Shown: positions 1 to 64,000 of the stretch, in pieces | How the letters are laid out: the number at the start of each line of letters is the position of its first letter | Numbering within the stretch: the stretch's first letter is position 1 | DNA from: Alistipes timonensis | GTDB taxonomy: Bacteria > Bacteroidota > Bacteroidia > Bacteroidales > Muribaculaceae | Length of the DNA: 64,000 nucleotides | NCBI GenBank assembly: GCA_023663385.1 | Contig: JAMPHO010000001.1 | Span: forward strand, 108,930-172,929 | Reading direction: 5' to 3' | Position numbers and translations under genes: made by a program | The notes under the pieces: generated by a model | What the model saw: the letters and a program-made list of their open reading frames with translations, nothing else | Told to the model about the DNA's origin: nothing | Database searches by the model: none

Positions 1-1686
1 GGCCCGCTGCTCTTCAACTGCGGCGCGGTGGTGGCCCGCGGGCGCTGCCCGCTCATACGCCCCAAGCAGTACATACCCAACTACAACGAGTTCTACGAGA
101 AGCGCATATGGAGCTCGGCCTACGGGATTCCCGAGGGGGAGATCAGCCTGCCGGGTCTCGACGGGACGACCCTCCTGAGCACCTCGGCCCTGGCCGACAT
201 CGCCGGGGTAAGGGTCGGCGCCGAAGTGTGCGAGGACCTCTGGGCCCCGGTGCCCCCGTCGTGCGCCCAGGCCCTCTCCGGCGCCGACGTCATAGCCAAT
301 CTCTCGGCCTCGAACGACCTGATAGGGAAGCGCGCCTACCTGCGCCGCCTCATTTCGCAGCAGAGCGCCCGCGGCATCTGCGCCTACGTCTACGCCTCGG
401 CTGGCTTCGGCGAGTCGACCACCGACCTGGCGTTCGACGGCAAGGCTTTCATAGCCGAGAACGGCGACATCCTGGCCGAAACCGAGCGCTGGAGCAACGA
501 CCCGCAGATGATCGTGCGCGACATCGACATCGAGGCCCTGCGCCGCGACCGCATGCACCAGGGCACGTTCGGCGACTGCGCCCGGCGCCTCGCACCCGAG
601 CCGGTGGCCATCGTTCCCGCCGTGCCGCCCGCTCCCCGCGCTGAAGAACACGGATGGAGCCTCCTCCGCGAAGTAGCGCCCCACCCCTTCGTGCCCGCCT
701 CCGACTCCGAGATCGACAGCCGCTCGGCCGAAATAGTCGACATCCAGGCCACCGGCCTGGCCCAGCGCCTGAAAGCCACCCGCTGCCGCACACTCGTGGT
801 CGGCATCTCGGGGGGCCTCGACTCCACGCTGGCCCTCCTGGTGGCCGCAAGGGCCTTTGACCGGCTCGGCCTCGACCGCTCCGGCATAGTCGGGGTGACG
901 ATGCCCGGCTTCGGCACCACGGGGCGCACCCGCTCCAACGCGCTGGTGCTTATGGAGGCTCTCGGCGTCACATCCCGCGAAATCCCCATAGCCAAGGCCG
1001 TTGAGCAGCATTTCGCCGACATAAGCCACGACCCGGAGCGCCGCGACGTGACCTACGAGAACTCGCAGGCCCGCGAGCGCACCCAGATCCTCATGGACCT
1101 CGCCAACGAGCTCGGGGGGATGGTGCTCGGCACCGGCGACCTCTCGGAGCTCGCCCTCGGGTGGGCCACCTACAACGGCGACCATATGTCGATGTACGGG
1201 GTGAACTCCTCTATACCCAAGACGCTCGCCAGCCACCTGGTGCGCTGGTTCGCCGGGCACGCCGACACCGAGGAGATGCGCCGGGCGCTGCTCGACATTG
1301 TCGACACCCCGATTTCCCCCGAACTGCTCCCCGCCGACACCTCGGGCGACATCGCTCAGAAAACCGAGGACCTCGTAGGCCCCTACGAGCTCCACGACTT
1401 CTTCCTATATTATATGCTCCGCTACGGCTTCTCGCCCAAGCGCATCTTCCTGCTGGCGAGCGTGGCCTTCCCCGAGCGCCCGGCCAAGGAGATAGTCCAC
1501 TGGCTGCGCACCTTCTGCCGCCGCTTCTTCAACCAGCAGTTCAAGCGATCCTGCCTCCCCGACGGCCCGAAAGTCGGGTCGGTATGTCTCTCGCCCCGAG
1601 GCGATTGGCGCATGCCCTCCGACGCGTCCTCCGCGCTGTGGCTCGCCGAGTGCGACGACATCGCCGCCTCGATAGCCGACAATTGA
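1..1686 (+). CDS. nadE: NAD+ synthase (glutamine-hydrolysing), 3' part
   Basis: The reading frame is open from the first base, so the 5' end lies outside the window; by family length roughly 80 residues are missing. It makes NAD+ from nicotinic acid adenine dinucleotide, using ATP and glutamine-derived ammonia. The visible N-terminal part is the end of the nitrilase-type glutaminase domain, with the catalytic cysteine in GAEVCEDLW. The C-terminal part is the synthetase domain, with the ATP-pyrophosphatase P-loop SGGLDST and the GTGDLSELALGW block. A strong hairpin follows the stop codon. Cytoplasmic; identification is secure. Confidence 0.95.
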   Translation, partial: GPLLFNCGAVVARGRCPLIRPKQYIPNYNEFYEKRIWSSAYGIPEGEISLPGLDGTTLLSTSALADIAGVRVGAEVCEDLWAPVPPSCAQALSGADVIANLSASNDLIGKRAYLRRLISQQSARGICAYVYASAGFGESTTDLAFDGKAFIAENGDILAETERWSNDPQMIVRDIDIEALRRDRMHQGTFGDCARRLAPEPVAIVPAVPPAPRAEEHGWSLLREVAPHPFVPASDSEIDSRSAEIVDIQATGLAQRLKATRCRTLVVGISGGLDSTLALLVAARAFDRLGLDRSGIVGVTMPGFGTTGRTRSNALVLMEALGVTSREIPIAKAVEQHFADISHDPERRDVTYENSQARERTQILMDLANELGGMVLGTGDLSELALGWATYNGDHMSMYGVNSSIPKTLASHLVRWFAGHADTEEMRRALLDIVDTPISPELLPADTSGDIAQKTEDLVGPYELHDFFLYYMLRYGFSPKRIFLLASVAFPERPAKEIVHWLRTFCRRFFNQQFKRSCLPDGPKVGSVCLSPRGDWRMPSDASSALWLAECDDIAASIADN

Positions 1687-1730
1687 GAAACCGTTTCCCA
1701 CTAAGCCCACACCCCCTCCCAAACGATTCA

Positions 1731-1787
1731 ACCGACCGCTTTCGGCCAAAAATATGTTAAACAACATATAGGCCGAAGGCGGTCGGT
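1731..1787. terminator. Long hairpin downstream of nadE
   Basis: Two 17-nt arms (1731-1747 and 1771-1787) are complementary apart from one G-U type pair. The intervening 23 nt contain a second inverted repeat (1752-1758 with 1763-1769), so the whole region can fold into one long stem. It sits between the nadE stop and the promoter of the next gene. There is no clean U-tract, so it may be a bidirectional terminator or an insulating cruciform. Confidence 0.6.
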
Positions 1788-1801
1788 CGGCATATTTTCC
1801 G

Positions 1802-1809
1802 TACCTTTG
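1802..1809 (+). promoter_or_regulatory. Bacteroidetes -7 box (TACCTTTG)
   Basis: This is an exact TAnnTTTG match 71 nt upstream of the ATG at 1880. No good -33 TTTG is visible at the usual distance, so strength is uncertain. Confidence 0.55.
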
Positions 1810-1879
1810 CCCCAATGTTGCGAAACAACTCCGTTGCACACAACGATTTAACCTAAATCTATTCACTTACAATTCTTTT

Positions 1880-4297
1880 ATGAAAAGTTTCTTTACCCTT
1901 TCACTGTCGCTGCTCGCGGCTTCCGTAGCGGGTTCGGCTTTCGCTGAGAACCCCTTCGCGCCGACTGGCAACGAGACCGTTATCGGACAGACACAGGTAC
2001 TCTATCATCCCACCAAAGACAAAATCGCCACTCTCGAAGCTGACAAGCTCGGCGCTCCCGCAGGTTGGAAGATGGAATACACCAACGCAGCCAAGACGCT
2101 TGACCAGGCTTCCTCAATCAAGATTGACGGCACGTCCTACCCCACCATCAAGATTTCCAACGGCCAGGAGTGCAAAATCACAATGCCCGAAGGGTATGTG
2201 GCCAATGCCGTTACAATCTACTCCGTGACCAACGGCGTACAGGATCCCGCCAAGATTTGCTACTGGCAGAACATCGACGGCACCAAGTATGACGCTCCCG
2301 CTTCTGACCATCTTTCCAGCTATAAGGACTACAACAACCCCGACGTAAGCTACTTCAAGCTCTCAGGCGAAAACAACTTCTTCACCATTCAGAACAAGGG
2401 TCAGCAGCCCTGCGTGGTTCTCGTGGTTGACTACTCCGAGAAGAAAGCTGAACCCGTTGACCCCGGTTTCGGCGAAGCAGCCCTCGCCGCTCCCATCGCA
2501 TGGCCCGCGAGCGGTGTGAAGATGCTCCCCGTCAACGGCTACTTCCAGCTCACCTACGAGGCTCCCGTGACCATCGCCGGAAAGGCTGACCTCAACGGCA
2601 CCGCTCTCGACATGGAGGCCGGCAACGAGCAGGGCACCGTGGTTCGCATCCCCTACACCGGGCTGACCGCCGCCACCGAGTACACCCTCACCATCCCCGC
2701 CCGCACTATCGGCAACGCCGAGGGCGCCAACGAGGCTCTCACCTACACCTTCACCACCGAGCCCGTCAACACCCTCTTCTACTGTGACTTCAGCAACCTT
2801 CCCTACGGTTACTACGAGCTCTACGGCCTCCCCTTCATCACCGATAACGTGAACATCCTCGCCAAGGGCTCGACCAACAAGACCGCTACCGCCGGTGGCA
2901 TGACCTTCTTCAGCGGAACCAGCGGCCGCGTGGTGGCTCTCAAGAACAACAACAATTCGACCGACCTCGAAGCCGACTACGGCCCCAACACCGAGGCTGA
3001 TCTCGGCGCTTCCGACCGCTGCGTGCAGCTTATCGACGGCGGCAACGGCCTCTATGTTGAGTTCCCCGAAGTTGAAGGCCCCGCCGATGTGACATTCTAC
3101 GTCGCCAACGCCAAAACCGCAGCCGGAACCATCGTGCTCACCGACGAAAACGGCGACACCAAGGCTCCCCTGACCACCTTCGAGCTCCCCGCCGCCAAGA
3201 AGATGTCGAAGTTCACCTACACTTACCCCTACAAGGGCACCGTGAAACTCCGCCTCTACAATATGAAGAACCAGATCAACATCAACGACGTGCTGATCGT
3301 GAAGGGTGAAGGCGAAGGCATCGACAAGCCCGTGATCGTCGACGAAGAGGCTCCCGTACTCGTTAAGTCCTGGCCCTCCGACGCCCCCTACGCTCCCGTT
3401 GAAGGCGCTATCGTGCTCGAATACAACGAACCCATCTTCGCATCCGCCAAAGCTACCGTGAACGGCGTTGAAACCGACATCGTTGTCGACGGCAAGAAGG
3501 CAACCATCGCCTACGCCGGTCTTGAAAACGGCAAGGCTTACACCGTGAACATCCCCGCCATTGCCGACGAAGCCGGCAACGCCACCGAGCCCCTCGCAAT
3601 GACCATCAACACCGAGGCAGCCGACGTGCTCTTCTACACCGACTACAACTTCTACCCCTACTCCTACTGGACCAAGTACAATATGTACCCCGCCGACGGC
3701 GCTGACAACGGCGACATCTTCGCGAAGAACAGCTCCGACAAGACCGTTGAGATCGGTGGCCTCACCTACGTTGTAGGCGCTACCCCCGGCCGCGTGGTGG
3801 CTATGGGCAAGTCCAACCTCGTTGACGACCCCGACAACGTGGGCGGCTCGCAGCGCTGCGCCCAGATCAGCGGCGGCGGCGATGCTCTCTACATCGAGTT
3901 CCCCGAAGTTCTCGGCCCCTGCAAGTTCACCGCCATCATCGGCAACTCCACCGCCAAGGCATTCAGCTTCACCCTCGTGAACGCCGCCGACAGCGAAACC
4001 CCCATCGCTACCTTCGACACCACTGCCGACAAGAAGATGTTCAAGTTCGAGCACACCGTGGCTGTCGAGACTCCCGTGAAGTTCCGTCTTTACAACAACG
4101 GCAACCAGTTCAACATCCACGACCTGCTCGTGACCAAGGCTGAAAAGGGTGGCACCGTTGGCGTGGCCGACGTGGCTGCTGACGCCGAGGCTCCCGCCGT
4201 TTACTACAACCTCCAGGGCGTACGCGTTGAGAATCCCGCCGAGGGTCTCTACATCCGCGTCCGCGGCAACAAGGTTGAAAAAGTACTCGTGAAGTAA
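1880..4297 (+). CDS. Secreted protein with duplicated Ig-like/beta-sandwich modules and C-terminal sorting-like tail
   Basis: This 805-residue protein starts with a clear signal peptide (about residues 1-22, ending SAFA). The middle holds two similar modules, about residues 205-470 and 490-765. Each has an Ig-like (Big_5-type) segment, then a beta-rich segment beginning with LFYCDF or LFYTDY and containing a GRVVA motif. The last 30 residues (YYNLQGVRVENP, then GLYIR and KVLVK) resemble type A sorting domains of type IX secretion and resemble the tail of the nuclease ending at 48164. An extracellular or surface role is likely, perhaps carbohydrate or protein binding; no catalytic motif is evident. 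A strong terminator follows, so it is probably monocistronic. Confidence 0.85.
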   Translation: MKSFFTLSLSLLAASVAGSAFAENPFAPTGNETVIGQTQVLYHPTKDKIATLEADKLGAPAGWKMEYTNAAKTLDQASSIKIDGTSYPTIKISNGQECKITMPEGYVANAVTIYSVTNGVQDPAKICYWQNIDGTKYDAPASDHLSSYKDYNNPDVSYFKLSGENNFFTIQNKGQQPCVVLVVDYSEKKAEPVDPGFGEAALAAPIAWPASGVKMLPVNGYFQLTYEAPVTIAGKADLNGTALDMEAGNEQGTVVRIPYTGLTAATEYTLTIPARTIGNAEGANEALTYTFTTEPVNTLFYCDFSNLPYGYYELYGLPFITDNVNILAKGSTNKTATAGGMTFFSGTSGRVVALKNNNNSTDLEADYGPNTEADLGASDRCVQLIDGGNGLYVEFPEVEGPADVTFYVANAKTAAGTIVLTDENGDTKAPLTTFELPAAKKMSKFTYTYPYKGTVKLRLYNMKNQININDVLIVKGEGEGIDKPVIVDEEAPVLVKSWPSDAPYAPVEGAIVLEYNEPIFASAKATVNGVETDIVVDGKKATIAYAGLENGKAYTVNIPAIADEAGNATEPLAMTINTEAADVLFYTDYNFYPYSYWTKYNMYPADGADNGDIFAKNSSDKTVEIGGLTYVVGATPGRVVAMGKSNLVDDPDNVGGSQRCAQISGGGDALYIEFPEVLGPCKFTAIIGNSTAKAFSFTLVNAADSETPIATFDTTADKKMFKFEHTVAVETPVKFRLYNNGNQFNIHDLLVTKAEKGGTVGVADVAADAEAPAVYYNLQGVRVENPAEGLYIRVRGNKVEKVLVK

Positions 4298-4343
4298 ATC
4301 CCATCCCCCATCGGGCGGAGCCCCGCTCCGCCCGCCAAACCAA

Positions 4344-4385
4344 CACCCCCTGCGACGGCTGAACGTCGCAGGGGGTGCTCGTTTT
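4344..4385 (+). terminator. Rho-independent terminator
   Basis: A perfect 14-bp GC-rich stem (4344-4357 with 4364-4377) with a 6-nt loop is followed by CTCGTTTT. It terminates the secreted-protein gene. Confidence 0.9.
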
Positions 4386-4396
4386 ATATCAATAGG

Positions 4397-4428
4397 AAGT
4401 ACGAAGTCAGGAATAAGTACTAAGTCAG
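4397..4428 (+). repeat. Short direct repeat
   Basis: A 14-nt unit AAGTACnAAGTCAG occurs at 4397-4410 and 4415-4428, differing at one base. The flanking 4386-4507 shows no gene. Confidence 0.6.
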
Positions 4429-4507
4429 AGTGATGTGTTATGAAGCATGAGGCACTTTTCCGAGGGTACGCGGGGCGCTATACTTCGCTAAAAAACAATT
4501 GGAGTCG

Positions 4508-5704
4508 TCAGGCGAGGCGGGCGGCGAGGGCTGCGGCCGCGGCGCGGCAGTGGTCGAGATCGGTGGCGCCCGGGGCCTGCCTGGCCACCACCGGCTCGGC
4601 AACGTAATCGAAACCGCAGGGCTGCAGTATGCGCTCCAGCTCCCCTACCGCCTTGTGGGCCCAGGTATGGGTGCCAAGCAGGGCCACCTCGCGCCCCGTA
4701 ACGCCGCGGCGGGCAATAGCCTCGGCAACAACCGACACAGGCGGGAACAGTCCGTCGGAATACGTCGGCGAGGCTATCACGAGCCCCTTATGGCGGAACA
4801 CGGCGGCGATAATATAGCTGGGGTCGGTCACCGCAGCGTTAAACACCTCGATTTCGCGCACCCCCGCCTCGGCCAGCGCTTCGGCGGCGGTTTCGGCGAG
4901 CACCTGCGTGTTGCCGTACATCGAGCCGTAAACAATCGTCACGCCGTTGTCGAGCGGCTCGTAGCGGCTCATACGGTCGTAGAGTGATACCACCTCGGCC
5001 ACCCGCGAGCGCCAAACCGGGCCGTGGGTCGAACAGATAGTGTCGACCTTGACATTCTCGAATTTCGCGAGGGCGCGCTGCACGAACTTCCCGTACTTGC
5101 CAACGATGTTGCTGTAATAGCGCTCCATCTCGGGGAAATAGCGGTCGGTCGACATCTCCGTGTCGAGCACCGCCCCGTTCAACGCCCCGAAACACCCGAA
5201 GCCGTCGCCGCTGAAGAGCACGCACTCCTCTTCGAGGTACGTCATCATAGTTTCCGGCCAGTGCACCATCGGGGTCAGATAGAATCGGAGCGTGGCCCCG
5301 GGGCCGAGCGGCAGCGTGTCGCCCTCCTTCACGGCGAGCGTCGCGTCATCAATGCCGTAAAAGCCATTGACCATCGAGAGCGTCTGCGCATTGCCTACGA
5401 TCACAATATCCGGGAACGCCTGGCGTAGCATCTCGATGCCGCTCGAATGGTCCGGCTCCATATGGTTGATCACCAGATAGTCGGGCTTTCTGTCGTCGCC
5501 GAGAATTGCCTTGATATGTTCAATCTGGAGCAGGGCGAACGGGCCCTCCACCCCGTCGATCACGGCAACCTTATCGCCGCCGTCAACGAGATATGAATTG
5601 TAGCTCACCCCGCAGGGGAGAGGCCACATACTTTCAAACAGATGCGTGGTGCGGTCATTTACACCGATGTAGCTGACCTTCGAGGTGATAGCGGCGCTTC
5701 TCAT
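4508..5704 (-). CDS. Flavodiiron protein (FprA/ROO family)
   Basis: This is a 398-residue cytoplasmic flavoprotein that reduces O2 (or NO) to harmless products in anaerobes. The N-terminal metallo-beta-lactamase-like domain carries the di-iron motif H81-x-E83-x-D85-H86 (NHMEPDHSSG). The C-terminal flavodoxin domain has the FMN loop VYGSMYGNTQ near residue 254. I place the start at 5704 (MRSAAITS), just behind an AAGGA; a longer frame to 5758 adds 18 unconserved residues. The upstream intergenic region is interrupted by the integrated element at 5818, which may have separated the gene from its former upstream sequence. Confidence 0.92.
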   Translation of the reverse strand: MRSAAITSKVSYIGVNDRTTHLFESMWPLPCGVSYNSYLVDGGDKVAVIDGVEGPFALLQIEHIKAILGDDRKPDYLVINHMEPDHSSGIEMLRQAFPDIVIVGNAQTLSMVNGFYGIDDATLAVKEGDTLPLGPGATLRFYLTPMVHWPETMMTYLEEECVLFSGDGFGCFGALNGAVLDTEMSTDRYFPEMERYYSNIVGKYGKFVQRALAKFENVKVDTICSTHGPVWRSRVAEVVSLYDRMSRYEPLDNGVTIVYGSMYGNTQVLAETAAEALAEAGVREIEVFNAAVTDPSYIIAAVFRHKGLVIASPTYSDGLFPPVSVVAEAIARRGVTGREVALLGTHTWAHKAVGELERILQPCGFDYVAEPVVARQAPGATDLDHCRAAAAALAARLA

Positions 5705-5817
5705 ATCCTTGTATAATAAATGTATTCGCACCGCGAAATTACTCAAAATCCCCCACACCGCCTAAAAAAACCGCACCCCCGCGCGGCAGCGAACATCGTC
5801 AATAATGTAAAACATCA

Positions 5818-5845
5818 GGGGTAGGCGCAAAAAAAATTGATTGTC
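5818..5845 (+). repeat. Left attachment-site repeat (attL core)
   Basis: This 28-bp copy is identical to 11671-11698. On the minus strand it reads as the 3' half of a terminator stem plus a T8 tract. Here the matching 5' half is absent, unlike at the right end. Confidence 0.85.
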
Positions 5846-5876
5846 GGGGCTATCTGAAAATCAGCAGATTAGGCAT

Positions 5877-5901
5877 TTACACCTGTAATTCTTACCTGTT
5901 T
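5877..5901 (+). repeat. Arm-type repeat near attL
   Basis: The pattern TTACACCTGTAAT, three bases, then TTACCTGT is found here and near the right end (about 11554 and 11580), in the same orientation. Such repeats inside both ends are typical binding sites of tyrosine integrases; that role is inferred. Confidence 0.6.
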
Positions 5902-6009
5902 GTCACTTTTTTAGACATCGCAAAGTTAATGTAAAATCCTGAGAATCACAAACATAAAAAATAGATGCACCATTTGGCACATCTATTAATCATAACAAGT
6001 GTTGATGGA

Positions 6010-6585
6010 TTACCACGGGGTCTGCATACCAAAAACCTCATCTTGGTTGCTGCTAAGGTCAATGGATGCCGTCTGAGTTCCATTTACGACATATTGCCGC
6101 ATCTCTGAAAATGAATCATACGATGAATTATCTGACCCAGAGTAGTCATTTGACCTAAGTGTGAGATTTTCATACTTAACAGTCATTTCGCTGCCATTGA
6201 TAGCCGTAATGGTAGCCTTTCCACTCACAGCCTCCCAATTGCCCTGCCAACCATATCTGAATAATCCCATTGTGGCAAGGTCATCACCGACTTTGGGTTT
6301 GCTTGGTGAAGTAAAGTACATTGACCAAACGTCGGGATATATAGTGCCTTGTATGTCAACGAAGTTGAAACCAATGGTAAAAGAACCGTGACCAGTAGTC
6401 TTATTCCAACCGCCATCAAGAGAGACGACACCGACTGTAGAATAGGCAACTCCGTTTATCTCCATCTTGCTACTTGAACCACCGCCATTAGGGTCTGGTT
6501 CATCTTCGTCATCCCCGCAAGAGGTGAGGGTGAACGAGAGGGCTGCGAGCATCACAGCCACAAGGGTGGAAAAGTATTTTTTCAT
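6010..6585 (-). CDS. Putative surface lipoprotein, element cargo
   Basis: This 191-residue protein has a lipoprotein signal peptide with cysteine at 23 (LTSCGDD). The acidic run GDDEDEPD after it matches the Bacteroidetes lipoprotein export signal, so it is probably surface-exposed. The rest is beta-strand-rich with many aromatic residues and no motif I recognise. It starts 12 nt after the outer membrane protein gene on the same strand, so the two are probably co-transcribed and may work together at the cell surface. Function unknown; it may be immunity, exclusion or adhesion cargo of the element (speculative). Confidence 0.8.
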   Translation of the reverse strand: MKKYFSTLVAVMLAALSFTLTSCGDDEDEPDPNGGGSSSKMEINGVAYSTVGVVSLDGGWNKTTGHGSFTIGFNFVDIQGTIYPDVWSMYFTSPSKPKVGDDLATMGLFRYGWQGNWEAVSGKATITAINGSEMTVKYENLTLRSNDYSGSDNSSYDSFSEMRQYVVNGTQTASIDLSSNQDEVFGMQTPW

Positions 6586-6597
6586 TTATCTGTGCGA

Positions 6598-7197
6598 TTA
6601 GAACTTGTAGGTTACACCGAGTGATATGGGGAGGCGGTTGAAGTCTTTCATATACTGATATTTAACTTCAAGCCCAACGGCGAACTTGTCGGTAATGGGA
6701 TATTCTGCACCAACACCTACATTGAAGAGGAAGCGGTTTGCAGAAGAGGATGATGAAGAAAAACCAGGAGCAACATCAGGAGATTGCGAGTAGTCATAGT
6801 TGGAATTGTTCTTGTTCTGTTCAATCATCCACTTGTCGTATTCTTCCTGGTCAAACTCTACGCCACCACCTGCGCCAAGATGGCCGTAACCGATACCGAT
6901 GAGGGGATAGACTGCGAATTTGCTGCCGATGTTGAAGAGATAGTGAACATTGGCCGAGATAGTAAACACATCCATCCCTTTGGATTTGAACCCGTAGTTT
7001 AGGTTTGCTTCGGCACGGAGGGCATCTGTTATCCCGTACTGATACTTAGCCCCTATCTCGAAGTTGGTGACATTCATCCCGCTTTCAAGCGATGGAGCGA
7101 CACCGATGTTGATACCTGCTGCGCTCTGCCCCTTTTGTGCAAATGCGCTGCCGACTGCTGCCATTAAGATAACGGCGAGAAACAAAACACGTTTCAT
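6598..7197 (-). CDS. Outer membrane beta-barrel protein, element cargo
   Basis: This 199-residue protein has a signal peptide (about residues 1-20, ending SAFA) and alternating amphipathic strands typical of OmpA/OmpW-like 8-strand barrels. It ends in an aromatic residue (VTYKF), the usual outer-membrane assembly signal. A low-complexity loop rich in Asn, Ser and Gln (about residues 125-150) would face outward. It is the first gene of a pair with the lipoprotein downstream. No enzyme motif; a porin-like or surface-modifying role is likely. Confidence 0.82.
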   Translation of the reverse strand: MKRVLFLAVILMAAVGSAFAQKGQSAAGINIGVAPSLESGMNVTNFEIGAKYQYGITDALRAEANLNYGFKSKGMDVFTISANVHYLFNIGSKFAVYPLIGIGYGHLGAGGGVEFDQEEYDKWMIEQNKNNSNYDYSQSPDVAPGFSSSSSSANRFLFNVGVGAEYPITDKFAVGLEVKYQYMKDFNRLPISLGVTYKF

Positions 7198-7274
7198 TGC
7201 AACGATTGGTTTTAGGTGTGTCTACGGCCTTGCGACAACGTGTTTATATTCGGTTAAAGGTTTAAATAAAAAGC

Positions 7275-7293
7275 GAGGCCGTCATTCTGCCTC
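7275..7293 (-). terminator. Possible leader attenuator upstream of the outer membrane protein gene
   Basis: On the minus strand GAGGC, nine bases, GCCTC is followed by GCTTTTTATTT. It lies about 80 nt upstream of the start at 7197, so it could terminate a leader transcript. The stem is short. Confidence 0.35.
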
Positions 7294-7756
7294 ATCTTTT
7301 ACGTTGGTCTTGGACTACCATTAATGCAGATAAGGGAATGATAGCCCCACTTGACCGTATTTCGCAGGTACGCTTAGGTACACGAATATACAAGCCAAGA
7401 AAGGCGTACTTCCACATAATCCAGCATTATTAGGTGAAGTGTCCAAGTTCACGTAAATGGATTAAGCGAAATGCGCTTTCTATCTATGTAATGTATCCCC
7501 TTTGGGATTACGGGGCAAAGATAGGCATTTTCGCTGGAAGTACGCTAAAATCTGTGTTAAAATTTTATCCGTCAGTCGGTTTATCGCTGCTTGTCGGCCT
7601 TTGCCGAAACACCGATGCAATTTGACGACCGTCTTTGTGAAAAAGACATTGCGAAATTACATATATTCCTGTCTATCAGGAGATTATATGTGTTAAATTT
7701 TGCTAACAGATTGAATTTATCACGTCTCAAACGTTCGTTAGAATCCTGAAAACCAG

Positions 7757-7764
7757 TATCTTTG
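7757..7764 (+). promoter_or_regulatory. -7 box (TATCTTTG) of the serine recombinase gene
   Basis: An exact TAnnTTTG lies 23 nt upstream of the ATG at 7788, giving a very short leader. The -33 box is weak. Confidence 0.6.
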
Positions 7765-7787
7765 CATTGTAAAAAAAATTTGAGACG

Positions 7788-8459
7788 ATGAAAAAATACA
7801 TAGCATATTACAGGGTGTCTACTAAGAAACAATCTCTCGGACTGGACGCACAGCAAGTGACCGTAAACAACTACATCGCTGCCAACGATGGGGAACTTGT
7901 AGCAGAGTTCAGTGAGAAAGAATCTGGAAAGCACGACCGCCGAACCGAACTGAACAACGCCATCGAAGAGTGCAAACGCACGGGGGCGACCCTCATAATC
8001 GCTAAACTTGACCGCCTGTCACGTAACATCACCTTTATATTCACATTGCGTGACAGTGGCGTTGACTTTCTTGCCTGCGACCTCCCGCAGTTCAACACAC
8101 TCACACTCGCCATTTTCTCGGCACTCGCACAACAAGAACGAGAACTTATCAGCCAACGCACCAAGGCAGCACTCGCAGTGCTTAGGGCTAACGGCGTGAA
8201 ACTCGGCAAACCTAACGCCTCATTCACTGATGAAATGCGCCAACGGGCCTGCCGCTCCAACAAGGCAAAGGCCGAGGAGAACCCCAACACCAAGCGAGCG
8301 AAGATTATGATTGAGGCACTGTCGGCACACACCCGCAATCTCACACGCATAGCAGAGACCCTCAACGAGAACGGGTTTAAGACGGCCCTGAACGCCTCTT
8401 TTACTCCCACGGCAGTAAAACGTATCATAGAGCGTTACAACCTCTGGAAAACGGTTTAA
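7788..8459 (+). CDS. Serine recombinase (resolvase/invertase family)
   Basis: This 223-residue protein has an N-terminal resolvase domain with the nucleophile Ser11 in YYRVSTKKQ and the active-site block LDRLSRN (Arg76, Arg79). The conserved QQERELISQRTKAAL helix follows and links to a C-terminal helix-turn-helix region. It probably cuts and rejoins DNA at a res- or inversion-type site, perhaps resolving multimers of the element or flipping a segment; no inverted-repeat target is obvious nearby. It has its own promoter and a terminator at 8477-8526. The small size excludes a large serine integrase. Confidence 0.9.
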   Translation: MKKYIAYYRVSTKKQSLGLDAQQVTVNNYIAANDGELVAEFSEKESGKHDRRTELNNAIEECKRTGATLIIAKLDRLSRNITFIFTLRDSGVDFLACDLPQFNTLTLAIFSALAQQERELISQRTKAALAVLRANGVKLGKPNASFTDEMRQRACRSNKAKAEENPNTKRAKIMIEALSAHTRNLTRIAETLNENGFKTALNASFTPTAVKRIIERYNLWKTV

Positions 8460-8476
8460 AATGCCTCTCAGCGATA

Positions 8477-8526
8477 CACGCCACACTGATTACTTTTATT
8501 GGTTATCAGTGTGTTGCGTGATTTTT
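8477..8526 (+). terminator. Terminator after the serine recombinase
   Basis: An imperfect stem (CACGCCACACTGAT with ATCAGTGTGTTGCGTG) is followed by ATTTTTG. It lies just after the stop at 8459 and before the convergent gene ending at 8541. Confidence 0.75.
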
Positions 8527-8540
8527 GAGGGTTTTGCCAT

Positions 8541-9401
8541 TTACCCACCTTGCACACCCTCCTTGTCAAGTCTCAACAACTCACTTACCGAATGGCACTT
8601 TCCATCCTTGCGAAATTCAAAGAACCGATTAATGTAGTCTCTGAATAAGGATTTGATTGTGTCTGAGTCGGAAAGATGGTAATAAAGTGTATCAACATCA
8701 ACGCCGAACCGCCTCATTTCATAGCCACAAGTACGGATTTCCAACCGATGAACGACATCACTCCCAAATGGCAATGATTCAAGCACATAATACTTATGTG
8801 AGTTTTCCAATACTTCAACAGTCTTGTTATATCCTACCAATCTGACGGGGCATTTAAGACATCCGCTCGTCTTGATTGGAGTGAAATTATATGTAGGAAA
8901 GGTTTTCTCCTTGATTCCTTTGAGAATCACTTTATTCTGTAAGATTTTGACTCCGAGGTCGAGATTACCATTGGCATTAAGCATTTCAACGCCTTTTCGA
9001 GTAATAGTGTAAACTTTGCTTCTTAGTAATCTGTTCAATTTACTCGGTAAATCAACATTGCAATCACAGTAAATATCTAATTTTGAAAATGTCACAAACT
9101 GCAATTCAAACCTTTCAGCAAACAAGTAGACATTATCCAAGCAATCAGAGTAAAGCAATCTGTTTTCTACTTCTAATATGATATTGTCTTTCTCCTTAAA
9201 TGAAATTTTTCCTATCAGTAAATCTCTATAAAAAACTTCATAGACTTTATAGGAAAGATGATTGCTAATTGGATTAAACAAAAAACCATCATTGGTTTGA
9301 CAATTATCGTTTAAAACATCTTCTAAAATAATTGATTTTCTATATTTGATATATAATTTATCTAAACCATATTTAAGTAAAATTACTTTATTTATAAACA
9401 T
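8541..9401 (-). CDS. Hypothetical protein, possible replication initiator
   Basis: This 286-residue, very AT-rich gene is not confidently recognised. Features vaguely recall phage/plasmid rolling-circle initiators: a hydrophobic strand with acidic residues, LDIYCDCNVD (about residue 108), then a later strand HRLEIRTCGYEMRRFG (about residue 220), like the RlE.R block of such proteins. Two cysteines in GCLKCP may bind metal. It has no signal peptide. It lies between the two recombinase genes and next to an AT-rich structured intergenic region, which fits a replication or regulation role. The assignment is tentative. Confidence 0.5.
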   Translation of the reverse strand: MFINKVILLKYGLDKLYIKYRKSIILEDVLNDNCQTNDGFLFNPISNHLSYKVYEVFYRDLLIGKISFKEKDNIILEVENRLLYSDCLDNVYLFAERFELQFVTFSKLDIYCDCNVDLPSKLNRLLRSKVYTITRKGVEMLNANGNLDLGVKILQNKVILKGIKEKTFPTYNFTPIKTSGCLKCPVRLVGYNKTVEVLENSHKYYVLESLPFGSDVVHRLEIRTCGYEMRRFGVDVDTLYYHLSDSDTIKSLFRDYINRFFEFRKDGKCHSVSELLRLDKEGVQGG

Positions 9402-9737
9402 AGAAAATAAATTTATTTTTAAATTTTAATCAATTAAATTATTTTTGATTTTAATTTGATAATAAGAATATTAGTATAATATATAGTAGACCTTATTATT
9501 CCACGCACTTGTTATTTTGGGATACGAAAATTTTCCAGACAGGATTTTCGCCAAACCCTTATCATCGGAATCACCTAAATCAAGTACATTTGGCGATATG
9601 GGTTACTTACATCCCCGATAATCAGAATAGACAGAGAGTCTTGTTCAAAGATACTAAAAATAATTAAGAAAAACAAATAAAGATAAAATATTTACATAAT
9701 TTAACATTTAATTCTTTCTTAACACCCCCGACACTGC
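9402..9737. other. AT-rich structured intergenic region in the element (possible origin)
   Basis: The region is A+T-rich, especially at its ends, and contains nested inverted repeats: CGAAAAT (9525-9531) with ATTTTCG (9544-9550), and CGCCAAA (9549-9555) with TTTGGCG (9590-9596). No coding frame is convincing. It holds the promoter region of the leftward gene starting at 9401 and could hold an origin or recombinase site; that is inference. Confidence 0.45.
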
Positions 9738-11495
9738 TCACCCTATACTCGCCACTCTCTTTAGGGATTCAGCATAGTTGTGAAGATGCTCCCTCCTTTG
9801 TTTCAAAGTTGCCTCATCGTTGAATATCTTCTTGATGCTTTCAAGTTGCTCACAGTTGGCGCATCCTCTGACAATCCTATCCTCATAGTGTACTATCATA
9901 CGGATAAGCATTTGTATATCATCCAATTCCATATAATCATCAGCATCAGCACCTAAGAAATTAAGGACTCTCTTAGCCTCATCAACGCTGTCTACGTAAT
10001 CAACAAGAGCGTTTACAGACGGCGAACCCTCCTTAACAATAGCCTCAGTGGGTACGGCGACAGTGGCAGAGGATTGCGAATCAACGCCTATCTTCCTGCC
10101 TTTCAATGCTTTATCAAGCAATATTGCATCCTCGCCACTTTGCAGATTGAGGTAGGTTGAGGTTATCTGCTCGGTGTTCTTATGCCCTGTAATCCGTATT
10201 AAGTCAGTCAATTCCATCTGAAACTCACGTACTGCATTGGTGACAAACGAATGCCTGCCAACGTGACTTGACAACCTCTTATAGAATGCAACAGATTCCT
10301 TGCGAGCAACACCGCCCTTGAACACCCGTTTTGAGAACGTCTGCGTCCAACCACACATCGAACCCAACTGCTTTATCGCATTATTATAAGATTGGTCACC
10401 CTGCTCATCCTCATCATTTGGCAGAAAAGTGTAGGTTTTGCCTTTATGCTTTTCGTATAAATCCGACAATTGGGGATAGAGCGCACTGAGCGGTATATTG
10501 GCTTCCTTGAAACACTTCTTGTTGGTTTTCTTGGGAACGAACACCACATAAGGCTCTCCATTGACACTTTTGTAATTGCCCGTGTCTAAGAACTGATGCA
10601 TATCACTTATGCGCACACCGCTGTAACACTGAATAAGGAACAAATCCCTGCAATTTGACAAGGCTTTATCATTGCCTATCTCTAAATTCGCTATCTGTTC
10701 AATCTGAGTATGGGTAAGTGCGACATAATTATCGTGAATATCCTTAATAGACCTTGTGTCTTTAGGCGATTTAATGGAACTGATACCAGTGGCATCGAAA
10801 TTGTAACCGTTTGGCGGTTCTGCTCCCAACATCTTTAGGTATTTCTTAATGCACCTCAACGTTTGGTCGGCAGTAGACAATGATAAGTCGGTTGATTTGG
10901 AGTTGAGCCATTTGTTAAACTGAGTGATAGTTTCAAAGGTCATATTCTCAAAAGAATCGGCAATTCGCTTATTTTTTAAGAATTTTTTAAATCTATCTAT
11001 CTTACCGCATTCAGTATTAAAACTGCGACCCTTGGTGTTTTCCCTTGCCTTATTTCTCATCAACTGAGTAACCATCAGCCTATTTGCCTCACTATCTAAA
11101 ATTTTTCCATTCGTTTTTAATCTCATAGAAGATGATTTCGGTGTTTTAAATTTAGTTAATTCATTAAAAATATCACTAAGACTATTGCAAAGATACGAAT
11201 TTTTATTATAAAATCCAAATTTTAGGCCAGATAATTTTGCATTGGCTATTCGGTTGTTATAGTTATCTATCTGAGAATAAGTAGTTTTAACCATCGCCTC
11301 TTGTTTATCCCTATCCCACTGCGATGGCCTGACTTTGACTCCAACCCCTATGTGATGCTTCTCTCCCCTTATATAAAAGGTGGCATAGACCATAGTCGGA
11401 TTGTCTGTCTTTGACCTACGGACGTAAAAAGTAAGACCACCACGGGAGGCGAACTGTTGAGGCATTTCCACAAGCGAAATTGAGGGCGTTTCCAT
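9738..11495 (-). CDS. Tyrosine recombinase (site-specific integrase)
   Basis: This 585-residue integrase has the full catalytic set: Arg295 (CYSGVRISD), His411-x-x-Arg414 (SHVGRHSF), His438 (TGHKN) and nucleophile Tyr448 (STYLNL). The N-terminal ~90 residues form an arm-binding domain (VYATFYIRGEKHHIGVGVKV), followed by a helical core-binding domain. About 135 residues follow the tyrosine, an unusually long acidic C-terminal extension. The gene lies just inside the right repeat and reads leftward, the common arrangement for elements that integrate by this mechanism. It probably joins the 28-bp core to the chromosomal site. Confidence 0.95.
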   Translation of the reverse strand: METPSISLVEMPQQFASRGGLTFYVRRSKTDNPTMVYATFYIRGEKHHIGVGVKVRPSQWDRDKQEAMVKTTYSQIDNYNNRIANAKLSGLKFGFYNKNSYLCNSLSDIFNELTKFKTPKSSSMRLKTNGKILDSEANRLMVTQLMRNKARENTKGRSFNTECGKIDRFKKFLKNKRIADSFENMTFETITQFNKWLNSKSTDLSLSTADQTLRCIKKYLKMLGAEPPNGYNFDATGISSIKSPKDTRSIKDIHDNYVALTHTQIEQIANLEIGNDKALSNCRDLFLIQCYSGVRISDMHQFLDTGNYKSVNGEPYVVFVPKKTNKKCFKEANIPLSALYPQLSDLYEKHKGKTYTFLPNDEDEQGDQSYNNAIKQLGSMCGWTQTFSKRVFKGGVARKESVAFYKRLSSHVGRHSFVTNAVREFQMELTDLIRITGHKNTEQITSTYLNLQSGEDAILLDKALKGRKIGVDSQSSATVAVPTEAIVKEGSPSVNALVDYVDSVDEAKRVLNFLGADADDYMELDDIQMLIRMIVHYEDRIVRGCANCEQLESIKKIFNDEATLKQRREHLHNYAESLKRVASIG

Positions 11496-11553
11496 CGTTT
11501 GATTGTCGTATTGGGGTTAAACAACTATGCGACAATTAGATAAGACTAAATTT

Positions 11554-11605
11554 TTACACCTGTAATCCTTACCTGCATTTTACACCTGTTTTTCTTACCT
11601 GTTTA
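11554..11605 (+). repeat. Two tandem arm-type repeats near attR
   Basis: TTACACCTGTAATCCTTACCT starts at 11554 and a related TTACACCTGTTTTTCTTACCT starts at 11580. Both match the single copy at 5877 near the left end. They are probably integrase arm sites. Confidence 0.6.
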
Positions 11606-11670
11606 GGGCGAGTAAAGGTTTTTACCCCTGCTTAATAATTTAACAATCAATTACTTACATCTAATATTTT

Positions 11671-11698
11671 GGGGTAGGCGCAAAAAAAATTGATTGTC
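11671..11698 (+). repeat. Right attachment-site repeat (attR core)
   Basis: This is identical to 5818-5845. On the minus strand it supplies the 3' arm and T8 tract of the terminator of the small RNA at 11682-11745. Confidence 0.85.
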
Positions 11699-11745
11699 TC
11701 CCGACAACCAATCTTAGTTAACCTTAAATCTAATACCATGAAAAA
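11682..11745 (-). ncRNA. Predicted small RNA with intrinsic terminator at the attachment site
   Basis: A consensus promoter (11753-11784) is followed on the minus strand by about 40 nt, then a hairpin whose 10-bp stem (ATTGGTTGTC with GACAATCAAT, one G-U pair, loop GGGA) runs into eight T residues. This predicts a transcript of about 60-65 nt. A 23-codon frame starting ATGGTATTA overlaps it, so a leader peptide is possible. The stem's 3' arm lies in the 28-bp repeat, so integration left the terminator intact. Confidence 0.6.
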
Positions 11746-11752
11746 CACATTG

Positions 11753-11784
11753 CAAAGGTAAGCGATTTCCGAGGCGCGTGCAAA
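11753..11784 (-). promoter_or_regulatory. Consensus Bacteroidetes promoter, leftward
   Basis: On the minus strand TTTG (11784-11781), 20 nt, then TACCTTTG (11760-11753) matches the consensus exactly. It lies outside the element, about 55 nt to the right of attR, and reads into it. Confidence 0.8.
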
Positions 11785-11901
11785 TAATTCGGCAAGAAAA
11801 ACGCGTCATATTAACACTATTTTACATTCTTTGCCGCCGATAGCGGCTTTTTGAGGACAAACTGACACTTTTGCGCCATTTTGGCGAGCAAAATGCCATA
11901 A

Positions 11902-11941
11902 TAAAGAAACGAGGCACCGTATAACTATACGATGCCTCGTT
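11902..11941 (-). terminator. Terminator of guaB
   Basis: The arms AACGAGGCA (11908-11916) and TGCCTCGTT (11933-11941), with an inner pairing of TATA-rich bases, are followed on the minus strand by TCTTTATT. Confidence 0.8.
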
Positions 11942-12002
11942 AACATATTTTGATAAAAAGAGTTTAATTGCTGTTGGTCAGCGTTTTGCCTGCGAATATT
12001 GA

Positions 12003-13625
<1,623 letters not shown>

Positions 13626-14939
13626 CTACCTCGAAAACGACATTACCATCCTATCCATATCGAAAGACACACTTTTGTTCAATATAAACGTCTTTAACCC
13701 GATACGGACCTGGTATTCTTCCGTCGGCTGGTATTTTTCAGACAAATCAATCCGAGGTATTGAAATTGTAGTAGCACCGATGGTAAGCGGCACATCCTCA
13801 ATCTTGTAAATCCGGATTTCATCGTAGCCGCCACTTCCACCCATCAACGCGTCGCGAGGCTCCTGCCCTTCTCCCACATACGATTTCATAACGGGCCAGC
13901 AATTAGCGAAGAAAATGCCGAACGAGCCATCGCCGCAATCCGGGTCTATAAGCATAGGATGACCATTGACGCTACCCCGCGCCACAATTTGGTTGCCATT
14001 GGCAATCATCATATTTGATTCCTCAAACGCGGGTACAAGAGAGCTGTCAGACACCACGAGGCAAGAGTTCTCAAAATCAAGTTTGACGTTCCGCAGAGCG
14101 TTCATCACTTCGTAACCGATCACAATGTCGGTACGCTGTAGCTGGACATCGAGGACGTCGTGACCAGTGCGCATATCCAAAACAAGGAAAGGGACGTCGT
14201 AAATCGTCACGTCGCCAAGCCTCATTGAGTCAGCGATCGCCATAGGCACACCTGCCACATCGCGAGTGCCACCAGCCACCATTGAGGCATCCAATTTTTT
14301 AAGCCCCATATCATTAGCCTTTTGTGTTGAAACAACGTTGACACCCGCACCGGTGTCGAAGCGAATATCGCATTTTTTGCCGTTGATTTGGCAATCCTCA
14401 AGATACGCTACCATGATAGAAGGTTGCGACTCAACCATCGTTAGAGTATCTATCCGCAAGGGTATGGAATGAACCCCGACATTATTGACTACACGGTAAG
14501 GATTGTAGTGGGAAAGAGCCTTGTGACGGTCAATCTGATTCTCAAAAACCGCGATGGTGGTTGAATCAAGATACTGCTTGGTCTGACTCACAATTTGCGT
14601 GAGCAGCCGCGCGGCGCCTTCATTATCACCCAGGTTGCCCATATCAATAGCCATAAGCTGACTAACCGACAGCACATTGCCGAGGTCCAAATTCCCGCTG
14701 TTAATCAAGGCCGCAGAAAGCCTGACAGCCTTTTCGGGCTTGTTGAAAAAGTGGGCCAGCATAGCCTCGGCAAAATCATTTAAGAAAGGGGTGACGGAGT
14801 CAGTGTTCATGTTAAGGAAATCCCTTAATTCAAACCATTGACCGCTGTTCATCATACCACCCACCTTGTCATCCGCCGATTGCGCGAATGTCGAAAGGGT
14901 GATAAGCGCCGATATAAAGAGAGCGATGTATTTTTTCAT
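13626..14939 (-). CDS. Secreted retropepsin-like aspartyl protease
   Basis: This 437-residue protein starts with a signal peptide (MKKYIALF to FAQ, about residues 1-20). An N-terminal helical region (about 20-150) follows. The clan AA protease domain has the catalytic triplet Asp195-Thr-Gly in DIRFDTGAGVNVVS and a second barrel half (about 310-437) with weaker DPDCGDGSFG. Retropepsin-like proteins of this type in Bacteroidetes are periplasmic or secreted and of unknown substrate. I chose 14939 because the 19 codons above it would precede the signal peptide. It has its own terminator, and metK's terminator lies upstream. Confidence 0.8.
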   Translation of the reverse strand: MKKYIALFISALITLSTFAQSADDKVGGMMNSGQWFELRDFLNMNTDSVTPFLNDFAEAMLAHFFNKPEKAVRLSAALINSGNLDLGNVLSVSQLMAIDMGNLGDNEGAARLLTQIVSQTKQYLDSTTIAVFENQIDRHKALSHYNPYRVVNNVGVHSIPLRIDTLTMVESQPSIMVAYLEDCQINGKKCDIRFDTGAGVNVVSTQKANDMGLKKLDASMVAGGTRDVAGVPMAIADSMRLGDVTIYDVPFLVLDMRTGHDVLDVQLQRTDIVIGYEVMNALRNVKLDFENSCLVVSDSSLVPAFEESNMMIANGNQIVARGSVNGHPMLIDPDCGDGSFGIFFANCWPVMKSYVGEGQEPRDALMGGSGGYDEIRIYKIEDVPLTIGATTISIPRIDLSEKYQPTEEYQVRIGLKTFILNKSVSFDMDRMVMSFSR

Positions 14940-15003
14940 ATCGCGAACATATGTATTTTCAGCGATATACACAAGCCGGGGCAAGACGTCGCTCATTTTT
15001 TAG

Positions 15004-15050
15004 ACCAAAAACGCCGCACGTAGTCCGTGCGGCGCTTTCGGCTCCCGCGG
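15004..15050 (-). terminator. Terminator of metK (copy 2 of a repeated element)
   Basis: The stem CGCCGCACG/CGTGCGGCG (15012-15020 with 15026-15034) runs into TTTTTGG on the minus strand. It is nearly identical, including its flank, to 13579-13625. Confidence 0.85.
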
Positions 15051-15092
15051 TAAAGCGGGCGGTAGGGGTATGGGGTCGGCGGGGCGCCAGGC

Positions 15093-16406
15093 TCAGAGAC
15101 CGAACGCGGCCTTCACGGCGTCAACGTAGTCGAGCTTCTCCCAGGTGAAGAGTTCGACGGTGAGCTCGCGGTCGCCGTCGTAGCGCGAGTGGAAGCGCTT
15201 GGTGACGGTGCGTGGCGTGCGCCCGATGTGGCCGTAGGTAGCTGTTTCGAGGTAAATCGGGGCGCGGAGCTTGAGGCGCTTCTCGATCGACGCGGGACGC
15301 ATGTCGAAAATCCGCTTCACGATTGCCGAAATCTCGGCGTCGCTCTTATCCACCTTGGCCGTGCCGCGGGTGTTGACATAGAGGCTGACGGGCTCGGCGA
15401 CACCGATGGCGTAGGCAACCTGCACGAGCGCCTCGCGGCACACGCCGGCGGCAACGAGGTTCTTCGCGATGTGGCGGGCGGCATAAGCCGCCGAGCGGTC
15501 GACCTTCGAGGGGTCCTTGCCGGAGAAAGCGCCGCCGCCGTGGGCGCCGCGGCCTCCGTAGGTGTCAACGATGATTTTTCGCCCGGTGAGGCCGGTGTCG
15601 CCGTGAGGGCCGCCGATCACGAATTTCCCGGTCGGGTTGACGTGGAGCACGATCTCGTCGTCGAACAGGGCGCGGAGCGCCTCGGGGAGCGCGGCCTTCA
15701 CGCGGGGAAGGAGCACCTTGGCAACGTCGTCGCGGATTATGGCGAGCATCTCGCTGTCGGCCTCCTCCTGGGTGCGGCCATCGGTGGGGCGGATGAAGTC
15801 GTCGTGCTGGGTCGACACCACGATGGTGTGCACTCGCACGGGGCGGTTGTCGCCGTCATATTCCACCGTAACCTGGCTCTTGGAGTCGGGGCGGAGGTAG
15901 CTCTTACGCTTCCCTTCGGGGGTGATGTATGTCATCTCCTCGCCTTCGCGGCGGATTTTCGACAGTTCTTTGAGGATTGCGTGGCTGAGGCCCACGGTCA
16001 GGGGGATGTACTCGGGAGTCTCGTCGACGGCGTAACCGAACATCATGCCCTGGTCGCCGGCACCCTGCTCCTCGACCTCGGCGCGCTCGACGCCGCGGTT
16101 TATGTCGGGGCTCTGCTCGTGTACGGCGGAGAGCACGCCGCACGACTCGCCGTCGAACTTCATCGAGGAGTCGCAGTAGCCGATCTCGTTGATTACCCGG
16201 CGGGCAGTTTCGGCGAGGTCAACATATGCCTCCGACTTCACCTCGCCGGCGATTACCACCTGGCCGGTGGTCACGAGGGTTTCACAAGCCACCTTCGACG
16301 CGGGGTCGTAGGCGAGCATTTCGTCGAGCACGGCGTCGGAAATCTGGTCGGCCACCTTGTCGGGATGCCCCTCGGAGACCGATTCTGATGTAAATAAATA
16401 ATTCAT
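15093..16406 (-). CDS. metK: S-adenosylmethionine synthase
   Basis: This enzyme makes SAM from methionine and ATP in the cytoplasm. The 437-residue protein has the hallmark motifs GHPDK near the start, [12 protein letters not shown] and [19 protein letters not shown]. The start at 16406 ([17 protein letters not shown]) fits the family; the frame upstream would translate the tRNA-Cys region and is rejected. A TAAATTTG -7 box lies at 16445-16452. No SAM riboswitch-like structure is visible in the short leader. Confidence 0.97.
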
Positions 16407-16459
16407 GGAGCTTTTTAGCATTTTTTTAAGTGGTTGCAAGCAATCAAATTTATCCACAA

Positions 16460-16483
16460 AAACCCGCCCCATCGGGGCGGGTT
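16460..16483 (-). terminator. Terminator after tRNA-Cys
   Basis: A GC-rich stem (CCCGCCCC with GGGGCGGG and a 3-4 nt loop) runs into TTTTTGTGG on the minus strand, just downstream of the tRNA. Confidence 0.85.
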
Positions 16484-16491
16484 CAGGATGG

Positions 16492-16562
16492 AGGTACCAA
16501 GCGGAATCGAACCGCTGTAGACGGTTTTGCAGACCGTTACCTAACCACTCGGCCATGGTACC
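16492..16562 (-). tRNA. tRNA-Cys (GCA)
   Basis: The minus strand folds as a 71-nt cloverleaf. The acceptor stem is GGTACCA with TGGTACC, the anticodon loop CTGCAAA has anticodon GCA, and the T-loop is GTTCGATTC. The discriminator base is U, as expected for tRNA-Cys. The CCA end is not encoded. Confidence 0.95.
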
Positions 16563-16613
16563 ATATTTCAAAACTAAACTATTCGCAAGGGGCACGGGGC
16601 CGATTTGCGGATG

Positions 16614-16645
16614 CAAAGTTAGCGCATTCTTTTGAAACTCCCAAA
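16614..16645 (-). promoter_or_regulatory. tRNA-Cys promoter
   Basis: On the minus strand TTTG (16645-16642), 20 nt, then TAACTTTG (16621-16614) is an exact consensus 51 nt upstream of the tRNA. Confidence 0.8.
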
Positions 16646-16834
16646 TTTTTCGGACATTTTAGCGAAAATATTTTCCAACACCCCTCAACGACGCAAAGTT
16701 ATCTACACATAAAAACTATTTAACGCGGCCGCGGAGGGAATTTGCGGGATTTTGGGTAACTTTGGGTGATTTTTCCCTCAAACAATCCGGCGGGCGCTCC
16801 CCGCCGGCGCTTATCCCCACACGCAATTACTATT

Positions 16835-19800
16835 ATGGCAGGTTTTGTGCATCTGCACGTCCACACCCAATACTCCGTTCTCGACGGCCAGGCCTCAATC
16901 GACGCCCTGGTCGACAAGGCTATGGCCGACGGGATGCCGGGTATCGCTATCACCGACCACGGTAACATGTTCGGCATCAAGGAGTTCTTCAACTATGTTG
17001 CCAAAAAGAACGGCAAGACCAAGGGGGCCATCAAGGATGCCGAGAAAGCCGCCGCCGAAGCCGCTACCGACGAGGAGCGCGCCGCCCACCTCGCTGAGGC
17101 CGAGAAACTCCGCAAGAAGATTTTCAAGCCGATTTTCGGATGCGAGGTATATGTGGCAAACGACAACCTGCTGACCCACACCGACAAGCACGACACCGGC
17201 CGCCACCTCATACTCCTGGCCAAGAACCTCAAGGGGTATCACAACCTGGTGAAAATCGTGTCGAAAGCCTGGACCGAGGGTTTCTACAGCCACCCCCGAA
17301 CCGACAAGCACGAAATCGAGAAGCACCGCGAGGGGCTCATCGTATGCTCGGCGTGTCTCGGCGGCGAGATACCCAAGCTCATCACCGCCGGGGAAATCGA
17401 GGAGGCCGAAAAGCAGGTGAAGTGGTGGCACGACCTTTTCGGCGACGACTACTACCTCGAACTCCAGCGCCACAAGGCGACAGTGCCCCGCGCCAACCAT
17501 GAGGCTTTCGAGCTCCAGCAGGTCGTGAACCGCGAACTGCTGCGCATAAGCCGCGAGCAGGGCATCAAATTAGTGTGCACCAACGACGTGCACTTCGTGA
17601 ACGAGGACGACGCCGAAGCCCACGAGCGCCTAATATGTATCTCCACCGGCAAGAAACTCGCCGACGAGAACCGAATGCTCTACAGCAAGCAGGAGTGGAT
17701 GAAGACCACCGACGAGATGGCCCGCCTGTTCGACGATGTGCCCGAATCGCTCGCCAACACGCTCGAAATCTGCGACAAGGTTGAGTTCTACGACATTGAC
17801 CACGCCCCAATCATGCCCTTCTTCGCCATCCCCGAGGAGTTCGGCACCGAGGAGGAATACCGCCAGCGAATCACGGAGAAGGACCTCTTCGACGAATTTA
17901 CCCGCGACGAGAACGGCAACGTGGTCATGAGCCAGGAGGACGCTGAGAAAAAAATCAAGAAACTCGGCGGCTACGACAAGCTATACCGCATAAAGTTCGA
18001 GGCCGACTACCTGGCCAAACTCGCCTACGAGGGCGCGCACCGCCGCTACGGAACCCCGCTGACCGAGGAATTGGAAGAGCGCATCAAGTTCGAACTGCAC
18101 ATAATGAAGACCATGGGCTTCCCCGGCTACTTCCTCATCGTGCAGGACTTCATCAACGCCTCCCGCGACAAGCTCGGAGTCAGCGTCGGCCCGGGCCGCG
18201 GCTCGGCTGCCGGCTCATGCGTGGCCTACTGCCTCGGCATCACCCAGATCGACCCAGTGAAGTACGACCTGCTGTTCGAGCGCTTCCTCAACCCCGACCG
18301 AATCTCGCTCCCCGATATCGACGTCGACTTCGACGACGACGGCCGCGCCCGCGTGCTGCAATACGTCACCGACAAATACGGAGCCGACAAAGTGGCCCAC
18401 ATCATCACCTACGGCACCATGGCCGCCAAATCAGCCATCAAGGACGCCGCCCGCGTCGAGGGGCTCTCCATACCCGAGAGCGACCGCCTGACCAAGATGA
18501 TACCCAAGCATATGCCCGAGGTCAACGGCAAGGAGCTGAAACCCACGCTTAAGAACTGCTACGAATACGTCGAGGACTTCAAGCGCGAACTCTCCTTAGG
18601 CATGCCGGAGACCAAGCAGGTACTCAAATACGCCGGGCAGCTCGAAGGGAATGTGCGCAACACCGGCGTGCACGCCTGCGGCGTCATAATATGCCGCGAC
18701 CCGATCAGCGACTGGGTACCGGTGAGCACAGCCGTCGACAAGCAGGAAGGCAAGCTGCTCGTCACCCAGTACGAGGGGCGCGTAATCGAGGAGACCGGGC
18801 TTATCAAGATGGACTTCCTGGGCCTCAAAACCTTGTCGATCATCATGGACGCGGTGAAGAACATCGAGCTCACCCGCGGAGTGAAAATCGACATGGACAA
18901 CATCCCCATCGACGACCCCGCCACATACCAGCTCTACTGCGACGGCCGTACTATAGGCACGTTCCAGTTCGAGTCGGCAGGTATGCAGAAATACCTCCGC
19001 GAGCTCCAGCCCTCGACCTTCGAGGACCTCATAGCGATGAACGCCCTCTACCGCCCCGGGCCTATGGACTACATCCCGGAGTTCATCTCCCGCAAGCACG
19101 GCAAGACACCGATCGTCTACGACATCCCGGTGATGGAGAAGTACCTCAAGGACACCTACGGGGTCACCGTGTACCAGGAGCAGGTCATGCTGCTGTCGCG
19201 CCTGCTGGCCAACTTCACCCGAGGCGAGAGCGACACCCTACGAAAGGCGATGGGTAAGAAGCTCATCGACAAGATGAACCACCTCAAAGGGAAGTTTATG
19301 GAGGGGGGCCAGGCCAACGGCCACGACCCCAAGGTGCTCGACAAAATATGGAAGGACTGGGAGAAATTCGCGTCCTACGCCTTCAACAAGAGCCACGCGA
19401 CCTGCTACAGCTGGGTCGCCTTCCAGACCGCGTATCTCAAGGCCAACTATCCGGCCGAATACATGGCGGCGGTGCTGTCGCGCAACCGCTCCGATATTAC
19501 GAAGCTCACATTCTTCATGGACGAGTGCAAGTCGATGCGCATCCCCATCAAGGGCCCCGACGTCAACGAATCGTTCAACGACTTCGGTGTGAACAAGGAG
19601 GGGGCCATACGCTACGGACTCGCCGCCATAAAGGGGGTGGGCGACAACGTGGTGGCCTCCATCATAGCCGCCCGCAAGGAGGGTGGACCGTTCCAGAGCA
19701 TCTACGACTTCGTTGAGCGCGTGCCCTCCCAGGCCATCAACCGCAAGGTCATGGAGTCGCTCGCCCTGGCCGGAGCCTTCGACTGCTTCCCCGAGGCCAA

Positions 19801-20626
19801 ACGCGAGGATTATTTCGAGAAAAACTCGCGCGACGAGAGCCTCGCCGACCAGCTGATGCGCTACGGCGCCCTCTACCAGAAGGCTCAAAGCGACCAAACG
19901 GCCTCGCTGTTCGGCGATATGGACGCCGAGCTCAACACCGCGGGGCGCCCCCCTATCCGCCCCGCGCAGCGCTGGGTCGACAGCGAGAAACTGCAACACG
20001 AGAAGGACCTCGTAGGCATGTTCCTCTCGGGCAACCCGCTTGACCCCTTCTACATGGAGCTCAACTTCGGCATGCAGACCATCAAGCAGCGCAACGAGAT
20101 GGAGCCCGAAGAGGGTAAGGAGGTCGTGTTCGGCGGCATGGTGACGAAATTCGAGTCGCGCCCGGCCAAGTCGGGAGGCTTCTTCGGCATAATGTCAGTG
20201 GAGGACTATTCCGGCTCCACCGAGTTCCGCCTCTTCAAGCAGAAATACGTCGATTTCGCCAAATACGGAGTGCCCGGCACTCCTATCGTGGTCAACGCCC
20301 GCTTCGAGCGCCGCTACAACGGGGAAATAACCCTCGAAATACAGCGAATACGCCTGCTGAGCGACATCAAGGGGCAGCTCCTGAGCGGCGTGAACCTGAC
20401 CCTGGCCCCCACCGAAATCACCCCCACACTCACCGACATACTCAAGGAATGCCTCAACCGCAAGCCAGAGGAGGGTACGGCTATGGGCCATTTCAACGTT
20501 AGCATGGCCGACCCCGCGTCGGGGCGCCTGGTGAAGCTCACGTCGTCGCACCGCGTGCCTCTCGACCGCGAGTTCGCCAAGACCCTTGAGCAGCTCGACG
20601 TGGCCTACACATTCGAACGCAACTAA
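16835..20626 (+). CDS. dnaE: DNA polymerase III alpha subunit
   Basis: This is the 1263-residue replicative polymerase. The start at 16835 (MAGFVHLHVHTQYSVLDG) opens directly into the PHP domain. The palm contains the catalytic aspartates in PDIDVDFDDDGR (about residues 494-498) and the conserved GPGRGSAAGS block. The C-terminal part has helix-hairpin-helix and OB-fold segments. A TAACTTTG box lies at 16757-16764, and a GC hairpin (16787-16807) sits in the leader. A longer frame from 16766 is rejected because it would begin within the leader. trxA follows after 29 nt, probably in the same transcript. Confidence 0.97.
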   Translation: MAGFVHLHVHTQYSVLDGQASIDALVDKAMADGMPGIAITDHGNMFGIKEFFNYVAKKNGKTKGAIKDAEKAAAEAATDEERAAHLAEAEKLRKKIFKPIFGCEVYVANDNLLTHTDKHDTGRHLILLAKNLKGYHNLVKIVSKAWTEGFYSHPRTDKHEIEKHREGLIVCSACLGGEIPKLITAGEIEEAEKQVKWWHDLFGDDYYLELQRHKATVPRANHEAFELQQVVNRELLRISREQGIKLVCTNDVHFVNEDDAEAHERLICISTGKKLADENRMLYSKQEWMKTTDEMARLFDDVPESLANTLEICDKVEFYDIDHAPIMPFFAIPEEFGTEEEYRQRITEKDLFDEFTRDENGNVVMSQEDAEKKIKKLGGYDKLYRIKFEADYLAKLAYEGAHRRYGTPLTEELEERIKFELHIMKTMGFPGYFLIVQDFINASRDKLGVSVGPGRGSAAGSCVAYCLGITQIDPVKYDLLFERFLNPDRISLPDIDVDFDDDGRARVLQYVTDKYGADKVAHIITYGTMAAKSAIKDAARVEGLSIPESDRLTKMIPKHMPEVNGKELKPTLKNCYEYVEDFKRELSLGMPETKQVLKYAGQLEGNVRNTGVHACGVIICRDPISDWVPVSTAVDKQEGKLLVTQYEGRVIEETGLIKMDFLGLKTLSIIMDAVKNIELTRGVKIDMDNIPIDDPATYQLYCDGRTIGTFQFESAGMQKYLRELQPSTFEDLIAMNALYRPGPMDYIPEFISRKHGKTPIVYDIPVMEKYLKDTYGVTVYQEQVMLLSRLLANFTRGESDTLRKAMGKKLIDKMNHLKGKFMEGGQANGHDPKVLDKIWKDWEKFASYAFNKSHATCYSWVAFQTAYLKANYPAEYMAAVLSRNRSDITKLTFFMDECKSMRIPIKGPDVNESFNDFGVNKEGAIRYGLAAIKGVGDNVVASIIAARKEGGPFQSIYDFVERVPSQAINRKVMESLALAGAFDCFPEAKREDYFEKNSRDESLADQLMRYGALYQKAQSDQTASLFGDMDAELNTAGRPPIRPAQRWVDSEKLQHEKDLVGMFLSGNPLDPFYMELNFGMQTIKQRNEMEPEEGKEVVFGGMVTKFESRPAKSGGFFGIMSVEDYSGSTEFRLFKQKYVDFAKYGVPGTPIVVNARFERRYNGEITLEIQRIRLLSDIKGQLLSGVNLTLAPTEITPTLTDILKECLNRKPEEGTAMGHFNVSMADPASGRLVKLTSSHRVPLDREFAKTLEQLDVAYTFERN

Positions 20627-20655
20627 CCAACAAACAACAATATACATACTTCATT

Positions 20656-20979
20656 ATGGCAATGACTATCACCGACGAAAACGCCCGCGAACTCATCGAG
20701 TCGGGCAAACCTGTGGTTATCGACTTCTGGGCAACCTGGTGCGGCCCCTGCGTTGGCATGGCCCCCATAATCGACGAGCTGGCCAACGAATACGAGGGCC
20801 GCGTCGTGATCGGCAAATACAATGTCGACGAGGAGGGTGACCTCAGCACCGAGTACCGCATCATGTCGCTCCCGACCATCCTCTTCTTCAAGGATGGCAA
20901 GAAAACCGACATTCGCCTGGCCGGCTCGCAGAAGCGCGAGACCCTCGTGGAGAAAATCGAGGAACTCCTGGCTCTCTGA
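20656..20979 (+). CDS. trxA: Thioredoxin
   Basis: This 107-residue single-domain thioredoxin has the WCGPC redox motif (Cys29, Cys32) and the cis-proline segment MSLPTILFF. It has no signal peptide, so it is a cytoplasmic disulfide reductant. Its stop codon overlaps the next start by one base (TGATG). Confidence 0.96.
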   Translation: MAMTITDENARELIESGKPVVIDFWATWCGPCVGMAPIIDELANEYEGRVVIGKYNVDEEGDLSTEYRIMSLPTILFFKDGKKTDIRLAGSQKRETLVEKIEELLAL

Positions 20980-22070
20980 TGCCCCGCGGCAGAATGAATA
21001 ACAAACCCGAGGTTATAGCGCCCGAGTCGGGCGCTATAACCCTCCCCGGGGAGGGGCCGACGCCGCTGGCATCGATGGGTCGGCGCTTCCCGGCGCTCGA
21101 CTTCCTGAGGGTGGTCGCCATACTCACTATCATCACCTCCCACACTCTCCCGGGCGAAATGCAGGCCCGGCTCTGGAAGGACCTCCCCTGCAATCTGTGC
21201 CTCGGAGCCATGTTCGTGCTTTCCGGGGCGCTTTTGCTGCCGATGCACGGCTCGGCGCGCGATTTCTTCCGCAAGCGTCTGCGGCGGGTACTGGTTCCGC
21301 TGGCCATATGGTCAGTCGTCTATGCGGCGGTATATTATTTCCAAGACGAACGCACGCTCGTCGAGACCATCAGGTCGATTCGCGACATACTGTTCCGCTC
21401 GACATTCCCTCCAGGATGGTTCTGCTACGCCATCGCCGGGATATACCTGTTCACTCCCGTCATATCCCCCTGGCTACGCACTGCCGGGAGGAGGGCGATC
21501 GAGGCCTACCTTCTGGTGTGGCTCCTATCGCTCAACATCCCCTACTTCGGCATCAAGACCGACATCAACGCCGGGCTCTTCTCGATGTTTTACAACTGTA
21601 TGGGCTACAGCATCGCGGGGTTCTACCTCGTGCACTATGCCATTCCCCGTCCACCATCGTGGCGCGTATGGCTCCCCGCGGTACTTTTCGTGACAGTCTA
21701 TCCCCTATACACCCGGCTGCATAATGGCTGGGAAGCTTACTCAGAGGCGTTTTACATAACGCCAAACTGCGTTGAGGCCGCGCTCGGAATACCACTTTTC
21801 GTGATTATCTGGAAACTGTTCGGCGGCTGGAAGCAGAGCGCCTCTCCCGCCGGACGAGCAGCGCGGATGGCCGACCGCTTGCTCCGCGAACTGAGCGTCG
21901 ACAGCTTCGGCCTCTACCTTATACACTGGCTCTTCGTATTCCATATCCTTTACCCGTATTTTCCGGGTTGGGAGCCTTCCTGGGCCACATACTTCCTCAC
22001 GATAGGCGTATGCTACCCGGCCGCCGCCCTGCTGCGGAGGATTCCAGTTGCCGGAAAATACCTTATGTAG
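20979..22070 (+). CDS. Membrane acyltransferase (acyltransferase 3/OafA family)
   Basis: This is an integral membrane protein of up to 363 residues with about ten hydrophobic segments. It opens its conserved part with RRFPALDFLRVVAILTIITSH, which holds the family's arginine and histidine. Such proteins O-acylate cell-surface sugars. The start is uncertain: 20979 overlaps the trxA stop, 20994 gives MNNKPEV, and 21075 gives MGRRFPAL. The region before 21075 contains two strong palindromes, which suggests it may be non-coding. A bidirectional terminator follows. Confidence 0.85.
   Translation: MPRGRMNNKPEVIAPESGAITLPGEGPTPLASMGRRFPALDFLRVVAILTIITSHTLPGEMQARLWKDLPCNLCLGAMFVLSGALLLPMHGSARDFFRKRLRRVLVPLAIWSVVYAAVYYFQDERTLVETIRSIRDILFRSTFPPGWFCYAIAGIYLFTPVISPWLRTAGRRAIEAYLLVWLLSLNIPYFGIKTDINAGLFSMFYNCMGYSIAGFYLVHYAIPRPPSWRVWLPAVLFVTVYPLYTRLHNGWEAYSEAFYITPNCVEAALGIPLFVIIWKLFGGWKQSASPAGRAARMADRLLRELSVDSFGLYLIHWLFVFHILYPYFPGWEPSWATYFLTIGVCYPAAALLRRIPVAGKYLM
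21011..21041. repeat. Perfect 14-15 bp palindrome between trxA and the acyltransferase
   Basis: GGTTATAGCGCCCGA pairs perfectly with 21027-21041 around one base, and CTCCCCGGGGAG follows at once. There is no T-tract. It could terminate or pause trxA transcription or bind a dimeric protein. Confidence 0.6.
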
Positions 22071-22090
22071 TTCCCCGTAAAAAACATACC

Positions 22091-22134
22091 AAGGCCGGAG
22101 ATGGCGCGGTGTTTCGCACTTCATCTCCGGCCTT
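22091..22134. terminator. Bidirectional terminator
   Basis: A perfect 13-bp stem (22091-22103 with 22122-22134) lies between the convergent acyltransferase and ribBA genes. On the minus strand it is followed by GGTATGTTTTTT. Confidence 0.85.
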
Positions 22135-22155
22135 GTATATTGGCGGACCTCAGCC

Positions 22156-23388
22156 TCAGTCGACGCGGCGCAGGGTGTGCCCCATGCGGTGCTTCTTGGT
22201 CGACATATAGAAACGGTCGTAGTCGTTGGGCTCTATTTCGATAGGCACGTTTTCGACCACCTCAAGGCCGTACCCTTCGAGGCCGACGCGCTTCACGGGG
22301 TTGTTGGTCATCAGCCGCATCTTCTTGACCCCGAGAGTGTGGAGTATCTGCGCGCCTACGCCGTAGTCGCGTTCGTCGGCCTTATGGCCGAGGTGAAGGT
22401 TGGCCTCGACTGTATCCATACCCTCTTCCTGGAGCTTGTAAGCCTTGATTTTATCCATCAACCCGATGCCGCGACCCTCCTGCATGAGGTATACAACGGC
22501 GCCGCGACCCTCCTTCTCGATCATGCGCAGAGCCTGGTGGAGCTGCTCGCCGCAGTCGCAGCGCATCGAGCCGAAAATATCGCCGGTCGCGCATGAGGAG
22601 TGTACTCGCACGAGCGCGGGTTCGTCGGTATGGAGGTCACCCTTGATAATCGCGATATGCTCCAGGCCGTTGCTCTTCTGGCGGAACGGTATGAGGCGGA
22701 AATGGCCGTAGGCGGTGGGAAGGTCAACCTCGACCCCCTCCTCGACCAGCGACTCCTGGCGGAGGCGGTAAGCGATAAGGTCGGCGATCGACACAAGTTT
22801 GAGCCCCCACTCGTCGGCCATACGCCGAAGCTCCGGGAGGCGGGCCATCGAGCCGTCGTCGCTCATAATCTCCATAAGCGCGGCGGCGGGACGCAGTCCG
22901 GCGAGTCGGGCCAGGTCGACGGCGGCCTCAGTGTGGCCCGAGCGCCTGAGCACCCCGGCATCCTGCGCGTAGAGGGGGTTGATATGGCCCGGTCGCCCGA
23001 ATGTCTCCGGGGTCGAGGCGGGATCGGCCAGCGCGCGGATAGTCGCGCAGCGGTCATGGATCGACACCCCGGTCGAGCACCCTTCGAGCTTGTCGACAGT
23101 AAGGGTGAAGGGGGTGCCGAGCACCGAGGTGTTGTTGGTGGTCTGCGGATCGAGTCCGAGCTCGCGGCAACGGCTGATTGTCAGCGGGGCGCAGAGCACG
23201 CCGCGGGCGTTCTTAAGCATGAAATTCACCTGTTCGGGGGTGATTTTCTCGGCGGCCACGATGAGGTCACCCTCGTTTTCGCGGTCTTCGTCGTCGACTA
23301 CAATCACCATTTTCCCGTCGCGGAAGTCAGCGAGGGCTTCTTCAATGGAATCGAGCTTTATCGGTTCGTTGTCAGTGGGCGATTTCAT
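22156..23388 (-). CDS. ribBA: Bifunctional DHBP synthase/GTP cyclohydrolase II
   Basis: This 410-residue fusion supplies both riboflavin precursors. The N-terminal half makes 3,4-dihydroxy-2-butanone 4-phosphate from ribulose 5-phosphate ([26 protein letters not shown]). The C-terminal half opens GTP and has the zinc cysteines in [20 protein letters not shown] start at 23388, two bases after the stop of the upstream permease gene; a start at 23412 would overlap it. The tight junction implies translational coupling. No FMN riboswitch is present because the gene is internal to an operon. Confidence 0.96.
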
Positions 23389-23389
23389 A

Positions 23390-25216
23390 TTATTTGGTTT
23401 CTGAATTTTCAATCTGTTTCTTAAACAACTCGGAGAGGGAGGAAGTTGCGCGGCGGGCCGATTCGGCGTTGCGCACCGTGAGCTGGAAGGGGTACAGGTT
23501 CACCAACTGTATCACCTGGCGCTCGCGGGTGTTGGAGAGATAGTCCACCGCCTCGTTGAGCGCCGCCTGGGCGGCGTCGCGCTGCGGGAACCGCCGGAGC
23601 ATATAGTAGCCGCGCTTGATCAGGGGGAGCTTGCGGTACGCTTCGGTAAGGGTCGTGATCGCGCTGTCGAGCCGGCCGAGCACTTCGAGAGCCGCGCGCG
23701 GCTCGACCTCGGTCATTGTGAAATCCTTGACCTCCAGCTCGCGCTTTAACTTACCCCGCAAGCGCAGTATGAACAGCTTGTAGGCGTCGAAGTTGAACAC
23801 CGCCGAGTCGCGCACAGCTTTGTAGGTGAAGAACACACCGAGCGGCAGCAGCACGAAGGAGCTGAGCCATATACCTTCCCATACCTCCACCTTGCCGTCT
23901 CGGGCCATCTTGTAGCCGGTATTGTCGATAATGTAATAGAATATGAAGAGGAACACGCTTATCACCAGCGGCGTACCGATACCACCCTTGCGTATGATGG
24001 CTCCCAGCGGCGCGCCGATGAAGAAGAATATCAGGCAGGCGAACGAGAGTGTGAACTTCTTGTGCATCTCGATGCCGTGGCGGCGGATGGTCTTCTTGTC
24101 GTCGGCCATCGAATAGCTCTGGAACTCATAGTCCTGCTTCATCTGGCGGGCGCGGTTTATGGCCTGGGCCAGATAGGAGCGGGTCATAGCGGGCTTTGAC
24201 TTGTAGAACACAGAGTCGATGTCGATAGGTTTGTCGAGAGCCACCGGTGCGCGCTCAACCCTCGGATTAGTCGGGTTCGTGTAGTCGGTCTTGTAATAGG
24301 TGACGCCGCCGTAGGGGTACTCCTTGATGTTTTTCCCGATCGAGGCGCCGATGGAATCGACTCGGAGCGTCACGGAGTCAATCGTGGCCTGCAGCTCCTC
24401 GATGTTCTTACCTACATACTGGTTGCGCATCCCCGACTCGTCCATACGATTGAAGTTGGCGTCGAACGCCACGAGTATCTCCTTGGTTTTAAACGTTTCG
24501 CGGCGGTAAGGCTGGTAAGCGCCGGTCGATGAGGATCCCCCGTTGTTGTCGCGGAGGTTCTCGAACTGCTCCCCGTCGTAGAGCTGGAGGAAGAGGTGGG
24601 CCTTGTCGTCGGCCATCTTCAGGTGGCCCGAGTCGGCGAGAATCACGCGGGTATTGTCGAATCCGCGGCTCACGTCGTAGATCATCATATCGTAGAGCGT
24701 GCCCGTCTCCTGGTTCTTGCTCGCGACGTAGAGGTTATAGCCCGGAATCTGGTCGTAGAACACCCCCTCGGGAATCTCCACCTCGGGCGACTTCTGCCTG
24801 ACGGAGTAGAGGAGGGTCCACATCTTGGTCTGCGCGATCGGCAGCACGTTGTTCTGGAAGAAGAATGCCCCCACCGCCACCAGGGCGATAAACACCATAA
24901 GTGGGCGCATCACCTTCACGAGCGACACCCCCGAAGCCTTCATGGCCGTGAGTTCGAACCGCTCGCCGAGGTTGCCGAAAGTCATAAGCGACGCAAGGAG
25001 TATGGCGAGGGGGAGCGCCATGGGCACCATCGTCAGCGCGGCGTAGAAAAACAGCTCGCCCAGCACATGGATTTCAAGCCCTTTGCCCACAAGGTCGTCG
25101 ATGTAGCGCCAGAGGAACTGCATCAGCACGATGAACAGGCATATGAAGAACGTCATAAGGAACAGCGGCAGAAAACTGCGCAGCATAAACCTGTATAAAC
25201 GTTTCACTCTGAACAT
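23390..25216 (-). CDS. LptF/LptG-family permease
   Basis: This 608-residue inner-membrane protein matches the YjgP/YjgQ family that, with LptB, moves lipopolysaccharide from the inner membrane to the periplasmic bridge. The first ~110 residues hold three helices and the [20 protein letters not shown] coupling region. A periplasmic beta-jellyroll follows, then three helices around residues 365-470. About 120 extra cytoplasmic residues follow the last helix, longer than in enteric LptF/G. It is the first gene before ribBA. A TAACTTTG box lies at 25248-25255 on the minus strand. Confidence 0.93.
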
Positions 25217-25300
25217 CGGGTCGGATTCTGTTTTATTATAACGGCTGCAAAGTTACTCAAAAACCGCGAGATTACGCCCGGACGCGCCCGAAAACTTCCG

Positions 25301-26203
25301 TCAGAGCCAGGCGCTGACCCTCTCACGTATGGCGGCCGACTCGCCGAGTATCCTCAGGAACTCCCGCATAGAACGCTTGCGATAAGTGTCGCGGAGGGTC
25401 AGCACGCTGCCTATCATCTCGTTGGCCGGGATGTCGAGCGGCACGGCCTTGACCCCGGGCACATTGTGGGTTGTGGCCTCGGCCAGCACGGTGGCGAGCC
25501 GCCCGCGGCTCACGAGCTTAAGCAGTATGTTCACCTCGTTGAGCTCCACCCGTGCCTTGAACTCCACGCCGCATCCGGCTGTAACCTCGTCGAAGTGCGA
25601 CCGGGCCTGCAGCCCCTGGCAGGGGAGCGCGAGCTCGTAACGCCCCAGCTCGGCAAGGCTCACTTTCCGCCGCGAGGCAAGAGGGTGGTCAACCCCGACA
25701 ATCGCCGCAAGGTAGTTTTGAAACAGGACGTGCGACTCGATCGAAGCGCCGCACTGCCGGGGCCTGAACGCGAGCACGAAATCAACCGCGCGGTCGTCGA
25801 GCATCCGCAGTAACTCGGCCACCGGCTTGTAGACGATATTCAGCTTCACACCGGGATAGAGCTTCATAAAGTCGATGAGCGTCTCGGTGAGAATCGGGCT
25901 GAATGAGTAGGTCACACCGATGTTCAACGTGCCGGCCAGGAGGTCGCGCAGGTCGTTGACCCGCTCGGCACATAGCTGCGAGTCGCGGATGGTCTTCACG
26001 GCGTAGGGGAGCATGGCCGCGCCCGCTTCGGTGAGCGCCACGGAATGACTGTCGCGGTGGAAGAGCTGCGCGTCGAGTTCCTGCTCAAGCTGCTTGATCT
26101 GCTGCGAGAGGGTGCTCTGGGTTATAAACAGTTCCCTCGAAGCCTCGGAGAAATTCAAGGTCTCGGCAAGTTTGGCGAAGTAGCGTAGCTGGCGTAATTC
26201 CAT
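25301..26203 (-). CDS. LysR-family transcriptional regulator
   Basis: This 300-residue regulator has the winged helix-turn-helix at residues 1-60 (MELRQLRYFAKLAETLNFSEA and TQSTLSQQIKQLE) and a periplasmic-binding-like effector domain (about 90-300). I start at 26203, the conserved N-terminus; an upstream extension in the same frame has no family support. It lies 56 nt downstream of the exporter genes on the same strand and may control them or be co-transcribed. The inducer is unknown. Confidence 0.93.
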   Translation of the reverse strand: MELRQLRYFAKLAETLNFSEASRELFITQSTLSQQIKQLEQELDAQLFHRDSHSVALTEAGAAMLPYAVKTIRDSQLCAERVNDLRDLLAGTLNIGVTYSFSPILTETLIDFMKLYPGVKLNIVYKPVAELLRMLDDRAVDFVLAFRPRQCGASIESHVLFQNYLAAIVGVDHPLASRRKVSLAELGRYELALPCQGLQARSHFDEVTAGCGVEFKARVELNEVNILLKLVSRGRLATVLAEATTHNVPGVKAVPLDIPANEMIGSVLTLRDTYRKRSMREFLRILGESAAIRERVSAWL

Positions 26204-26259
26204 ATTCGTAGTGATGAATAGCAGGTTGGGGCATATATTTATAACGTCTGGCGGAGGAG

Positions 26260-26748
26260 TTATCTTGTTGCCTGGAAAGATATTTTCTTCATCAGGAAAA
26301 TAGGCGCCGTGGCCCCGGCCACCATGGCCAGGAGGATAAACGAGCAGGTAAGGCCGTTGCTCGCGAAAAGATAGAAGTAATGGTTGAAAACCTCCTCCCC
26401 GGCCCCGCCGCGGTAGATACACATAACCATGGCACCGAAAGTACGGTAGGCATAGATGCCCGGAATCATCGGGAGCAGCGATGGGAAAAGACAGGTTTCT
26501 GCCGGGGTACGCGCCACTGGCGAGAGGAGCACCGCGAGAACCCCGACCAGGAGCGAGGCCAGGGCCGTGGCTACTACAATATGCATACCGCACACCGCGG
26601 GCGACATTAGCAAGAACCGGGCGGAATGGCCCGCGGCCGCGATCAGCGCGCAGTATAGGTAGGCGCGCCGCGGCGGGTTGCTGATCGCGGCGAAACCGAT
26701 AGCCGCTATCGCGGCGAATAAAGCGTCCTGTAAAAATTCACTTAGCAT
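26260..26748 (-). CDS. Threonine/serine exporter, ThrE_2 half
   Basis: This 162-residue membrane protein has four to five helices and matches the smaller (DUF3815/ThrE_2) half of split ThrE amino-acid exporters, including the FPSLLPMIPGIYAYRT segment. It is encoded 48 nt after the larger half, so the two probably form one transporter. LysR follows. Confidence 0.85.
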   Translation of the reverse strand: MLSEFLQDALFAAIAAIGFAAISNPPRRAYLYCALIAAAGHSARFLLMSPAVCGMHIVVATALASLLVGVLAVLLSPVARTPAETCLFPSLLPMIPGIYAYRTFGAMVMCIYRGGAGEEVFNHYFYLFASNGLTCSFILLAMVAGATAPIFLMKKISFQATR

Positions 26749-26767
26749 AATGAGCGTTATTTAAAGC

Positions 26768-26803
26768 GTTCAGAGCGTTCAGAGCTTTCAGAGCTTTCAG
26801 AAC
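26768..26803 (-). repeat. 9-nt tandem repeat, four copies
   Basis: On the plus strand GTTCAGAGC occurs twice, then TTTCAGAGC and TTTCAGAAC, contiguously at 26768-26803. It fills most of the gap between the two exporter genes and covers the stop codon of the larger one. Confidence 0.8.
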
Positions 26804-27618
26804 ATTCCGATGCCCATAAGGAGCAACCCTCCGCAAAGTCCGAGCGAGAGGCAGCAGGTGAGTACAACCGCGTGGGTCATACGGCTGAACGCGCAGATAT
26901 AATGGCCGTCGAGCATATCGCTGAACGAGTTGAGGAACGGAATGCCGGGAACGAGGTAGAGCACACTGGTGCCTACCGCGATTTCAGGCGTGCTTCCGAG
27001 GGAGAAGAGCGAGGCGCTCGCGCCAATCACCGACGACACGAAGGCGCAGATTATGAACACAAGTCGCAAATCCATCTTCCGCCCGCAGAGCAGCTGCCGG
27101 AGATAAAACCCAGCCATAGTGGCGAGCACTACCACGGCGACCGACTGCCAGTCGCCTCCGAAAAGGCGGCAGAACGCGCCGTTGGCCAGCGACGCGAGCA
27201 GTAGCACCACCCTCTTATCCTCTGGGCGAGTGCGTATAATCTCCCGGAACGAACGCCGTGCGCCCTCAAAGTCGATGCGTCCGTCGGCCAGTTCCCAACT
27301 CAGGCGGCTCAGTCGGGTATTAATATCGAAACTGATTGGTACCTCCACCGTATTGGCGATGCAGGTATAGCTATCGGAACGGTCGGAAAGGCACACCGTG
27401 AGGTGTACATGGCGGGGCAGAATGGTCATCACTACGCCGCACCCTAACGCTTCGGCCATACGCCTCACGTTCTTCTCCAGGCGGATGCAGGTGGCACCGC
27501 ACCCGAGCAGCCACGCCGAGTATTCCGAAAGAAACTCGCCGACCTCCCTAAGTGAGTAATCGACAGCGGCTTCGCGGCAACCGCACGAGGCGGTCACCAC
27601 TCCGTCGTCAGTCATCAT
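26797..27618 (-). CDS. Threonine/serine exporter, ThrE N-terminal (DUF1212) half
   Basis: This protein of about 273 residues has a soluble N-terminal domain (VGEFLSEYSAWLLGCGATCIR; about 1-130) and five hydrophobic helices (about 140-273), including the VLYLVPGIPFLNSFSD motif of ThrE. It probably exports small amino acids with the smaller half downstream. The start at 27618 (or 27615) overlaps the preceding gene by 8-11 nt, suggesting coupling. The longer frame to 27744 lies inside that gene and is rejected. Confidence 0.87.
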   Translation of the reverse strand: MMTDDGVVTASCGCREAAVDYSLREVGEFLSEYSAWLLGCGATCIRLEKNVRRMAEALGCGVVMTILPRHVHLTVCLSDRSDSYTCIANTVEVPISFDINTRLSRLSWELADGRIDFEGARRSFREIIRTRPEDKRVVLLLASLANGAFCRLFGGDWQSVAVVVLATMAGFYLRQLLCGRKMDLRLVFIICAFVSSVIGASASLFSLGSTPEIAVGTSVLYLVPGIPFLNSFSDMLDGHYICAFSRMTHAVVLTCCLSLGLCGGLLLMGIGMF

Positions 27619-27841
27619 ATGCGTCATCATCGTCCTCATTGGAGTAAACAGGTTTATCGCCGGGGATGAAGAATTCTTCGCGCTCGCTTCCAATGCTGAA
27701 CAGAGGCGTGCGGCGGGCACTCCCCTTATGTTCGAGATACACATGGCGCCCGACGCGGCAAAGTATTATGGCGATCACGCCGAACACGATTACGCACCAG
27801 GTAAGAAACGGTACATTCATCACAATCATAGTCTGTGTCAT
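27608..27841 (-). CDS. Small single-helix membrane protein
   Basis: This 77-residue protein has one hydrophobic helix (about residues 9-28) and a charged cytoplasmic tail ending in EDDDDAYDD. I recognise no family. It overlaps the start of the exporter gene, so it is probably the first gene of that operon and may be an accessory subunit (inference). Confidence 0.65.
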   Translation of the reverse strand: MTQTMIVMNVPFLTWCVIVFGVIAIILCRVGRHVYLEHKGSARRTPLFSIGSEREEFFIPGDKPVYSNEDDDDAYDD

Positions 27842-28171
27842 AGCTTGGGTCTTTAATTGTTTCGCGAATTAAACACCCCGGCTACAGAAAAAACGCCCCG
27901 CGGCTACCCTTTGTTTCGATAGAGCTATCGCCCGCCGCGATAACACCGCGCCCGCCGAAAAACCGCGCACTCGCATACGGGAGTGCGCGGAAAGCGCGTC
28001 GGTTTTAATTATATTAACATAAAAATAGTTATACCGCGCCCGCCCCGGTTGGCGTAAAGGCTGAAAATCACTATCTTTGCACATCATTCAAAACATACTT
28101 GACGACTGCCTCGATGGCAGACGGCCCAGATGGAAAAGCGCCGCGGTCGCGGCATCCTGATTTTGCTACCG
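27842..28171. other. Divergent intergenic region with hairpin
   Basis: This 330-bp region lies between the leftward exporter operon and the rightward NlpC gene. It contains the rightward promoter at 28048-28079 and a perfect 10-bp hairpin (27963-27972 with 27981-27990) that runs into TTTTT on the minus strand. No gene on that strand is evident immediately upstream of the hairpin. Confidence 0.55.
28048..28079 (+). promoter_or_regulatory. Promoter of the NlpC/P60 gene
   Basis: GTTG (28048-28051), 20 nt, then TATCTTTG (28072-28079) matches the consensus except for one base in the -33 box. Confidence 0.7.
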
Positions 28172-28780
28172 ATGAAATACCTTATATCGTTTGTCAGCTT
28201 TATGCTCGTCGCGGTGATGAATGCCGCGGCCGCCAAGCCGGCATCCCAGAAAAACTCTTCCGCCAAGCTCCCCGCCACCGAGGAGATGAACCTGGCGTCC
28301 ATATCAAAGACCAACCCTTTTGAAATCGTTCCGGCAGCCGGCATGGAGCTGCTCGAAGACCTCGACGCGGCTGACAACGAGCGTATGGTGGCCGATATGA
28401 TTTCATTCGCGAAAAAATATATCGGCACCCGCTATGTTCGCGGTGGCAAGGGCCCCAAAGGGTTCGACTGCTCCGGCTTCACGAGCTATGTTTTCAACCA
28501 GTTCGGCTACTCTCTCAATCCCTCCTCGGGAGGCCAGTACGGCCAGGGCGAGAAAATCACCCGCGACGAGGTGCAGCCCGGCGACCTCCTGTTCTTCACC
28601 GGTCGCTCAGCCAAAAGCGGCCGGGTGGGCCACGTTGGCATGGCTATCGATAACAACCCCGAAACCGGTGAAATCACCTTCATCCACGCGGCCATCAGCG
28701 GCGGCATCCGCATCGACCGCGTTTCCGCCCCCTACTACGCCGCCCGCTACATCGGCGCCCGCCGCGTCCTCGGCAACTAA
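28172..28780 (+). CDS. NlpC/P60-family cell-wall hydrolase
   Basis: This 202-residue secreted protein has a signal peptide (about 1-21, ending NAAAA) and a C-terminal NlpC/P60 cysteine peptidase domain. The catalytic residues are Cys100 (GFDCSGFTSYVF), His154 (RVGHVGMAID) and probably His172 (FIHAAISGG). It likely cuts peptide stems of peptidoglycan in the periplasm. The start at 28172 puts the signal peptide at the N-terminus; the frame to 28130 adds 14 residues of poor fit. Confidence 0.92.
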   Translation: MKYLISFVSFMLVAVMNAAAAKPASQKNSSAKLPATEEMNLASISKTNPFEIVPAAGMELLEDLDAADNERMVADMISFAKKYIGTRYVRGGKGPKGFDCSGFTSYVFNQFGYSLNPSSGGQYGQGEKITRDEVQPGDLLFFTGRSAKSGRVGHVGMAIDNNPETGEITFIHAAISGGIRIDRVSAPYYAARYIGARRVLGN

Positions 28781-28901
28781 TCCCCCGCCCCCACCCGCCA
28801 ATACATCCGCGCATAGTACTGTGTTATAGAATACTTAAGCGAATCTAAAAACTTAAAATCAGCTAAATCGCCTAAATATCAAGAAAAATTCGGGAGCCGA
28901 T

Positions 28902-28932
28902 TTTGTTTTTTGAAATAAAAGCATTACATTTG
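28902..28932 (+). promoter_or_regulatory. Promoter of the AbiF-type leader RNA and gene
   Basis: TTTG (28902-28905), 19 nt, then TACATTTG (28925-28932) matches the consensus. Transcription should begin near 28939, only about 55 nt before the start codon. Confidence 0.8.
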
Positions 28933-28938
28933 CAGCAA

Positions 28939-28993
28939 CATACTTACCCCGCTTCCCGTAAGAACAGCGCGCTCAGGGTAAGTTTTTCTTTTT
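28939..28993 (+). ncRNA. Structured leader RNA with terminator, directly upstream of the AbiF-type gene
   Basis: The roughly 55-nt leader folds into a terminator: ACTTACCC (28942-28949) pairs with GGGTAAGT (28976-28983), with inner pairing CGCT (28950-28953) to AGCG (28966-28969), followed by TTTTCTTTTTT. The ATG at 28995 comes one base later. A rival hairpin pairs CTTAC (28943-28947) with GTAAG (28958-28962) and would break the terminator. Structured RNAs upstream of abiF-type genes have been described and proposed as RNA antitoxins; this looks like one. The exact ends are inferred. Confidence 0.65.
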
Positions 28994-28994
28994 T

Positions 28995-29885
28995 ATGGCA
29001 CTTCCAAGATATGCTAAACCTCAGATTTCTGTATCTGAACAAATTCGACTTCTAAAATCTGAAGGCTTGAAATTCTCTGACGAGAACAGGGCACGACACA
29101 TTCTTGAAAACATCAGTCTTTTCAGGATGAAAAGCTACCTTATGCCTTTCAGGAACGCTGGATCTCGATTGTTTATACCTGAAGCAAATTTTGAGGATGC
29201 GTATCAACTCTATAAGTTTGATTCTGAATTGCGAAAAATGATTTGCTCCGAAATGGAGAAAATCGAGATTTCAATCCGTACACAATTATCCTTAATAATG
29301 GGTGATGAAGCCGGAGTGTATTGGTTTGAGGATAGTTCAAATTTCAGGAATGCCAAACTTCATGCCGGACTCCTTGCAAGTTTGGAAGCTGAATTGCGCC
29401 GAAGCGATGATGACGCTATAGTTGACTTTCAACGTAGGTACTCAAATGCTTTCCCTCCAAGTTGGATGGCATTCGAGGTAAGTTCATTCGGAACATTATC
29501 CATGATGTATCGTTGGCTTAATGCTGGTCACGCACGCCGAAAGGTTGCTCAGTTCTATGGTTTGACAGATACGGTTATGGAGTCGTGGCTGCATTCAATC
29601 GTATATGTACGCAATATTTGTGCCCATCATAGTCGGTTATGGAACCGTAGATTGAGCATCAATGCGATTGTTCCCCGAAAGACACTATTTCCCTTCATAA
29701 GTATTCCAGTGGATACCAAACGCGTATATTACGTCATATCAATCCTTATGTATTTTCTTCAGGCTGTCAATCCTAAGAACACGTTTGCGGACCGTTTTAA
29801 GTCAATGCTGGCAAAATATCCCAATGTTAACGTAGCAGCTATGGGATTTCCGGATGATTGGCAGAATGAAGCTCTTTGGCAATAG
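28995..29885 (+). CDS. Abi_2 (AbiD/AbiF-type) HEPN abortive-infection protein
   Basis: This 296-residue cytoplasmic protein matches the Abi_2 family of phage-defence proteins. The N-terminal signature (ISVSEQIRLLKSEGLKF, then HILENISLFRMKSYLMPF) is typical. The HEPN ribonuclease motif is R206-x4-H211 in RNICAHHSRLWNRR, expected to cut RNA and stop growth on infection. The gene is markedly richer in A+T than its neighbours, which suggests horizontal transfer. It has its own promoter and a terminator-bearing leader RNA, and a hairpin follows. No separate protein antitoxin gene adjoins it. Confidence 0.9.
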   Translation: MALPRYAKPQISVSEQIRLLKSEGLKFSDENRARHILENISLFRMKSYLMPFRNAGSRLFIPEANFEDAYQLYKFDSELRKMICSEMEKIEISIRTQLSLIMGDEAGVYWFEDSSNFRNAKLHAGLLASLEAELRRSDDDAIVDFQRRYSNAFPPSWMAFEVSSFGTLSMMYRWLNAGHARRKVAQFYGLTDTVMESWLHSIVYVRNICAHHSRLWNRRLSINAIVPRKTLFPFISIPVDTKRVYYVISILMYFLQAVNPKNTFADRFKSMLAKYPNVNVAAMGFPDDWQNEALWQ

Positions 29886-29946
29886 GCATGCAACCGCAAT
29901 CAATATGCTTATCTTAATAAGACAAGTGGAATTTTAAAATAACATA

Positions 29947-29976
29947 CGTAAGCGCCGCTTTTCAGCGGCGCTTACG
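29947..29976. terminator. Bidirectional hairpin between the abi gene and ligA
   Basis: A perfect 13-bp GC-rich stem (29947-29959 with 29964-29976) with a TTTC loop lies between convergent genes. Flanking T-tracts are weak. Confidence 0.7.
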
Positions 29977-30010
29977 CATTATAAATTAGGTACCTGTAAT
30001 GGTGCTGGGG

Positions 30011-32017
30011 TTACGCTTCGCCGATCATGGCGAGGAAGTCGGCCTCGGAGATGATGGGGATGCCGAGCGAGGCGGCTTTCTCCTTTTTGGCGGGGCCCAT
30101 ATTCTCGCCGGCGAAAACATAGTCGGTTTTCTTGGAAATGGAGCCGACATTCTTGCCGCCGTTGCGCTCGATGAGCTCTTTGTACTCGTCGCGCGAATGG
30201 TGGGTGAAGGTGCCGGAAATCACGAAACTTTTGCCCCCCAAGAGATCGGTACGCCCCTCGGCGCTCTCCTCGGGCTGCGACATACAGAGCCCGGCGGCAC
30301 GCAGACGCTCGACCACCTCGCGGTTGCGCGGCTCGGCGAAATACGACACTATGCTCTCGGCGATGCGGGGTCCGAGGTCCTTGACAGCCGCCAACTGCTC
30401 AGCGGTGGCGGCCATAAGCCGGTCAATGTCGGGGAAGGCGTTGGCCACTTTCTTAGCGACCGTGTCCCCCACGAAAGGTATCGACAGGGCATAAATCACG
30501 CGGTCGTAGGGCACCGACTTCGATGCCTCAAGCCCTTCGAGCACCCTCTGGGCCGAGCGCGGACCGAAACCGTCGAGTTTCAGCAGTTGGTCCTCGGTGA
30601 GATCGTAGAGGTCGGCGATGTCGCGCACATAGCCGCGCACCATCAGCTGGTTGGCGGTCTCCTCCCCTACTCCGTCGATGTTCATCATCTTGCGCCCAAC
30701 GAAGTGTTCGACCCTGCCGGCAATCTGCGGCGGACAATAGTACTTATTGGGGCACTGCCAGGAGGCTTCTCCCTCGACACGCACTAACGGGGCGCCGCAA
30801 GCGGGGCACTTACCGACGAACTCCACGGGCTTGGCCTCGGGGAGGCGCCCGTTCTCGTCGACGCCGGTGATTTTGGGGATAATCTCCCCACCCTTCTCAA
30901 CGTAGAGCATATCACCCTCGTGGATGTCGAGCGAGCGTATGATGTCCTCATTGTGGAGCGACGCGCGCTTCACAATCGTGCCCGAAAGGAGCACCGGCTC
31001 CAGGTTGGCAACCGGGGTAATGATGCCCATACGCCCCACTTCAAACGACACATAGCGCAACCGCGTAAGCGCTCTTTCGGCGGCAAACTTGTAAGCAATG
31101 GCCCAGCGGGGCGATTTGGCCGTGAATCCGAGATTGAGCTGCTGGCGCAGATTGTTGACCTTGAAAACCAGGCCGTCGGTAGCCACCGGGAGGTCGCGGC
31201 GGGCGCTGTCCCAGTGCTTTATGAAGCCGTCGACCTCCTCCAGCGAGCCGAGGCGGGTCATTATGTCGGAAACCTTGAAGCCCCAGCTCCGGGCGGCCAT
31301 CATATTGTCGTAATGGTTGTCGGCGGGGAGCTCCGGGCCCAGCAGATAATAGAAATAGGCGTCGAGTCCGCGGCGGGCCACCTCCTTGGGGTCGAGGGTT
31401 TTCAGCGTGCCCGAAGCGGCGTTGCGCGGGTTTGCGAAGAGGGGTTCCTCGTTGAACTCGCGCTCCTTGTTGAGGCGCTCGAACGCCTCCCATGGCATAA
31501 GCACCTCGCCGCGAATCTCAAACAGCTCGGGCCAGCCTGACCCTTGGAGCCGAAGAGGTATACTTTTGATAGTTTTTATGTTGGCGGTCACGACGTCGCC
31601 CTTTTCACCATCGCCGCGGGTCACGGCGCGCACCAGGCGCCCGTGCTCGTAAATCAGCGAAATGGAGGTGCCGTCGAACTTCATCTCACCCACAATGTCG
31701 AACTTCTCGCCCCCGAGCGAACCGCTCACGCGGCCGAACCACTCGTCGACCTCCTCGATCGAATAGGTGTTGGAGAGCGAGAGCATCGGGTGTATGTGCG
31801 CCGCCTGTTCGAATCCCCCGGTGAGGTCGGAACCAACGCGCTGTGTCGGCGACAGCGGGTCGGCCATCTCGGGATGCTCCGCCTCAAGCTTTTCAAGTTC
31901 CTTGAGGAGCATATCGAACTCCCGGTCGGAAATTTCCGGCGCGTTGAGCACATAATAATTATGGTTGTGGCGGTCGAGTTGCTCGCGGAGATCGAGAATC
32001 CTTTGCTTGGGGTCCAT
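30011..32017 (-). CDS. ligA: NAD+-dependent DNA ligase
   Basis: This 668-residue ligase seals nicks in replication and repair using NAD+. The adenylated lysine is Lys113 in EMKFDGTS (KxDG motif). The OB fold, four-cysteine zinc finger (CPACGAP to YYCPP), helix-hairpin-helix repeats and C-terminal BRCT domain (about 595-668) follow in the usual order. It is the last gene of the yicC-gmk-nadD-DUF5063-ligA run, 42 nt after the previous stop. Confidence 0.97.
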
Positions 32018-32059
32018 TTCAGGATGTATGAGGTGATAAGTATGAGTGATGAGGGGGGA

Positions 32060-32575
32060 TCAGTCCATTTCGGAGCCGATCTGGTAGCGTATGTGGTTGA
32101 GGGCGCGGAGCACGTTGCAGAGCGTGCCGCTCCAGTAGGAGCGGAAATCCTCGCTGACGGCCTGGAGGGCGAGCGCCACGGTTTCGTCGGTCGCGTCGCG
32201 GATAGTGCTGATAAAGTTGAAAAGTACCTGAAAAATGTCGGCCAGCCCCTCGGAGACGCTCGCCGCCACCGGGGTGTCGCTGTACTTCATATCCTCCTCA
32301 AACACTTCGAGATACACATCGTCGGGGCCGAGGAGGCGCTCGATATTGCGCCGGGCGGCTTCGTAATAGTCCTCATCGAGCGCCTGCTCTACATAGGCTT
32401 CCTCATCGTCGATAAGCGTTGAGCGGAGGTCGGTGGCGGCGATATAAATGCGCGGGAGCAGACGTAGCATCGCGTTCACGAAAGTGTCGCGGTCGTCGTC
32501 GCGCGCGCCCTCTACGGCCACGCAGTATTCGTTGCAAAGCCCTATGAAGGCGATGGAGTTGGTTGATAGTTCCAT
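32060..32575 (-). CDS. DUF5063-family protein
   Basis: This is a 171-residue acidic, helical cytoplasmic protein (MELSTNSIAFIGLCNEYC at the start) of the Bacteroidetes DUF5063 family. No catalytic motif is evident and the function is unknown. I start at 32575, one base after the nadD stop, which implies coupling. Its fixed place between nadD and ligA may hint at a link to NAD or DNA metabolism, but that is weak. Confidence 0.8.
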   Translation of the reverse strand: MELSTNSIAFIGLCNEYCVAVEGARDDDRDTFVNAMLRLLPRIYIAATDLRSTLIDDEEAYVEQALDEDYYEAARRNIERLLGPDDVYLEVFEEDMKYSDTPVAASVSEGLADIFQVLFNFISTIRDATDETVALALQAVSEDFRSYWSGTLCNVLRALNHIRYQIGSEMD

Positions 32576-32576
32576 T

Positions 32577-33152
32577 TCAAAGGTAAAGCTGGTGTTCGGT
32601 AATGTAATTATATACCCGTTCCCCGACAAGATTGTTCACCGGCAGGCCGGCCCGCACCCTCTCTCGCACCATGGTGGAGGACACATCGAGCAGAGGCACG
32701 TCGGGGCAGACATCGACCCCCTCGGGGAGCGCTCCGAGCTCGGCGCCCGGACGGGGATATATGATCGGACGGAATTCGCGTATTATGGCCTCGTGCTCGC
32801 GCCATCGGGGGAAAATGTCCCAGTTATCCCCTCCGATCACAAGCCGGAATTCGCGGTCGGGGTAGCGACTGGCGAGCTCGCGCAGGGTGTCAATCGAATA
32901 GGAGGGGCGGGGCATCGACAGCTCGATGTCGCACACACCTATCCCGGGGTGCCCCTCGGCGGCGAGCCGCAGCATAGCCAGGCGGTCGGCATCGGGCGCC
33001 AGCTCCGAGGAGCCCGCCTTCAGCGGATTCAGCGGCGAGAGAGTGAGCCACACCTCGTCGGCAAGCCCTGACCGCGCCACGGCATCGGCTATGGCGATAT
33101 GACCGAGATGGACGGGGTTGAACGACCCGCCGAAAATTCCAATAACCGGCAT
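32577..33152 (-). CDS. nadD: Nicotinate-nucleotide adenylyltransferase
   Basis: This 191-residue enzyme makes nicotinic acid adenine dinucleotide, the substrate of the NadE at the start of this window. The nucleotidyltransferase motif H15-x-G-H18 sits in GGSFNPVHLGH and a conserved SSTMVRER lies near the end. The ATG at 33152 overlaps the gmk stop (TGATG), so the two are coupled; an in-frame TTG at 33155 is not needed. Confidence 0.95.
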   Translation of the reverse strand: MPVIGIFGGSFNPVHLGHIAIADAVARSGLADEVWLTLSPLNPLKAGSSELAPDADRLAMLRLAAEGHPGIGVCDIELSMPRPSYSIDTLRELASRYPDREFRLVIGGDNWDIFPRWREHEAIIREFRPIIYPRPGAELGALPEGVDVCPDVPLLDVSSTMVRERVRAGLPVNNLVGERVYNYITEHQLYL

Positions 33153-33724
33153 CAAGCCTTGATGAAATCTTCCATCAGAGCGGCCACCTCACCGATAGCG
33201 CGGGGGAGTTCGTCGTTGACCACAACATAGTCGTAGCGGTCCTTGAACCCAAGCTCGTACTCAGCGCGGCCCACTCGCTCCTCGATAGCCTCGGCGCTCT
33301 CGCTGCCGCGCTTTTCCAGGCGGCTGCGCAGTTCGGGGATGTCGGGGGGTGCGATGAACACACTCAGCGCGTCGGCGCCAAACTGCTCCTTGACGTTGAC
33401 ACCGCCGCGGACGTCGATGTCGAGTATCACGTTGTGGCCGGCGTCGATACGGCCCTGAATCTCCGAGCGGAGCGTGCCGTAGTAGCGTCCGGGGTACACC
33501 TGCTCGTATTCCACGAAGGCGTTCTCGGCGATGAGGTCCTTGAACTGCTGGTCGGTGAGGAAATGGTAGTTCACACCGTCGACCTCGCCGGGGCGGGGCT
33601 TGCGGTTAGTCGCCGAGACGGAGAATTGCAGGTCGAGTTTTCCGGCATCCATGATCTCGCCGATAATCGTTGACTTGCCGCAACCCGAGGGGGCTGAAAT
33701 TATAATGAGCTTACCTTTTTTCAT
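33152..33724 (-). CDS. gmk: Guanylate kinase
   Basis: This 190-residue kinase phosphorylates GMP to GDP. The P-loop SAPSGCGKST lies at about residues 9-18, and the GMP-binding segments (TNRKPRPGEVDGVNYHF; FVEYEQVYPGRYYGT) follow. It is 30 nt downstream of yicC, a common bacterial pairing, and overlaps nadD. Confidence 0.97.
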   Translation of the reverse strand: MKKGKLIIISAPSGCGKSTIIGEIMDAGKLDLQFSVSATNRKPRPGEVDGVNYHFLTDQQFKDLIAENAFVEYEQVYPGRYYGTLRSEIQGRIDAGHNVILDIDVRGGVNVKEQFGADALSVFIAPPDIPELRSRLEKRGSESAEAIEERVGRAEYELGFKDRYDYVVVNDELPRAIGEVAALMEDFIKA

Positions 33725-33754
33725 CGTGATAGGTATTGTGGGGTGGGTCTTGGA

Positions 33755-34630
33755 TTACATTACGTTGAGCACCTGCTCCTTGATCTGCTCCAGCTCGTCC
33801 TTCATCTTCACCACGAGAATCTGCATCTCGGCCTGGTTGCTCTTGGAACCGAGGGTGTTGATTTCGCGGCCCATCTCCTGGGCGATGAACCCGAGTTTTT
33901 TCCCCTGGCCGGGCTTGGCGTCGAGAGTCTGGAGGAAGTAGTCGAGGTGCTGCGTGAGGCGCTGCTTCTCCTCGTTGATGTCGAGTTTCTCAATGTAGAA
34001 AATCATCTCCTGCTCGAAGCGCCCCTTGTCGTATTCGACCTGGTGGAGCGACGAGAGGGCGTCCTGCATGCGGGCGCGTATTTTCGCCACACGCTCTGTT
34101 TCGTAGCGGGGCACCTCGGCCAGCAGGGCGCGTATGCGGTCGATGCGCACGCGGAAGAACTCATCGAGGCGGCGCCCCTCGGCGGCGCGGTGTTCGAGAA
34201 TGTTGTCGAGCGCAGCCGAGAGCGTAGCGAGGAGCACCCGGCGCTCGTCGTCGCTGATTTCCGAGGCACCCTCGGTTTTCACCGCGTCGGGGAAACGCAT
34301 CAGCACCGAGTACCAGTCCTGCGGCTCGGGAATGCCGAGCTTGGCCGAAGCCTCGCGAATCTGGCGGCAGTAGGCTTCGAGGGCGGGCACGTTGAGCTCC
34401 ACGGCTCCGTCACCCCCGACCGTCTCCACGGCCAGGCTGAAGTCGACCTTGCCGCGCTCAAGCTGCGAGGCCACCATCGACCTCATCTCGGGCTCCAGCT
34501 GGCGGTAGCCTGCCGGGCAGCGCATCGAAAGGTCGAGCTGCTTGGAGTTAAGTGATTTAAGTTCAACGGTAAACTTCCGGGTAGCGCATTCGGCAACCGC
34601 GCTGCCGAAGCCTGTCATCGATAGTAACAT
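33755..34630 (-). CDS. YicC-family endoribonuclease
   Basis: This 291-residue cytoplasmic protein has the N-terminal YicC signature (MLLSMTGFGSA, then VELKSLNSKQLDLSMRCP) and the C-terminal DUF1732 block (EEKQRLTQHLDYFLQTL, GKKLGFIAQEMGREINTLGSK). Members have been reported to be endoribonucleases. It leads the operon with gmk. The -7 box TACTTTTG lies at 34653-34660 on the minus strand. Confidence 0.93.
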   Translation of the reverse strand: MLLSMTGFGSAVAECATRKFTVELKSLNSKQLDLSMRCPAGYRQLEPEMRSMVASQLERGKVDFSLAVETVGGDGAVELNVPALEAYCRQIREASAKLGIPEPQDWYSVLMRFPDAVKTEGASEISDDERRVLLATLSAALDNILEHRAAEGRRLDEFFRVRIDRIRALLAEVPRYETERVAKIRARMQDALSSLHQVEYDKGRFEQEMIFYIEKLDINEEKQRLTQHLDYFLQTLDAKPGQGKKLGFIAQEMGREINTLGSKSNQAEMQILVVKMKDELEQIKEQVLNVM

Positions 34631-34652
34631 ATAGATTCAGCTATTGGTCTTA

Positions 34653-34691
34653 CAAAAGTAGCGAAATAATGGCGAAAATTCAGTAATTTTG
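34653..34691. promoter_or_regulatory. Divergent -7 boxes for yicC and tsaB
   Basis: TACTTTTG (minus strand, 34660-34653) points to yicC, and TAATTTTG (plus strand, 34684-34691) points to tsaB. The -33 boxes are poor on both sides. Confidence 0.5.
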
Positions 34692-34743
34692 CAAAAAAAA
34701 TAAAGGGCGGTTCCCGCCCCGTACCCTCCAAGCCAATCTGCCG

Positions 34744-35466
34744 ATGCCTACCATACTAAACATCGAGACCTCCACGGAGGTCTGCTCGGCCTCCCTCACA
34801 TCGGAAGGAGCCATACTGACCCATTTCGAGGAATTTTCAGGGCGCAACCACGCGACCGTGCTCAGCGACTTCGTGAAAGGGTGCCTCGACCACGCCCGCG
34901 CCCACGAGATGAAGCTCGACGCCGTTGCCGTGTCGCTCGGGCCGGGCAGCTACACCGGCCTGCGCATCGGTCTCTCGGAGGCCAAGGGTCTGGCCTACGC
35001 CCTCGACACCCCGCTGATCGGGGTTGACACCCTTCAGCTAATGTGCGTCGGGGTGATGTTCAACAACGAGATACTCGACCCCGACACCCTGTTCATACCG
35101 ATGATCGACGCCCGCCGCATGGAGGTGTACACCGCCGTGTACGACTTCTCGCTGGCCCCGGTAGTGGAGCCCCGGCCCCTCATCCTCGACCAGGAGAGTT
35201 GCGCGGAACTCCTTGCCTCCGGGCGCCCCGCGGTATTCTTCGGCAACGGAGCCGCCAAAGCCCGGGAACTCATGGAGAGCCACCCGAACGCCACATTCAT
35301 CCCCGACGTGAACCCGCTGGCAACCGATATGCTGGCCCTGGCCGACAAAGCCTACCGCGAGGGGCGTTTCCTCGACCTGGCCTACAGCGTGCCTACCTAC
35401 CTGAAGGATTTCCAGGCCACCAAGCCCAAATCGCTTCTGCAAAAGCTCGGCGAAACATCAATCTGA
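34744..35466 (+). CDS. tsaB: tRNA threonylcarbamoyladenosine biosynthesis protein TsaB
   Basis: This 240-residue ASKHA-fold protein helps TsaD and TsaE install t6A at position 37 of ANN-reading tRNAs. The N-terminal ILNIETSTEVCSASL and the SLGPGSYTGLRIGLSEAKGL block are family hallmarks. It lacks metal-ligand histidines, as TsaB should. A strong terminator follows. Confidence 0.95.
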   Translation: MPTILNIETSTEVCSASLTSEGAILTHFEEFSGRNHATVLSDFVKGCLDHARAHEMKLDAVAVSLGPGSYTGLRIGLSEAKGLAYALDTPLIGVDTLQLMCVGVMFNNEILDPDTLFIPMIDARRMEVYTAVYDFSLAPVVEPRPLILDQESCAELLASGRPAVFFGNGAAKARELMESHPNATFIPDVNPLATDMLALADKAYREGRFLDLAYSVPTYLKDFQATKPKSLLQKLGETSI

Positions 35467-35475
35467 ACGTTCAAA

Positions 35476-35529
35476 GTAAACAGCGACTCCGCCATCGGCC
35501 TTTCAACCGATGGCGGAGTCGCTGTTTAC
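35476..35529. terminator. Perfect 23-bp bidirectional terminator
   Basis: The arms at 35476-35498 and 35507-35529 are fully complementary with an 8-nt loop, and T or A tracts lie at the outer ends of the stem. It serves tsaB and the convergent GH13 gene. Confidence 0.9.
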
Positions 35530-35543
35530 TATCTATATGTCGT

Positions 35544-36986
35544 TTACTTGACGAACACGAAGTACTGGCCCGGGGCGAGAGTGGCCGGGAGGGTGGCCGG
35601 GGTGCCGGTGAAGTAGTCGGTGAGGGGGTGTACCGCGGGGGTCTCGCCGGAAAATTCGAGCTTAGCCTCCTTGGCACCGAGGTTAACCAGCACCATCACA
35701 AGCGAGCCCTCGACCTCGCGGGAGAATACATAGAGGTTCTCGTCGGTGGTGGGGTAACGCTTCATCTCGCCGCCCCAGGTGCCCGCGGCGATGGCCTTCT
35801 GCGTGTGTTTGAGGTGGTTGAGTTTCTGATAGAACTCAAAATATTCGTTGCGGGGCTCCCAGGCGGGGGGAGTATCCTTCTTGAAGAACTCAAAGGCGCG
35901 GTTCATGCCGGTTTCCTGCCCGGTGTATATCAAGGGCATACCGGGGAGGGTGTAGCTCAGCACGGCGAAGGCGTCGGTCAGTTTGCCCAGGCGCTCAAAC
36001 TCAGTGCCCTCCCAGGAATTGAGGTCGTGGTTGGTGACCATATTCATAAGGTAGGTATCCTTAGGGTAGGTGGCGGCCTGTTCGGCAAGGAGCGAGTCGA
36101 TGTCGACTGCGTGCTTCACGGCGAGCTTGCGAGGCGCGGTCTCACCCTCGCCGACATACGATCGCTCGCCCGCAGTCGAAGCGATTTCGTTGAAGAGGTC
36201 CTTCATCGGCCAGTTGTAACCCATATCGAACCCGTTTTTCTGCAGGGCGGGCACCGATGCCTCGGCCAGCATGAACAGCTCGGGCTTCACGGCCTGCAAT
36301 TGCGGGCGGGTCTCGTCCCAGAAGTCAACGGGCACCTCCATCGCCACATCGCAGCGGAAGCCGTCGACTCCGACCTCAGTCAGCCAGAACTTGAAGGCGT
36401 CGACCATCGCGCGGCGCATCTCGGGGTTGGAATAGTCGAATTTGTACACATCGGTCCAGTCGTACGGGCCGTACATCTTTCCGAGCGAGTCGGTGGCGTA
36501 CCAGTCGGGGTGCTCGGTGACCCAGGCGTTGTCGCGGCCCGAGTGGTTGGGCACCCAGTCGAGAATCACCTTCATACCGGCCTCGTGGATTTTGCGCACC
36601 GTCTCCTTGAACTGCTCGATAGTGCCGAACTCGGGATTGAACGCCTTATAGTCGCGCACGGCGTAGTAGGAGCCGAGCTCACCCTTGCGCCCGTCCTCGC
36701 TGATGGGGAACACGGGCATAAACCAGAGTATGTCGACCCCCAACTCCTTCAGGCGGGGCAGATGCCGGTCAAAAGCCTCGACCGTGCCCTCGTCGGTAAA
36801 CTGCCGGAGGTTCACCTCGTAGATTACCGCGTCGCGGCTCCAATCGGGGTGGGTCACGGTGGTGTAGGTAGAATCAAGAGCCGAAGCCGCGGCCACCTCC
36901 TCGGCACCGCTCTTCTTTTTCTGCCCGCAGGCAGCGACGGAAACCAGCAAAGCGCCCGCCGCGATGAATGCAAGTATCTTTTCCAT
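35544..36986 (-). CDS. GH13 alpha-amylase-family lipoprotein
   Basis: This 480-residue glycosidase has a lipoprotein signal peptide (cysteine 20 in VAACGQKKK), so it is membrane-anchored. The GH13 catalytic residues are Asp213 (DGFRCDVA), Glu242 (MLAEAS) and Asp321 (TNHDLN), and DWVPNHSG is the first conserved region. It should cleave alpha-1,4-glucans. A C-terminal beta domain ends in QYFVFVK. No SusC/SusD pair adjoins it, so it is a stand-alone enzyme. The basic KKK after the cysteine differs from the usual acidic surface-export signal, suggesting a periplasmic location. Confidence 0.93.
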   Translation of the reverse strand: MEKILAFIAAGALLVSVAACGQKKKSGAEEVAAASALDSTYTTVTHPDWSRDAVIYEVNLRQFTDEGTVEAFDRHLPRLKELGVDILWFMPVFPISEDGRKGELGSYYAVRDYKAFNPEFGTIEQFKETVRKIHEAGMKVILDWVPNHSGRDNAWVTEHPDWYATDSLGKMYGPYDWTDVYKFDYSNPEMRRAMVDAFKFWLTEVGVDGFRCDVAMEVPVDFWDETRPQLQAVKPELFMLAEASVPALQKNGFDMGYNWPMKDLFNEIASTAGERSYVGEGETAPRKLAVKHAVDIDSLLAEQAATYPKDTYLMNMVTNHDLNSWEGTEFERLGKLTDAFAVLSYTLPGMPLIYTGQETGMNRAFEFFKKDTPPAWEPRNEYFEFYQKLNHLKHTQKAIAAGTWGGEMKRYPTTDENLYVFSREVEGSLVMVLVNLGAKEAKLEFSGETPAVHPLTDYFTGTPATLPATLAPGQYFVFVK

Positions 36987-37315
36987 CCTGGTATTAAGTA
37001 ACTGTTCAAAATTATTTTCTACTAACGGTCTGATTATTTCAATATTTTTCCGGCAAAATTTTTGAATCTTTTCCTCTCTTCATCGGTCGTGTAGCTCGCT
37101 ACACTCCCTCTTCATCGAGAAAAATCTTCTAAAAATTTTCCTCGGATAAATATTAAAATAATTTCGACCAGTTACTTAGTAAAGTAAGTCGGCGCGAATG
37201 TAATAAATCATTCGCTAACCGCAAAAAAATGCGTAACTTCGCGGCGTACACAATCAATTATTCCAGCCGGGGAGCATATACCCCCGGATTATGTTCTTCA
37301 GAACCTGTAATAAAA
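36987..37315. other. Divergent intergenic region occupied by a long palindrome
   Basis: This 329-bp AT-rich region separates the GH13 gene from the LTA-synthase-like gene. Most of it is the palindrome at 36995-37178. No clear promoter consensus or gene is visible in the rest. Confidence 0.6.
36995..37178. repeat. 184-nt imperfect palindrome (MITE-like or hairpin element)
   Basis: The left arm (TTAAGTAACTGTTCAAAATT, then ATTTCAATATTTTTCCGGC) is matched in reverse by the right arm (ATAAATATTAAAATAATTTC, then GACCAGTTACTTA). The centre is a perfect hairpin GTGTAGC-TC-GCTACAC (37089-37104). A 9-nt direct repeat TCTTCATCG flanks the centre on both sides. The left arm carries about 20 extra bases. 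It may be a miniature transposable element or a regulatory hairpin. Confidence 0.75.
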
Positions 37316-39106
37316 ATGTCCGTTAGATTTTCTTTCCTGAAAAGCCGGTTCGCCGCGCTCTACGGCGGGACTTTTATAGCGTTGATTTATTTCTGCATCG
37401 ACTGGTCGATGCAGACGACATTCCGAGGAATGTCGTTCTGGGAGCTGTACGTCAACAACGCCCTGCTGGCGCTTCTGCTGATGCTCCCATATATGGTTTC
37501 CCGAAGGATATGGGTGCAGGGAGTGACCATCGGCCTGGTTGACTGCGCCCTGATAGCCAACCTGATGTACCGCCGCACTTACTTCACCCCGATTCCGCCG
37601 GAAAGCTATCTGATGGCCGGCAACCTGGGCGATTTCACAGCGAGTGTCACCGACTCGATATATTGGTTCGACTTCGGGTTCTTCATACTCCTGGCGGCCA
37701 CCGTGTGGCTGGCTTCGAGGCTCCCCCGCGAAAGGCACCGCCGCCATTGGGGCTCCTATCTTGGCTCTATAATACTGCTCGGCATTGTGTCGGCCATCGG
37801 CATGGCGTCGAAGGGAGGTTTCCCGAAGGTGATGCGCAAGCTGTCGTCGTCGTGCTACTACAATACCACCCCGGTGCAGATTTACACCCCGGTGGCCTAC
37901 CTCATACACACGGCGATGGAGACCGAGGACACCCTGACCCCGGAAATCGAGCAACGGGTGGAAAACTGGCTGCTCGACAAGGAGCGTCTGCGCCCCTACC
38001 GCGGGCTCCCCGACTCGGTAGCGCCGAGGAAAAACCTCGTGGTGGTGCTCTTGGAATCGTTCGAGGGTTGGCTCCCCGAAACCGAAATCAACGGCAAACC
38101 GATCACCCCCTACATTAACTCACTGCTGCGCGACTCGTCGACATTCTACGCTCCCAGGGTGCTCTCGCAGGTAAGCTCGGGGCGTTCCATCGACGGGCAG
38201 CTCCTCATTTTCTCGGGACTGCTGCCGAGGTTCCACACCATATTCAGCACCAAGCATCCCGACAACTTCTACCCCACCCTCAACAAGGCGATGCGCGAAA
38301 AGTATGGCACGAAGAGCTACATATTCACCTGCGACCGCCCGATAACCTGGAACCAGCAGGCCGTATCACCCGCCTTCGGCTACGACGCGATGTACAGCCG
38401 CGATGCCTGGGTGCTCGACGATATGATCGGGAAACCGGCCAAACTGAGCGATGCCTCATTCTTCCGCCAGTCGACTGACCTGCTCAAGGGTGGCGACCTA
38501 TGGCCCAAGGGTGAGTCGCGACTGATGACTTTCGTGTCGTATTCGGGCCACAACCCGTTCATCCTCCCCGAGGAGAAGCGCGACCCCGATTTCAACCTTC
38601 ACAACGGCGACTTCAACAAGCGATTCGCCGACTACACCACGATGGCCCACTACACCGACGCACAGCTCCACACCATAATCGACTACCTGAAAACGCGCCC
38701 CGACTACGATGAGACCCTCGTGGTAATCACCGGCGACCACGAAGGGCTGGCCTACTACCGCGACGAAATAGTGGCTGACGACCGCCTCTGCATTGTGCCC
38801 GACAAGCAGTTCGTGCCCCTGATAATACTCAACAGCCCGGTAGGCGGCCGCGTTGACGAGGTCGTGGGCCAATACGACATCTACCCCACCCTGTTGGGGA
38901 TGCTTGGCCTCGACGATTACCGCTGGAAGGGCCTGGGGCAGACGATGCTCGGCCCGGTGGCCGGATTCGCCGTATCGTCGTACACCAAGGAGGTGGTCGG
39001 CGACACCATCGGAGTGGATCCGGCACTCCGCGACAACATTTTCGGAGCGCGGCGCGCCAGCGACGACATCATCAACTTCGACCTCCTCAGAGGCCGCTAC
39101 GAATGA
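37316..39106 (+). CDS. LTA-synthase-family membrane sulfatase/phosphotransferase
   Basis: This 596-residue protein has four to five N-terminal membrane helices (about 1-160) and a large periplasmic alkaline-phosphatase-superfamily domain. The nucleophile is probably Ser291 in SSGRSIDGQL, where lipoteichoic acid synthases have threonine. Metal ligands are seen in VLLESFEGW and ITGDHEGLAYY. Such enzymes in Gram-negatives transfer phospho-headgroups such as glycerol phosphate to surface glycans; the substrate is unknown. The start at 37316 puts the first helix near the N-terminus. The vsr-type gene follows after 13 nt. Confidence 0.87.
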   Translation: MSVRFSFLKSRFAALYGGTFIALIYFCIDWSMQTTFRGMSFWELYVNNALLALLLMLPYMVSRRIWVQGVTIGLVDCALIANLMYRRTYFTPIPPESYLMAGNLGDFTASVTDSIYWFDFGFFILLAATVWLASRLPRERHRRHWGSYLGSIILLGIVSAIGMASKGGFPKVMRKLSSSCYYNTTPVQIYTPVAYLIHTAMETEDTLTPEIEQRVENWLLDKERLRPYRGLPDSVAPRKNLVVVLLESFEGWLPETEINGKPITPYINSLLRDSSTFYAPRVLSQVSSGRSIDGQLLIFSGLLPRFHTIFSTKHPDNFYPTLNKAMREKYGTKSYIFTCDRPITWNQQAVSPAFGYDAMYSRDAWVLDDMIGKPAKLSDASFFRQSTDLLKGGDLWPKGESRLMTFVSYSGHNPFILPEEKRDPDFNLHNGDFNKRFADYTTMAHYTDAQLHTIIDYLKTRPDYDETLVVITGDHEGLAYYRDEIVADDRLCIVPDKQFVPLIILNSPVGGRVDEVVGQYDIYPTLLGMLGLDDYRWKGLGQTMLGPVAGFAVSSYTKEVVGDTIGVDPALRDNIFGARRASDDIINFDLLRGRYE

Positions 39107-39119
39107 AACACCCTCTGAT

Positions 39120-39686
39120 ATGGACGTACTCACCCCGGAACAACGGCTACGCTGCATGCGGGCCAACAAGAGCCACGACACCAAGCCGGAGCGAGCTTTC
39201 GCCCGGCTTCTGTGGAGCGCCGGGGTGCGTTACCGCAAGCAGAGCCGCACTATTCCGGGGCGACCCGACTTCTCGATAAAGCGCTATCGGCTCGCCATAT
39301 TCGTCGATGGTGATTTCTGGCACGGTCGCGACTTCTCGCGGGACAACAACCGATTTCACCGCAACCGCGACTTCTGGATAGCCAAAATCGAGCGGAATAT
39401 CGAACGCGACCGCGAAGTGACGGCCCGCCTTGAGGGTATGGGGTGGAAGGTGCTCCGCTTCTGGGAGTCGGAAATTAAAAAGGACCCGGGGGCGTGCCTG
39501 CGGGCCGTGCTCGAATACCTCGCCGGATTCAGCTCGCTCTCGGCTCCGGCCTACCTCCCTACCGACCTCCAGTCCGGCACACACGACCTGCCGCTCATCA
39601 CCGCCGCACCAACGACATACACCACCGCGAGGGAAACAAGCGAGGCGGCGGAACCCGCCGCCCCGTATGGCGATAACGATAAGTGA
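39120..39686 (+). CDS. vsr: Very-short-patch repair (Vsr-type) endonuclease
   Basis: This 188-residue nuclease resembles Vsr, which nicks at T:G mismatches left by deamination of methylated cytosine. It shows MRANKSHDTKPE, the catalytic Asp50 in PGRPDF, His68 in GDFWHGRDF and the helix IERNIERDREV. The cysteines that bind structural zinc in the E. coli enzyme are replaced (for example, Ser117 in RFWES). No Dcm-type methylase is in the window. About 50 C-terminal residues are low in complexity. The start at 39120 is the first Met matching the family. Confidence 0.88.
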   Translation: MDVLTPEQRLRCMRANKSHDTKPERAFARLLWSAGVRYRKQSRTIPGRPDFSIKRYRLAIFVDGDFWHGRDFSRDNNRFHRNRDFWIAKIERNIERDREVTARLEGMGWKVLRFWESEIKKDPGACLRAVLEYLAGFSSLSAPAYLPTDLQSGTHDLPLITAAPTTYTTARETSEAAEPAAPYGDNDK

Positions 39687-39708
39687 CTTCTTCGCTTACT
39701 TAACGTGC

Positions 39709-41025
39709 TTACTTCAGGAGCGATACCCGCACGCGTGTATTCTTCAGCTTGTGGGGGGCAAGGAGTTCGAGTACCTTTCCGGCCTTCGCGCGGGGCACCG
39801 CGACGATCGAGCTGTGGTCGTCAACGATGATTTTGCCGACCTCCTCCTTTGTAAGTCCGCCGCGCTGCATGACGTAGCCCGCAACATCCCCCTTGGAGAT
39901 ACGCTCCTTTTTCCCGGCGTTGATGTAGAGCGTTGCCACCTCGGAGCGGATGCCGTTGTCGGAAACCGAGCGCGGATGGTATTCGTGGTCCCAATTGACA
40001 TATTCGGGGATGCTCTCCTCCTCGTTTACAATGAGGTAAGCCGTGCCCTCGGCCCCCTGTCGGGCTGTGCGCCCGTTGCGGTGGGTCCAGCTTTCGGGCG
40101 AGAGAGGGAGGTGGTAATGGATCACATAGTTGACCGAGTCAATGTCGAGGCCGCGCGCCCCGAGGTCGGTCGATACCAGTATCGGCGTTGTGCCGTTGTT
40201 GAGCAGGTCGACGGCTAATTTGCGCTCGCGCTGCTCCAGGCCGCCGTGGTACAGCCCGGCGGGGAACCCCTCCTCCTTCAGGTGGCTGAAAACGCGCTCG
40301 GCGCTCTCGCGGTGGTTGACGAACACCACCGCCTTACCGTCGGGGAGCGAACGCAGAAGCTCGTCGAGGGTCGACAGCTTGTCCTTCGCCGGGGAGGGGA
40401 CCATCACCGTTTGCAGACGGCTCTTCGCCCCCTGCCGAGTGAAGTCGATAACCTCGGGGTTACGCCCCATATTCAGGAAGTCGGGCATTTCGGCGAGCTT
40501 GGTTGCCGAAGTCAAGATAATCAGTTTAAGTTTCTTCATCCTCCCGACGATGCGCTTCATCTCGTCGTAGAAACCGAGTTCCAGCGACTTGTCGTACTCG
40601 TCAAGCACCAGGGCGTCGCAAGTCGCGAGGTCGAGGTTGCGGCGCAGCAGATGGTCGAGGAGTCGGCCCGGAGTCGCGACAATAATATCGGGGAGCGGCG
40701 AGAGCGACTTCACCTCGTCGGCCATATTGTGACCACCGTAGAAGGCTACCGTTTTCAATCCCGCGGCGACGGGCCTCAGCACGTCGGCAATCTGGATTAC
40801 CAGCTCGCGCGAGGGAGCCATGACCACGGCCTGCACCCTCTTGCCGTCCGAGGGGCCGAGGGCGCGGAGCAGCCTCAACGCGAAAGCGGCGGTTTTGCCC
40901 GAGCCGGTAGGCGCGAGCAGTATCACGCGGTCAGCCTCGGTCGAAGCCATCAGCTGCTGCATATCGTTGAGTACGTTTATATTGTGGCGCTCCCTGAGGC
41001 GCTCGGTAATGGTCTTGGTATCCAT
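39709..41025 (-). CDS. DEAD-box RNA helicase
   Basis: This 438-residue cytoplasmic helicase has the Walker A motif APTGSGKT (38-45), then PSREL, TPGRLLDH, motif II at 142-145 as DEYD rather than DEAD, SAT, and in the second domain STDLGARGLDI and HRNGRTAR. A C-terminal RNA-binding-like tail (about 370-438) resembles the DbpA-type domain in size. It probably unwinds structured RNA or assists ribosome assembly. It ends convergently with the vsr-type gene. Confidence 0.93.
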   Translation of the reverse strand: MDTKTITERLRERHNINVLNDMQQLMASTEADRVILLAPTGSGKTAAFALRLLRALGPSDGKRVQAVVMAPSRELVIQIADVLRPVAAGLKTVAFYGGHNMADEVKSLSPLPDIIVATPGRLLDHLLRRNLDLATCDALVLDEYDKSLELGFYDEMKRIVGRMKKLKLIILTSATKLAEMPDFLNMGRNPEVIDFTRQGAKSRLQTVMVPSPAKDKLSTLDELLRSLPDGKAVVFVNHRESAERVFSHLKEEGFPAGLYHGGLEQRERKLAVDLLNNGTTPILVSTDLGARGLDIDSVNYVIHYHLPLSPESWTHRNGRTARQGAEGTAYLIVNEEESIPEYVNWDHEYHPRSVSDNGIRSEVATLYINAGKKERISKGDVAGYVMQRGGLTKEEVGKIIVDDHSSIVAVPRAKAGKVLELLAPHKLKNTRVRVSLLK

Positions 41026-41045
41026 AAGGGAAAGTGGGAATTAGG

Positions 41046-41564
41046 TCAGTTTACGATGTATCCGTGAAGAGGGGTGTCGTCGGTGGGAAGCACGTTGTAG
41101 CGGCGCAGCTCCAGCGCGGGATCGTGCTCGGCGGCCTTGCCCGAGATGGGACGGCCGAAATTCTCAAACACGAAGTAGCGGCTGCCGCACTTGGGGCACA
41201 CCGCCTCGTGGGTTTTGGAGTCGACCCGCACCCTCACCGTCTGCGAGTTTTCGACCGGACAGGAGAGGTCGAGCGCCACGGGTTGCCCCGTGAGCGCCAC
41301 GGCCAGGAGCACACCCCCATAGCCGGTCTCGTTGGTGGCGAGATAGGGGAAATCCTTCGGTAGCCGCTCGCTCTTGATGTAGTAGTCGAAGTCGAGCGGG
41401 TTGGCGCCGGGGCCGTACTGCTGCCACTCGTTGATGGTAGCGAAGCGGAGAAAAACCGGGGCGGGCGGGGTGCGCACATGGTCGTTGGACCCACAGGCGG
41501 CGACAGCCGCGGCGAGAACGGCCGCGGCTGTCGCTATGGTTATATTTCGCAGAATGCTTTTCAT
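41046..41564 (-). CDS. Hypothetical lipoprotein with CxxC motif
   Basis: This 172-residue protein has a lipoprotein signal peptide (cysteine 24 in AVAACGSND). Its C-terminal half contains DLSCPVE and CPKCGSRYFVFENFGRP, three cysteines that could bind zinc or a cofactor in a small domain. I recognise no family with confidence. It lies between the SRPBCC protein and the helicase on one strand, about 75 nt from the former, and may belong to the pyrE transcription unit. Confidence 0.72.
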   Translation of the reverse strand: MKSILRNITIATAAAVLAAAVAACGSNDHVRTPPAPVFLRFATINEWQQYGPGANPLDFDYYIKSERLPKDFPYLATNETGYGGVLLAVALTGQPVALDLSCPVENSQTVRVRVDSKTHEAVCPKCGSRYFVFENFGRPISGKAAEHDPALELRRYNVLPTDDTPLHGYIVN

Positions 41565-41638
41565 CCGGATTGTGTTTTCCCGGACTCTCCGGGAGTATCT
41601 CACACCGCAAGGCGCACGGGCCGCGCGGTTGTGATATA

Positions 41639-42058
41639 TTAACGGCTGAGGCCGCTGATGAGTTCGCCAAACTTGTCGGCGGCCTTCTGCATATAGGGGC
41701 CTACCATCGGGCGGAGCATCATGGGGATGTCCACGTCGATAACGGTTTCCACCTCGGTAGAGGTTTCGGAAAGGGGCTTGAGGTCGACCTTCATCGTAAG
41801 GGGCACGGGCGAGGAGGTGGTGCCGAACACGATTTTCGAGGGAGCCTGGCGCTCAATCACCGAAAACGCGATTTCGCCAACCTGGGGGGTGACGATCTTG
41901 ATGGAGTCGGCGGTGAACTCGACCTGACCGATCTGGGCCCGCTGCTCATCGGTGAGCGCGTCGAGGGCGCTCTGCAGGCGGGTCATATCGGAGAAACGGT
42001 CAAAAAGGTCGGCGGCGGGCTTTTCGACCACCGTCGGTTTGCTTTTGTATGTTGACAT
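41639..42058 (-). CDS. SRPBCC/START-like domain protein
   Basis: This 139-residue cytoplasmic protein resembles the SRPBCC (polyketide cyclase-like) fold: an N-terminal helix pair, a run of beta strands (VEFTADSIKIV, FSVIERQAPSKIVFGT, TMKVDLKPL) and a long C-terminal helix. Such domains bind hydrophobic ligands; its ligand is unknown. The start at 42058 (MSTYKSKPTV) lies 38 nt after pyrE, so it is probably co-transcribed. Confidence 0.8.
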   Translation of the reverse strand: MSTYKSKPTVVEKPAADLFDRFSDMTRLQSALDALTDEQRAQIGQVEFTADSIKIVTPQVGEIAFSVIERQAPSKIVFGTTSSPVPLTMKVDLKPLSETSTEVETVIDVDIPMMLRPMVGPYMQKAADKFGELISGLSR

Positions 42059-42096
42059 TCGTCGGAGTTTTTGATGTTGTGTGGTCCTGGCACGAA

Positions 42097-42753
42097 TCAG
42101 AGGTCGCGCTTGGAGCTTGAATCGGGGAGCCAGTTGCCGGGATCCTCGCGCCACTGCTGGAGGGTGTCGAGGTCGCTCTCGCGGATAAAGCCGGTTTCGA
42201 GGGCGGTCTTGAGCATCGCGTCGTAGTTGGAGAGGGTCATGAGCTTGACGTTGGCCTCCTTGAACGCCTTTTCGGCGGTGGGGAACCCGTAGGTGAACAT
42301 TGCCACCATGCCCACTACCTCGGCACCTGCCATGCGCACGGCCTCCACAGCTTTGAGGCTGCTCTTACCAGTGGAAACCAGGTCCTCGATCACGATTACC
42401 TTCTGCCCGGGAGCGAGGTGCCCCTCGATGAGGTTCTCCAGACCGTGGTCCTTGGGTGAGGAGCGGACGTAGATGTAGGGGAGACCGAGGATGTCGGCCA
42501 CGAGAGCGCCCTGGGCGATGGCCCCGGTGGCAACGCCGGCGATCACGTCGGGCATCGGGTAGTTCTCCAGGATGAGGCGGGTGAGCTCGGTTTTTATGAA
42601 TGTGCGTACCTGGGGGTACGAGAGGGTTTTGCGGTTGTCGGTGTATATCGGTGAGTTCCAACCCGAAGCCCAGCGGAACGGCATATCGGGCTGCAATTTG
42701 ATCGCACTGATTTTCAGAAGTTTTTCGGCGAGGAGTTGCTCGAGTTTTTTCAT
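42097..42753 (-). CDS. pyrE: Orotate phosphoribosyltransferase
   Basis: This 218-residue enzyme joins orotate and PRPP to give OMP in pyrimidine synthesis. The PRPP-binding motif VIVIEDLVSTGKSS (about residues 112-125) and the mobile-loop region SSPKDHGLENLIEG are present. It heads a gene run with its own promoter (42785-42815). Confidence 0.95.
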   Translation of the reverse strand: MKKLEQLLAEKLLKISAIKLQPDMPFRWASGWNSPIYTDNRKTLSYPQVRTFIKTELTRLILENYPMPDVIAGVATGAIAQGALVADILGLPYIYVRSSPKDHGLENLIEGHLAPGQKVIVIEDLVSTGKSSLKAVEAVRMAGAEVVGMVAMFTYGFPTAEKAFKEANVKLMTLSNYDAMLKTALETGFIRESDLDTLQQWREDPGNWLPDSSSKRDL

Positions 42754-42784
42754 AAGTGGTTGGACGAGTAAATATATTAAGCTA

Positions 42785-42815
42785 CAAAATTAACTACTTT
42801 GGTCCTATGCTCCAA
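42785..42815 (-). promoter_or_regulatory. pyrE promoter
   Basis: On the minus strand TTG (42815-42813), 20 nt, then TAATTTTG (42792-42785). The -33 box is CTTG rather than TTTG. Confidence 0.65.
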
Positions 42816-42858
42816 GCGTATGACGTGACAAGTTAGATACACCGCGGAATTATAGCGG

Positions 42859-43299
42859 TTATCGCAGGGGCATCTTGTCGATGCGGCGCTGATGGCGGCC
42901 ACCCTCGAAGTCGGTGTTGAGGTAGGTGTTGACCACCTCCATTGCCACCGCGGGCTCGATGAAGCGGGCGGGGAGCACGAGCACATTGGCGTCGTTATGG
43001 CGGCGGGCCAGCGAGGCGAGCTCGGGGAGCCAGCAAATCGCGGCGCGGATACCCTGGTGCTTGTTGAGGGTCATAGCTATGCCGTTGCCCGAGCCGCAGA
43101 GGGCTATGCCGCGGTCGCACTGGCCGCTCTCCACGGCGAGAGCCGCGGGATGGGCGTAGTCGGGGTAGTCGCACGACTCCGTTGAGTGGGTACCGAAGTC
43201 GGTATATTCCAAGCCGTTGGCTTCAAGATAGCCTTTGACCATCTCTTTCATCTCGTAGCCAGCGTGGTCGCTGCAGAGTGCTATGTTCTGTTTTTCCAT
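42859..43299 (-). CDS. rpiB: Ribose-5-phosphate isomerase B
   Basis: This 146-residue RpiB/LacAB-family protein interconverts ribose 5-phosphate and ribulose 5-phosphate. It shows ALCSDHAGYEMKE at the start and the active-site segment CGSGNGIAMTLNKHQGIRAAIC. It lies 54 nt after the preceding gene. Confidence 0.94.
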   Translation of the reverse strand: MEKQNIALCSDHAGYEMKEMVKGYLEANGLEYTDFGTHSTESCDYPDYAHPAALAVESGQCDRGIALCGSGNGIAMTLNKHQGIRAAICWLPELASLARRHNDANVLVLPARFIEPAVAMEVVNTYLNTDFEGGRHQRRIDKMPLR

Positions 43300-43353
43300 A
43301 TGGTGTATATAATTATTTTTTCAACTTAAGGTTCGCTTAATCAGCACGGGGCG

Positions 43354-44262
43354 TCAGTTTTCAGGCACGGCGTCGGCCTTGTTGCCGACGTACCCCTCCT
43401 TGCCCAGCGGGAAAGTGTAATAGATGGAGAACGCCGCTCCGAGGTGCCCGTTTGACGTGCCGTAGCCGGGTATATACCAGGGATTTCCGGCGGGTTGTTT
43501 CGTCTGCCCGAGGATGCCGCGGTAGCGTATCTCCCATCCGAGCGACAACTGCTTGAACACCTTCACCCTCAGCCCGAAGAGCACCTGTATGTGATGCACC
43601 GTGGAGCGCTGCGAGGGGAAATCAACCATCGCCGTCTCCCCCCAGTAAGGGAGGTCGATGGTGACGTCGGTAAGCTGGTACTTGAAATGCGACACCCCGT
43701 AGCGCAGCCCGGCGTAAACCGAGTAGTCGGGATTTGAATTGTACAGGAAGTTATAGTTGGCACCGATGCGGAAGTAGGGCGTGACACCCACGCGGTAGGT
43801 GTAGTTATTGTCGTCAGGGGTGTAACGCGCGTTGCCAACACCAGCTTCCAATACCGCGATATAGCGGTTGTGGAGGTTGAACTCCGCCGAGAAGTCAACC
43901 AGGCCGTATTTCTGCCCGATAAGGCGCATGAACGGATCCCAGATGTTCACACCGACAGTGGCCGAATAGATCAGCGGCTGTATCATCTTCGGAATCTTCA
44001 CGGAGTCGGGAAACATCATGAGCGAGTCGGGCACCTCGCGGCCATTGATGGTATCGACCAAAATCTTGCGGCCGTTCTCATCGGTGATTTCCACCAGCGA
44101 GGAGCGGTCGAGCGAGTCGCCCGGGAGTTTGTTTTCGTTGACGCCCGTGATACCCTGCGACGCGGCGGTAACGGGGGTGACCCTGCGCTGGGCGCTAAGC
44201 CCGAGCAGACTCGCCAGCCCCGCGAGGAGCATGGCCAGCGGGAGTATTCGCAGACGCCTCAC
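43354..44262 (-). CDS. Outer-membrane beta-barrel-like protein (DUF6048 type)
   Basis: This 302-residue protein has a signal peptide (about 1-24) and many amphipathic aromatic strands (VGVTPYFRIGANYNFLY, YSVYAGLRYGVSHF), consistent with an outer-membrane barrel. The family assignment to Bacteroidales DUF6048 is from memory of its pairing with DUF6452. Its start overlaps the preceding stop by 4 nt, so the two are coupled. Confidence 0.75.
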   Translation of the reverse strand: MRRLRILPLAMLLAGLASLLGLSAQRRVTPVTAASQGITGVNENKLPGDSLDRSSLVEITDENGRKILVDTINGREVPDSLMMFPDSVKIPKMIQPLIYSATVGVNIWDPFMRLIGQKYGLVDFSAEFNLHNRYIAVLEAGVGNARYTPDDNNYTYRVGVTPYFRIGANYNFLYNSNPDYSVYAGLRYGVSHFKYQLTDVTIDLPYWGETAMVDFPSQRSTVHHIQVLFGLRVKVFKQLSLGWEIRYRGILGQTKQPAGNPWYIPGYGTSNGHLGAAFSIYYTFPLGKEGYVGNKADAVPEN

Positions 44263-44918
44263 AACGCACCTCCTTTCGGCATAAAGGCCCGGGCGGGGAA
44301 TTCTATCTCGCCGAAGCGGTCGGGGTCATCGGGCACTTCGAGGGTGCCGTTGTCGGTGCCCTCGCCGAGGTTGGCCACCCGGAAATACACCTTGATGCGC
44401 TCGCGCTCAACGTTGGTAATCACCGAATCGGTGACGGCCACGGAGTCAATCAGATGGCGGGTGTAAACCACCTCGCGCAAGCGGTAGCGGTACATCGCGC
44501 CGCACTCCTCCGAGGCGAAGTATGGCTCGGAGTCGTAGGTGAACCGCAATGTGTCATTGAACACCGGCTTGTCGAGTCCCTGGGCCTTGTAGCCGTAGCG
44601 AAAGAAGAAATCGGTCTGGCGCGTGTGGTAGCGGAATGGGAGATATAGCGACCCTACCCGCTGGCCCACGGCCACCAGGAGCGAGTCGTCGGGGGCGCCC
44701 ACGCCGCCGATAGCCACGGAGTCGAGGGCGATGGCCTGCTCGGCCGGTTTGCCCGCATCGTCGGTGGCCATGGCATAGAACCCCATCAGCGGCAACGCGT
44801 TATGGTTGTCGGTACACCCCTGGTTGTTGCACGAGGCAAACGCCGCGGCAAGCCATAGCGCCACGACAGCGGCTAGGGCCGACAGGCTTGATATATTATA
44901 TTTCTTCGCGAATCTCAT
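44259..44918 (-). CDS. Lipoprotein (DUF6452 type)
   Basis: This 219-residue protein has a lipoprotein signal with cysteine 30 (AAFASCNNQGC). The mature part is beta-rich with repeated SVAVTDSV-like strands. It matches the Bacteroidales DUF6452 pattern in size and context, next to a DUF6048-like barrel. The start (44918, or 44924) overlaps the end of the glycosyltransferase gene. Probably an outer-membrane assembly partner of the barrel; unproven. Confidence 0.75.
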   Translation of the reverse strand: MRFAKKYNISSLSALAAVVALWLAAAFASCNNQGCTDNHNALPLMGFYAMATDDAGKPAEQAIALDSVAIGGVGAPDDSLLVAVGQRVGSLYLPFRYHTRQTDFFFRYGYKAQGLDKPVFNDTLRFTYDSEPYFASEECGAMYRYRLREVVYTRHLIDSVAVTDSVITNVERERIKVYFRVANLGEGTDNGTLEVPDDPDRFGEIEFPARAFMPKGGAL

Positions 44919-45846
44919 ACTCATTGCGCCGCGGCGAGTTGCGCACCACAAGCTCCCCGACGAAGCCCGCCAGGAAAAGCTGGGTGCCCAGAATCATCAT
45001 CGTGAGGGCGATATAGAAATAGGGAGAGTTGGTGACAAGGGTGTAATGGTCGCCGTGATGCATGGCCCACAGCTTGCCGAAACCGACCACCATAACCGCC
45101 ACCAGGCCGATGAAGAACATTAGCGAGCCGAGGAGGCCGAAGAGGTGCATAGGCTTGGCGCCGAACTTCCCGGTGAACCAGAGGGTGCCCAGGTCGAGGT
45201 AGCCGTTGACGAAGCGGTCGAGGCCGAACTTGGTTTTGCCGAACTTGCGGGCCTGGTGCTTGACCACCTTCTCCCCGATTTTGTCGAATCCGGCGTTTTT
45301 GGCCAGATAAGGGATGTAGCGGTGCATATCGCCGTAGACCTCGATATGCTTCACAACGCTTTTGCGATAAGCCTTCAGGCCGCAATTGAAATCGTGGAGG
45401 TTGCGTATGCCGCTGACCCTGCGGGCCGTGGCGTTGAAGAGCTTCGTGGGGATGGTTTTCGACAGGGGGTCGTAGCGCTTCTGCTTCCAGCCGCTCACGA
45501 GGTCGTACCCGTCCTCGGTAATCATACGGTACAGTTCGGGAATCTCGTCGGGCGAGTCCTGGAGGTCGGCGTCCATAGTGATCACCACGTCACCCTGCGC
45601 CTTGCGGAAGCCGGTGTTCAGCGCCGGCGACTTGCCGTAGTTGCGGCGGAAAGCCACCCCTTTCACCGCCGGGTTGGCGGCGGCAAGCGAGCGTATCACC
45701 TCCCAGGAGCCGTCGGTCGAGCCGTCGTTGACATAGATTACCTCGTATGAGAATCCGTTGTCACGCATCACGCGCTCAATCCAAGCCTGGAGCTCGGGGA
45801 GCGACTCAGCCTCGTTGTACAGGGGCACGACTATAGAAATATCCAT
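44896..45846 (-). CDS. Family 2 glycosyltransferase with C-terminal membrane helices
   Basis: This 316-residue enzyme has the GT2 domain (MDISIVVPLYNEAESLP; DGSTDGSWE; ITMDADLQDSPDEIP; about 1-230) and two C-terminal helices (about 232-300). This is the dolichol/undecaprenyl-phosphate sugar synthase layout, so it probably loads a sugar on a lipid carrier at the inner membrane. The start at 45846 follows the DUF4199 gene by 34 nt. Confidence 0.9.
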   Translation of the reverse strand: MDISIVVPLYNEAESLPELQAWIERVMRDNGFSYEVIYVNDGSTDGSWEVIRSLAAANPAVKGVAFRRNYGKSPALNTGFRKAQGDVVITMDADLQDSPDEIPELYRMITEDGYDLVSGWKQKRYDPLSKTIPTKLFNATARRVSGIRNLHDFNCGLKAYRKSVVKHIEVYGDMHRYIPYLAKNAGFDKIGEKVVKHQARKFGKTKFGLDRFVNGYLDLGTLWFTGKFGAKPMHLFGLLGSLMFFIGLVAVMVVGFGKLWAMHHGDHYTLVTNSPYFYIALTMMILGTQLFLAGFVGELVVRNSPRRNEYEIREEI

Positions 45847-45880
45847 CTCTTTTTCAGTTGCGTCAAACAAAAAACATTCG

Positions 45881-46435
45881 TCAGCGGCCACCCGGGCCAC
45901 CGACAGGTACCCGCTTGATACGGGCTATGGCGCTCACCACCATCGACAGCAGCGAGCCGCTGAACATTATCGACCACATCTCGCCCAGGACGAGCACCGC
46001 CGGGCGGGGATAGGCATTTTTCTCGGCCACCAGCCTCAGCTCGTCGGCCAGGGCATCGGCCGCCTCGTCGCCCATCGAATCGTAAAAGTCAATCAGATAG
46101 TTGAAAACAGCGTCGATGAACCCGGGGTCGATATACCTAAGGTACACGAAAGCCAGGGCGCCGAAGATAATCGACGCGCAGGCAAACATCACAATGCCCT
46201 GCATCCAAAGTGCCGAGAACACCGTCATCCCGTGGGCAGCGACATGGGTGCGCCTCAGGAAGAAGTAGGTCAGGAACGGCACCCCGAGGGCCAGGGCGGT
46301 AGCCGGAATCCTCAGCAGGGGCACCGCGAGCGAGCCGCCAATCAGGGCCACGGCCACCGATATGTAGAGCCCCATCCAGAGGCCGTCGTCAGCGCCGCGG
46401 GCGTAGATTGTTTTGGGTTTCGGTTCCTTCATCAT
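45881..46435 (-). CDS. DUF4199-family membrane protein
   Basis: This 184-residue inner-membrane protein has four hydrophobic segments in the typical DUF4199 pattern. The family often lies directly before a GT2 glycosyltransferase in Bacteroidetes, as here, suggesting a joint role in envelope glycan assembly. It leads the run DUF4199-GT2-DUF6452-DUF6048-rpiB. A TAATTTTG -7 box lies at 46482-46489 on the minus strand. Confidence 0.82.
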   Translation of the reverse strand: MMKEPKPKTIYARGADDGLWMGLYISVAVALIGGSLAVPLLRIPATALALGVPFLTYFFLRRTHVAAHGMTVFSALWMQGIVMFACASIIFGALAFVYLRYIDPGFIDAVFNYLIDFYDSMGDEAADALADELRLVAEKNAYPRPAVLVLGEMWSIMFSGSLLSMVVSAIARIKRVPVGGPGGR

Positions 46436-46510
46436 TCTTATAGGGGCGCCCGGAGCGCGTATTACAGGGGTATTGTTTCGGCAAAATTACGAAATTTCCT
46501 CGTAATATGA

Positions 46511-46541
46511 TTTGCGGTGAATGGAAATGTTTGTAAATTTG
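46511..46541 (+). promoter_or_regulatory. Promoter of the endonuclease gene
   Basis: TTTG (46511-46514), 19 nt, then TAAATTTG (46534-46541), an exact consensus 78 nt from the ATG. Confidence 0.8.
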
Positions 46542-46619
46542 TCGGCTACCCCCGCCACAACGCGGCAGCGGGTGCGTCTGATACCATTTCAAAACCAATT
46601 GGAACCAACATTACCGCAG

Positions 46620-48164
46620 ATGAAGATTCATTACAAAGCCATACTCCTCGGGCTGGCCGGAGCGGCCATCGCCCCGGATGCTTCCGCCTCGATCGACCTC
46701 GACTACTACAGCCGCCTGCAAGGGCTGAAAGGCGCGGCGCTGAAAACCGCCGTCCACGAAATCCTTACCGAGAACGTGAAAATGCTCGACTACGGATCGG
46801 GCGACAGGCATACCTGGTGGGGGTTCTATGTGACCGACCGATGCGACGACGGCATGGTGCGCGACCGATATTCCAACGACAAGCGCTATTTCGGCTCCCG
46901 CGGTTCATCGGTGAGCGGCATGAACATCGAGCACTCCTTCCCCAAGAGCTGGTGGGGCGGCTCGACAAACAACGCCTACAAGGACCTGTTTAACCTCATG
47001 CCCTGCGAACAGAAAATAAACTCAACCAAGAGCAACTACGCGATGGCCGTGGTAATAAGGCCGACCGACTCGGGCGACAACGGCTGCACCCGCGTAGGCA
47101 AAGGCTCCGACGGCGTGAACTACTGGGAACCCGCCGACAAATGGAAGGGGGACTTCGCCCGCGGCTATATGTATATGGCCACCGCCTACCAGAACTTCAG
47201 CTGGACCACCGAATCGGGCCTCTCAATTCTGCAACAGGGTGCCTACCCCACCCTCAAAAGCTGGGCCGCCGAGCTGTACATCGAGTGGGCCAAGCAGGAT
47301 CCCGTCGACCGAATCGAGACCGACCGAAACGACGACGTTGAAAGCCTCCAGCGCAACCGCAACCCGTTTGTCGACTTCCCCAATCTTATGGAATACATCT
47401 GGGGCGACTCGGTGAGCACCCCTTTCAACGTAAAGACTACCGTTAAGAGCGCCGCGTACACCGGTGGAGGCTCCATCGGCGATGGCCCCGCTACAGGCAT
47501 AATCGAGGAACTCTACGCCAGCACCTTCATCGGCAGCGACGGTGGCTGCGAGGTTGAGACCGCCGTACAGCCATCCGGCAAACAGAACGTGTGGACCCTC
47601 GACGCTACCTACGGATGGAAGGCATCCGCGGCCGTGGGCTCCAACGACAATATCGTATATTACGAGAGCGACGCCACACTCCTCACCCCCGAGATAGACC
47701 TCGCCGGGTACACCGAACCGAGCATCAAGTTTGACCACGCCGTGAAGTTCGCCGCCGATCCCTCGGCAGTACTCTCTGTAATTGTGAGAGCCGACGGCGA
47801 AGGGGATTACACCATACCCGCCCAAAAAATTATTTGGCCCAAGGGAACATCGTGGACCTTTACCCGCGACGTGAAAGTGCCCCTCAACGACTTCGCCGGC
47901 AAGAAAGTGCGCATCGGATTCCGCTACACATCGACCACATCGGAAGCTTGCACCTGGGAGGTACAGAACTTCTCGCTGTCGGCCCGCAAGTCAGCATCCG
48001 GTATCGAGGACCTCATCGACACCAACCTCGCCAACGAGGCCGACGACTCCAACGCGCCCGCCGAATACTACTCGCTTGACGGACGCCGCGTCGATCCCGC
48101 CACCACCCGCGGCATCGTGATCCTCCGCCGCGGCACCCGCGCCACCAAGGTAATCCTTCGCTAA
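46620..48164 (+). CDS. Secreted endonuclease I-family nuclease with sorting-like tail
   Basis: This 514-residue protein has a signal peptide (about 1-24) and an endonuclease I (EndA/NucM) domain with the beta-beta-alpha-metal motif MNIEHSFPKSWWGG and DLFNLMP. The C-terminal half (about 290-480) is a beta-sandwich of the adhesion/lectin type. The tail (EYYSLDGRRVDPA to KVILR) resembles the tail of the protein ending at 4297. It probably degrades extracellular DNA for nutrients. The start at 46620 opens the signal peptide. Confidence 0.9.
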   Translation: MKIHYKAILLGLAGAAIAPDASASIDLDYYSRLQGLKGAALKTAVHEILTENVKMLDYGSGDRHTWWGFYVTDRCDDGMVRDRYSNDKRYFGSRGSSVSGMNIEHSFPKSWWGGSTNNAYKDLFNLMPCEQKINSTKSNYAMAVVIRPTDSGDNGCTRVGKGSDGVNYWEPADKWKGDFARGYMYMATAYQNFSWTTESGLSILQQGAYPTLKSWAAELYIEWAKQDPVDRIETDRNDDVESLQRNRNPFVDFPNLMEYIWGDSVSTPFNVKTTVKSAAYTGGGSIGDGPATGIIEELYASTFIGSDGGCEVETAVQPSGKQNVWTLDATYGWKASAAVGSNDNIVYYESDATLLTPEIDLAGYTEPSIKFDHAVKFAADPSAVLSVIVRADGEGDYTIPAQKIIWPKGTSWTFTRDVKVPLNDFAGKKVRIGFRYTSTTSEACTWEVQNFSLSARKSASGIEDLIDTNLANEADDSNAPAEYYSLDGRRVDPATTRGIVILRRGTRATKVILR

Positions 48165-48186
48165 CGCTCCCCCACCCCACATACCG

Positions 48187-48224
48187 AGCGCCCCGCTGCC
48201 CCACGCCGCGGGGCGCTATGTTTA
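48187..48224 (+). terminator. Terminator after the endonuclease
   Basis: A perfect 10-bp stem AGCGCCCCGC/GCGGGGCGCT (48187-48196 with 48208-48217) is followed by ATGTTTAT. Confidence 0.75.
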
Positions 48225-48330
48225 TAAAAAAACATTCCCCAGATTCACATCTAAGGAATGCCCGTTACACAATTCACATTTAATAATGTGAAATCACAGT
48301 TATTTTTTATCTCACGTTTTCATTATAATG

Positions 48331-48912
48331 CTACAGCATTTTGGCTAAACGAATCTCTTGACCATTATGCTGAATCAGCAGGGTATCATCGTCCACAACA
48401 GACAACTTGCCCAGCATATTATATTTAGTTGACAAAGGTCTATATCTCGCGTCAGCCATCGTCTCCAAAGCCGTTAACAAGTCGGAAAACATAGAACCCC
48501 TCACATTTTCGAGCGCCTCGCGGTCCGCTCCCTCATCAGTGGGGCGAAGTGTGAAAGACGCACTGTCGGTGACGACTTTAACAGAGGTCATATCATAACA
48601 AACAGCGAGCGAATCGCCAACAATCCTCCAACGGCCGGAAATTGATATATTGAAATTAACAGCGACCTCGAAGCCATTGTCGGACGAATGCAGGCGCAAG
48701 CTTTCACGCTCGCTGAAAGCGCCGTCTCCGGCAAACGAAATAGTTTGAAGGCCGGAAATCTCGCCATCCGATATTTCGCACGACCATACGTTTGACAACA
48801 GCCTGTTCTCAAAGTCATTATTATTAATTTTGGAGCTCGCTCCTCCGCAGGCGGTTGTCGCTATAAGCCCGAGAACCGCGGCTGCGCCATATGAGATTCC
48901 CCTTCTGTTCAT
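48331..48912 (-). CDS. Hypothetical lipoprotein (lipocalin-like)
   Basis: This 193-residue protein has a lipoprotein signal with cysteine 22 (ATTACGGAS). The mature part has repeated beta strands with W and G positions (NVWSCEISDG, ISGRWRIVGDSL), like lipocalin-type DUF families. It overlaps the preceding gene by 4 nt, so the two are coupled. Unknown function. Confidence 0.75.
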   Translation of the reverse strand: MNRRGISYGAAAVLGLIATTACGGASSKINNNDFENRLLSNVWSCEISDGEISGLQTISFAGDGAFSERESLRLHSSDNGFEVAVNFNISISGRWRIVGDSLAVCYDMTSVKVVTDSASFTLRPTDEGADREALENVRGSMFSDLLTALETMADARYRPLSTKYNMLGKLSVVDDDTLLIQHNGQEIRLAKML

Positions 48913-49448
48913 TTCCCGGTATTGAGTTTTATCTGCCCTATAATTACGGCTATTTTTTCCTTATTCTTGCGCCATTTATTCCCTGTCAGACCATACGATG
49001 CGACCATGGTATCTCTTCCCGAAGAAAACCCAAATGAAACTACAAACGGCTCGACGGACCCATACATAGCGTCCCACGTCTCAAATGGGAGCATAAGTCT
49101 TAACCTATATTCTGTTTTTTCACCCTTGGGTTTCGCATAGATTAAATCGGGTTGACGATTATAACGGGCATCTCCGTAACTTACCGCCATATCCACAGGT
49201 TTAGGCGCGCCGGCACATACCACAGTAGCGAGAAGCGACACACTATCAGTTTTCTCGACAAAAGTATAGTCATATTCCATATGCTTTCCGGCATCACCGT
49301 AAAGTAATGGCATTTTTTGGCTGAATATATGGAACATCCAGCCTGAATCGCCTTTCTTTTGCACATACATATTTCCAATCCCAGCACCGCACAACGTCAT
49401 AGCGATCGCGCATAGGATTAGCATTCGGGTAGCGGCCAAATGTTTCAT
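48909..49448 (-). CDS. Hypothetical exported protein
   Basis: This 179-residue protein has an N-terminal hydrophobic segment (about 8-25) and a beta-rich mature part. I recognise no family. It is translationally coupled (ATGA overlap) to the lipoprotein downstream, so the two probably act together at the envelope. Confidence 0.7.
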   Translation of the reverse strand: MKHLAATRMLILCAIAMTLCGAGIGNMYVQKKGDSGWMFHIFSQKMPLLYGDAGKHMEYDYTFVEKTDSVSLLATVVCAGAPKPVDMAVSYGDARYNRQPDLIYAKPKGEKTEYRLRLMLPFETWDAMYGSVEPFVVSFGFSSGRDTMVASYGLTGNKWRKNKEKIAVIIGQIKLNTGK

Positions 49449-49584
49449 AACGGCTAAAAATTATTAAATACGGTATTGGACGCATGCCGAAACCCGCGGG
49501 GACCCCGGCATGCGTTCACAATGTGATGTTTAGGACACACGGCCCAAGTCGGTAAGGACTATGGCGCCGGACGGGTTATATGAT

Positions 49585-49902
49585 TTATTCCCCGTAAACG
49601 ACTGTCTTGTAAGATGCGTAAAGACCCAGGATGCTGGTCTTCTGCACATCAACATGGCTGATTTTCTTGATGCCTGCGGAGTTGGCAGCGGTCTGGATCG
49701 AAGCGTCACCCACGCTTACAAGGCCGAGCACGCCAAGGCTGGAAGAAGTGCCAACCTTCGTGCCGAGCGAGTTGGAAGTAGCGATTTGACCTTCGGTCAC
49801 CCCGGTGTAGAGAACGCCCATACCTGAGCCAGACGATACGGTGGAGCAGCTTGCGAGTGCCAGCCCGGCAACCGCGATGATTCCCAATGCAATTTTATGC
49901 AT
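49585..49902 (-). CDS. TRL-like small lipoprotein
   Basis: This 105-residue lipoprotein has cysteine 19 in LALASCSTV. The mature part is a run of Gly/Ser-rich strands (GVLYTGVTEGQIATSNSLGTKVG, then VGDASIQTAANSAGI, then VYGE) like the TRL-like family. Function unknown. The start at 49902 begins the signal peptide. Before its upstream neighbour lies a perfect 9-bp hairpin at 49481-49514. Confidence 0.82.
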   Translation of the reverse strand: MHKIALGIIAVAGLALASCSTVSSGSGMGVLYTGVTEGQIATSNSLGTKVGTSSSLGVLGLVSVGDASIQTAANSAGIKKISHVDVQKTSILGLYASYKTVVYGE

Positions 49903-50382
49903 GATAGATAAATGGTTTAGTGCCGGTTGATTCCCCGTTTCCGGCATAACAAAAAAATAGCGCGGGAACCTATCCATTGCTCGTTCCGCTGTTTCAAGGC
50001 TCTCGCATTGCCATTCACTGTAGAACGAGCAACGCAGAACCCACGCTGATATGGAAATAATCACGACCATCGCTGGCCGCGGAAACTTACCATACCCTGG
50101 GCGCTACCGTTGCTTCATTCCTGACAGTGAAGATAGAATTTGCGAGATTCTGAAACAGCCAAGAATCAAGCGCTGAATAACGCTTAGTTAATAAATTGTG
50201 ACCCACCCTTCTGCTGCCCTCCGGCAGCTATCAGCGTGGATTGCGGGCAAAGTTAATGTTTTTTTCTCTTATCCACAATAATCAAGCTGTAATTGCCACA
50301 CTTTTTTCATGGAAAAGCAGTATATTTGCCAAAAGCCTGACTAACACATATTGAACAACGAATCTATTCATCTCTAATAATA
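49903..50382. other. Divergent intergenic region
   Basis: This 480-bp stretch has no gene I can support. It contains a 10-bp inverted repeat TTGCTCGTTC/GAACGAGCAA (49977-49986 with 50023-50032), a small hairpin GCTGCC-CTCC-GGCAGC near 50212-50228, and a rightward -7 box TATATTTG at 50321-50328. Confidence 0.6.
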
Positions 50383-51060
50383 ATGACCATGAACAGAATT
50401 ATTCTTTTCGCTATCGCGCTGATGGTATGCGTGGGTGCGGCTGGCGCGCCAAAGGCCGCCGCAGATATCATAATGAACAACGGCACGGAATATAAGTCGG
50501 TGCCCCTCGACAAGATTCCCGAGGGATGGGACAAGGAGATAAAGGTGGTGGTCAACGGCAAGAAAGTGAAGCTCGCCGCCGACTCAATCGACCACGCGGT
50601 GATATGGCACAACGACAACCCGGACGACCGCTGCCTCATCAAATGGCTACCCTCCGGCACTTTCAATATGAAAGACGGCTCAACGAAACAAACAATGGAG
50701 AAGGGGAAGCCGTTTATGAAATGGTTCGCTTTCCGAACCGCGGGTGAACATCTTAGGCTGTGGATCAGTTTCTCGAAGCTGAAGCCGTCGAAAAACCGCT
50801 TTGTCCTCGAAGTGAATCCAGTGACGAACTTTTTTGAAAAGAAAGGCTATCCGTATCTGATAGGCGTGCCGCGGAACGAGTTCAAGCCGAACCTTACTCG
50901 CAACTGGCTCAGCGCGTTCTTGGCCGACGACAAGGTTTTGGTAAGGGAGATGTCGCAGGAGAAGGAGCTTAACCGCAATTTCTTGCAGCAGCAGGTAATC
51001 GACTCCCCCGCGGTATTCGACCACATCACAAAAACCTACACCCCGGGTCGGACCGAATAA
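50383..51060 (+). CDS. Hypothetical exported protein
   Basis: This 225-residue protein has a signal peptide (about 1-24, ending ADI). The mature part begins with IIMNNGTEYKSVPLDKIPEGW and has many charged residues; I recognise no family. The first ATG (50383) or the one two codons later could be used. A four-helix-bundle gene follows 22 nt on. Confidence 0.7.
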   Translation: MTMNRIILFAIALMVCVGAAGAPKAAADIIMNNGTEYKSVPLDKIPEGWDKEIKVVVNGKKVKLAADSIDHAVIWHNDNPDDRCLIKWLPSGTFNMKDGSTKQTMEKGKPFMKWFAFRTAGEHLRLWISFSKLKPSKNRFVLEVNPVTNFFEKKGYPYLIGVPRNEFKPNLTRNWLSAFLADDKVLVREMSQEKELNRNFLQQQVIDSPAVFDHITKTYTPGRTE

Positions 51061-51082
51061 CCGCGACCTACTTATCAGGATT

Positions 51083-51655
51083 ATGCCGACCCAGTTTCTC
51101 AAACCCAAAGGGGACTATCGCGGTTTGATCGCTTATAAGAAAGCCGAGTGCATTTACGACCTAAGCTACCATTTCGCCCACAGGTTTCTATCTCCTAAAG
51201 ACAGGACTATCGACCAGATGGTGCAGTCGGCCAGAAGCGGCAAACAAAACATCATCGAGGGTTCTGCCGCATCAACCACCTCCCGGGAAACGGAAATAAA
51301 GTTGTTCAACGTGGCTAAAGCGAGTTTTGACGAACTGCTGGCCGACTATGAGGATTATCTCCGGGTCAGAGGCTTGCCTGTTTGGCCTGAGGATAAACAA
51401 CGCAGAGTAAGGGAATTTTGCCGAAAAAACAACGACTCGGCGCTTTACCGACAGGTCGCGCCAAGCCGCGATGACGCGACTATCGCAAACCTGTGTATCA
51501 CAATGATACACCAGGAACTCGTGCTTTTAGTTAGGCTAATTGAACGAGCAAAGGCTGACTTCCTCGCCAATGGGGGCATCCGGGAAGAGATGAGCCGCGC
51601 CCGCCGCGACTACCGAGCCAACAACGGCTATGGCGGAGGGGGCGGGCTGCAATAA
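51083..51655 (+). CDS. Four-helix-bundle protein (S23/IVP-like)
   Basis: This 190-residue cytoplasmic protein has the four-helix-bundle signature (GLIAYKKAECIYDLSYHFAH, then DQMVQSARSGKQNIIEGSAA) of proteins related to the 23S rRNA intervening-sequence family, with a C-terminal helical suffix. Members' functions are mostly unknown; relatives act as accessory proteins of diversity-generating retroelements, but no reverse transcriptase is nearby. It ends in a glycine run (GYGGGGGLQ). A striking G-triplet array follows the stop. Confidence 0.85.
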   Translation: MPTQFLKPKGDYRGLIAYKKAECIYDLSYHFAHRFLSPKDRTIDQMVQSARSGKQNIIEGSAASTTSRETEIKLFNVAKASFDELLADYEDYLRVRGLPVWPEDKQRRVREFCRKNNDSALYRQVAPSRDDATIANLCITMIHQELVLLVRLIERAKADFLANGGIREEMSRARRDYRANNGYGGGGGLQ

Positions 51656-51669
51656 AAAAGGATTGGCTT

Positions 51670-51769
51670 GGGAAATTTGGGAGAATTGGGAAATTTGGGA
51701 ATAATGGGATTTTTGGGAGGATTGGGATTCCCATTATTCCCAAAACTCCCATAATTCTCATTACTTCCC
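51670..51769 (+). repeat. 9-nt-period G-triplet array followed by its inverse
   Basis: GGG occurs at 51670, 51679, 51688, 51697, 51706, 51715 and 51724, each exactly 9 nt apart with 6 nt between. CCC follows at 51730, 51739 and 51748, also 9 apart, then degenerates (51757, 51766). The turn is a 13-bp perfect inverted repeat (51697-51709 with 51729-51741). The G side fits the rule for G-quadruplex formation. The region 51656-51880 has no gene. Confidence 0.85.
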
Positions 51770-51880
51770 AGGTGCTCGATCGGGAGGGCTGAATGCGGCG
51801 AACCCGGCTCCTGTGCGGGGGCCGGGTTCGCTGTTGTGGGTGTTGGCGGGCGGTGGATGCCGCCCGGTGTGGGTCGGGGT

Positions 51881-54800
51881 TTAGAAGTCGAGGGTGAAGG
51901 TGAAGGTGGTGGGAGCCACGGGCACGCGGTACTGCGAGAGTACGTCGGGGCCGCAGGTAGCGGTGCCGACACCCATCTGCTCGGCGTCGATGTGGACGGT
52001 AACCATACCGTCGTCCTTGAGGTCCTTGATGTGACCGCGGATACCTTCCTTGGTCTGCTGCTGCCAGGTGGGAGCGCCGTAGGAAGCGTCATCGTAGGGG
52101 GTGACACCAGCCTGGAAGAGCTTGGGAGCGGTAATCGTGATACCATCGCCGAGGGTGAGGCGGCTCACCTCGGTGTGGTTGCCGGTGGCCTGGGGCACAA
52201 CGTAGTTATGGAAGTTTTCGGCGGGAGTAAGGGTGTAGGTGCCGATGCGCCCTGCCGAGTTGCGGTCGTTGTAGGTTTCAACGGGGCCGCGGCCTACGAA
52301 AGTAAAGGTACGGCAGTCAGCTTCGGGCACGCGGAAAGTGAGACCCACGCGGGGGAGCGAGGTAACCACGGCGGTGTCGGGGTTGAAGGTGGTAGTGATC
52401 TCCATCTTGTTGCCGGGAAGGATGGTCACGGCGTAGGAACCAGCGCCTACATTCTGCCCTTCGGCGCCCTTGACGGCGAACGGAACGGTGAGCACGTTTT
52501 TCTTCAGCTCGACCTTACCGGCCTCGAAAGTGATATGCTTGAGGCCTTCCTTGGTCCAGAACTTTCCGGAACCGGCACCGGCGGCATCGTTCTCGGTCAT
52601 CGGACGGTAGAGCGAAAGCTCGATGGGAGCGGCGAGTTTTTCAACACCGGCAACCTTAACGGAGCTGATGACGCCCGTCGCGGGATCTACGGCAAACGCG
52701 AGGTCGCCGTTGGAGTAAACATCACCTTTCTTTTTGAGTTTGAGGGGCTTTTCGGCCACGATGGCGGCAGGTTCGGCCGCGGGGATGGTGAACTGGTCGT
52801 AAGCCACCTCATATCCGGCGGGGATAAGGTTGGCGGCCTTCTTGGTGGTCCAGGAGAGGTCGAGGTAGCATGGTTCGGAGAGCACGGGGGCGTTGCCGAG
52901 CTTTAGGAGCACGGAGTCGCCGGGGGCGCAGTTCACATTGTCGATAGCGCCCGACATAAGCACCTTGCCGTCGGCTGTGTTGACCTTCCAGTTGAGTTTG
53001 AGTTCATTGAGATTGGAGAAGTCATACCAGTTGCGCACGCTTACGGCGAGCTCGCGCTCATTGATCATGCGTGCCTTGGCATACTGATATACCTTCTTGA
53101 CCTCCTGCATATGGGGGTGTTCCTTGCGGTCGCTGGTAATAAGGCCGTTGCAGCAGAAAGCCATCGACGAGGGGACCTCCATCTTGGGGCCGTAGTCGCC
53201 GCCGTAGGTGTAATAGGGGCGCCCGAGCGAGTCGTTCTCGATAAACGACTGGTCAACCCAGTCCCAAATGCAGCCACCCTGGGCCTTGGGAAGATTCTCG
53301 AACACGTTCATATAGTCGCGGAGGCCGCCGACGCTGTTGCCCATCGCGTGGGCGAACTCGCAAAGGATGTAGGGCTTGTTCTCCGGCTTGGAAGCGTAGT
53401 CGATAACCACGTTGATGGGGCGGTACATATTGGCGTATATGTCGGTGTTCCAGTCGTTGAGCGCGCGCTCGCACTGAATCGGGCGGTTGGGCTCGATTTC
53501 CTTCATATACTTATAGGTCTCTTCGAACACCACGCCGTTGCCCGACTCGTTCTGGAGTGAGAAGAAGCAAACCGAGGGGTTATTCTTGCTCTTGGCGTAG
53601 GCGCGCTTGGTGCGGTCCATAGCGGCGGGAATCCACATCGGGTCCTTAGCCATAGCCTCTTCCTTGTAGCCGTAGCCGTGGCTCTCGAAGTTCACCTCGT
53701 CAATCACCATGATGCCGTATTTGTCGCAGAGGTGGTACCAGTTGCGGGTCGAGGGGTAATGGCAGTTACGCACGGTGTTGATGTTGTTGAGCTTCATCAG
53801 CTCGATGTCGCGGAGCTCGGTGGCGGGATCGAGAGCGTGGCCGAGTTTGTCCCAGCTGTGGCGGTTGACACCCTTCACAATCACGCGTTTGCCGTTCATA
53901 AGCCAGAGGCCGTCCTTCACCTCGGTGGTGCGGAAACCGACGTTGCAGCCGACGAGTTCCGTGCGGTTACCCTCGGGGTCGTTGAGCGACAGTTCGAGCG
54001 TGTAGAGGTTGGGATGCTCGGCCGACCAGGCTTTCACACCGGGGAGGGCCGCGTAGAAGTTCACGATTTCCGAACCGTTTTCAGCGCCCTGGGCTGCTAC
54101 CTTGCCATCGGCATCATAGAGTTTGTAATCAATGGTATAGGGCTTGAATTCCTTGGCTTTCACCTTCTTCTTACCCTTCACGGCTGCCTCGGGAGCCTTC
54201 GGGAGCCCCTGGAGGTCGATGGTGAGCTGGAGCTCGCCATCCTTATATGCCTTCTTGTCGAGAGTGGCCACGGCGCGGAAGTCGGAGATGAAAGTCTTCG
54301 GGGTGGAATAAAGATATACGTCGCGCTCTATGCCGCTGAGGCGCCACATATCCTGGCACTCCATATAGCTGCCCGACGACCAGCGGTAAACCTCGAAGGC
54401 CACCACGTTCTTGCCCGGAACGAGATATTCGGTCACATCCCACTCGGCAGCGGTCTTGGAGTCCATATTGCAGCCGAGGTACTGGCCGTTGACCCAGGCG
54501 TAGAAGAACGACGATATGCCTTCGGCGGCGAGCACCACGCGGCGACCCTCCCATCCGGCGGGGATGGTGAACTCGCGGCGGTAGGAACCCACCTCGTTGT
54601 TTTCAAACGGCACGCGCGGACGGTCCTTCTTGAAGTTGTAAAATTCGGTGTCGAACTCGTAAGTCTCGTTGGTATAGACGCGGGTGCCGTAGCCGAGGGT
54701 CTGCCAATTGCCGGGCACGGTAATCTTGTCCCAACCCTTGATGTCGTAGTCGGGAGCCTGGAAACCCTGGGGGCGCTGCCCGGGATTAATGACCCACTTG

Positions 54801-55057
54801 AAGTCCCACTGACCGTTGAGGTTCAGATAGTAGGGGGAGTCGGCATACTTCATATCGGCGATGGCCGACACGGGCGCGTCGTCGGCATAGGGCACTACCA
54901 GGGCGTGCGGGTCGATCTGTCCGACGCGGAACGTGTTGGGCTGCTGCCATTCGGGCGTGTCGTCGGCGAATGCGGCGAATGAGCAACCGCCAAGCACGAG
55001 GGCCAGAGCTGAAAGTTGTTTGATCATCAGGTATATGTTTGATTTGTTGGATTTCAT
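51881..55057 (-). CDS. GH2 beta-galactosidase
   Basis: This 1058-residue glycoside hydrolase is exported (signal peptide KQLSALALVLGG to FAFADD; if translation starts at 55027 it begins MIKQ). The GH2 jellyroll, Ig-like and TIM-barrel order is present, with acid/base Glu504 (NESGNG) and nucleophile Glu567 (ILCEFAHAMGN). A C-terminal Bgal small-chain domain (about 800-1058) completes a LacZ-type layout. It should remove beta-linked galactose. It is the last gene of the sulfatase-GH20-GH2 run, 12 nt after GH20. Confidence 0.94.
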   Translation of the reverse strand: MKSNKSNIYLMIKQLSALALVLGGCSFAAFADDTPEWQQPNTFRVGQIDPHALVVPYADDAPVSAIADMKYADSPYYLNLNGQWDFKWVINPGQRPQGFQAPDYDIKGWDKITVPGNWQTLGYGTRVYTNETYEFDTEFYNFKKDRPRVPFENNEVGSYRREFTIPAGWEGRRVVLAAEGISSFFYAWVNGQYLGCNMDSKTAAEWDVTEYLVPGKNVVAFEVYRWSSGSYMECQDMWRLSGIERDVYLYSTPKTFISDFRAVATLDKKAYKDGELQLTIDLQGLPKAPEAAVKGKKKVKAKEFKPYTIDYKLYDADGKVAAQGAENGSEIVNFYAALPGVKAWSAEHPNLYTLELSLNDPEGNRTELVGCNVGFRTTEVKDGLWLMNGKRVIVKGVNRHSWDKLGHALDPATELRDIELMKLNNINTVRNCHYPSTRNWYHLCDKYGIMVIDEVNFESHGYGYKEEAMAKDPMWIPAAMDRTKRAYAKSKNNPSVCFFSLQNESGNGVVFEETYKYMKEIEPNRPIQCERALNDWNTDIYANMYRPINVVIDYASKPENKPYILCEFAHAMGNSVGGLRDYMNVFENLPKAQGGCIWDWVDQSFIENDSLGRPYYTYGGDYGPKMEVPSSMAFCCNGLITSDRKEHPHMQEVKKVYQYAKARMINERELAVSVRNWYDFSNLNELKLNWKVNTADGKVLMSGAIDNVNCAPGDSVLLKLGNAPVLSEPCYLDLSWTTKKAANLIPAGYEVAYDQFTIPAAEPAAIVAEKPLKLKKKGDVYSNGDLAFAVDPATGVISSVKVAGVEKLAAPIELSLYRPMTENDAAGAGSGKFWTKEGLKHITFEAGKVELKKNVLTVPFAVKGAEGQNVGAGSYAVTILPGNKMEITTTFNPDTAVVTSLPRVGLTFRVPEADCRTFTFVGRGPVETYNDRNSAGRIGTYTLTPAENFHNYVVPQATGNHTEVSRLTLGDGITITAPKLFQAGVTPYDDASYGAPTWQQQTKEGIRGHIKDLKDDGMVTVHIDAEQMGVGTATCGPDVLSQYRVPVAPTTFTFTLDF

Positions 55058-55069
55058 TTTGGGGAAGCG

Positions 55070-57337
55070 TCACTCAACGATAATCTCGTCGAAGTAAATC
55101 TGGGCCGGAACCCCTTCGCGGGGCATACCGTCGGGGATAGCGCCGGGATTCACGCCAAGAACGCGGATGTAGCGCGCGTCGGTTGTCGGGAACTGGGCCG
55201 TATAGTCAACCTTGTTGGGGTTGCCGCGGAAAATCTTGTCCTTGTCAACCTCTATGCGGTCGAGCACATAATAGCTGCGGCCGTCGGGCGAACCGTAAAC
55301 CACAAGCTCAAGAGGCGCTGCCGAGCAGAGGTCGGAGTTGACGATGCTTCCGAGCACGACCTTGCTCACGGGCTTCACCTCGCCCAGGTCGAGGGTCATT
55401 TCGACCGGGTCGCCGTTCCAGCCCACATATTCAAAGTCGCTGAAACGCTCGCTGCCGCGGAGGCCATTGGTAAGCGGCGCCGTCGGTCGCATGGCGTTTT
55501 TGGCGGTTACGGTGCGGCCTGTCGCGAGATTCGACTTCACGGGGAGCACCAGAGTCTCGCCGAGCTGCTTGCCCGAGTGGCGGTCGAAAGTGGCGGCGGT
55601 GATGGTGAAGTCGCCGCTGAGATTCTGAATCGCCACCCTATGACCGAGATTCCGGGCCGAGGCGTCGAGGTCCTTGCCGGTGGTCCAACGGATGTCAACG
55701 TCGGGGCGCTCACATTCAAGCTCCACGGTGAGGGTGCCGTCGCCGTTGGGCACAATCTTGTGCTGGATGTTGTACATCGACTTCGCGACGGTAAGCCCCC
55801 TTTCCTCCATTCCGGGGACGTAGCGGTCAACCGCCCTCACGAAAGCCGGGAGGTCGACGCGCCCTTTGGGTGCCCAGGAACGCTCGGCAACGGCGAGCAT
55901 ACGGGGGAAGAGCTGGTACTCGACATCCTCGTTGGTGCGGCAGAACTCCGTCCAAAGCGAGCCCTGGAGCCCCTGCAACTGCTCTTCGAGCTGGGGAGTC
56001 CAATCGTCGGCCACAGGCTCGTAGTTATATATGTCGCTGAGGGTCACGTTGCCGAAATAGGTGAACGGCTCGAACCACTGCGGACCCTGGTAACGGATGA
56101 GGTAGAACTTAAGCGCGGGGGTCATAATGAACTTGCGGCCACTCTCGCGGGCATCGTTCACGGCAATCTGGCCCATACCCTGCCAGCCGTAGATTACCAT
56201 ATCCTTGGTGGGTTTGCCATAGGTGGCCTCGTCCCATCCCATAGGCACGCGTCCTTTTTCGATGAGGTGGCCCGAAATCTGGTTCATAAGCCAGGCCTGG
56301 AGCTCCTCCTCGTCCTTGAGGCCGAGTTTCTTGATGCGCTCCTGGCAGAGGTGGCAACGCTTCCAGCGGTCCTTAGCGGCCTCGTCGCCGCCAAGGTGTA
56401 TATGCTTCGAGGGGAAGATGTCGATAACCTCGTCGAGCACGTTGTTGTAAAAGTCGATTACCTTGTCGTTGCCGCCACACATTATTATGGAAGCATCCTT
56501 GCCACCGATGCCGGTGAACACGCCGATGAACTTGCCGGAGTCAACCGGGCAGGTCAGCTCGGGATACGACGCGATCGCGGCCGCGGCATGGGCCGGGAGC
56601 TCGATTTCGGGAATAAGGTTGACATGGCGCTCGGCGGCATACTTCACCAGCTCGCGCATCTGCTTCTGCGTGTAGAAACCGCCATAGGTGGCCTTTTCGT
56701 CGGCCGAGCGCGGGTTGAGGCGAGCGGGGAATATCTCGGGGCGGTCGACGCGCCACGCCCCTACCTCGGTGAGTTTGGGATACTTCTTGATTTCGAGGCG
56801 CCAGCCGTTATCATCGGTAAGGTGCAGGTGTACGTTGTTGATTTTCAGAGCCGCGGCCTCGTCGACAAGTTTCTTCAGCTCGTCGAACGGGAGGTAGCAG
56901 CGCACCAGGTCGAGCATCATGCCTCGGTAGCCGAAGCGGGGCGAGTCGGTAATCTCAACCGCGGGGAGCGCGGCGGGATTCTGCTTCACCATCTGCGCCA
57001 GGGTCTGGGCGGCGTAGTAAAAACCGGCGGGAGCCGATGCCTTGACCTCGATGCCGACGGGGGTGACACTGAGGGCGTACCCTTCGGCGGAGATCGACGC
57101 GTCGGTTTTCAGGGTCACCGAGGCCCCTTTCGAGGCTTGTTTGGCTTCCACGCCGCGGAGCCGGAGGTCGCGGGCGAAAGTCTTGGCATCCTTACCTGCC
57201 ACGGTCAGCCCCTTGGCGGGGACGGCATATTCACCGGTAGTGACGTTCAGTTGTGCCGGAGCCGGGAGAAGCGCGTAGTCGGCGCTCGCGCCCAGGCCGC
57301 AGACCGACAGGCAGAGAGCCAAAAGAAGTTTCTTCAT
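55070..57337 (-). CDS. GH20 beta-N-acetylhexosaminidase
   Basis: This 755-residue exported enzyme has a signal peptide, an N-terminal GH20b domain (about 20-140), a GH20 barrel with the catalytic pair Asp318-Glu319 (HLGGDEAAKD) and a C-terminal discoidin-like domain (about 600-755). It removes terminal GlcNAc or GalNAc by substrate-assisted catalysis. The start at 57337 gives a standard signal peptide. It lies between the sulfatase and GH2 genes on one strand. Confidence 0.94.
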   Translation of the reverse strand: MKKLLLALCLSVCGLGASADYALLPAPAQLNVTTGEYAVPAKGLTVAGKDAKTFARDLRLRGVEAKQASKGASVTLKTDASISAEGYALSVTPVGIEVKASAPAGFYYAAQTLAQMVKQNPAALPAVEITDSPRFGYRGMMLDLVRCYLPFDELKKLVDEAAALKINNVHLHLTDDNGWRLEIKKYPKLTEVGAWRVDRPEIFPARLNPRSADEKATYGGFYTQKQMRELVKYAAERHVNLIPEIELPAHAAAAIASYPELTCPVDSGKFIGVFTGIGGKDASIIMCGGNDKVIDFYNNVLDEVIDIFPSKHIHLGGDEAAKDRWKRCHLCQERIKKLGLKDEEELQAWLMNQISGHLIEKGRVPMGWDEATYGKPTKDMVIYGWQGMGQIAVNDARESGRKFIMTPALKFYLIRYQGPQWFEPFTYFGNVTLSDIYNYEPVADDWTPQLEEQLQGLQGSLWTEFCRTNEDVEYQLFPRMLAVAERSWAPKGRVDLPAFVRAVDRYVPGMEERGLTVAKSMYNIQHKIVPNGDGTLTVELECERPDVDIRWTTGKDLDASARNLGHRVAIQNLSGDFTITAATFDRHSGKQLGETLVLPVKSNLATGRTVTAKNAMRPTAPLTNGLRGSERFSDFEYVGWNGDPVEMTLDLGEVKPVSKVVLGSIVNSDLCSAAPLELVVYGSPDGRSYYVLDRIEVDKDKIFRGNPNKVDYTAQFPTTDARYIRVLGVNPGAIPDGMPREGVPAQIYFDEIIVE

Positions 57338-57464
57338 TTCAGATTTAAGCAAGAAGTGGTTATGTTAGGAAGGGATGTGGCGGAGAGCGCGAGGTGGGTG
57401 GTTTGGGGAAGCAAAGCGCTGGCCGGAGTCAGCTTTTACAGCGGGCTCCGACCGGCTCTGAGGC

Positions 57465-59063
57465 TTACTTTATCGGGAACTGATGGCGCACGGGGTCGTC
57501 ATACTGCTCCTGGAGTTTCTTGAGTTTCTGCATCATATCGGCGGTTACCTCCTCGGTTCCGGGCTTGCCGTAGATGTTGTGCATCTCGTTGGGGTCGGCA
57601 GCGAGGTCGTAGAGCTCCCATTCGTCAATGTCGTTGTAGAAGTGGATGAGCTTGTGCTTCAGGTCGCTGACTCCGTAGTGGCGTTTAACGGCGTGCTCGG
57701 CGGGATATTCGTGGAAGTGGTAGTAGAGCGCGTCGCGCCAGTCGGCGGGATGCTCACCTTTGAGCAGGGGGAGGAGCGACACGCCCTGAATGTCCTTCGG
57801 AATCTCGACACCGGCGATGTCGAGGAAGGTCGGGGCGTAGTCGATGTTCTGCACCATCTCCTCGATGTCGCCGCGGCGGTCGAATCCGGCGGGGAGGCGC
57901 ATTATCAGGGGTGTGTGGAACGATTCCTCGTACATGAAGCGCTTGTCGAACCAGCCGTGCTCGCCCATATAGAAGCCCTGGTCGGAGGTGTACACCACGA
58001 GGGTGTTGTCGAGCAGGTCGTTCTTTTCAAGGTAGTCGAGCACGCGGCCAACGTTGTCGTCGAGGCTCTTGACCACCTTGAGGTAGTCGCGCATATAGCG
58101 CTGGTACTTCCATTCGGCCAGGGCCTTGCCGGTGAGTTTGAGCGAGTCAAACTCCTCAACGATCGGGTTGTAGAAAGCGTCCCAGGCGGCGCGCTGCTCG
58201 GGATCCATACGGTCAACGTAGCTCTCGTAGCGCTCCTTGAGACGCGAGTCGCGGTCGGGCGAGTATATTTTGAGGTCGTAAAGGAGGTCCATATCCTTGT
58301 CGATGCTCATCTCCTGCGCGGCGGCCGCGGGGCGCCCCTCGTAGTCGTCGTAGAAGTTCGACGGCAGGGGGAAGGTCTTGTCCTCGTAGAGGGCGAGATG
58401 GGCGGTGTCGGGCATCCAGTTGCGGTGGATGGCCTTATGATGGATCAGCAGGCAGAAGGGTTTCTCCTTGTCGCGTTCATTTTCGAGCCAGTTGAGGCTC
58501 TTGTCGGTGATTATGTCGGTGAGGTAGCCGTGGACCTGCACGGTGTCGCCCGACTCAACGATGAAGTCGGGGTTGTAGTAGTCACCCTGGTCGGGCACCA
58601 CCTCCCAGCGGTCAAACCCGGTAGGGAGGCTGTGGAGATGCCACTTGCCGAAAGCGGCGGTCTGGTAACCGGCCTTCTGGAGGTATTTGGGGAAAGTGGG
58701 CTGGGTGTTGTCGAACTCTTCGCAGAGCGTGTTGTCGGTGAAACCGTTGGTGTGTGAGTGCTTGCCGGTGAGCATGCAGGCGCGCGAAGGCCCGGAGAGG
58801 GAGTTTGCCACGAAGCTGTTGGTGAACCTCACGCCGTCGCGCGCGATGCGGTCGAGGTTGGGGGTATGCGCGTAGCGGGTGTCATAGCAGCTCATCATCT
58901 GGGCCGTATGGTCGTCGGTCATTATGTAGACGATGTTGAGGGGCTTGTCGGCGGTGTTTCCGGCCTTGGCTTTCTGGCACGAGGAGAGGCCGTAAACGCC
59001 GATTCCGGCGGCGAGAAGAGCGGCTGAGGGTACCACCCATTTGGCATAGGACTTGTTAATCAT
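57465..59063 (-). CDS. Serine-type sulfatase (lipoprotein or secreted)
   Basis: This 532-residue arylsulfatase-family enzyme carries the active-site motif SGPSRACMLTGK, with Ser90 as the residue converted to formylglycine; serine-type enzymes need an anaerobic radical-SAM maturase, not seen here. The N-terminus has a hydrophobic stretch and SSCQKA, so it is probably a lipoprotein. Metal and sulfate residues are seen in VYIMTDDHTAQ and YTSDQGFYMGEHGW. Similarity to N-acetylglucosamine-6-sulfatase types (S1_11) is inferred from context. It leads the enzyme run, with -7 box at 59114-59121. Confidence 0.92.
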   Translation of the reverse strand: MINKSYAKWVVPSAALLAAGIGVYGLSSCQKAKAGNTADKPLNIVYIMTDDHTAQMMSCYDTRYAHTPNLDRIARDGVRFTNSFVANSLSGPSRACMLTGKHSHTNGFTDNTLCEEFDNTQPTFPKYLQKAGYQTAAFGKWHLHSLPTGFDRWEVVPDQGDYYNPDFIVESGDTVQVHGYLTDIITDKSLNWLENERDKEKPFCLLIHHKAIHRNWMPDTAHLALYEDKTFPLPSNFYDDYEGRPAAAAQEMSIDKDMDLLYDLKIYSPDRDSRLKERYESYVDRMDPEQRAAWDAFYNPIVEEFDSLKLTGKALAEWKYQRYMRDYLKVVKSLDDNVGRVLDYLEKNDLLDNTLVVYTSDQGFYMGEHGWFDKRFMYEESFHTPLIMRLPAGFDRRGDIEEMVQNIDYAPTFLDIAGVEIPKDIQGVSLLPLLKGEHPADWRDALYYHFHEYPAEHAVKRHYGVSDLKHKLIHFYNDIDEWELYDLAADPNEMHNIYGKPGTEEVTADMMQKLKKLQEQYDDPVRHQFPIK

Positions 59064-59113
59064 ATAAGTTCGGCACAAAAAAGTGTTCTTTATTCAACTT
59101 GAATTCCAGCTAA

Positions 59114-59121
59114 CAAAGATA
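59114..59121 (-). promoter_or_regulatory. -7 box (TATCTTTG) of the sulfatase gene
   Basis: An exact TAnnTTTG on the minus strand, 50 nt from the ATG, without a clear -33 box. It could let the enzymes be transcribed apart from susCD. Confidence 0.55.
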
Positions 59122-59229
59122 CGAAACAAAAATCAATATACCGCGGCGCGGAGACCGATTTTGTTCAACTCGCACGCGTTTTTTAGCAGAATGAGTTTTT
59201 GTAAACCAATATTAACTGAATAAATCTGA

Positions 59230-59275
59230 AAAACGGCGGAGCCGACAGCCTATGCGCGGGCTGCCGACTCCGCGG
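59230..59275 (-). terminator. Terminator after susD
   Basis: An imperfect 14-bp stem (59237-59250 with 59258-59272, two non-Watson-Crick pairs) runs into CCGTTTTT on the minus strand. It divides susCD from the sulfatase run. Confidence 0.75.
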
Positions 59276-59306
59276 TATTATGTGTGACAGTACGGAATGT
59301 ACAAGG

Positions 59307-61229
59307 TCAATCGCAATCGTAGGAATAGTCGGCTATACCGTCGTTGCGCTGCGGCCAGCCGGGGTTCTGGTAAAGGGGCGACTTGTCGAAACCGCCGGTG
59401 AGGAGGAACTCCGAAATAGGTATCGGCTCCAGGTAGTGGGGTTTCGGGAAGTTGTATCCGGCGTAGGCCTTCGAGGTGGCGTTGATCTGGTAGGGGCGGA
59501 TATACTTCGACACGGGCGACTGCGACACGACGTCGGCCTTGGGCCCCTTGCCGTTCTCGTAGAGCTTGTAAATCTCGTCCCAGAGGTTGAGACCCTCGAC
59601 GTGGTAGCCCACCATCTTGTCGAGCGAGCGCCAGCGCTTGAGGTCGTCGAGGCGGAGCCCCTCGGCCAGGAGTTCGCAGCGGCGTTCGCGGCGTATGTTG
59701 TAGAGGGTGGCGTCGACCATCACGCCTTTCGACCATACGGCCAGGTCGTTCTCCTTGTTGAGGTCGGTCGCGGCGATGGTGGCGTTGTAGTCCTCATCGA
59801 CGCCGGCGCGCTTGCGCAGCTCGCGCCAGTACTGGTCGCACTTGCCGCCGAGCGAGTTGTGGCGCAGGTAGTAAGCCTCGATATAGTTGAGCATCGCCTC
59901 GCCGGAGCGGAACAGGGGCACCGAGGTGGTGCACTCCGACTGCGCGTCCTGGGCCTTGTCGGGGCTCCACCACTTTTTGAGCTCGTAGCCGGTGGTGGCC
60001 TTCTGGTTGCCGCTCTGGGTGATGTAGGGAACGTAGTGGTACACGGTGTCGCGCACGAGTTTGCCGGTTTCCGGGTCGCGCGACTCGTTGATGAAGCTGC
60101 CGGCGGCGCGCACCGAGCCGGTAAGGCGGGTGTCGCGGTTCTGGAACTCCTCATACGAGGTCTTGTCCCCCTTGTACTCCGAGCCGGCGGCGTACCAAGG
60201 CTTGCCGCTGACCATGAGGAAGGAGTTGACAGCCGCGCGGGTAACGCCGCAGCCGCCGCCGCTCACGAGGTAGCGGGTGCAGGAGTGGGTGAGCACGCCG
60301 GTCGCGTAGTAGCGGGCCAGAAGCACCTCGGAGTCAGCGCCGAAGGGCTGGTCGGAGGGTGTGTTGAACATCGCCTGGTAATCCTTGGCCAGGGGGTGGC
60401 CGTCAACGGCGATCTCGGCGGCCTTGATGGCCTCGTCGAGGAAGAAGTCGATTTCAGCCTCGGCCGAACCCGCGGGCCACGAGAAGTCGGGCCAATAGCT
60501 CTTGCCGGGCCACTTGTCGTTGCCGGGCACGAAGCAGGTACCGGCGTGGTACTTCTCCCAGGTAGCCTCGTAGAGGGCCACGCGGGCCTTCAGAGCTTGG
60601 GCCACCTTGGCGTTGACGCGTCCGGCCGACGGGTGCCAGTCGAGCATCAGCTTGGCGGCGCGGTCGAGATCCTTGAGAATCTCGCGGGCCACGAGGTTGC
60701 GCGGTGTGCGGCGGCTCTTGGCGGTCACGGCGTCCTGGTCGGACTCAAGCAGGTCGCGGAGCACGGGGCAGTCGCCGAAGTTGCGCAGCAGGCGGAACTG
60801 GTCGTAGGCGCGGAAAAAGTACCCCTCGCCGAGGTAGTGGTCGATGTTGGTCTTGTTGCCGGTGATCGACGCGTACTTCCGCTCGGTGCTGTTGATGAAG
60901 AAGTTGATGGCGCGCTGCTTGGTGAAGTTCCATTCGGAGCTCTCGATTTTCACCGTCTGCTTGTCGCCCTGATAGAAGAGCGCCGAGGGGGAGGCTCCGG
61001 CCTGGGAGTCGGAGGTGTTGTCCTGGGTGTAGAGGCCGCCCCAGAGGTTATTGTTCTTGGGGAGGTACTCGTAGAAGGCGTTGGCGGCGACTTCGAGATC
61101 CCCTTCGTTATTGTAGTACGACGATTCGTCGCCGAAGTCCATCGGCTTGCGGTCGAGGAAGTCGTCGGAGCAGGAGGCCATCGCGGCGGCCCCCATCAGC
61201 CCCAGTATAGCGTATTTCGCGAATTTCAT
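59307..61229 (-). CDS. SusD/RagB-family glycan-binding lipoprotein
   Basis: This 640-residue surface lipoprotein has cysteine 20 followed by acidic residues (MASCSDDFLDRKP), the SusD start. The body is helical with TPR-like repeats, and the C-terminus ends in a Bacteroidetes-type RRERRCELLAEGLRLDDLKRW block. It captures oligosaccharides and hands them to its SusC transporter, encoded 15 nt upstream. Confidence 0.95.
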   Translation of the reverse strand: MKFAKYAILGLMGAAAMASCSDDFLDRKPMDFGDESSYYNNEGDLEVAANAFYEYLPKNNNLWGGLYTQDNTSDSQAGASPSALFYQGDKQTVKIESSEWNFTKQRAINFFINSTERKYASITGNKTNIDHYLGEGYFFRAYDQFRLLRNFGDCPVLRDLLESDQDAVTAKSRRTPRNLVAREILKDLDRAAKLMLDWHPSAGRVNAKVAQALKARVALYEATWEKYHAGTCFVPGNDKWPGKSYWPDFSWPAGSAEAEIDFFLDEAIKAAEIAVDGHPLAKDYQAMFNTPSDQPFGADSEVLLARYYATGVLTHSCTRYLVSGGGCGVTRAAVNSFLMVSGKPWYAAGSEYKGDKTSYEEFQNRDTRLTGSVRAAGSFINESRDPETGKLVRDTVYHYVPYITQSGNQKATTGYELKKWWSPDKAQDAQSECTTSVPLFRSGEAMLNYIEAYYLRHNSLGGKCDQYWRELRKRAGVDEDYNATIAATDLNKENDLAVWSKGVMVDATLYNIRRERRCELLAEGLRLDDLKRWRSLDKMVGYHVEGLNLWDEIYKLYENGKGPKADVVSQSPVSKYIRPYQINATSKAYAGYNFPKPHYLEPIPISEFLLTGGFDKSPLYQNPGWPQRNDGIADYSYDCD

Positions 61230-61244
61230 TGCGGTAAGATGTTT

Positions 61245-64000
61245 TTAGAAGGTTAGCTCAAGACCGATGGAGTAAGTGCGGTACTGCGGATAGGTCTTGC
61301 CGGCGCCACCGTTGTAGTCGCCGTCCTGGTAGGAAAGTGCCTCGGGGTCGAAAATCTTCAGCTTGGTCCAGGTGAAGAGGTTCTCGGCCGAGAAGTAGAG
61401 GCGCGCCTTCTGGACGTATTTCGATATTTTCGCGTTCTCGGGGAGCGAGATACCGAGCGTGAGGTTCTTCAGGCGCAGGTAGGAAGCGTCCTGGAGATAG
61501 CGGTCGCACACCTGCACGTTGTTGGCGTCGGTGCGGATTCGGCCATAGTAGGGGTCGAGGTTCGCGCCCAGTTCCGAACCGGCGTAGCGGAAGTAGTCGA
61601 GGTGATCCTTGAAGAGGGTCGCCTGCCAGGCGTTGGCGCCGTAGCCGAAGAAGGTCGAGGTGCCGATGAAGTAGTCGCGCTTGCCGATACCCTGGAAATA
61701 GGCGCGGAGGTCGATGAAGCGCCATTTTGCCTCCAGGGTGAAGCTGTAGGCGTAGCGGGGGGTCTCGTTGCCGATCACGCGGAGGTCGCCGTGGTCGTCG
61801 ACGGTCTGCGAGCCGCCGTCGACCGAGCCGTTGTTGTCGCGGTCGAGGTACATAAGGTCACCGCCGCCCCAGGCGCCGATCACTGTGTTGCCGCCGCGGT
61901 TATTGATGTTGCTCTGGGAGTGCTCGGCCAGGTAGGCGCGCATCTCCTCGTCGCTCTTGGCGATGCCGACCACGTCGTAGCCCCAGATTTCGCCGTAGTT
62001 CTTGCCGGCGTACCAGCCGGAGAGGGCGCCGTCGGGGGAGTCATACTTGGTGATTTTCGACTGGTAGTCGGAGAGCGAGGCGCTCACCGAGTAGCTCCAG
62101 TCGTCGTTGATGCGGTCGCGCCAGGAGAGTTCGAGCTCCCAGCCGCGGGTGCGCATCTCGGCGTTGTTGGTTTTGGGCGCGGAGCCGCCGAACACGGCGG
62201 AGAAGGCGCGGGCGGGGCCAACCATATCCTTGGTGGTGCGCTCGTACCAGTCAAACGAGCCCTGGAGCTTCGAGCGGAGGAATGCGAAGTCGAGACCCAC
62301 GCCCCAGTTGTGAATCTTCTCCCAGGTGAGCTGGGTCGAATACGGGTCGTAGACGGGGAGCTTGTTGACCTGCTTGCCGTCGATGATAACGTCGGCGCCG
62401 GAGGTCACCATCTTCTGATAGTAGGGGTAGAAGGAGGTGGTGTTCTGGTTGCCGAGCACGCCGTAGGAGCCGCGGAACTTCAGGTAGTTGCACACGTTGG
62501 ACCAATCTTCCCAGAACGATTCCTGGGCAACGTTCCAACCGAGCGAGAAGGAGGGGAACCAACCCCAGCGCTGGTCCTTGGGGAAACGCGAGGCGCCGTC
62601 GGTGCGGATGTTCACCTCGGCCATATAGCGATCCATAAAGTTATAGTTCACGCGGGCGAAGATACCCATCGTTGACCACTCGCCCTTTACTTCGGAGGCC
62701 ATGGCCTTGTCAGAGCCCACCTCCGAGGGGATGAACGGCTTGTTAGGGTCAAGGATGTCGAAGTGGGCCATGCGGTCGATCTGGCGCTGGTAGTACTCCG
62801 TCTGGAGGCCGACGAGGAACTTGAAGTTGTGCTTGTCGTTGATCGACAGCGAGTAGTCGGTGTAGAAGTTGGTCGAGAAATAATTGATTTTGGTGAAAGC
62901 CTTCTCGTAATATTTCTCGCCGGCACCGGGGTTCACAATGAAGTCGCCGTTCTTGTTGATCGAGTGCTTGGCCTCGACACCGTTGAACACGCTTATATAT
63001 TTATAAGCGCCGTCGGGGCCGGTGTAGCCGATGGGGTTGAACTGGCGGGTGAAGGGGTTGTTCTCCAGGCGCGAGTTGATTTCGGCGTGGATGGCCCAGT
63101 CGACATTCTTGATCGGGGTGATGATGAGGTTGGCCTGGTTGTAGAATTGCAGCGTGTTCTGCTTCTGGCGGCCGCCATCCTCGATGCTCGCGATCATGTT
63201 CTCGGGCGAGTAGTCGCCATTGGGGAGCTTTACGGGGTTGGTTGGCATTCGGCGCCCGAGGTTATGGTAGAAGAGGGCGTTGAGGGCCGAGGGCTTGTTG
63301 TTGGAGGTCCAGATCAGGCGGGAGGTCCATTGGAACGACACATAGTCGTTAAACTTCACGTTGACCTTGCCGCTGAACGCCATACGCTGGTATTTTTCAT
63401 CGGCGTAGTTGAAGATACCGGCCTGGTCGAGGTAGTTGCCCGAGAAGTAGTAGCTCACCTTGTCGCCACCGCCGGTAACCGAGAGGTTGTGCTCGTGGGA
63501 AACGGCCACCTTCTTCATATACACGTCATACCAGTTGGTGTTGCCCCATGCCTGGTAGTCCTTGTACCACTCCGAGGTGTTCGACTGGCTGGCGCCGGTG
63601 GCGTATTGCAGCTCGCCGCGCTGGAATTTGAGAATCTTCTCCAGCGCCCCGGCACCGAAATAGGGGTTGCCTCCGGCGTTGACCCAGGCGTCGTTGCACA
63701 TCAGCGCCCAGGTATATGAGTCAACCGCGTCGGGCACCGACACCGGCTCCTGGAAGCGGACGTTGCCGGTATAGGTGACGCGGGTGCCGCGGTCGCCCCC
63801 CTTGGTGGTCACCAGGATTACGCCGAACGGCGCGCGCGAGCCGTAGATCGAGGCCGCGGCGGCGTCCTTCAGCACCGAGATGCTGGCGATGTCGTTGGGG
63901 TTGATGGTCGAGAGGTCACCCTCCATGCCATCGATGAGCACCAGGGGCTTCGAGTCGGAACCCTCGCCGATGGAGCCGACGCCGCGGATGTTGATGTTCA
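61245..64000 (-). CDS. SusC/RagA-family TonB-dependent transporter, 3' part
   Basis: The frame runs off the right edge, so the signal peptide, carboxypeptidase-like domain and the start of the plug lie outside. The visible 917 codons hold the rest of the plug (NIRGVGSIGEGSDSKPLVLI, then DIASISVLKDAAAASIYGSR, FGVILVTTKGG) and the 22-strand barrel ending in a terminal Phe (YSIGLELTF). It imports glycans across the outer membrane with the SusD partner, powered by TonB. Confidence 0.95.
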   Translation of the reverse strand, partial: NINIRGVGSIGEGSDSKPLVLIDGMEGDLSTINPNDIASISVLKDAAAASIYGSRAPFGVILVTTKGGDRGTRVTYTGNVRFQEPVSVPDAVDSYTWALMCNDAWVNAGGNPYFGAGALEKILKFQRGELQYATGASQSNTSEWYKDYQAWGNTNWYDVYMKKVAVSHEHNLSVTGGGDKVSYYFSGNYLDQAGIFNYADEKYQRMAFSGKVNVKFNDYVSFQWTSRLIWTSNNKPSALNALFYHNLGRRMPTNPVKLPNGDYSPENMIASIEDGGRQKQNTLQFYNQANLIITPIKNVDWAIHAEINSRLENNPFTRQFNPIGYTGPDGAYKYISVFNGVEAKHSINKNGDFIVNPGAGEKYYEKAFTKINYFSTNFYTDYSLSINDKHNFKFLVGLQTEYYQRQIDRMAHFDILDPNKPFIPSEVGSDKAMASEVKGEWSTMGIFARVNYNFMDRYMAEVNIRTDGASRFPKDQRWGWFPSFSLGWNVAQESFWEDWSNVCNYLKFRGSYGVLGNQNTTSFYPYYQKMVTSGADVIIDGKQVNKLPVYDPYSTQLTWEKIHNWGVGLDFAFLRSKLQGSFDWYERTTKDMVGPARAFSAVFGGSAPKTNNAEMRTRGWELELSWRDRINDDWSYSVSASLSDYQSKITKYDSPDGALSGWYAGKNYGEIWGYDVVGIAKSDEEMRAYLAEHSQSNINNRGGNTVIGAWGGGDLMYLDRDNNGSVDGGSQTVDDHGDLRVIGNETPRYAYSFTLEAKWRFIDLRAYFQGIGKRDYFIGTSTFFGYGANAWQATLFKDHLDYFRYAGSELGANLDPYYGRIRTDANNVQVCDRYLQDASYLRLKNLTLGISLPENAKISKYVQKARLYFSAENLFTWTKLKIFDPEALSYQDGDYNGGAGKTYPQYRTYSIGLELTF

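Follow-up and report, generated by a model that had tools for sequence, protein, structure and literature searches.

An AbiD/AbiF-type HEPN RNase gene of Alistipes timonensis preceded by a divergent abiF RNA, a probable antitoxin with solo relatives in phages

A stretch of 64,000 nt (hereafter the window) was found to carry a gene of the AbiD/AbiF family of HEPN RNases with a short structured RNA directly in front of its start codon. This locus is quite probably an RNA-protein toxin-antitoxin (abortive infection) unit of the AbiD/AbiF type, the antitoxin role of the RNA being suggested by its relatives. The RNA is shown by comparative analysis to be a divergent subtype of the known abiF RNA that has co-diverged with its protein clade. 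RNA subtypes follow protein clades in this family, and one large divergent subfamily, which is widespread in Bacteroidota, lies outside the Rfam model. The first-pass annotation had regarded the HEPN gene and its structured, terminator-ended leader as one unit; the conservation of the leader and the match of the protein to PDB 8VZ6 support this.

The leader RNA (28937-28993, plus strand) is a structured RNA of the window-type abiF-like kind with a length of approximately 54 nt, a predicted 5′ end at ~28937 and a predicted 3′ end at ~28985-28994 in a T tract. Its outer stem is formed by pairing of ACTTACCC (28942-28949) with GGGTAAGT (28976-28983), which is also the terminator stem, and its inner stem by pairing of CGCT (28950-28953) with AGCG (28966-28969). 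The apical loop TCCCGTAAGAAC (28954-28965) is conserved as TCCCRYnnGAnY in alignments A1 and A3, a conservation that is partly set by the search pattern used in collecting the leaders. On the 3′ side a 6-nt bulge, CGCTCA (28970-28975), follows the inner stem, an architecture as in the Rfam abiF model RF03085. The T tract TTTTCTTTTTT (28984-28994) forms the tail of an intrinsic terminator and abuts the ATG; a T-rich run after the stem is common among homologous leaders. The terminator, with its T tract running up to the start codon, had been described before and was borne out in the sequence, and the inner helix and the 3′ bulge were added in the present analysis. In silico, the RNA ends at this terminator (28942-28994), between the promoter and the toxin start codon. 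Since the T tract reaches right up to the ATG, an effect of the hairpin on translation is conceivable as well. The single-strand fold of the leader has an energy of -13.0 kcal/mol compared to -8.1 kcal/mol for shuffled sequences (z -2.2), which alone is weak evidence; it is the comparative evidence that carries the claim.

Upstream of the leader, a promoter (28902-28932, plus strand) was identified that consists of TTTG (28902-28905), a 19-nt spacer and TAcaTTTG (28925-28932). The previously proposed promoter thus holds, and it is of the Bacteroidota -33/-7 type and not of the sigma-70 type. For the leader, a sigma-70 scan gave no promoter, which is what one would expect in Bacteroidota. Of 90 Abi-linked homologous leaders, 81 have TTTG and 55 have TAnnTTTG in the 15 nt preceding the RNA start.

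The gene itself (28995-29885, plus strand; ATG at 28995) is an intact open reading frame of 296 aa. Pfam Abi_2 (PF07751) matched its product with 172.7 bits (E 1.3e-50) over profile positions 1-184 of 184, PADLOC called it AbiD (E 2e-72), and PDB 8VZ6 (‘Abi family protein’) matched residues 6-296 (E 1e-61). The protein is therefore AbiD/F-type by family matches, a membership that was tested and not guessed. An HEPN motif R206-x4-H211 had been noted in the Abi_2 protein from its sequence; both assignments were upheld by Pfam and by the 8VZ6 alignment, in which R206 and H211 of R206-N-I-C-A-H211 (RNxxxH) align with R210 and H215. 8VZ6 represents PbAbiF together with its ncRNA (Zilberzwige-Tal et al. 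2025, as described in PMC12737573 and PMC12373285), and PbAbiF is known as a toxic dimer that has its active site at the interface and cleaves single-stranded RNA. A double mutant of R210 and H215 is inactive (PMC12373285).

Two further Abi_2 genes are located in the same genome, at G000:C47:58-942 (L001) and G000:C11:80128-80640 (L003). The C47 copy has an RF03085-like leader (29 bits, cut by the contig start), so that two RNA subtypes occur in one genome. The GC content is 0.40-0.43 over the Abi_2 gene of the window and 0.52-0.63 in its flanks, and the gene is distributed patchily among relatives. Because the gene is AT-rich and patchy, its acquisition is likely. Of the earlier suggestion that an AT-rich gene had probably been acquired, the drop in GC content was confirmed and acquisition stands as likely from the patchiness; no empty site was readable at the ligA side, since the genes next to ligA do not keep their order across the genus. 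Between the Abi_2 gene and the convergent ligA lies a strong hairpin of 16 pairs (29944-29979), a probable terminator.

In other genera and families, homologues at 43-86% protein identity are preceded by nearly the same leader, and the sequence further upstream differs. It still precedes the genes at L009-L011, the proteins of which share only 43-49% identity. A 25-nt core pattern was matched exactly at least 120 times among 84,980 species genomes, where about one would be expected by chance according to our own estimate, and also matched 19 viral contigs. An Abi-type ORF lay directly downstream of the core in 93 of 156 cases among the matches listed. The core pattern fixes the loop and the inner stem and leaves the outer stem almost free, so that the outer stem can be tested independently. 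Among the stem cells of 78 Abi-linked leaders, 99.5% pair compared to 88.4% in shuffled alignments (0 of 500 shuffles as high). RNAalifold gave a poor consensus for the ungapped 78-row alignment because the 3′ bulge of one subtype differs from that of the other by one base, and the two subtypes were then counted apart. The 26 leaders of the window subtype have 99.4% of their stem cells paired (99.0% in the outer stem) and 30 cells changed on both sides versus 8.8 in shuffles (reached in 0 of 500), with two-sided changes at five of the eight outer-stem pairs. For the second RNA subtype, 100% of the stem cells are paired (0 of 500 shuffles as high). A conserved RNA structure upstream of homologous genes, which had been named as one check on the first interpretation, was thus found together with covariation. 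On the other hand, the inner stem is invariant and does not allow a covariation test; the inner helix and the loop hardly vary and lend no covariation support, which was counted against the main reading. The leaders keep a mean column identity of 82-89% over 57 nt and vary mainly by paired stem changes.

A covariance model scan of 395 Bacteroidia genomes, which was not limited by the core pattern, gave 22 matches at E <= 1e-4 including the window, and in 15 of these an Abi ORF or a piece of one follows immediately downstream. The genome of the window itself contains 34 window-like cores with one or two mismatches compared to 20 for a reversed-pattern control. Further cores were rejected as additional RNAs, as the RNA model finds the window copy alone in this genome.

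A covariance search against known abiF motifs had also been suggested, and its outcome was mixed. With RF03085, no match was obtained in 28780-29060 at E <= 10, and only chance matches to other Rfam models were seen; the connection was instead made by a model of a second subtype. Model R1 recognises the window leader with 83.8 bits (E 5.5e-22), this leader being one of the 26 training sequences of R1. Model R2, which was built from the second subtype only, recognises the window leader with 50.7 bits (E 1.6e-12). R2 also finds the leader at L023 with 40.3 bits (E 3e-9), which itself scores 46.9 bits with RF03085, and the second leader at L016 with 32.8 bits (E 7e-7), L016 being over the RF03085 threshold. 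Typical RF03085 leaders are borderline for R2 (E 0.004-0.9). Leaders of relatives exceed the RF03085 threshold at the same position, including those of the relatives closest to PbAbiF; the closest one, L016, is 89% identical to PbAbiF and carries RF03085 there. The RF03085 abiF RNA and the window leader therefore share position, architecture and Abi_2 linkage and are bridged by an intermediate subtype. The RF03085 RNA has a 3-bp inner helix at the position of the window inner stem, and differs in that its model leaves the window leader without a match at E 10. In the wider sense of an abiF RNA, the window leader has an outer stem, an inner stem of 3-4 bp and a 3′ bulge of ~6 nt, and it is located upstream of Abi_2. 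On a quick tree of 83 proteins (branch support 70-100 for groups), the RNA subtypes need three changes, which is the minimum possible and was reached in 0 of 200 shuffles. The RNA subtype follows the protein clade, which indicates that RNA and protein diverged together.

Two studied relatives guide our interpretation. In C. difficile, AbiF-Cd is toxic and is neutralised by the leader RNA RCd22, which acts in cis through early termination of transcription and in trans through binding to the protein; RCd22 is made from the gene's own promoter and mostly ends before the gene (PMC12373285). The window shares with this system an Abi_2 HEPN protein and the order of promoter, RNA, terminator and gene, where readthrough yields the long transcript (PMC12373285). 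RCd22 contains two abiF motifs in ~100 nt and a separate terminator hairpin, whereas in the window RNA there is a single motif, with its outer stem serving as the terminator. A double motif like that of RCd22 was also observed in a relative, where RF03085 occurs twice in tandem ahead of a single Abi gene (L022:2420-2456 and 2566-2602, minus strand). PbAbiF, with ~33% protein identity to the window protein, is a full-length homologue with an aligned RNxxxH motif, and its RNA is encoded in cis directly upstream. Its RNA and the window RNA are alike in having an outer stem, a short inner stem and a 6-nt 3′ bulge. The window RNA differs in its loop (CGCUUCCC...CAGCG versus AGCCUCUCAACGAUGCU), in a longer outer stem and in having no match to RF03085. 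Single-stranded bulge nucleotides of the PbAbiF RNA inhibit the RNase (PMC12737573), and by analogy the bulge at 28970-28975 may be the equivalent of this inhibitory bulge. AbiD, AbiD1 and AbiF of L. lactis belong to the same Abi_2 family, and AbiD is the PADLOC name for the window protein. A lactococcal prophage Abi protein is 26% identical, and the stem and T tract of its leader (L274) are of other sequence.

Judging from these relatives, the leader RNA is most probably the antitoxin. One promoter would give rise to a folded RNA of ~54 nt that mostly stops at its own terminator before the ATG. The stable RNA would bind the HEPN RNase dimer and keep it inactive, with occasional readthrough supplying the protein. 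Phage infection might then upset the balance between RNA and protein, so that free RNase would cut single-stranded RNA and growth would stop. As the outer stem of the antitoxin would also be the terminator, a single folding event would both form the antitoxin and switch off transcription of the toxin.

It might be argued that the leader acts by attenuation only, that is, as a signal-responsive cis terminator that keeps expression low without any action on the protein. The stem and T tract abutting the ATG would suit such a role, and for L. lactis abiD1 a structured 5′ UTR has been described together with a transcript that terminates early (PMC12373285). We nevertheless consider attenuation alone unlikely. 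Both the loop and the inner stem keep their sequence beyond what pairing requires, phages carry the same RNA by itself, without an Abi gene that could be attenuated, and RCd22 acts in trans by binding its protein (PMC12373285). Moreover, a switch would require an antiterminator, and the proposed one is not conserved. The pairing of 28943-28947 with 28958-28962, put forward in the first-pass annotation, can form in the window, but across homologues 71.5% of its cells are paired compared to 70.3% in shuffled alignments, with zero two-sided changes and hence no covariation. A riboswitch-like leader with competing terminator and antiterminator was therefore rejected.

Cas13 is regarded as having arisen from AbiF-type units, and the RNA had earlier been thought to restrain or guide the nuclease. 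A leader RNA that guides the HEPN protein to target RNA in a Cas13-like manner seems highly improbable to us, even though AbiD/F proteins group in one clade with compact Cas13 HEPN domains (PMC12165695). No variable guide segment was found across the aligned leaders, which keep their high column identity over all 57 nt; the guide role thus did not gain support. Given the conserved loop sequence, a protein-binding element is expected rather than a variable guide. The 296-aa protein has one Abi_2 domain match, in contrast to the two HEPN domains per chain of Cas13-like RNA-guided effectors, and the PbAbiF RNA is known as an inhibitor (PMC12737573). That the leader is an ordinary intrinsic terminator or promoter region folding by chance, with nothing specific to AbiD/F, would agree with the only moderate excess of the single-sequence fold over shuffles, but this has next to no probability left, being already refuted by the match counts, the position of the core directly before Abi ORFs and the strong covariation.

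About 60 of the 156 cases among the matches listed lack an Abi gene, some of the genome cases being cut by the locus end, and the gene is absent at 17 of the first 19 viral contigs matched by the core pattern. Of 42 IMG/VR records with an RNA of one or the other type, which are often fragments, 39 had no Abi_2 when the whole record was searched with PF07751; the same search found none in any of 10 INPHARED records, among which the named phages are deposited as genomes. Eight of the ten INPHARED loci are over the RF03085 cut-off and the other two (L236, L238) rest on a blastn match. Blastn of the window leader against INPHARED gave no match; IMG/VR is the source of the window-type phage copies. 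Weak matches of two variant queries in mycobacteriophages and in Stenotrophomonas and Pseudomonas phages lay nearly all inside annotated coding genes and were not counted.

In the T7-like Aeromonas phages PZL-Ah8 and T7-Ah, the solo RNA is located between the connector and scaffold genes, just after a phage promoter-like ACCCTGACTATAGGGATAAC, and the two copies differ by a compensatory G-C to A-T change. Solo RNAs lie inside tRNA clusters in cyanophages S-SZBM1 and S-CREM1 and mycobacteriophage Lolly9, near tRNA genes in mycobacteriophage Thibault, and in tRNA arrays in several IMG/VR contigs, one with 24 tRNAs; another was found in T4-like Acj61. Several window-type solo RNAs have phage genes as neighbours (terminase, portal, endolysin, head closure, DNA polymerase, replicative helicase), and at L163 and L166 none of the tested neighbours was recognised. 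Among the window-type viral copies, 95% of stem cells pair, and six pairs show changes on both sides. Seven RF03085-type IMG/VR copies (L206, L209, L211, L214, L217, L218, L221) are without the distal 3′ strand of the outer stem, so not all solo RNAs share the full fold.

We lean slightly towards the reading that AbiF/AbiD antitoxin RNAs serve as a widespread phage counter-defence, in which unrelated phages carry the RNA alone and would thereby keep the host AbiD/F RNase inhibited. This reading covers the T7-like Aeromonas phages, mycobacteriophages, T4-like Acj61, cyanophages and the contigs with the window subtype, which has its own matching phage copies. In the phage collection, the records with Abi proteins are those of Gram-positive phages or are unassigned (‘Bacteriophage sp.’), and most of the RNAs lie in other records, a distribution that fits RNAs kept for their own sake. 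A precedent is pseudo-ToxI of phage phiTE, a phage-borne RNA antitoxin without its toxin (PMC3475682). Like the solo RNAs, it is a phage copy of the RNA antitoxin of a defence system; it consists of type III ToxIN repeats and its escape was shown by experiment, whereas the solo phage RNAs are known here from sequence. Rival explanations are a phage processing or termination element or a relic; against a plain terminator speaks the conservation of the loop sequence across unrelated phages. An abiF sRNA has been described in cyanophage S-CREM1, its role being unexplained there (PMC9964418, PMC12197685), and no decoy proposal was found in the literature on phage abiF sRNA, a search that did not cover the main AbiF paper (Cell 2025). 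If the solo RNAs are decoys, they would explain this sRNA, and AbiD/F defence would gain a matching RNA counter-measure. The solo phage RNAs are the part of this work that is worth an experiment.

A region of the lactococcal phage sk1 was reportedly found by Rince et al. in 2000 to protect phage 712 from AbiF. It was rejected as a solo abiF-type RNA, as sk1 has no RF03085 match and nothing resembling the leader of the lactococcal prophage Abi gene. On the Persicobacter plasmid NZ_AP025302.1 (L205), a GIY-YIG nuclease gene (3068-3892) lies between two window-type RNAs (3002-3058 and 3895-3951), neither of which has an Abi gene next to it; the RNAs may be a pair of mobile decoys, or else this kind of RNA serves a different nuclease here. 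The phage scaffold MT836731.1 carries a DUF3800-VIII RNA (RF03075, 76.7 bits; L238:1852-1915) ~310 nt from a solo abiF-like RNA, and the 16.8-kb record contains neither DUF3800 nor Abi_2, which hints at RNA-only counter-defence clusters in phages. Elsewhere in the window, a FopS-family small RNA (RF04319, 79.7 bits) was found at 11680-11748 (minus strand), and a SAM-II riboswitch (57.2 bits) at 16405-16463 (minus strand) has a tRNA-Cys gene of the same strand (16492-16562) ~30 nt away.
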